DNA from: a virus
Reading direction: 5' to 3' (one strand)
Length of the DNA: 24,861 nucleotides
Virus record (IMG/VR): IMGVR_UViG_3300022602_000399
Coordinates: 1-24,861 of that record
This document shows positions 1 through 24,861 of the stretch, in pieces. The position numbers and the translations under genes were made by a program. A model generated the notes under the pieces. The model searched no databases. It was not told the DNA's origin and worked only from the letters and a program-made list of their open reading frames with translations. Numbering within the stretch: position 1 is the first letter of the stretch; each line of letters begins with the position of its first letter.

Positions 1-125
1 TTATCATGGGCACTAAGTTGGCTTTGAGCACTTACAAATTGCCATTGGATCCAGATGAGATTAAATGCTTTGATGACTTCCATGCCAAATACGGCAAGTA
101 TATTGCCCAAGCTACTGAAAAGTAA
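1..125 (+). CDS. 3' end of an unidentified protein (possible AAA+/MoxR-type ATPase)
   Basis: The frame beginning at base 3 is open from the window edge to TAA at 123-125. It encodes about 40 residues ending in a segment with LPLDPDEIKCFDDFHAKYG and then IAQATEK. This is too short to assign from sequence. It is followed at once by a strong promoter and the zincin/VWA gene. In bacteria and some phages, genes of that kind (COG3864-like) often lie next to MoxR-type AAA+ ATPases, so the C-terminus of such an ATPase is a reasonable guess from context only. The start and most of the gene lie outside the window. Confidence 0.55.
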   Translation, partial: IMGTKLALSTYKLPLDPDEIKCFDDFHAKYGKYIAQATEK

Positions 126-141
126 TTTGGTTTAGCACTAT

Positions 142-170
142 TTGACACCACCTTCGGGTGGTGTTATACT
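142..170 (+). promoter_or_regulatory. sigma70-type promoter TTGACA-17-TATACT
   Basis: A consensus -35 box TTGACA (142-147) is followed by exactly 17 bases and TATACT (165-170). A second TATACT lies at 172-177 in a short tandem repeat ending in ACTATAG (175-181). The first gene start (ATG 198) follows, with an AGGAG ribosome site at 188-192. The match to the host-type consensus is near perfect, so early transcription by host RNA polymerase is likely. The spacer is almost wholly occupied by the hairpin at 145-164, which is unusual. Confidence 0.8.
145..164 (+). terminator. cUUCGg hairpin after the partial gene (weak terminator or processing hairpin)
   Basis: The arms ACACCACC (145-152) and GGTGGTGT (157-164) pair perfectly over 8 bp around a TTCG loop closed by C-G, an exceptionally stable tetraloop that is common between T4 genes. 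It lies 20 bases after the upstream stop codon. The following bases are TATACTATA rather than a run of T, so efficient intrinsic termination is doubtful. It may instead protect an mRNA 3' end or act as a palindromic operator inside the promoter. Confidence 0.5.
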
Positions 171-197
171 ATATACTATAGCAAAACAGGAGTTTAA

Positions 198-1382
198 ATG
201 TCACATACAGATCCAATTATCGACAAAATTATCGTAGCCCGTGTGGGTCTACTACTACGCCATCCATTTTTTGGTAACTTGGCAACACGTTTAAAAATTG
301 AGGAAGGATCTGAATGGATGGGCACTGCCGCTACAGACGGACGTACCATTTACTTTAATCGTAAATTCTTTGAGCCACTATCAATTAAACAAGTAGAATT
401 CGTTATTGCACACGAAATCTTGCATAACGTGTTTGATCATATGGGCCGTCGAGAAGGTCGCAATCCGCGTATCTTTAACATTGCCGCTGACTATTGCGTC
501 AACGGTCAATTAGTCCGTGACCGCATCGGTGAACACGTTATCGAAGGCATTACAATCTTCCATGATCCTAAATATTACGGAATGGGTGCGGAAGAAGTTT
601 ACGATAAAATCTTCGACGAAATGGATGAAGACGAGCTTAATCAATTAGGTCAACTATTAGATGATCACATTGACTGGGGTGAAGATGGCAAAGACGGTCA
701 GCCAAAGTATAGTAAAGAAGAACTAAAACAAATTCGTGACGAGATTCGCGAAGCTACTATGCAAGCCGCACAGGCCGCAGGTGCAGGTAATACTCCTGCA
801 AACGTGCAACGCATGATTAAGGAATTAACAGAGCCTAAGATGAACTGGCGTGAAATTTTGCGTCAACAAATCCAAAGCACTATTAAAAACGATTATTCAT
901 TTATGCGTCCAAACCGTAAGGGCTGGCACATGAATGCCGTATTACCAGGACAGCAATATCAAGAAACAATTGATATCTGTGTAGCAATTGACATGTCAGG
1001 GTCAATCGGTGATGAGCAAGCAAAAGACTTCTTATCCGAGATTAAAGGAATTATGCAAGAGTATAAGGACTTTAAGATTAAAGTATGGTGCTTTGATACC
1101 CGAGTTTATAACGAAGCAGACTTCGATGGTTATAACATGGACGAGTTCGACCACTATGAGCCTATGGGCGGTGGTGGTACTGATTTCGATGCTAACTATG
1201 ACTACATGAAACAAAATGATATTCAGCCTAAGAAGTTTATCATGTTTACAGACGGATATCCGTTTGGTTCATGGGGTGATGAAAATTACTGTGATTCAGT
1301 ATTCATTATTCACGGTAATGACAAAATTGTTCCTCCTTGGGGCGAGTACGCATACTACGAATTTGCCAAGGAAACAGTTTAA
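198..1382 (+). CDS. Zincin/VWA-like putative metallopeptidase (DUF2201-type, COG3864-like)
   Basis: This 394-residue protein has two recognisable parts. Residues about 10-110 form a zinc-peptidase-like domain with AHEILHNVFDH: the HExxH pair is H72/E73/H76, with H81 nearby, followed by NIAADYCVN (94-102) as in the DUF2201 N-terminal family. Residues about 255-394 form a von Willebrand A-like domain with a MIDAS motif DMSGS (265-269), GGGTDF (325-330) and TDG (351-353), giving the three expected metal-binding loops. An acidic, helical linker lies between. Such proteins usually partner AAA+ ATPases in metal-dependent assembly or remodelling; the phage substrate is unknown. ATG 198 is supported by AGGAG at 188-192. 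The gene is the first in the rightward operon and overlaps the next start by one base (TAATG). Domain identity is well supported; the enzymatic role is not. Confidence 0.88.
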   Translation: MSHTDPIIDKIIVARVGLLLRHPFFGNLATRLKIEEGSEWMGTAATDGRTIYFNRKFFEPLSIKQVEFVIAHEILHNVFDHMGRREGRNPRIFNIAADYCVNGQLVRDRIGEHVIEGITIFHDPKYYGMGAEEVYDKIFDEMDEDELNQLGQLLDDHIDWGEDGKDGQPKYSKEELKQIRDEIREATMQAAQAAGAGNTPANVQRMIKELTEPKMNWREILRQQIQSTIKNDYSFMRPNRKGWHMNAVLPGQQYQETIDICVAIDMSGSIGDEQAKDFLSEIKGIMQEYKDFKIKVWCFDTRVYNEADFDGYNMDEFDHYEPMGGGGTDFDANYDYMKQNDIQPKKFIMFTDGYPFGSWGDENYCDSVFIIHGNDKIVPPWGEYAYYEFAKETV

Positions 1383-1669
1383 TGGCATTAAAGAACGGCA
1401 AACCCAACCCTTTAAACTATTTTGGTCTACGTAGGGTTGAGGTTGCCTGCCCTCATTTCAAATACACGAACGTAGACAAATATAATCCTAACTTACTCAG
1501 ATCTATAGACTCTTGGATTCAAAAGAATTTAAATAATAGGTATTATGTAGGACAAGATATTTCGTTAGATCATACCAATACCATAGTATATGTAACACGT
1601 ATTGGTTTTGAGTCTGAAAAGGAACTCAGTTTCTTCACGATTGCCTGTCCTCATTTACAGACTAGATAA
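1382..1669 (+). CDS. Small hypothetical protein with two CPH motifs (95 aa)
   Basis: The ATG at 1382-1384 overlaps the stop of the VWA gene (TAATG), so translation is probably coupled. An upstream in-frame ATG at 1337 lies inside the VWA gene and is less likely. The protein has no family I recognise. It contains ACPH at residues 22-25 and again at 88-91, giving Cys23/His25 and Cys89/His91, which could make a four-ligand metal site. Between them are a short helix (SIDSWIQKNL) and a likely beta-hairpin region. The two motifs are encoded by a nearly identical 16-base repeat. Its place in the operon suggests a role with the VWA protein, but this is inference. Confidence 0.7.
   Translation: MALKNGKPNPLNYFGLRRVEVACPHFKYTNVDKYNPNLLRSIDSWIQKNLNNRYYVGQDISLDHTNTIVYVTRIGFESEKELSFFTIACPHLQTR
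1443..1656 (+). repeat. In-frame 16-base direct repeat inside the 95-aa gene
   Basis: The unit at 1443-1458 (TTGCCTGCCCTCATTT) recurs at 1641-1656 with one mismatch. The spacing is 198 bases, a multiple of three, so both copies encode (V/I)ACPH followed by F or L. The copies lie near the two ends of the 95-aa coding region. Confidence 0.7.
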
Positions 1670-1698
1670 TTATATTAGTACACAATAAGGAGATTTAT

Positions 1699-1956
1699 AT
1701 GTCTGAAGTACAACAAGACGCACAACAACAAGCACCAACAAATGACCTATCGGTTAATGACTTAAATGCAATGAAAGTAATCATTGACATTGCTAGTTCA
1801 CGTGGCGCATTTAAACCAAACGAAATGGTTGCAGTAGGACAAACTTACACTAAATTGACATCATTTTTAGATGCTGTTGCCGCTCAACAAAAAGCACAAG
1901 AAGCTGGCGCACCTGGCGCACCACAAACAGCAACATCAATCGCTACCGGAGCTTAA
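1699..1956 (+). CDS. Conserved-type small hypothetical protein (85 aa)
   Basis: ATG 1699 is preceded by an AAGGAG ribosome site at 1687-1692, the clearest in the rightward operon. The N-terminus is Gln-rich and polar. Residues 17-60 form the only likely folded core, helical, including IIDIASSRGAF and VGQTYTKLTSFL. The C-terminus is an Ala/Gly/Pro/Gln-rich, probably disordered tail. Small proteins with this helical pattern are, as I recall, common in T4-like phages of aquatic bacteria and have no known function. It ends one base before the next ATG, so the two genes are probably co-translated. Confidence 0.8.
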   Translation: MSEVQQDAQQQAPTNDLSVNDLNAMKVIIDIASSRGAFKPNEMVAVGQTYTKLTSFLDAVAAQQKAQEAGAPGAPQTATSIATGA

Positions 1957-1957
1957 T

Positions 1958-2575
1958 ATGGCCCAAGAACTCAAACACGTGGGTCGTATTAGAGCAACGA
2001 ACAAAAAAGTTTTAATTGCTTATCGTACCCTACCTGGCGATGCATATCATGCTCTAGTAGTACCTACTGAAAATATGCCAGACATCTATCACGATGCTGT
2101 TATTAACTTAGTCGAAAGTGCAACTGGACAAGAAGCATACGAATTTGCCGAAGCATTAGATCGTACGCAATTTCCAGATGGTTCACGTATGTTGCCTTGG
2201 TTACATGCTAATAACCGATTAATCAAAGTACCAACAGATGCAGTTGAAGTAACTCCAACTGTACAGTATAGTATTTCATTATCTGAACTTAATCAAGTTA
2301 TTGCAGAACAACGCGGTGTAGCAGTAGACGACTTAGCATTAACAGAAGGCATTAACGACAAGAAACCAGAAGCACCTGCTCCTGCTCCTGAAGTTAAGAA
2401 AACTGCCACTGTTGTAGAAAAAGTTGCCGATGTAACTGTAGCTGATCCAAATGCTAGTCCTGAAGATACTGCAAAGCTATATCGTAGCCAAGCAGATAAG
2501 CTAGCTAAAGAAGCCGCACACTATCGTCGTTTAGCAGAAGATTTAGTACCAACGAAGAAAAAAGTGACCAAATAA
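1958..2575 (+). CDS. Hypothetical protein with folded N-terminus and basic helical tail (205 aa)
   Basis: The start is placed at ATG 1958-1960, one base after the previous stop. The same frame is open further upstream to an ATG at 1871, but that would overlap the 85-aa gene by 86 bases and adds a low-complexity His/Lys/Gln stretch. Residues 1-98 look like a compact mixed alpha/beta domain (HVGRIRATNKKVLIAYRTL, then a helical ATGQEAYEFAEALDR). Residues 100-135 hold a helix. Residues 137-145 are an Ala/Pro linker. Residues 168-195 are a likely coiled-coil helix (AKLYRSQADKLAKEAAHYRR) with a Lys-rich end. I do not recognise the family. A structural or scaffold-like adaptor is possible, but no motif proves it. 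Confidence 0.8.
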   Translation: MAQELKHVGRIRATNKKVLIAYRTLPGDAYHALVVPTENMPDIYHDAVINLVESATGQEAYEFAEALDRTQFPDGSRMLPWLHANNRLIKVPTDAVEVTPTVQYSISLSELNQVIAEQRGVAVDDLALTEGINDKKPEAPAPAPEVKKTATVVEKVADVTVADPNASPEDTAKLYRSQADKLAKEAAHYRRLAEDLVPTKKKVTK

Positions 2576-2576
2576 C

Positions 2577-2897
2577 GTGACTAAATCCGGGAAGATTCTT
2601 CCCAAGGATGTCATAGCACATTGGCCAGAAGTATTCAGTGATATAGAGTTAAATGTACTTCCTATCAAGTACTTGAGTACTGTGCTGGTCAATTTTAAAG
2701 ATGGTAAAACTTGGGAAATAAAAATAACTGCTAAAACAAAGCGGGATGGATGGACGAAATTCCAAGAAAGTCTCAGCGAGTTATGCAAGTCCTATGAAGA
2801 CACGATTGACAATGTCGATTTTAAACTTGATACAAACAAAGTTAAAAAAGACATTGAAAGGTCGACTCAACAATTTTTAAAGAAAAAGAAGTTATAG
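2577..2897 (+). CDS. Conserved-type hypothetical protein, GTG start (106 aa)
   Basis: The start is GTG at 2577, one base after the preceding TAA; no ATG occurs early in this frame. The protein has an N-terminal beta-rich part (LPIKYLSTVLVNFKDGKTW, then EIKITAK) and a helical C-terminal half ending in a Lys-rich tail (QQFLKKKKL). Proteins of similar size with an LP-KYL-x-V-x-V-x-F-K-DGK-x-W pattern are, from memory, found in T4-like phages of aquatic hosts without a known role. It abuts thyX with no gap (TAG then ATG), so expression of the two is linked. No catalytic motif is visible. Confidence 0.78.
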   Translation: MTKSGKILPKDVIAHWPEVFSDIELNVLPIKYLSTVLVNFKDGKTWEIKITAKTKRDGWTKFQESLSELCKSYEDTIDNVDFKLDTNKVKKDIERSTQQFLKKKKL

Positions 2898-3578
2898 ATG
2901 GATGTCCGATTACTTAGTTACAGCCAGCCAACACAAGAATTTGCTTCTATGGGCATTGATGATGCGCAGGAACTTATTGCGTATTGTGCCCGTGTGTCCA
3001 ACCCTTCCAACCAGCTTAACACTGAAACATCAGAAAAGCTCATCAAATATCTCATCAAACACAAGCACTGGTCGCCACTCGAAATGGTCAGTGCCTGTAT
3101 TGAAATCACAACAACAAGAGATATTGCAAGACAAATCCTCAGACACAGAAGCTTCAGCTTCCAAGAGTTTAGCCAACGTTACGCTGATCCAACGAAGGAT
3201 CTTAACTTCGTATTGCGAGATGCACGTAAACAAGATACGAAAAATAGACAGAACAGCGTAGACTTAGATATTCAAAATAACGATGAAGATCGTTTTCTTG
3301 CTTATCAATGGGAACGTATGCAAGAGCTTGTTATTAAACAATCACGCGATGCATACGAATGGGCTGTTAGTAAAGGAATTGCTAAAGAGCAAGCTCGTGC
3401 AGTATTGCCCGAAGGACTAATTGAAAGTAGAATTTATATGAATGGTACTTTACGTAGTTGGGTACACTTTATCGAGTTACGTAGTTCAAATGGCACACAG
3501 AAAGAGCATCAAGAAGTTGCTATTGCATGTGCCAAAGTTATTGCAGAAATATTTCCATTAACATTAGACCTTATTTGA
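2898..3578 (+). CDS. thyX: Flavin-dependent thymidylate synthase ThyX
   Basis: This 226-residue protein has the diagnostic ThyX motif RHRx7S: RHRSFSFQEFS with R82-H83-R84 and S92, followed by QRY. Other family features are the HKHWSPLEM segment (55-63), ISxxxDIARQILRH-like helix (74-83), and a C-terminal block ARAVLPEGLIESRIYMNGT plus LRSWVHFIELR (about 166-195) that holds dUMP-binding and catalytic arginines. ThyX makes dTMP from dUMP using methylene-tetrahydrofolate, FAD and NADPH, supplying thymidine for phage replication. Length is typical of the family and all key residues are present, so the enzyme should be active. Start ATG 2898 directly follows the upstream TAG. The final 15 bases overlap the 3' end of the opposite-strand gene. 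Confidence 0.96.
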   Translation: MDVRLLSYSQPTQEFASMGIDDAQELIAYCARVSNPSNQLNTETSEKLIKYLIKHKHWSPLEMVSACIEITTTRDIARQILRHRSFSFQEFSQRYADPTKDLNFVLRDARKQDTKNRQNSVDLDIQNNDEDRFLAYQWERMQELVIKQSRDAYEWAVSKGIAKEQARAVLPEGLIESRIYMNGTLRSWVHFIELRSSNGTQKEHQEVAIACAKVIAEIFPLTLDLI

Positions 3579-4325
3579 TCCTCTGGGTCTAAATGTAATT
3601 GGAGTCTCAGTCGGTTTAAATAGTTCTGGGGGAAATTGTTGTGTATGTCCCCAGAACTCCGATTCTAACCAATCATAATCATTTATTTTAGATAACATCG
3701 CAGGGTCATCTTTATACTTGGCTCCGAACCATTCTCCCGCACTCGCACCGCCTCTAGAGTATTCAGCATACAGTTGAACACTAGGATTATATCTCCAGAC
3801 TTTTAGCCTTTCGATAGTTTCTTCCTGATCTTGCCCAGGAATTATACCACTTGCCAGTTTAGCACATTCTCTGAATGCACTACGCCAAGTACTAAGCGAA
3901 TCAGTATTAAATTTAGTCACATTAGAAACAATTGGTATGGCTTTGAATCGTTTTGATATGCTAGTGGTCATGTCAGTATTATTAACATCCATGTTCAATG
4001 TTAATTGGGTGGGTAAGAGCTTAACTCCACCGTATCCGTATTCCAAATTGTTAATAGGATTTCTACTTCTCCATACATGCACAATGTCTTCTTCGCTTGG
4101 ATCTAGTTTTAAATTAAATCTAAAACTAGGCAATATAGTTGCATCAGCATCTACTACATAAAACATAGGAGTAGTAACCATCTTAGCCGCTTCAATGTGA
4201 GCTTGATGAATACCTTTAACTCCGTGTACTCTAAATATATTATTACGGAGATTTAATGTAGTTAACTGTATGAATCCAATGTTAGCAGTTTTTTCATTAT
4301 AAGATATGTAGACAATATCGTACAT
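3564..4325 (-). CDS. GT-A-like glycosyltransferase candidate, paralog 1 (253 aa)
   Basis: The N-terminus IVYISYNE is a typical first beta strand of a GT-A nucleotide-sugar-binding fold. RVHGVKG (32-38) is followed by a helix and FYVVDADATILPSF with a DAD (59-61), a DxD-type metal/nucleotide-sugar motif. YGYGGVK (96-102) and WRSAFRECAK (147-156) are shared at matching positions with the next upstream gene, showing a tandem duplication. The sugar donor and acceptor cannot be read from the sequence. ATG 4323-4325 overlaps the previous stop (TAATG). This is the last gene of the leftward GT operon, and its final bases lie antisense to the end of thyX. No terminator hairpin is visible downstream. 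Confidence 0.78.
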   Translation of the reverse strand: MYDIVYISYNEKTANIGFIQLTTLNLRNNIFRVHGVKGIHQAHIEAAKMVTTPMFYVVDADATILPSFRFNLKLDPSEEDIVHVWRSRNPINNLEYGYGGVKLLPTQLTLNMDVNNTDMTTSISKRFKAIPIVSNVTKFNTDSLSTWRSAFRECAKLASGIIPGQDQEETIERLKVWRYNPSVQLYAEYSRGGASAGEWFGAKYKDDPAMLSKINDYDWLESEFWGHTQQFPPELFKPTETPITFRPRGSNKV

Positions 4326-5221
4326 TATCGTTTCCTAATAATTCTAGGGCTATTGTTGAATACTGTTTTAAAAAATTTACTTCCTGTGACATCAACATTT
4401 GTAATTTCTAAATCACATTCGTGTTTCAATGTTTCACCTAATCCCATAATTTCATAAGGTAACATTTCTTCAGTAATCTTGCTGTACTTAGTTTCCCACT
4501 CATTTGTTAACCATTCGAAATCACGAACATTTGCATAATCCCAATCTGTACAATTAGTCAAGTATGCCCCTTCTCTTGCACCGTATATGCTCCAATTTCC
4601 ATTAGGAACATCAGCGCCTACATTACACCAAATTAATAATCTATGGTAATTTTGCCACCAAACTTTTTTAAGGTCTTTTACCTTAGCACCTTGGTCTAAT
4701 GACATCTTAACACCTTCACGGAATCCTGCTCGCCATGCTTGGAATGGACTTGCATTAGTAAAACTTTCACTATAATTTTCGTTAAATTGATAGTACTTGT
4801 CATCAAAACAAAATTCAACTAGTCCTTTAGTGTCATCAGGATCTGAGTTTTCATGTGTACGCATTTCATTTACAAATTTACGTGTCCACATTTTAAGGCC
4901 ACCATTACCATACATAAGTCCGTTAACGTGTACTTTTCCACACCAACTAAACACATGATCAGGTGTTAATCCTAATTCATCTAAATCAATTTCAACTTCT
5001 AAAAACGCAGGATCTACAATATTATCAGCATCTACTGTAACAAAGTATTCTGTTTCACTCAGTGCCGCGCATGCCTTATGTGCGGCATCACTACCTTTAA
5101 CACCATGCACACGTTTTGCCCAAGGTACTTTGTTACATAAGTCAGCATAATTTTTCTCAGCATTAGGTTCGTCGTAACTGAGGAAGATAATGTCTTGTTC
5201 GATAATTTTAATTTTGCTCAT
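4325..5221 (-). CDS. GT-A-like glycosyltransferase candidate, paralog 2 (298 aa)
   Basis: IIFLSYDEPNAEKNYADL opens the protein and resembles the nucleotide-sugar-binding strand of GT-A enzymes. RVHGVKG is at 37-43, the metal-binding-type DAD at 64-66 in YFVTVDADN, YGNGGLK at 104-110, and WRAGFREGVK at 163-172. All four blocks align with the neighbouring 253-aa protein. The second half is Trp- and Tyr-rich (VWWQNYHRLLIW, NWSIYGAREG), which may form an acceptor or sugar site. It starts inside the 3' end of the upstream gene (14-base overlap). The family assignment rests on motif order and fold pattern; the exact GT family was not determined. Confidence 0.8.
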   Translation of the reverse strand: MSKIKIIEQDIIFLSYDEPNAEKNYADLCNKVPWAKRVHGVKGSDAAHKACAALSETEYFVTVDADNIVDPAFLEVEIDLDELGLTPDHVFSWCGKVHVNGLMYGNGGLKMWTRKFVNEMRTHENSDPDDTKGLVEFCFDDKYYQFNENYSESFTNASPFQAWRAGFREGVKMSLDQGAKVKDLKKVWWQNYHRLLIWCNVGADVPNGNWSIYGAREGAYLTNCTDWDYANVRDFEWLTNEWETKYSKITEEMLPYEIMGLGETLKHECDLEITNVDVTGSKFFKTVFNNSPRIIRKR

Positions 5222-5819
5222 CTATTTTCCAGGTTTTTAAAGAATAAGAAAGACTCGATATATTAGACGTAATTGCAATAGTGTCTATAATTCTTTCCCA
5301 CTCTGTATTAAATTTAGCAATAATTGGCTTGCTTATCAAATCTTTTAGATCAATAGTAATTGTACGAATTAAAAAGTTTGGATCGTTTCCTAGTATAATA
5401 TAAAATGATATTTCTGTAGTAGGAAATTGATTACTCAAAAACTGAGTTTTTAAATCTTCAGAACAACTGAAAACCCACTGCCCGTTATATTCGTCCCACC
5501 CGATTAGAATGTCATGATTTTCTGACTCGTCTTCTATCCATGCTAATAATCTATTTTTAAAATTGTGTTCTAATAATAATTTATGGGATACTAATCCTAC
5601 AGAAGAATTCCCAGATGCATCTATAACTGTTCCTATATGAAAGTCTTCGAACTTTTCTTTGCCTAATAACAGCCGCTCATATTGATCAAAGTCAACTTCT
5701 ATAGCATTATTGTTTGTAGTATCTCTGAAATTATTTACAGAAACTATCTTATTATTAGTATCGTAATGTACATAAAATCGAGGAGTTAAGTCGACAACTT
5801 TTTTACTTTTTTTAGCCAC
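5208..5819 (-). CDS. Unrecognised protein between the two GT pairs (203 aa)
   Basis: No family is recognised. The N-terminus is Lys-rich (MAKKSKKVVDL), followed by a beta-rich stretch FYVHYDTNNKIVSVNNFRD, a helix with YERLLLGKEKFEDF, and a later region with WIDE-like acidic turns (LLAWIEDESE, IGWDEYNGQW). There is no signal peptide, membrane segment, DxD motif or Cys cluster. It overlaps the upstream gene by 8 bases and the downstream gene by 14, so it belongs to the same translationally coupled operon. It might be an accessory factor or the modified substrate; nothing in the sequence decides this. Confidence 0.8.
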   Translation of the reverse strand: MAKKSKKVVDLTPRFYVHYDTNNKIVSVNNFRDTTNNNAIEVDFDQYERLLLGKEKFEDFHIGTVIDASGNSSVGLVSHKLLLEHNFKNRLLAWIEDESENHDILIGWDEYNGQWVFSCSEDLKTQFLSNQFPTTEISFYIILGNDPNFLIRTITIDLKDLISKPIIAKFNTEWERIIDTIAITSNISSLSYSLKTWKIDEQN

Positions 5820-6639
5820 CGTGTAACTCCTTTAATTTTTTAATTATTTGAGGAGATAAGAAATCTTTTTCTACATAATGAAATAATTTTTGCTGTTTTA
5901 TATTACCCACAGTTAAGTCACCTGTAAAGTTATATAATACAGAATTTTGCCAACTAGTCGCATCTGTATTCCATTTTTGTAAAGGAACTTTCATATGAAT
6001 AAATTCCATAGGATTTAACGTGTCTAGTACTTGCATACCTGTAATCTCTATGGCAATGGCTGTTGCTAAATCCATGCTAGACCATTGTTGATATTCGTTA
6101 GGTGCAAACTTAGTCCAACACCATTCCCAGTTATTGCATACAAATTCTAACACTTTATAAAAATCCCGTGCTTCATCGGATTTTTTAAAATAATGCAATG
6201 CAAAGTATGGGCTTGATAAATTGTTTGCTATAAATGCTTTACGATGAAATATGTCAGTTACTGTTTCTAATTTATGATTTTTAATTCTGTTACAGAATCT
6301 AACATTATGATTACTACAGTAGTTCCACCATAATGATATATCATCTAACATAAGCATATCGGTATCCAATACAATCGTCTCGTCATACGGACTTGCATAG
6401 TATACTTGATAACGATGTTCTGTTTTAAAATTAGAATTTATATCGTTATTAAAATATGGAATTGGTATAATCCTATCAAATACTGATTGGTACTCTTCAG
6501 GAACTGGATCATTAGTAATCAAACTAATATTGTCGATTGAATTCTGAGATAACTTAATACTCAGTGCTAATGCATACGCTTGCTGAACATAGTCAACAGT
6601 ATCTGTATTTTGTGCTAATACTAAAAATCCTTTAGACAC
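5812..6639 (-). CDS. GT8-like glycosyltransferase candidate with DTD motif (275 aa)
   Basis: The start MSKGFLVLAQN and the core SPYDETIVLDTDMLMLDD (83-100) give a GT-A fold pattern with a DxD at 92-94, of the sort seen in GT8/glycogenin-like enzymes: a beta strand, DTD, then a hydrophobic strand. A VYYASPYDE lead-in and a downstream helical, aromatic-rich region (NNWEWCWTKF, 168-177) follow. The next gene upstream matches it at both the N-terminus and the DxD block, so the two are paralogs. Late in the protein, KLFHYVEKDF resembles the His-containing C-terminal loop of GT8-type enzymes, though this is a weak point. Donor and acceptor are unknown. Overlaps of 8 bases on each side indicate coupled translation. 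Confidence 0.8.
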   Translation of the reverse strand: MSKGFLVLAQNTDTVDYVQQAYALALSIKLSQNSIDNISLITNDPVPEEYQSVFDRIIPIPYFNNDINSNFKTEHRYQVYYASPYDETIVLDTDMLMLDDISLWWNYCSNHNVRFCNRIKNHKLETVTDIFHRKAFIANNLSSPYFALHYFKKSDEARDFYKVLEFVCNNWEWCWTKFAPNEYQQWSSMDLATAIAIEITGMQVLDTLNPMEFIHMKVPLQKWNTDATSWQNSVLYNFTGDLTVGNIKQQKLFHYVEKDFLSPQIIKKLKELHGG

Positions 6640-7480
6640 CGCAACCTCCGTCTATAAATCGACTAAGGCTAAATTTATTCATAACATGAACATCTAAATT
6701 TGTAGTCTTTGCTAGTATGTATTCTCCGGCAAAATCTTTTTTACCTACTAAAAATTTCATAGTGCCATCGACTGCTTCAACTAAAATATCAGTGTCTCGT
6801 ATGTAAGTCATTTTGCCAGGTAATTCTATTGCAAAATTACCTCGTATTTTTCCATCCATTATATGTATAGCAATACTAAATGCATAGTCATTTCTAAATA
6901 ATACACCTTCGATATTATAAAGTTTTCTAAAATAATTCCAATTAGTTTTAATATAAGCAATTAAATTAAAAAATGATTCCATCAACGGATTCTTTTTAAA
7001 AACAAAAACAGTGGCCCAATAAAAATCAATGCTTTGAGGATTGATTCTTTCAAATTCTTGATTGGATCGCCATCCTGCCAAATCAATGCTTTGAGAATAT
7101 ATTTGAAAATCAACATCTTTATCAAATGCTGTTTTTAATACATCACTATTAATTATAAAATCACTATCTATAACTAACGTGATATCATAAGGACTTAATT
7201 CATACGCTTGATTTCTTGCAAAATTTTTCCAATCTAATCTAGTAGAAGATAGTTTTCCATCGAAAAATTGCTTGCGCTGTACTTCGTTAGGCTGATGAAT
7301 TCCTATAATTTTATCAAAAGGATGATCGGGTTGACTAGTGCGTAACCAGTCTGGACTATCAGTTATAATGCTAACTGGGACTTGCAGGTATTTCTGTGCC
7401 TGTCGTGCGGCATAAGTTGCTATCTTTACATAGTCAATTTCAGAATTATTTTGTGCAAATAGTACGATACCTTTGGTCAT
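6632..7480 (-). CDS. GT8-like glycosyltransferase candidate with DSD motif (282 aa)
   Basis: MTKGIVLFAQN at the start and SPYDITLVIDSDFIINSD (96-113), with DSD at 105-107, mirror the blocks in the 275-aa neighbour, showing an ancestral duplication. Before the motif, the KNFARNQAYELSPYD helix also fits GT8-like or related GT-A folds. After it, the sequence FYWATVFVFKKNPLMESFF looks like the strand-helix segment after the nucleotide-sugar site. The late segment DVHVMNKFSL may be the counterpart of the C-terminal HxxxK-type loop. ATG 7478-7480 lies in an ATGA overlap with the small upstream gene. The catalytic role is inferred from the DxD and the pattern only. Confidence 0.78.
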   Translation of the reverse strand: MTKGIVLFAQNNSEIDYVKIATYAARQAQKYLQVPVSIITDSPDWLRTSQPDHPFDKIIGIHQPNEVQRKQFFDGKLSSTRLDWKNFARNQAYELSPYDITLVIDSDFIINSDVLKTAFDKDVDFQIYSQSIDLAGWRSNQEFERINPQSIDFYWATVFVFKKNPLMESFFNLIAYIKTNWNYFRKLYNIEGVLFRNDYAFSIAIHIMDGKIRGNFAIELPGKMTYIRDTDILVEAVDGTMKFLVGKKDFAGEYILAKTTNLDVHVMNKFSLSRFIDGGCGV

Positions 7481-7821
7481 AGTTCGATAATATCTGCTAT
7501 TTTTCTTTTAGATTTAATGTCTGAATACTTTTTGAAATATTTTTCAGAAGCATCTCTATATGCTAAAATTATATCGTTTAAGAATTTTTTTGCATTTGGG
7601 ATTTTGACAGGAAGATTATTTGAGTCAATTAAAATCAAATCGAATGGACTGTCGCATGTTGCCTTAACAAATCCAATTAACTCGGGAGTAATTTTAAATG
7701 TTGCACCGTCTATATAGTAGATTAATGCTTGATTGTATTCTTCTAAAATTATACGTTTTTGATTAGCCAATGTTGCCATATAATTAGCAACAGCAAAGGC
7801 TTTTTCGATTTTCTCGTCCAT
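7477..7821 (-). CDS. Small conserved-type hypothetical protein, first gene of the GT operon (114 aa)
   Basis: The start is placed at ATG 7819-7821, which has a CGGAG ribosome site (7829-7833) seven bases upstream. A longer reading from GTG 7849-7851 would put the first codon inside the -10 box of the promoter, so it is rejected. The protein is mostly helical at both ends (KAFAVANYMATLANQKRIILEEYNQ cut at 20 residues here: AVANYMATLANQKRIILEEY) with a central YIDGATFKITPELIGFVK and a strand LILIDSNNLPVKI. Proteins like this occur in T4-like phages of aquatic hosts, from memory, with no known role. It is the leader gene of a six-gene overlapping operon. Confidence 0.82.
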   Translation of the reverse strand: MDEKIEKAFAVANYMATLANQKRIILEEYNQALIYYIDGATFKITPELIGFVKATCDSPFDLILIDSNNLPVKIPNAKKFLNDIILAYRDASEKYFKKYSDIKSKRKIADIIEL

Positions 7822-7833
7822 GAATAAACTCCG

Positions 7834-7853
7834 TAGTGTACTATAATACACTA
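7834..7853 (-). repeat. Inverted repeat across the GT operon -10 region
   Basis: TAGTGTA (7834-7840) and TACACTA (7847-7853) are perfect 7-bp arms around six bases. Together they cover the -10 box and expected start of transcription. An 8-bp palindrome ACTATAGT at 7850-7857 overlaps one end. The location suits a repressor or activator operator, but no regulator is known. Confidence 0.55.
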
Positions 7854-7871
7854 TAGTAATTATCTTGTCAA
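7843..7871 (-). promoter_or_regulatory. sigma70-type promoter TTGACA-17-TATTAT for the GT operon
   Basis: On the minus strand, TTGACA (7866-7871) is followed by exactly 17 bases and TATTAT (7843-7848). The first start codon is 22 bases beyond the -10 box, with CGGAG in between. The promoter sits in the 62-base gap after the stop of the structural gene at 7884. It is host-type, unlike the ATAAATA boxes of the fibre genes, so the GT operon is probably transcribed earlier or independently. Confidence 0.8.
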
Positions 7872-7883
7872 GAATTTAGGTAA

Positions 7884-9128
7884 TTAAGATCCGGTAATCG
7901 TGTTAGTTGTTTGCGTCGGAATCGTTACTTGAACATAAGTTCCGCTTGGCCATACCGATTGAACCTTGCTAGTCAAAGTACAGGTTGCGCTGACATATTC
8001 ATCAACTCCGTAAGTGCCGTGACCACTAGTTGTTGCATTATCTTGGAATTGAATACTAAATGTTATCGAAGTAGCAGTTGCATACGTACCGTTTAGGTTA
8101 GCGTAGATATCATATTGATTAGGATAATATACAGCATCAGTTGATGAAGAAACTGTTTTATTAAATATGTTAGTAGAAGTAGATGTTAAGTTTGATACAC
8201 CTGCTGTACTTACAATACTAGTATACGTTCCACTACAAGTCAAACTATTATAGTTCATAGTAATGGTACCAATACTGCTTAGTAGTGTAGACCAATCTAA
8301 TTCTTTAGCGTAGGATGTGCCATCTGTACTTGAATTATAACCTGTCAATGATGCACTAAATTGTAAATTTCCGCCAGCATTGAAATAACCGCGAAGTTGT
8401 GCATTGGTAGACCATGTTAATGTCAAACTATGCGTTACTAAAGTCTTCCATTGTGTACCTGTAAACACACCTTGAGAGCCGGTTGTTATGTTTATTAAAC
8501 TAGATTGACCTGCTCCTAGTGTTAATGGGTTTGTATTGATCGAATTTGCCAATGCTAAGTAGTTTGCAAAATCTGTAGCACTAATTGTTCCGCCTGCATT
8601 GGCCGCTGCCTTAGCAGGAATCGCAGGAATAGTTAACCCACCTATACTACCTTGGTGAGTATACGCATTAATCAAGTCTTGTCTAAGTGCAACCCATAAC
8701 GATGCTGGAACGGAAGAACCAACTGTGGCAGTACTAGTAGCGTTAATATATGGAGTAGACGATAATCCGTATCCGTATGTACCCGAACCCACTCCTAATA
8801 CGTTGCTCGTAATGGCCTGTATGTAATTGTAATCTGCGGCAAGTACAGTTGCGGCCGATGTACCAGTAACATTTGTTAATGGCGTACCGATTGAGCCTTT
8901 AGCTTGACTAATACTAACAATATAAGTGCCAACACCACCTGTGCCTGTACCAAATCCTAATATATGAGTGTTAGCAGAAATTACATTTGATGCAATTGGG
9001 GAAGTATAAATCCACATTCCCAAACTAATTGTTCCGCTGGCTACAGAGGTTACCGTTAGAATCGTACCTGGCGTACCGCTAGTACCATTACTAATATATC
9101 CCGAAAATGTAGCTGTTGTTGTTGACAT
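7884..9128 (-). CDS. Structural protein with N-terminal GVGTY-type module (414 aa)
   Basis: Residues 1-90 are a Ser/Thr/Gly-rich beta module with GTGTGGVGTY at 60-69, also present in two other structural proteins here. From about residue 95 the protein matches the next gene upstream: AADYNYIQAITSNVLG, an AYTHQGSIGGLTIPAIP block, then TITMNY, YPNQYDIYA and a TFSIQF strand. The composition (Thr/Ser/Asn/Gly, almost no Cys) and position suit a tail or fibre accessory protein. Function beyond that is not visible. It has its own late-type box (9151-9158) and an AAGGTGAG ribosome site before ATG 9126-9128. It is the last gene of the structural block. Confidence 0.83.
   Translation of the reverse strand: MSTTTATFSGYISNGTSGTPGTILTVTSVASGTISLGMWIYTSPIASNVISANTHILGFGTGTGGVGTYIVSISQAKGSIGTPLTNVTGTSAATVLAADYNYIQAITSNVLGVGSGTYGYGLSSTPYINATSTATVGSSVPASLWVALRQDLINAYTHQGSIGGLTIPAIPAKAAANAGGTISATDFANYLALANSINTNPLTLGAGQSSLINITTGSQGVFTGTQWKTLVTHSLTLTWSTNAQLRGYFNAGGNLQFSASLTGYNSSTDGTSYAKELDWSTLLSSIGTITMNYNSLTCSGTYTSIVSTAGVSNLTSTSTNIFNKTVSSSTDAVYYPNQYDIYANLNGTYATATSITFSIQFQDNATTSGHGTYGVDEYVSATCTLTSKVQSVWPSGTYVQVTIPTQTTNTITGS
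8858..9117 (-). repeat. GVGTY module, copy 1 (N-terminus of the 414-aa protein)
   Basis: The encoded segment contains SGTISLGMWI, then GTGTGGVGTYIVSISQ. It has the pattern LTVTxVxSG, xIxxG, and GTGGxGTYxxSxSQ found in the other three copies. Boundaries are approximate. Confidence 0.65.
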
Positions 9129-9150
9129 GACTCACCTTATATAACGTCAG

Positions 9151-9158
9151 TATTTATG
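9151..9158 (-). promoter_or_regulatory. Late-type promoter box CATAAATA
   Basis: The minus-strand sequence CATAAATA ends 23 bases before ATG 9128, in a 54-base gap. It resembles the T4 late promoter TATAAATA. Equivalent boxes lie at 11645-11652 and 16486-16493 at nearly the same distance from a start. Confidence 0.65.
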
Positions 9159-9182
9159 GCGAAGATTTGCCATGCTATATTT

Positions 9183-10079
9183 TTATGGTCCAGTATATAC
9201 CACGGTTGGCAATGCTACTGAAACATTGGTGCCAGATGAATATAAAGATTTGACTGTACTAGTCAAAGTTCCTTGAATGTTTTCATCAACTGTACCTGTG
9301 GACAAGTCTGCAAATTTAATACTAAATGTTATCACTGTACCCGATGAATCTACACTAGCATAGATGTCATATTGGTTTGGTGTATATGTAGGACTTGCTG
9401 TTAATTTTTGGAATATTAACTGAGGTGTCGTAGTTAATTGGTAATAACCAACCGTCGACGCACGTTGAGTATAACTACCTGTACTTGTAGTACTGGCATA
9501 ATTCATAGTAATTGTTCCAATACCCGTTAATAATGTATTCCAGTCTGTATCTTTTGTGCTAGGTCCAGTATCACCGTAACCTGATAAAGATGCAGTAAAT
9601 TGAATGTTGCTTCCTGAATTAAAAAATGCTCTAGCTGCCGCAAGGGTGTTAAATGTTAAAGTTACTGTATGAGTAATTGTTCCATTCCATTGTGTAGAAC
9701 GAGAGCTTGAACATAGTGTAGCTAAACTAGCTTGGCCACCTGAAGGTGTTGTAGTTGCATTTGCATAAATGGCATTGCATAACGCAGAATAGCTTGCATA
9801 ATCTGCGGCAGTTATTTTATTTGTATTAGAAGGAATTCCTGGAATTGTAAGATTTCCCGGAGATCCTTGATGCAAGTACGCATTCACAATATCGGTTCTC
9901 AAATTTACCCAATCACTAAGTTTAATTGGCAGATATTTTCCGCCAATCGAAGTTAGTTGTGAACTTATTACTTTTTGATTGTATCCGTAATACGATGTAC
10001 CCGTACCTAAAACAGTACTAACTGTAGATTGCAATACATTATAATCGCTTGCAAATATTTTAGAACCTTGAGTTGCCAT
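9183..10079 (-). CDS. Structural protein paralogous to the 414-aa protein (298 aa)
   Basis: The protein aligns along most of its length with the downstream 414-aa protein: KIFASDYNVLQSTVSTVLG, DIVNAYLHQGSPGNLTIPGI, GIGTITMNYAS, YTPNQYDIYAS, and a TFSIKF strand. It lacks the N-terminal GVGTY module. It is beta-rich, Thr/Ser-rich, without membrane segments. It starts 8 bases after the preceding stop, with TAAGGT overlapping that stop as ribosome site, so it is co-transcribed with the 511-aa gene. A virion role (tail or fibre-associated) is inferred from composition and position. Confidence 0.83.
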   Translation of the reverse strand: MATQGSKIFASDYNVLQSTVSTVLGTGTSYYGYNQKVISSQLTSIGGKYLPIKLSDWVNLRTDIVNAYLHQGSPGNLTIPGIPSNTNKITAADYASYSALCNAIYANATTTPSGGQASLATLCSSSRSTQWNGTITHTVTLTFNTLAAARAFFNSGSNIQFTASLSGYGDTGPSTKDTDWNTLLTGIGTITMNYASTTSTGSYTQRASTVGYYQLTTTPQLIFQKLTASPTYTPNQYDIYASVDSSGTVITFSIKFADLSTGTVDENIQGTLTSTVKSLYSSGTNVSVALPTVVYTGP

Positions 10080-10087
10080 AATTTACC

Positions 10088-11623
10088 TTATAGTATCACA
10101 CATTCAAGTAATCTAACACCTGGATTACTGTCGTCTACTAGACAAATTGCAAACACATCTGCATTAGTACCAAAGACTGGATCGTTAGGAATAGCAGTAC
10201 CATTAGGACCTGCTATTAATTGAGTGCCTTTAGTAATTGGGCCGTTAACTAATGTAGGAACACGACCTTTCAATGCAATATATGTACCACCTTCTAAGTT
10301 TTGATTCATCTTAAATGCTGGGTTAGTACTAACTACACCGATTGGTACATCGCCTTGGCCAGATGCTGTAACTTCTGCTGGGCCGCCAACTGAAATTACT
10401 GTGCCTGGAGGATACTCTTTGTCCATTAAATATTTTTCTGCCAAGTCAGCATAGTCTGCACTTGTAGCAGTTCCATTAAATGTTGTGGCATAAACTGTAT
10501 TATTAACATCGCGAGCAACAACAGTATTCGCAGTATTCGCAGTTGTTGCGGAAACATATACACCATTAAGTGCTATATTGTTTGCGTTTGTAGCAGTTCC
10601 TAAAAAGTTACTAGCATAAACACTATTCCATTGATAAGTTGAACTACCAATATTGTTTATACCGTTACTAAATGGAAGATTAGCATTAGAACCGCCTGGT
10701 AATAAATCCGTGCCTTTCATAGTCAAGGGATAAGCAGTTGCTTGATTTGACAATGTAGTTTGGAATGTTACTGTATCGGATACAGCATTTTGTATTGATG
10801 GGAATCCAGATGTTACGTTGTTATAGATCTTCAATGGAGGAGCTACCGCAGGTCCAATTGTAATACCCGAACTTGGGAAATTCACAGTACTAGTAAAATT
10901 AGGATTAGATGCTAACAAGTACTGACTAGCAGTTTTACCGCCTAACTGGTCTGAGTTTGTTGCTGTTCCCCAAAATCTGTGGCTAACGCTAGCATCTGTT
11001 ACGCCGGCTGTGGCGCCATTTTCGCTAGAATCTGTATAAGCTAAAGTTACACCTTGTTGAATTGTACCGAATCCAGTAATTGTGTTAACGCTGTTGTTTA
11101 AAGTAAAAGCAGGATCAGAACTAACTACAAAAATCGTGTGACCATTGTTAATTGCTTGAATAATAGGATGTGAATTACCGCTTTGATCCTGTACAGTAGT
11201 AGATTGCATTTGTGTTAAGCCTGCACCTGATACACCCTGTGGGCCTACTAGTGTAAATGCTGATCCGGTATATGCAAATAACTGGTTACTGGCAGTATTA
11301 AACCACATATCGCCTACGGTTAAACCGCTTGGAGCACTAGTTCCAATGGTTGCTCCGCCGCAAGTTCTCCAATTTGTGCCATCAAAAAACTTTAATTTTG
11401 TTAAACCTGGTGTACTATCAAACCAAATCTGGCCTGCTAATGGGCTTGGTGGTTGAGAAGTATTTGCAAAATTCTCAAGTAGCCACACAAAATTATCATT
11501 TTGAGCTTGGCCATAGCCGGCATAATTCTTACCAATCAGGGTAAGATCGGTTGTTGTATCAACGGTACCGTCTGCAACTGTGGTTAAATTGATACCGTTA
11601 TAATGATTAATTGTGTATGACAT
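10088..11623 (-). CDS. Fibre protein with shared N-module and Peptidase_G2/IMC-like C-terminus (511 aa)
   Basis: Residues 1-110 carry the module shared by three neighbouring fibre genes: LIGKNYAGYG, NDNFVWLLENFAN, PLAGQIWFDS and a KFFDGTNW turn. The centre is a Thr/Asn-rich beta region. From about residue 389 it has YADLAEKYLMDKEYPPGTV, GGPAEVTASGQGDVPIGVVS, then NPAFKMN and YIALKGRVP. This matches the pattern of Peptidase_G2-like (intramolecular chaperone, autocleaving) C-terminal domains of phage fibres. Such domains help trimer assembly and are often removed by self-cleavage; which residue would cut is not clear from sequence alone. Preceded by a late-type box at 11645-11652 and AAGGAAC before ATG 11621-11623. 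Confidence 0.82.
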   Translation of the reverse strand: MSYTINHYNGINLTTVADGTVDTTTDLTLIGKNYAGYGQAQNDNFVWLLENFANTSQPPSPLAGQIWFDSTPGLTKLKFFDGTNWRTCGGATIGTSAPSGLTVGDMWFNTASNQLFAYTGSAFTLVGPQGVSGAGLTQMQSTTVQDQSGNSHPIIQAINNGHTIFVVSSDPAFTLNNSVNTITGFGTIQQGVTLAYTDSSENGATAGVTDASVSHRFWGTATNSDQLGGKTASQYLLASNPNFTSTVNFPSSGITIGPAVAPPLKIYNNVTSGFPSIQNAVSDTVTFQTTLSNQATAYPLTMKGTDLLPGGSNANLPFSNGINNIGSSTYQWNSVYASNFLGTATNANNIALNGVYVSATTANTANTVVARDVNNTVYATTFNGTATSADYADLAEKYLMDKEYPPGTVISVGGPAEVTASGQGDVPIGVVSTNPAFKMNQNLEGGTYIALKGRVPTLVNGPITKGTQLIAGPNGTAIPNDPVFGTNADVFAICLVDDSNPGVRLLECVIL

Positions 11624-11644
11624 TCTCTCGTTCCTTATTCAGTG

Positions 11645-11652
11645 TATTTATG
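11645..11652 (-). promoter_or_regulatory. Late-type promoter box CATAAATA
   Basis: Minus-strand CATAAATA ends 22 bases before ATG 11623 in a 48-base gap after the 643-aa gene. It has the same core and spacing as the boxes at 9151 and 16486. Confidence 0.65.
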
Positions 11653-11671
11653 CGGTTTTCGGTTAGTTGGC

Positions 11672-13603
11672 TTACACAAGATTCAATGCCCATGTCCAAA
11701 CTCCTGCCTGGAGGGTGTACAATTTAATGTGTCCATCGCTACATTGCACCCTACATAACGTTCCAGCGGCGTGTTCGCCAGGTGGAAATATATATGCTAA
11801 CAAGTTTGTACCAATTTGAGGGTCTGTTAACCCTGCTGTATTCAAGCTAATACCCAAAGATGCTTGAGAAATCGCTGTATCTACGTATGTTTTGTTTGCG
11901 GCATCAGTTGTAGCAACAGGTGTCGCAACGTTTGAAATAACAGCGTTACTTACGCTTACATACCCTGAGCCTTTAGGCTGTAATGTAATATTGCCGTTAG
12001 TGGCAATATTAGTAAATGCAATAGTACTTCCTGTAAAACTTAAATTAGATACAGACAGATTAGCTAAAGTTCCTACAGAAGTTAAGCCAGGAGCACCAGT
12101 TACGTTAGTTCCAAGACTGAAACTGCCAACTTGATTGTTACTAACAACTGGCTGTCCGTTTAGATAATAGCCTGCGCCTGATGCAGAAGTTCCAACGTTA
12201 ACATAATCACTAAAATTCCAATAACCTGCATTAGAACTTGCACTACTTGTATTAGCAGTTGCAGACCAATCGATAAATTTCTGCGTTGATCCTAGTAAAG
12301 TGATACCGCCGCCTGAAGCTAACGAATCGCTTGGGCTAGCAGACTGTGCTAAAGTTATATTTTTATCTGCAATAGTTACAATAGTACTACTAATTGTTTC
12401 TGTAGTTCCTAGAACTGTAAGGTTACCTTCAATAATTACGTTACCTGCAACATCAAGCATAGCCTGAGGAGTAGTGGTATAGATACCAATTTGTTGAGTA
12501 TTAGCATTAATGAATATACTATTAGAAAGAGTGCCGCCACTGTTACGTAAGTTAATACCAAAACTTTGACCGTTTGTTTCCGAGTTCATCTGGAATGAAT
12601 TAGAGTTAGGGTCAATAAAGATTTGCATGTTTCCGGCAGCACCCAACAATAATGGAGTGTTGTTTTGTATGCTTAATGTGCCGGCAGTTGAGTTGGCACT
12701 GGTTGTAGATAAGAAACTTTCAGCAGTTAATAAACTTCCATTAGCCGCTAATAAACTTTGTGCTTCTGTAATCAAACCATTATATATAATTCCAGGGTAA
12801 GCACCAGTGTTGAATCCAACATTAATAACATCGCTTACCGCAACCATAGTAATCGGTGCTTGAGATGATCCAATTATGTTAGATGTACTAACAGTATATG
12901 TTCCAATACCACCGGCTGTTCCGCTAACTTGGTTAGTGATTTGTGTATTCTGGATAACGTTTGCGCCAGTTAAAGTCTGTCCTACAACTAATGTTCCAGA
13001 AACAATTGATGTTACGATTAAATTATTACTTGTTTGATAAGCAGTTACAGTTGCAGTACTAGTGAATCCTGGGATAGTATTTGCTGGAATATAACTGTCT
13101 TTACTATAAATTCCTAAAATTGTTCCGCCTACATAAAGTACTAAGGCTGTATGACTTACACCGTTAATATCAATGATTGTTTCTACGTTAAATCCGCTAG
13201 TGCCCTGTGTTCTATTATAAATTGGTCCTGCTAATGTTGTAGCAGTACCGTCATTGAACCATAATTGTCCGTTGGCACTGTCGATCCATAAATCGCCTGC
13301 GGTAATTCCGCTTGGAACCGTATTTGATAAAAATGTTCCGCTAGTAACGCTGAATGTTATACCATCATAGACTTTAAGACGATTCTCACTAGTGTCGTAC
13401 CATAGTTGACCAATCAATGGATTATTTGGCTGACTAGAATTTGCAAAATTTTCTAATACGTGGACAAAATTGTCATTTAATAGTGCGCCATAGCCTACAG
13501 AATTTTTACCAATTAAGGCTAAATCTGTAAGAGATTGATCAATCGTGCCATCCGCTAAACTAGCAAATAGCTGACCGTTTGTTAAGTAAATTGAATAAGA
13601 CAT
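11672..13603 (-). CDS. Long fibre protein with shared N-module and trimeric-fibre-like shaft (643 aa)
   Basis: Residues 1-85 contain LIGKNSVGYG, NDNFVHVLENFAN, PLIGQLWYDT and LKVYDG, the same module as the two neighbouring fibre genes. A GVGTY-type module follows at about residues 185-255. Residues about 378-418 hold LDVAGNVIIEGNLTVLGTTE and a TIVTIADKNITLA strand, typical of phage fibre shafts. Residues about 566-576 have AANKTYVDTAI, a motif common in trimeric tail fibres. The protein is probably part of a host-binding fibre. It begins in a TAATG overlap with the upstream 746-aa gene, so the two are translationally coupled. Confidence 0.82.
   Translation of the reverse strand: MSYSIYLTNGQLFASLADGTIDQSLTDLALIGKNSVGYGALLNDNFVHVLENFANSSQPNNPLIGQLWYDTSENRLKVYDGITFSVTSGTFLSNTVPSGITAGDLWIDSANGQLWFNDGTATTLAGPIYNRTQGTSGFNVETIIDINGVSHTALVLYVGGTILGIYSKDSYIPANTIPGFTSTATVTAYQTSNNLIVTSIVSGTLVVGQTLTGANVIQNTQITNQVSGTAGGIGTYTVSTSNIIGSSQAPITMVAVSDVINVGFNTGAYPGIIYNGLITEAQSLLAANGSLLTAESFLSTTSANSTAGTLSIQNNTPLLLGAAGNMQIFIDPNSNSFQMNSETNGQSFGINLRNSGGTLSNSIFINANTQQIGIYTTTPQAMLDVAGNVIIEGNLTVLGTTETISSTIVTIADKNITLAQSASPSDSLASGGGITLLGSTQKFIDWSATANTSSASSNAGYWNFSDYVNVGTSASGAGYYLNGQPVVSNNQVGSFSLGTNVTGAPGLTSVGTLANLSVSNLSFTGSTIAFTNIATNGNITLQPKGSGYVSVSNAVISNVATPVATTDAANKTYVDTAISQASLGISLNTAGLTDPQIGTNLLAYIFPPGEHAAGTLCRVQCSDGHIKLYTLQAGVWTWALNLV
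12838..13055 (-). repeat. GVGTY module, copy 2 (643-aa fibre protein)
   Basis: The encoded segment has LIVTSIVSGTLVVGQTLTG and then SGTAGGIGTYTVSTS, the same order of blocks as the other copies. DNA near 12910 shares a GCTGTTCCGCTAA string with copy 4 near 17410. Confidence 0.7.
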
Positions 13604-15843
13604 TATATAGCACCAGTGAAGATTATGTAGTTAATAGTTTGATAAGGATTCATTACATCAACAGGAATACCAGTCGCACCGTTAACGCTACCTGTATTTA
13701 AAATACCGTTACCAACAGCGCCAGTACCTGGAGTACCTACGTTACCAATTGCATTCTTGTCCGGAGCTTCTTTTGGAGTATTGACTGCATAGAATTGACT
13801 AGTTCCGTCATTTAAACTATGATTGTGGTCAGGCAAATTAGAAGAAATTAATGTAACTGTTCCGTTAGATTGTGCATTTCCAGAGCCTACTGTGCTAGCA
13901 CTTGCTTCTGTAACACGATGTGCTACATTGCTAATGTTGCCAGTCAAGTCAGTTGTAGTAGAAATTAAAGTTCCAGATCCGTCTTTACTAGGAACAGAGC
14001 CGTTATTGTTCATGTTATCTGCACCTAATGGGAATCTACCTCTTAGGTCAGGCAATGCAAACGTTCCTAAGCCTTTTAAACTTCCAGATGCTTTATAAGT
14101 ATATCCGATAACGCTATAAAGAGCCGAATAAGCTGAAATCAATACTTCAGATCCATCGCATAACAAATATCCTGAAGGAATAATTGTACCTGCAAATGGT
14201 AAAATTGTAGCGATAGGTACCAATGCTTGATGGTTAAACAATGTACTCTTGGTCATTTTTAACAAACCGGTACCTTGTCTATACACTAACAAGTTATCGT
14301 TAGCATAAGAATCTTGAGCAGGTGTTTGATTTGCAATAAAATCTGAACTAATTGATGTTTGGAATACTGCTGTACCAGTAGTAGTTTGTCCGTTGTAACT
14401 AAATCCTGGACTAGTTACATCGCCTACCATAGTGAAACTTGTAGGACTTGCTAATGCGGCTGCGGTTCCACTGATACTTCCTTCTAAAGTTCCAGTAAAT
14501 GTTCCACTGAAGTTTCCTGAGAAATTATTCGCATAAACGTTTCTAAAACTTCTTGTACTAGTTCCAATATCATACACACCTGCAGATACCAATGGTATAT
14601 TTAAATTTGATGCTTCTGTTGAACTAGTTGAATAACCTGGTAATAAAACTGCTGTAGCAATTGGAGTGCCGGTATTATCAAGACTATTAAGTGTATTTGT
14701 GCCATAACTAGTTATGTTTCCACCAAATGTACTCGACTTAGCAACACTTAATCCGCCTTGAGTAACAATACTACCAGTTGCAGTAGTAAATGCAGTACCT
14801 GAAGTATAACTACTATCAATAGTGCCTGTAATGTTTAATGCGCCGTTTAGGCCATTAGTACTATCATCTCTAATAGTTACTGTTCCCTTAACATCTAAAG
14901 TTGTCAATGGAGCAATATTATTGAATCCAACTCCTAACTTACCAGTTGCATCTACGTGCATGATAGTGTTAGTCGACGCATTGTATGTTAGAACAAAGTT
15001 AATTCCAACACCACTGTTAGTAGATTTTATTGTTGGGACAGCATTTTCAATATCTAATGTAAATCCTAGGGTAGAACCTAAACGAATACCAGTATCAGAT
15101 TGAATATTAAGAACAGAATTTATAGTATTAGTTGTACCGTCAGTGGTTACAAATTTATCAGCAGTAATTCGTTTGTTGTAATTAAGTAATAGAGCATCTG
15201 CTTGTTGAGCAGTTCCCCAGAAGCGAGCAAGACTAGATGAGTTATTTGCATCGACAGTACTTAAATTAACACCTTCGTAAATTGTACTGAATCCAGAAAT
15301 AGTAGTCTTAGGTGTAAATTGATTATTACTAATAATAGAAATTCTACTGTTATTAGCATACATTGAAAGTACGTTGTAAGATATATTGTTTGTATCAACA
15401 ATGGCTTCAACTACCGGACCAGTCTGAGCGCCTGTACTGAATTGAGGACCAACTAATAACCAGTTAGATCCTGAAAATATATACAACTGACTAGTAGTTG
15501 TGTTTGCCCATAAATCGCCTGCAATACTGTTTGCTACGGCAGGCGCAGTAGAACTTTTCTTTAGACTACCTGCTGTAGTCCATGTTGTACCATCGTAAAC
15601 TTTTAAAATATTAGAACTAGTATCGTACCACAACTGTCCTTGAATAGGATAAGTCGGGCTAGTCGGTGATGCAAAATTTTCTAGTAAGTGTAAAAAATCA
15701 TCTGCAAGAATAGGAGCATAGTTAGGATAGTTTTGTCCTATGAAGGACAAACTAGTCGCAGAATTATTTACAGTACCATCTTGAACTGTAATCGGCGGCT
15801 TATTTGGATTTGTGTTGTCAGTAAATTGAACTTGATAAGTCAT
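13603..15843 (-). CDS. Tail fibre protein with tail-collar domain (746 aa)
   Basis: The N-terminal module is shared with two downstream genes: FIGQNYPNYA, DDFLHLLENFA, QGQLWYDTS and LKVYDGTTW (about 1-90). A long Ser/Thr-rich beta shaft follows. From about residue 544 a phage tail-collar domain (PF07484-type) is clear: PFAGTIIPSGYLLCDGSEV, a helix with YSALYSVIGYTY, then FALPDLRGRFPLGA. PDHNH lies at about 673, and the end is NPYQTINYIIFTGAI. In T4-like phages such domains are found in short tail fibre (gp12-like) and receptor-binding proteins. It starts 10 bases after the 203-aa gene, with AAGGAG (15850-15855) overlapping that gene's stop. It ends in a TAATG overlap with the 643-aa gene. Confidence 0.88.
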   Translation of the reverse strand: MTYQVQFTDNTNPNKPPITVQDGTVNNSATSLSFIGQNYPNYAPILADDFLHLLENFASPTSPTYPIQGQLWYDTSSNILKVYDGTTWTTAGSLKKSSTAPAVANSIAGDLWANTTTSQLYIFSGSNWLLVGPQFSTGAQTGPVVEAIVDTNNISYNVLSMYANNSRISIISNNQFTPKTTISGFSTIYEGVNLSTVDANNSSSLARFWGTAQQADALLLNYNKRITADKFVTTDGTTNTINSVLNIQSDTGIRLGSTLGFTLDIENAVPTIKSTNSGVGINFVLTYNASTNTIMHVDATGKLGVGFNNIAPLTTLDVKGTVTIRDDSTNGLNGALNITGTIDSSYTSGTAFTTATGSIVTQGGLSVAKSSTFGGNITSYGTNTLNSLDNTGTPIATAVLLPGYSTSSTEASNLNIPLVSAGVYDIGTSTRSFRNVYANNFSGNFSGTFTGTLEGSISGTAAALASPTSFTMVGDVTSPGFSYNGQTTTGTAVFQTSISSDFIANQTPAQDSYANDNLLVYRQGTGLLKMTKSTLFNHQALVPIATILPFAGTIIPSGYLLCDGSEVLISAYSALYSVIGYTYKASGSLKGLGTFALPDLRGRFPLGADNMNNNGSVPSKDGSGTLISTTTDLTGNISNVAHRVTEASASTVGSGNAQSNGTVTLISSNLPDHNHSLNDGTSQFYAVNTPKEAPDKNAIGNVGTPGTGAVGNGILNTGSVNGATGIPVDVMNPYQTINYIIFTGAI

Positions 15844-15853
15844 CTATAGCTCC

Positions 15854-16465
15854 TTAAACAGACACAAGGCCAGTTAAACTTTGTATTCTTACAGTATAAT
15901 CAATTTGAATCAATCTGTTCAAACTTTTTAATACAGGATGGAATATAACATGGGTTAACAACAAACTTTCACCGGTTGAACTGTAACTTACTAATCCTAA
16001 TTCATCAAATGTGAAGGTGCTGTTTGTTCCGGCTGTGTTATCAAACGCAGTTTGTGTGCTAGGCTCACCGTAATCTAATAAGCAACTAACAAATAAATCT
16101 GAATAAGTAGTGCCAGTTGTGTGACGGACTTCAGATAAATTTCTAGTAGGGTCAGTATTTGCGGCACTGTTAGGATCTACTACCTTGGCATACTGTTGGC
16201 TATACAAACTAGCATTGGTTCCGCTAGTATTCGGTGTAAGATATGTAATAATACCGGTAGGATCGATACTAGTTCCGCCGTTACCAAATGCCATTTGATA
16301 CACAAATCCGCCTGTAGAACTATTAGCTAATGAGCTAGCCAATGCAATACTCATGTTTTCATAGTGGATAGCATTACGCTTGTTCACATAAGTTGTCTTA
16401 GTTTCTGGGTCATGAATGTGAATATGCCCTTCTATATGAATTCCGGTTACGTCTTTTGTCTGCAT
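15854..16465 (-). CDS. Structural protein with N-terminal His cluster (203 aa)
   Basis: The N-terminus IHIEGHIHIHDPETKTTYV has alternating histidines (H10, H14, H16, H18) and is followed by NKRNAIHYENMS, a block I recall from structural proteins of T4-like phages of aquatic bacteria. Later segments (GFVYQMAFGNGG, LSEVRHTTGT, TFDELGLVSY, THVIFHPVLK, LIQIDYTVRIQS) form a regular beta pattern. Function is not known; position among the tail genes points to a tail or baseplate structural role. It has a late-type box at 16486-16493 and is the first gene of a three-gene unit. Confidence 0.82.
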   Translation of the reverse strand: MQTKDVTGIHIEGHIHIHDPETKTTYVNKRNAIHYENMSIALASSLANSSTGGFVYQMAFGNGGTSIDPTGIITYLTPNTSGTNASLYSQQYAKVVDPNSAANTDPTRNLSEVRHTTGTTYSDLFVSCLLDYGEPSTQTAFDNTAGTNSTFTFDELGLVSYSSTGESLLLTHVIFHPVLKSLNRLIQIDYTVRIQSLTGLVSV

Positions 16466-16485
16466 GGTTAACTCTCTTTATCTGT

Positions 16486-16493
16486 TATTTATC
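16486..16493 (-). promoter_or_regulatory. Late-type promoter box GATAAATA
   Basis: Minus-strand GATAAATA ends 21 bases before ATG 16465 and lies in the 48-base gap after the giant gene. It is the third box with an ATAAATA core at 21-23 bases before a structural gene start. Confidence 0.65.
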
Positions 16494-16513
16494 CGTGTTT
16501 ATAATGTGCTACT

Positions 16514-19500
16514 TTAATACTTTTTGCCAGCACGATAGTATTCTGCATACTCTATACCTTGTTCTGCTTTGATAAAATTAGCAACTTTACTGTCATCGTA
16601 CAGTATATTTGTATAGCTATCCCATACAGATCCAGTACGTTGCACAACAGTTACCTGCGTACTAGTAGGCAGATTATTAGTCAAATACACCAACGGTAAT
16701 GTACCATCAACTGAAAAATCAGCATCAAATTTAACATCGCCTGCTGGACTGTACGGTGCTTGATTAACGTTGAACACGCTGAATGGAGCTTTCTTCAATC
16801 GGATATTTCCTACAAAGAATTTCCAACACACGCTATATTCTGCATCAGTTTGCACAGTAGTTGTGGTGCCATTTGCATTTATTGTTACAATAGTAACTGC
16901 ATCGAAGAAATTGCTTCCTCCAATATTATCTTGAATACACTGATAAGTGTATCCACCTACATTTACAATAGTTCCTTGAGAGTAAACGATGTTAGCGATC
17001 CAATCACCGGCTTCCGCATATCCACCAACAAATACTTCAATTTGATCTGTCTGACCTCTTCCTGGAACGATGCTTGTTGGGTACAGAGCCCAGTATGGGG
17101 TTTGAACTCCTACTATTGTCGTAGTTGTCGCAGGAGAATAATCTATTCCATACTTTCTGTTACTTAGAACAGGTACAGATTGTATACAATAATAATAATT
17201 ATTTTCATATATAACTACAGTATTGACACTATATGCAATGGACGACGAGTATGTTGATCCAAAAGTGTATCCTCGAGATGTAAACCATGCAACAACTCCA
17301 GTACTATCAGATGAAGACCCTTTAACAGGGACAGCACCTGGTGTTGTATAGAATGTCTCGGTACCAAGTACTGCTGAATAGTTGATTTCGTATACACCTA
17401 CACCGCCCGCTGTTCCGCTAATTTGTGAAGTAACTTTAGTTCCTGATGGCAAATATACCGAAGCACTAGTAATCGTCGATCCGATTGTAATAGGAATAGC
17501 AGGCGGAGTAGTAACTGTTAATAAATTACCTGCAAGGCCAATTGTTCCATTACTTAATGTTGCTTCAAATGGTTCGTAAACATCTAATTGGATTATTCCT
17601 GTTCCGTTAGACAGTATTGTCGATACTGTCACTGTGTCGGTATAAGGAATTGTTTCACTAGAACTAATATCTTGTACATAAGTACCTGCAAGATTATATT
17701 TTGCAATACCGGTTCCTAATACTCCTCTGCGTAGCTGGCTCAATACATTTCCAGTCTTGGCAAAATAATGAATTCTCTCGCCTTGAATTTCAATAAGTCC
17801 TGGCAAATTATGTGCCGCATTAGGTTCTTGGAAATTAGATCCATCTTCTAATACAATAGTAGTATCACTCCAGTTTAAATCTTGCGCTAACGTAGTGCGT
17901 TTGTTTAAACTTAAACGACTATATGTTGTGTTATTCAACATGTCTTTAAATTGAACATACGCAATTGCCGGTGTTAATACTGTTGATCCGAATGTTAATA
18001 ATTCTATTCGATCCGACACACTAGGCATTGCAGATAACTGAATAGTAATATGATCTTCGTTTAGTCTGTAATCGACTCCTGGAACTAATAAGTTTCCGTT
18101 TTGAATTACCCAGACATAATTTTCATTTGTCACAGCTCTTTCTAATACAAGTAAGCCGCCTTCAGAAGCACTTACTCGATAAAATTCTGGACTGTTTGCT
18201 GTTAAATTAGATGTAGAATTAATACTTATATTTGTTCGTTCCAAATCAATGCTGTCATGTTGGTATGAGCTAATTATTTCAATAGCCGTACCTGGAGTAT
18301 AAATTTCTGTGAATGTTATCTGTCTGGTACTGGCATTGTAACTATATCCTGTTGTTAACAAGACGCTAACAATAAGTTCTTTACCAATATAAGAATTAAG
18401 AATTGTATTGGTAATTGTAATAGTAATTCCGCTTAAATCAACAGAGTAATCTCTTCCTGCCAATAATAAGTTATTATCAATTAATACAGAAACATTATAT
18501 GCTGGAACAGAGAACGGAGCAATTTTATTAGAATCAACAACATACTGTGTTTGTCCAGCTATTACTGTGAAATAAGAATTTACAGGAGCAGATAATATCG
18601 TGTTGTTTACTCGAACAATCATATAAGATTCATCAGGTAGTGAGTTGCCTATAATATTTTGTAATGTATATGTAGCGCCACCGTGTGCCGTAATTGTTTC
18701 TGCATTTGTAATAGCAAAAGACTGTGTAGACCCTTTAACTATAATGTAATTTATTAATACGCCAACTGCTGGTGCAACTGCAAATCTAATACCTACTGAA
18801 TTGACAGATACGTAAGAAGAATCTGTTTCAAATAAAACTACAGTACTAGGAATACCATTTTCAAATACTCCAGCAGTAATATTACTGAACCAAGGAGATT
18901 GTGTTACGAACTCAGTAGTAGTACCATCGCCGACGAATGAATCAATATCTAATATGTTGTCGCCAGCATAGCTGATAACAAAAATACTTAAAATCTTGTC
19001 TGCCGATGGAACAGATGTAAGAACAATTTGTTGATTTTCAAAATCAGTTTCGTAATCAACTCCGTATGTCTTAATTGATCCGTCAAGTTTTACAATTACT
19101 CCTCGAGGGGTAGTCATCGGAACAGATACTGGAAATTCAAATTTTGTTCCGTCAGTAACATAATTATCAACTTTGATATTTGCAGATCCAGATGGTATTC
19201 TATCAAACACTTTAATTGCTAAAGTATCAACCACTTGTCCCGGTACAACTTCTTCAGGTGCTGGGCTCGACATAGTAGTGTTAAAACCATCGCCATCTAA
19301 TATAATATCATCAGCATTAATTCCTAATGCGGTTGAATACGCTAAGTCGCCGCCTGACAAATTAGAATCCTGTCCTAATACTGAGAATGAACCATCGCTC
19401 GATTCTTCACGGAATATAAATTTATCTCCGACATTTGGAAAACCTGGGATAGTGCTTGGAATATACACCACACCAGTTAGTCCGTCAGATACAATCGGAG

Positions 19501-22500
19501 GCATAACTGCATATTGATTAGTCGGAGATGACATTGTATTCATGTCAAAATCGGCGGCATCAATTTTTATAGGGTCTACGTAACCGTAAATGTATACAGT
19601 AACTCCAATCGGTGGAGGTTCTGAAAATATTACAGAAAGGACTCCTGACAAATAATCTGTAGGAGCTGTTAAGTTTCTAGTGAATGTAATCGCTACTCCA
19701 TCAGGAATATTACTGTAGAAAATTTGACTTAGTGTAATTAAAGTTTTTCCTGCACTTGAAGAAACGCTAGTAATCGTAGTATTATGTCCAAATGCAAATG
19801 TATATCCTGCTACATCACAAGTAACAATGTCGCCTTCTTGAATATTAGAACTATATACAACCGATAACTGTGTTGAGCCGGCTGTATTTTCTACAAATTT
19901 TAATGTCTCGCCAATGGTTGGAATCGATACTGGAGGTGAACTTAGTACAACATTATGTGCATCGATAATTTTAACAACCGATTGTGTAGTAAAGCCTGTA
20001 CCAACAACACCCATACCGATTAAAACTCCAACTGTACTGCTAACAGTTAGCGTTGTTCCTAAGTTAAAGAAACTATAGTATCCAGAAGCAATAGTTTGTG
20101 CTGTTATACTAATTGGAGATGAAATAGATCCGGCTGATGCTGAAGTACTAATTGTGTAAGTACCGATGCCTCCTGAGCTACTGCCCATCTGTTCAAGAAT
20201 AGTTGTACCTGTTGAAATTCCTGATCCGCTAATTACACTTCCTACTGTTATAGGAAGGCTAGGAGAAGTAGTAACAGTTAACGTAGTTCCTGATATGTAT
20301 CCAGAAAATGTAGTAGACAAGTTAAGATTAGCTGATAGAGATACTACATTGTCTTGCACAAATGATACGTAAGTGCCGTAAGGAACTCCATAACCTGATA
20401 CATATTGTCCTGCAACAATGTCAGTTACTGAATCAAATGTAATAGATTGCTGACCGCTTGTGCCACCAGTAGCTTGTAGCGCAGTTAATACTATGATACC
20501 AACTGGGTATGTAGTACCTTGAGCAGTAGTAGTTATACTTGTGCCGCCAATCGTTGTTGATGTCGATGTAAAATATACAGTAGGATTAACTTGATAGTTA
20601 TAATAAAAAATTGTAGTATTAGCATCATAGATATCAGGTGTTATTAATGTAGATGTTACCGACAATGGTGAATAATAAACATCGATAATTGTGCCTTCTG
20701 GGAAAATTGTAGGCATCACTGTGTGATAGTCATCTGTTCCTCCGCTAAATGGGAATAACATTTTATAATCTGTATATTTAGAATCAACTAGGCCCCATGA
20801 GTCTGTTCCAAACGGAAGGTTGGCCCAGCCACCGCTGGCTGTGAATCCTAAATTGCCCACAACTGCTCCGCCGTAATCGACACCAGTCATTAACTGAGCA
20901 GGGTCTTTACCTGGCATTCCACTAATTGGATCATAATAGAAGTTAATTCTTTCTACTGCATCTAAGACGGAAATATCTTTAGTATATTTTATTGTAACAG
21001 TTTGAGATTCTGAAATAATAAAATTAAATTTAATTTTACCAGAGTATTGTGTGAATCCAGAAGATTTAGATTCCACAACACTTAATGTGTAGTCTTCTCT
21101 AAGAACCGGAACAGTTGTGTTGTAAGTATTGTCGACAATGGTTACTGTTGATTTTCCATAACGGATATCCGGTGCCCATGCTAAGGATAGTGTCGTTGAT
21201 CCTGTGCCTGGGAACGTTTCTGTTACATCCATACTACCGATTAATGGTTTTTGTCCTATTCTATCAAATTTCATACCAAGTAAATTTGAACGAACAACAC
21301 TATCACCTATTACCGCAACTAGTCTAGCAGGAGTTCCGCCAACTGCAAGGCCGCCTACAACTGTAACAGTTGGTGCTGATAAGAATCCGCTGCCTGGAGA
21401 TTTTAAAATTACTCTATTAATGACTCCGTTTGTAAAGAATACGTTTGCAGAAGCGCCTGATCCGCTATTGCTATCAAATACAACAGTCGGTTGCGTAACA
21501 TAGCCTAATCCGCCTGACACTATAATCAATTCAGTTATCGTAAATCCTACGTTATCTAACCAGAATTTCCAAGGATACGTTGTAATTGCGTTTATATCTG
21601 ATGTAATTTTTCCATCTACTACTGTAGCATTAATTACAGTCAATGCATTGTTTACAATCGTAGCTGGCAAGTCAAAGTCAGTTACAGGAGTATCTGCAAG
21701 ATCTACTCCGTTAGGTGTTCCAGTACCTACATACTGACTAATGTATTCTCTTACTTTAGTTCTATATGGCTTAACTTCTGAAACATAATCTTGAAAATTA
21801 CTTAGGTTATCGACAGGATAATACACAGGCTGACTTAATGCTCCAACATTGTGTGTAGCACGTACAAAACTAGTTTTAAAAATCCAATCTACATATATCT
21901 GTTCACTTAATGCGTATTTTATACTTCTAAAGAATAAATCTAAATAATTTTCATATAAAGAATCTATTAAAATATTTTCTTGTAATGTTTCTAAAATAAT
22001 ACGCAACTCTAATGCCGCTTTAACGTCAAATCCTGAGTCATCAAAAATACTTGAATCGTAACCCACAGCAGAAGTGCTAGTTTCATATAGACTAGAATTA
22101 AACTGAATAGTTCCGTTTTGCATTGCGATTGTTTTATAACTTAAGGTCCAATCAGTACTAGAAGAATTTGCATATTTTTCTAATAGCAACCATCCACCTG
22201 TATTAACTGTAAGAATTTTTACAATGTCTCCAACTTTAGGAGATATAAAGTTTAAATCAACGAATGTTTGTACAGCATAATCAGGCGCAGTGAACTGATT
22301 ATATCCAGTTGCGTACCAATCTACATAAGACCAGTAATCACGAACATCATAAGACTTGGTCAAAGTACGAGACCATTTTCCTGTAACTGTTTTAGTATTA
22401 ACATCGTAGAATGCAGGATTAAATGCATAGATACTCCATGCACCACCGGCTTGACTATCACTTAATACTAGTACAGAATAATCTCGTATGATAGCAGTAG

Positions 22501-24861
22501 TTGAGTCATCGTATCCGTGTCCGGATGATATTACGTCTATAGAACTAACTCGGCCTATTGAATCGATTACAGCTTTTACTACTGCACCTTTTCCTGTACC
22601 AATAATCTTGATATAAGGTGCTTGTAAATAACCTCTACCTGTAGATATAATACTAACACCGGTAATTTTACCATTGGTAATTATTGGTGCAAGCTCTGGA
22701 CGTACAAATAAATTAATATTAGTAAATTCAATTGCAGTATCTGTATCGATGATTTGGTCAAACTCACCGCCTGGAACAAATAAATTTCCATTAATTGTAC
22801 TACCAGTATAAGCAGGAGGAACATCAAACGATTCTAATTTACTTAAATCATAATTTCCAATCAACTGAGTTGATAGTAGTAAAGCGTTTAAACCTTCGAT
22901 ATATTCTTTTAAAGCTTCAACTCGATTTACAAACATACTCTGGCGTGGTCTGTTCTCGATTCCGTATTGTAATTTTACAGGCAATGTTGAATCAGGCACT
23001 GGACGTCCGGCAATATCAATTCCGCATAGACTATCGATCCATTTTTGTTGTACAGTTTTAGGCAAATCAACAATAGTATCTGTACTAATTAATTTCCACT
23101 GGCTGTGAATATTTCTGTCAATTTTATTTACAGTCCAATATTCTACTGCTAGCACTACGTCAGAATTATTTAAATATTGACTAATGTTTGCAAGACTAAA
23201 TGAGTCTGGGCCAAGCAATGCAAGATAAGAATATGCTTGACCTTTTGGATTAGCAATTAAACTAGATACTGCTTGAGCAGAAATGTTTCTTCCTGGTATT
23301 GCCGGTGTAGTTGTCTTATTAGCTACCCAGTAGTAATAAGTATTTTTAAATGTTTTAGTTACACTGTTGTATGTTTTAGTCACGCAATAAGCACTATCAC
23401 CATATAAAGTTTTACCAGTTACGCCAGCGGCTATACCAGCGGCTGTGTTAGACTGTGTATCCCATTGAGATGGTAACAAACTACTGGACACCCATTCATA
23501 AATGTCAATGCTTGCTCCAGGAGCAAGTGTGTTCCATGTGTTGTTTCTATAAGCAGGATCTGTAAAGTATGGGTTAACAAACTTTGCAGTCTGCAAATTC
23601 CACCACAACTGTCCTAACTGGTTTGTTCCCCAGAATCCATTAGTATTAACAGTTACTTGGCTAGTGCCATCTGAATAAGAATAAGTAGCAGGATCGTAGA
23701 ATGTTTGATAAGTTATTTCTTCTTCTGCAGGACCTGCAATCTTTCCTTGAATAGGATCTATTACATCTAAATAAGTTATTAGTTGGTTCGAAGACTTGTT
23801 GTATAAGAATGCTTTTTTAATTTTACTCAAATCAGCAACTTCTGAAGCAGTTCTGTAAACAGACCAAGACAATGCATTTCTAGGTTTCAAATACAAATTA
23901 ACTTGACCCACATTAGTATAAGGAGCAATAGTAGTATAAGGAGCACTAACAAATATTGCATTGTTACCTACCGCAAATCCTTGTCCGTATCCGCTGTTAA
24001 CAGAATCAGAATTTAATAAACTTTCACTGTAAACCCAATTGTTGTTATAGTTATCATGTATATCAACTCGTCCATTTGCCACTTGTGTTGTGATGAATGT
24101 AGTAGATTGTTTATCAAATGTAGTACCAACACTATCAAATGTAGTTGTAATTTTACTAGATCCGTTTTGACTATAAATTACCAAAGTCTGTGAATCGTTC
24201 ATAAAGGCAATTTTACTTCCGAACTCTCCGTTAACTTCTGGGCTGTGGTCTGTGATGCTTTGATAATTTACATATAAATTAGTTAACGGATTGTATGCAT
24301 ATACTCCAACTGTGCCTTGTTGGCTTACTTTAACTGTGCTTTGCAAATCATCACTGATAGCAATGTATGTTCCGTCATCGGATACAGCAATGCCTTGGCC
24401 AAAAGAATTATCAACTCCTGTTAATGTTTGGATCAATGATCCAGATTTGTAAATGTTAACAACTCCTAGTTGGCTGACAAAATAAGATACAACCAGTGTA
24501 GATCCATCAGAACTTAGTGCCAGTTGATTGCCAAAGTATGAATTAACTGATGGGCCAGTGCCGACTGTACCTGCATATTGCCATCCTGTTGACGAGAATG
24601 TAATTGACTGATACGGAGTTAAATCTGGGGCGGTAGATAATATTACGCTATTTGCCGCTTGTACTTGCAAGACGTTGAATGTTAATATAGAATCATTGTT
24701 AAATTCAACAGTACTAATTGTTGCGCCAAGTGAGGCTGGATCCAAACCTTTAGTCGATGTTACATCTACGAACGCATAAGTTGTTACATTATAAAATTCA
24801 TAAGTGCCTGCACCTTGTGTAATAAAATTCTGAATTGCGCCAGTGAAATCAACAACAGTAA
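16514..24861 (-). CDS. Giant modular virion protein, start outside the window (at least 2781 aa)
   Basis: The frame is open from the window edge to TAA at 16514-16516. A TTG at 24743-24745 is only an internal Leu codon, since 38 sense codons precede it. In order: beta-propeller/FG-GAP-like repeats (about 24600-23880; LSSDGSTLVVSYF, VSDDGTYIAIS, VGNNAIFVSAPY); an aromatic region (23700-22700); two SGxGY-type repeats (22695-22485 and 21540-21335) flanking a helical block with IYVDWIFKTSFVRATHNVG and EVKPYRTKVREYISQY (22050-21690); a series of beta modules, including two GVGTY modules and several VxVxxxGxxLxxGxDY hairpins; and two Trp/Tyr/Cys-containing carbohydrate-binding-like repeats near the C-terminus. 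I infer a tail-tip or adhesin protein that binds the host surface. No enzyme motif was seen. Composition is Thr/Ser/Val/Ile-rich with few Cys. Confidence 0.87.
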   Translation of the reverse strand, partial: TVVDFTGAIQNFITQGAGTYEFYNVTTYAFVDVTSTKGLDPASLGATISTVEFNNDSILTFNVLQVQAANSVILSTAPDLTPYQSITFSSTGWQYAGTVGTGPSVNSYFGNQLALSSDGSTLVVSYFVSQLGVVNIYKSGSLIQTLTGVDNSFGQGIAVSDDGTYIAISDDLQSTVKVSQQGTVGVYAYNPLTNLYVNYQSITDHSPEVNGEFGSKIAFMNDSQTLVIYSQNGSSKITTTFDSVGTTFDKQSTTFITTQVANGRVDIHDNYNNNWVYSESLLNSDSVNSGYGQGFAVGNNAIFVSAPYTTIAPYTNVGQVNLYLKPRNALSWSVYRTASEVADLSKIKKAFLYNKSSNQLITYLDVIDPIQGKIAGPAEEEITYQTFYDPATYSYSDGTSQVTVNTNGFWGTNQLGQLWWNLQTAKFVNPYFTDPAYRNNTWNTLAPGASIDIYEWVSSSLLPSQWDTQSNTAAGIAAGVTGKTLYGDSAYCVTKTYNSVTKTFKNTYYYWVANKTTTPAIPGRNISAQAVSSLIANPKGQAYSYLALLGPDSFSLANISQYLNNSDVVLAVEYWTVNKIDRNIHSQWKLISTDTIVDLPKTVQQKWIDSLCGIDIAGRPVPDSTLPVKLQYGIENRPRQSMFVNRVEALKEYIEGLNALLLSTQLIGNYDLSKLESFDVPPAYTGSTINGNLFVPGGEFDQIIDTDTAIEFTNINLFVRPELAPIITNGKITGVSIISTGRGYLQAPYIKIIGTGKGAVVKAVIDSIGRVSSIDVISSGHGYDDSTTAIIRDYSVLVLSDSQAGGAWSIYAFNPAFYDVNTKTVTGKWSRTLTKSYDVRDYWSYVDWYATGYNQFTAPDYAVQTFVDLNFISPKVGDIVKILTVNTGGWLLLEKYANSSSTDWTLSYKTIAMQNGTIQFNSSLYETSTSAVGYDSSIFDDSGFDVKAALELRIILETLQENILIDSLYENYLDLFFRSIKYALSEQIYVDWIFKTSFVRATHNVGALSQPVYYPVDNLSNFQDYVSEVKPYRTKVREYISQYVGTGTPNGVDLADTPVTDFDLPATIVNNALTVINATVVDGKITSDINAITTYPWKFWLDNVGFTITELIIVSGGLGYVTQPTVVFDSNSGSGASANVFFTNGVINRVILKSPGSGFLSAPTVTVVGGLAVGGTPARLVAVIGDSVVRSNLLGMKFDRIGQKPLIGSMDVTETFPGTGSTTLSLAWAPDIRYGKSTVTIVDNTYNTTVPVLREDYTLSVVESKSSGFTQYSGKIKFNFIISESQTVTIKYTKDISVLDAVERINFYYDPISGMPGKDPAQLMTGVDYGGAVVGNLGFTASGGWANLPFGTDSWGLVDSKYTDYKMLFPFSGGTDDYHTVMPTIFPEGTIIDVYYSPLSVTSTLITPDIYDANTTIFYYNYQVNPTVYFTSTSTTIGGTSITTTAQGTTYPVGIIVLTALQATGGTSGQQSITFDSVTDIVAGQYVSGYGVPYGTYVSFVQDNVVSLSANLNLSTTFSGYISGTTLTVTTSPSLPITVGSVISGSGISTGTTILEQMGSSSGGIGTYTISTSASAGSISSPISITAQTIASGYYSFFNLGTTLTVSSTVGVLIGMGVVGTGFTTQSVVKIIDAHNVVLSSPPVSIPTIGETLKFVENTAGSTQLSVVYSSNIQEGDIVTCDVAGYTFAFGHNTTITSVSSSAGKTLITLSQIFYSNIPDGVAITFTRNLTAPTDYLSGVLSVIFSEPPPIGVTVYIYGYVDPIKIDAADFDMNTMSSPTNQYAVMPPIVSDGLTGVVYIPSTIPGFPNVGDKFIFREESSDGSFSVLGQDSNLSGGDLAYSTALGINADDIILDGDGFNTTMSSPAPEEVVPGQVVDTLAIKVFDRIPSGSANIKVDNYVTDGTKFEFPVSVPMTTPRGVIVKLDGSIKTYGVDYETDFENQQIVLTSVPSADKILSIFVISYAGDNILDIDSFVGDGTTTEFVTQSPWFSNITAGVFENGIPSTVVLFETDSSYVSVNSVGIRFAVAPAVGVLINYIIVKGSTQSFAITNAETITAHGGATYTLQNIIGNSLPDESYMIVRVNNTILSAPVNSYFTVIAGQTQYVVDSNKIAPFSVPAYNVSVLIDNNLLLAGRDYSVDLSGITITITNTILNSYIGKELIVSVLLTTGYSYNASTRQITFTEIYTPGTAIEIISSYQHDSIDLERTNISINSTSNLTANSPEFYRVSASEGGLLVLERAVTNENYVWVIQNGNLLVPGVDYRLNEDHITIQLSAMPSVSDRIELLTFGSTVLTPAIAYVQFKDMLNNTTYSRLSLNKRTTLAQDLNWSDTTIVLEDGSNFQEPNAAHNLPGLIEIQGERIHYFAKTGNVLSQLRRGVLGTGIAKYNLAGTYVQDISSSETIPYTDTVTVSTILSNGTGIIQLDVYEPFEATLSNGTIGLAGNLLTVTTPPAIPITIGSTITSASVYLPSGTKVTSQISGTAGGVGVYEINYSAVLGTETFYTTPGAVPVKGSSSDSTGVVAWFTSRGYTFGSTYSSSIAYSVNTVVIYENNYYYCIQSVPVLSNRKYGIDYSPATTTTIVGVQTPYWALYPTSIVPGRGQTDQIEVFVGGYAEAGDWIANIVYSQGTIVNVGGYTYQCIQDNIGGSNFFDAVTIVTINANGTTTTVQTDAEYSVCWKFFVGNIRLKKAPFSVFNVNQAPYSPAGDVKFDADFSVDGTLPLVYLTNNLPTSTQVTVVQRTGSVWDSYTNILYDDSKVANFIKAEQGIEYAEYYRAGKKY
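16817..17265 (-). repeat. Two tandem CBM5/12-like carbohydrate-binding repeats in the giant protein
   Basis: Copy A (about 17265-17070) has SSIAYSVNTVVIYENNYYYC and ends in PYWALYP. Copy B (about 17015-16817) has AGDWIANIVYSQGTIVNVGG, YTYQCIQDN and CWKFF. Both follow the pattern W/Y-Y-G-x-V-x-Y-x-G-x-Y-x-C-x-W of small chitin-binding-type modules. Identity with that family is tentative. Confidence 0.5.
17345..17570 (-). repeat. GVGTY module, copy 4 (C-terminal part of giant protein)
   Basis: The segment has LLTVTTPPAIPITIGSTIT and then ISGTAGGVGVYEINYS. It follows the same order of blocks as copies 1-3 but is the most diverged. Confidence 0.6.
20100..20320 (-). repeat. GVGTY module, copy 3 (giant protein)
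   Basis: The segment has SGTTLTVTTSPSLPITVGS, then GSSSGGIGTYTISTSASAGS. Two shorter relatives sit on either side: at about 20480-20330 (ITFDSVTDIVAGQYVSGYG) and at about 20090-19925 (TTLTVSSTVGVLIGMGVVG), suggesting tandem expansion. Confidence 0.7.
21335..21540 (-). repeat. SGxGY-type repeat, copy 2 (giant protein)
   Basis: The segment has SGGLGYVTQPTVVFD, GASANVFF, GVINRVILKSPGSGFLSAP. It has the same pattern as the copy at 22485-22695: (S)xGxGYxxxPxxxxxGxGxGAxxxAxxxxGxV. Confidence 0.65.
22485..22695 (-). repeat. SGxGY-type repeat, copy 1 (giant protein)
   Basis: The segment has STGRGYLQAPYIKIIGTGKG, then GRVSSIDVISSGHGYDD. This beta repeat is common in large structural proteins of T4-like phages, from memory. 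Confidence 0.65.

Follow-up and report, generated by a model that had tools for sequence, protein, structure and literature searches.

A fixed cassette of paired glycosyltransferase genes behind the tail-fibre genes of uncultured jumbo phages may act on the fibres

The viral record IMGVR_UViG_3300022602_000399 (positions 1 to 24,861; this whole stretch of 24,861 nt is termed the window) carries a block of six overlapping genes, four of which form two pairs of GT-A glycosyltransferases. The core of the block, D-b1-B2-C-A1 (Table 1), is inherited as one overlapping operon behind tail-fibre genes; it is rigidly conserved in >100 uncultured viral loci, yet no homolog of P0002, P0004 or P0006 was found by tblastn in 50,697 named phage records. 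The findings suggest that the phages bearing this cassette put sugars on one of two targets, the host or the phages' own tail fibres. Among the possible acceptors the fibre is favoured, followed by a host glycan or protein, with DNA unlikely, and the block is tentatively read, as the leading possibility, as a phage protein-glycosylation cassette acting on tail fibres and regulated by a promoter in a hairpin.

All six open reading frames of the original prediction were located on the minus strand, from 7821 to 3564, and every junction overlaps, by 4, 8, 8, 14 and 1 bases from D to a2. The frame of the first gene extends over 7477-7851, the other five being as in Table 1; the most likely start of this gene is ATG 7821, which stands behind GGAG, and not GTG 7851, which falls between the -35 and -10 hexamers. 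Sequence searches of Pfam, PHROGs, NCBIfam and PADLOC assigned none of the six proteins confidently to a family, and no membrane segment was seen in any of them (maximum 19-residue hydropathy 1.11). The block had been described as lying between fibre genes and thyX: the fibre side of this description stands, whilst thyX lies outside the block, downstream of it in one clade only.

Table 1. Features of the cassette and its upstream neighbours in the window
Feature	Position	Strand	Remarks
Gene a2 (P0001)	3564..4325	-	253 aa; GT2-like paralog of A1; DAD motif
Gene A1 (P0002)	4325..5221	-	298 aa; GT-A (GT2-like) with helical C-terminal part; DAD motif
Gene C (P0003)	5208..5819	-	203 aa; fast-evolving; no known family
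Gene B2 (P0004)	5812..6639	-	275 aa; GT8/glycogenin-like fold; DTD motif
Gene b1 (P0005)	6632..7480	-	282 aa; GT8-like; DSD motif; C-terminal H265-x-x-N-K
Gene D (P0006 from second start)	7477..7821	-	114 aa; no known family; leads block in relatives
Inverted repeat GATAA..GTAGTGTA/TACACTAC..GGAG..TTAT	7819..7867	-	Spans -10, start site and Shine-Dalgarno of first gene; conserved
Cassette promoter, sigma-70 type	7843..7871	-	TTGACA-17-TATTAT
Tail-fibre-type gene immediately upstream of cassette	7884..9128	-	31% Ser+Thr; candidate acceptor
Second tail-fibre-type gene, same family as the preceding	9183..10079	-	30% Ser+Thr

The metal-binding DxD motifs are found at D59-A-D61 in P0001, D64-A-D66 in P0002, D92-T-D94 in P0004 and D105-S-D107 in P0005, and alignments of diverse homologs show the motif to be invariant for each of the four proteins (45/45). 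Comparison with hhalign gave a probability of 99.95 for A1/a2 and of 99.6 for B2/b1, as against 0.1 across pairs; judged by these profiles the two pairs are genuine paralogs, and the frames, motifs and hhalign all agree with the predicted arrangement of two paralogous DxD pairs around an unrecognised 203-aa protein. Structure models were made for P0002 and P0004, whilst via profile homology P0001 was assigned the fold of A1 and P0005 that of B2. The P0002 model (pLDDT 90.2) is that of a GT-A enzyme of GT2 type with a top Z of 10.3 against a glycosyltransferase; the GT-A core with its DxD comprises residues 1-156 and the C-terminal half is helical. Weak matches to Glycos_transf_2 (PF00535) were found in 26/45 members of the A1 family (best E 0.0083), the P0002 of the window scoring 12.6 bits, below the curated cut-off of 23.3. 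For P0004 the model (pLDDT 93.2) has a glycogenin-like GT8 fold, matching glycogenin with a Foldseek E of 4e-8 and a Z of 16.1 across 207 of about 250 residues; its profile matched glycogenin-2 with an E of 0.0056, and no Pfam or NCBIfam GT8 model was reached for P0004 or P0005. The BFVD matches to P0004 are mostly nameless proteins from uncultured phages and added no function. It is on the two models, the profile homology of P0001 and P0005 and the invariant DxD that the four genes are assigned to the GT-A enzymes. Both modelled proteins have a GT-A core, and the folds, the DxD kept in every family and the conservation of the block support the predicted self-contained glycosyltransferase cassette.

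Whether related phages keep the block as a whole had been proposed earlier as a check, and they do: among 124 non-redundant viral loci (clusters), 104 show D-B-B-C-A with order and strand unchanged, and frames overlap at 96-100% of cassette junctions across loci. A1 is the best conserved gene of the block; a2 is absent, or fused with extra domains, in some relatives. A tail-fibre gene lies directly upstream of the cassette in 92/95 testable loci, and this linkage is kept in divergent loci that lack thyX and whose downstream side differs. In a long relative the capsid protein is 67–73% identical to those of Phosso, PA5oct and SNUABM, and by sequence similarity of this kind the cassette phages are placed as jumbo T4-type viruses, an uncultured lineage infecting bacteria. 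Identity with the moraphages was considered, since these have four core putative glycosyltransferase families, and was rejected because the relative's capsid protein groups with Phosso, PA5oct and SNUABM. In divergent relatives the cassette is followed by additional genes, for an NAD-dependent epimerase and of GDSL type, and radical-SAM genes, which adjoin the cassette in divergent loci, occupy the equivalent place in Phosso and Atu_ph07. The idea that the radical-SAM clusters of the latter two phages harbour diverged copies of the cassette was discarded, a profile search giving nothing above 5 bits.

The predicted promoter of the cassette was located and is conserved in relatives. TTGACA-17-TATTAT (7871-7843) is the sole zero-mismatch site in the window, although one such site per 25 kb is little proof alone; in the corresponding gap a promoter score of at least 10/12 was reached in 72/93 relatives, against 5.4 expected from shuffles. 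The idea that the fibre genes, and not the cassette, bear a late box held as a contrast and failed in its exact wording: TATAAATA was not found anywhere in the window, whilst NATAAATA stands before three fibre-block genes there and, across loci, before fib10088 in 60/70 sequences versus before the cassette in 1/102.

New here is that the cassette promoter sits within a conserved inverted repeat that covers the ribosome-binding site of the first gene. The z-scores of the leader have a median of -3.2, against about 0 at other start sites; 31 pairs are kept with both bases changed, as compared with 9.7 in shuffles; and in a 345-kb relative the repeat element occurs at the cassette start site only. 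With the leader aligned freely by MAFFT, RNAalifold returned no pairs, so that the evidence rests on the per-sequence z-scores and a model-fitted alignment, and the repeat could be a DNA operator instead of an RNA hairpin. The predicted probability that the ribosome site is unpaired rises from a median of 0.26 in read-through RNA to 0.49 in RNA from the inner promoter (73 leaders, p 7e-9), the predicted gain for the window's own leader being small (0.32 to 0.37). In T4 a promoter-in-hairpin layout, with the ribosome site hidden in the hairpin, is known for genes e, soc, 49 and I-TevI, and in the case of gene e good translation is confined to mRNA that begins at the promoter within the 5' arm (PMC3014915). 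The likeness to gene e-type leaders lies in the promoter within a repeat over the ribosome site, the hairpin here being predicted; the classes of promoter differ, as T4 has a late inner promoter and silences early read-through (PMC3014915), whereas the cassette has an inner promoter of sigma-70 type and the late box stands before the genes upstream of it.

On the reading that the cassette acts on the fibres, host-type RNA polymerase would transcribe it from the cassette promoter, so that the mRNA begins within the inverted repeat and leaves the Shine-Dalgarno freer, whilst late read-through mRNA from the fibre genes would contain the entire hairpin and be poorly translated; the enzymes would be made ahead of, and independently from, the fibres. 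Retention of the anomeric configuration would be expected of the GT8-like, glycogenin-like pair (B2 and b1), and inversion of the GT2-like pair (A1 and a2). The pairs would act in sequence, the first sugar being placed by one of them on a fibre protein rich in Ser/Thr/Tyr and the glycan then lengthened by the other, with host NDP-sugars as donors, the fast-evolving C as a putative fibre-specific adaptor and D as a small partner. PA5oct proteins matching the upstream fibre genes are annotated ESI-MS/MS in the PA5oct record, and PA5oct gp360, which is similar to the product of the gene next to the cassette, is marked in its annotation as detected by mass spectrometry. Of the distance matrices, that of C tracks the adjacent fibre's more closely than the matrices of D, B2 and a2 do (a weak rho of 0.24, with the difference to A1 not significant); these figures come from the better-controlled of two tests, the first of which looked stronger and is not relied on. 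The adjacency of cassette and fibres may stem from vertical inheritance only. PA5oct has related fibres but no cassette, which implies that the cassette is dispensable for the fibres. The PA5oct fibres are nearly equally Ser/Thr-rich, and the richness of fibres in these residues was dropped as a discriminator. Tight co-expression with the late fibres is argued against by the cassette's own host-type promoter.

Of the targets originally suggested, fibres and a host glycan are both still candidates. An early change to a glycan of the host surface (capsule, O antigen or the like), by which the cassette would exclude competing phages or release progeny, as has been proposed for glycosyltransferase clusters of jumbo cyanophages, is less likely than action on the fibres. 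In its favour, the sigma-70-type promoter suggests early expression, a comparison that covered 224 jumbo phages ascribes to their glycosyltransferase clusters a role in modifying polysaccharides to ward off superinfection (PMC7824862), and the epimerase and GDSL-type genes of divergent relatives would fit. The core, however, is free of membrane segments and of flippase, polymerase and sugar-nucleotide genes, its content and order are fixed where the clusters described in PMC7824862 are sporadic and polymorphic, and the constant fibre linkage is left unexplained. The same linkage speaks against an intracellular host protein or small molecule as the target, with no tie to the virion, a reading that is judged improbable, even though the promoter is of early type, the enzymes are soluble, and the radical-SAM genes at the corresponding place in Phosso and Atu_ph07 and beside the cassette in divergent loci suggest a broader modification island.

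Glycosylation of hypermodified phage DNA, which would block restriction, is highly improbable. Phage glycosyltransferases commonly target DNA (PMC12619734), and thyX, a dTMP gene, adjoins the block in most loci of the window's clade; divergent cassette loci, however, lack thyX, and the GT8-like folds resemble protein and sugar glycosyltransferases. T4-type DNA glucosylation needs a hydroxymethylpyrimidine synthesis gene, whereas PF00303 (thymidylate synthase/dCMP hydroxymethylase) was not detected in ten records, which include the 345 and 356 kb relatives and may be incomplete, the control being positive in 9 genomes. A Tet/JBP search was also without a match, but its control was silent and the result is uninformative.

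P0004 shares with the GT8 enzymes glycogenin, LgtC, GlyE and LARGE1 a GT-A fold over nearly the whole protein, the DxD and a late invariant His; it differs in that identity is 9-13%, no Pfam family is reached and the cassette copies are paired with a paralog in an overlapping phage operon. P0002 has the GT-A core and DxD of GT2-type enzymes (SunS/ThuS S-glycosyltransferases, WrtF, polypeptide GalNAc-transferases), whilst its score below the curated cut-off, its own helical C-terminal half and its paralogous partner set it apart. Serotype-conversion gtr clusters possess a membrane flippase and a membrane-anchored glycosyltransferase, unlike the six proteins described here. In 2023 Freeman et al., as cited in PMC12619734, reportedly found glycans on mycobacteriophage virion proteins, on capsid and tail tube; here it is the fibres that are the candidate acceptor. 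Large aquatic phages likewise hold several glycosyltransferases, be it in the sporadic, polymorphic clusters of jumbo phages and cyanophages (PMC7824862) or as the four core putative families of the moraphages, another lineage with hosts predicted to be mostly Bacteroidota (PMC12619734). For neither do the available parts of these two sources mention a six-gene order that is fixed and linked to fibres (PMC7824862, PMC12619734).

Taken to its full extent, the reading would be that T4-type jumbo phages possess a widespread, undescribed machine which glycosylates the fibres through two families of enzymes, with C as adaptor, and in which a hairpin-nested host-type promoter allows translation from the cassette's own early mRNA only, never from late fibre mRNA, as an inverted T4 lysozyme gate; this whole is speculative and rather doubtful. 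The leader offers a clean test case of promoter choice controlling translation, following the logic of T4 gene e with the promoter classes swapped. Were the fibres the acceptor, a glycan that is invisible in sequence would underlie the receptor binding and antigenicity of these phages, which would matter for the prediction of hosts from fibre genes.

In the window (IMG/VR virus record, 24,861 bases), six minus-strand open reading frames follow a row of fibre-like genes and, as the original prediction had it, form one overlapping block, transcribed in the order D, b1, B2, C, A1, a2 (P0006 to P0001) with overlaps of 4, 8, 8, 14 and 1 bases. A1 and a2 make up a GT2-like pair (pair A, DAD motif), and B2 and b1 a GT8-like pair (pair B, DTD/DSD). 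IMG/VR was scanned four times, giving 245 loci, or 124 clusters once overlaps and near duplicates had been removed; the loci were seeded with cassette proteins, which selects for single-gene presence and leaves order, strand and neighbours unselected. The whole block proved to be conserved in related phages, with D-B-B-C-A in fixed order on one strand in 104/124 clusters, a second A gene in 99, and overlapping frames in 96-100% at each junction. In 92 of the 95 testable loci a fibre gene stands upstream of D at a distance of no more than 400 bp, and thyX is the next gene downstream of the block in 70/77. Divergent loci have lost thyX and kept the fibre side, and the fibre linkage is therefore the older. 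A1 is the best conserved, with a median pairwise identity of 0.76; D, b1 and B2 reach about 0.6, a2 0.54, the adjacent fibre 0.35 and C 0.28. In some loci (L018:8897-10930, L161:4893-8696, L040, L150, L223) a2 is fused to extra regions, which brings the product to a length of about 350 to 1268 aa; those of the extra regions that were scanned gave no confident Pfam match. In L235 (8864-9322) and L236 a gene is inserted between b1 and B2, and its 153-aa product has stretches that look hydrophobic by eye. Nine matches in genome bins of other organisms, mostly showing the fibre-cassette arrangement with a single A gene, are probably phage contigs binned with bacteria. Bacterial genome bins with the arrangement are represented by L269 and L275 (contigs of 335 and 153 kb in a Neomarinimicrobiota bin) and by L270-L274; these contigs probably belong to jumbo phages and were binned with a bacterium.

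Positions of the cassette and neighbouring features in the window
Feature	Position	Strand or orientation	Basis or remark
Six-gene cassette	7851-3564	minus	one block of overlapping frames
Cassette promoter, TTGACA-17-TATTAT	7871-7843		sequence match, window
Most likely start of D (P0006)	7821	minus	ATG preceded by GGAG; placed here because GTG 7851 falls between the -35 and -10 hexamers
thyX	2898-3578	convergent, downstream of cassette	PHROG thymidylate synthase, E 3e-78
Promoter TTGACA-CCACCTTCGGGTGGTGT-TATACT of VWA-type gene at 198	142-170	plus	spacer forms a GC-rich, almost perfect inverted repeat
VWA/peptidase-like protein	201-1379	plus	labelled 'HNH endonuclease'/'homing endonuclease' by PHROG 1314 and in several records; apparently a misannotation that is spreading
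Weak second leader-model match, AGATAATTATATTAGTACACAATAAGGAGATTTATATG	1662-1701	plus	E 0.17; ends at ATG of 85-aa ORF at 1699

From sequence alone the glycosyltransferase case would be thin: the sole family match of P0002 is Glycos_transf_2 (E 0.13), weakly matched by 26/45 of its homologs, and the P0004 profile matches glycogenin-2 at E 0.0056. Structure prediction settles a GT-type fold for these two of the four proteins, at the level of models. The P0002 model (pLDDT 90.2, pTM 0.88) has the GT-A core that had been predicted, in residues 1-156, with a top Z of 10.3 to the glycosyltransferase 6p61 and 10.1 to B4GALNT1; its top Foldseek matches are SunS/ThuS, cellulose synthase and RmlT (E 2e-4 to 1e-3). 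Such a core also occurs in IspD, MobA and similar nucleotidyltransferases (Z about 9), and therefore fold and DxD together, not fold alone, argue for sugar transfer. For the P0004 model (pLDDT 93.2, pTM 0.92) the leading match is glycogenin, aligned along the entire protein (Z 16.1, rmsd 3.6 over 207 residues); GlyE, LARGE1, UGGT and LgtC come next. P0001 and P0005 are assigned the putative folds by profile homology (99.95 for P0001/P0002, 99.6 for P0005/P0004); no relationship between pairs A and B was detected by profile comparison. The DxD is invariant across diverse homologs, in 45/45 for each of P0001, P0002, P0004 and P0005. An invariant histidine late in the sequence (H254 in P0004, H265 in P0005) fits the pattern of GT8 enzymes such as LgtC and glycogenin.

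The predicted contrast between the cassette promoter and the late box holds across relatives: NATAAATA precedes the fibre-block gene fib10088 in 60/70 cases and D in 1/102. Fibre genes carry these late boxes in place of a sigma-70-like promoter, which at a score of at least 10/12 occupies the gap between fibre stop and D in 72/93 loci (5.4 expected). TATAAATA is depleted in the 345-kb relative G002 (L247-L264; 18 against about 59 expected) and in the window (0 against 4.9). The cassette promoter sits inside an inverted repeat (window sequence AAGATAATTACTATAGTGTATTATAGTACACTACGGAGTTTATTC-ATG). Leader folding energy is well under that of shuffles (median z -3.2, 74% below -2), and z is near zero at other start sites in the same phages. 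The arms co-vary in relatives, even where the -35 box is lost. In all, 31 cells of a model-fitted alignment were altered on both sides with the pair kept, against 9.7 in shuffles, with only a small excess in the close subset. RNAalifold on a free alignment of the leader found no structure and an Rfam search gave no match; within the 345-kb relative the element was found at the D start only. A transcript starting about 6 bases past the -10 is predicted to be without the 5' arm, and for the ribosome site the probability of being unpaired is predicted to increase from 0.26 in read-through RNA to 0.49 in inner-start RNA (73 leaders, p 7e-9), with little gain in the window leader (0.32 to 0.37). 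In T4 e, soc, 49 and I-TevI the ribosome site is likewise concealed in a hairpin, although the promoter within the arm of e is a late one (PMC3014915). A 241-aa gene in L258 (about 11558-11600, minus; G002 start 231558) has its late box TATAAATA within a hairpin of -19.3 kcal/mol and its ribosome site paired; by analogy this would be the T4 gate in its classical form, in a phage of the same lineage. The repeat of the cassette leader may instead act as a DNA operator.

Tail fibres are the tentative choice of acceptor for the cassette, at a little under even confidence: the position at the fibres is constant, the enzymes are soluble with Ser/Thr-rich neighbours, and C (and b1) follow fibre divergence better than D, B2 and a2 (rho 0.24 against -0.11 to 0.01), although C and A1 do not differ significantly. 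PA5oct fibres, however, manage without a cassette. Its gp357-360 match genes upstream of the cassette (gp360 with the last fibre gene, judged from its N-terminus by reading) and are probably virion proteins, being annotated ESI-MS/MS; no cassette lies behind the matching PA5oct genes. The cassette's own sigma-70-like promoter also suggests expression separate from late genes, and speaks instead for alteration of a host glycan, as does the published view of glycosyltransferase clusters in jumbo phages (PMC7824862); this reading is nevertheless rather doubtful. Modification of another protein or small molecule is unlikely, and DNA as target is improbable, no PF00303 gene having been found in the ten records searched.

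Phage glycosyltransferase clusters are already known. Moraphages, a different jumbo lineage living mainly in freshwater, are described as having four core families of putative glycosyltransferases (PMC12619734). The papers searched gave no account of a cassette like this one, linked to fibres and fixed in order, or of such a leader. Major capsid proteins of T4 type are encoded by five long relatives (128 to 356 kb). In the 345-kb relative this protein shares 73% identity with that of Sinorhizobium phage Phosso, 71% with Vibrio phage 2.275.O, 68% with PA5oct and 67% with Erwinia SNUABM phages; the lineage is therefore a jumbo T4-type one close to them. The 345-kb relative also carries 28 clustered tRNA genes (L260, G002:260001-280000) and a tmRNA-like match in L261. 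Radical-SAM clusters occupy the cassette position in Phosso (L278) and Atu_ph07 (L279), and were rejected as A, B, C or D homologs, none being detectable. Radical-SAM-rich clusters also lie downstream of the cassette in L156, L158, L175 and L241-L244. In divergent cassette loci the genes behind the cassette include radical-SAM and B12-type radical-SAM genes as well as GDSL-like and NAD-epimerase ones. As radical-SAM genes stand behind the fibres with or without a cassette, this site looks like a general modification island.
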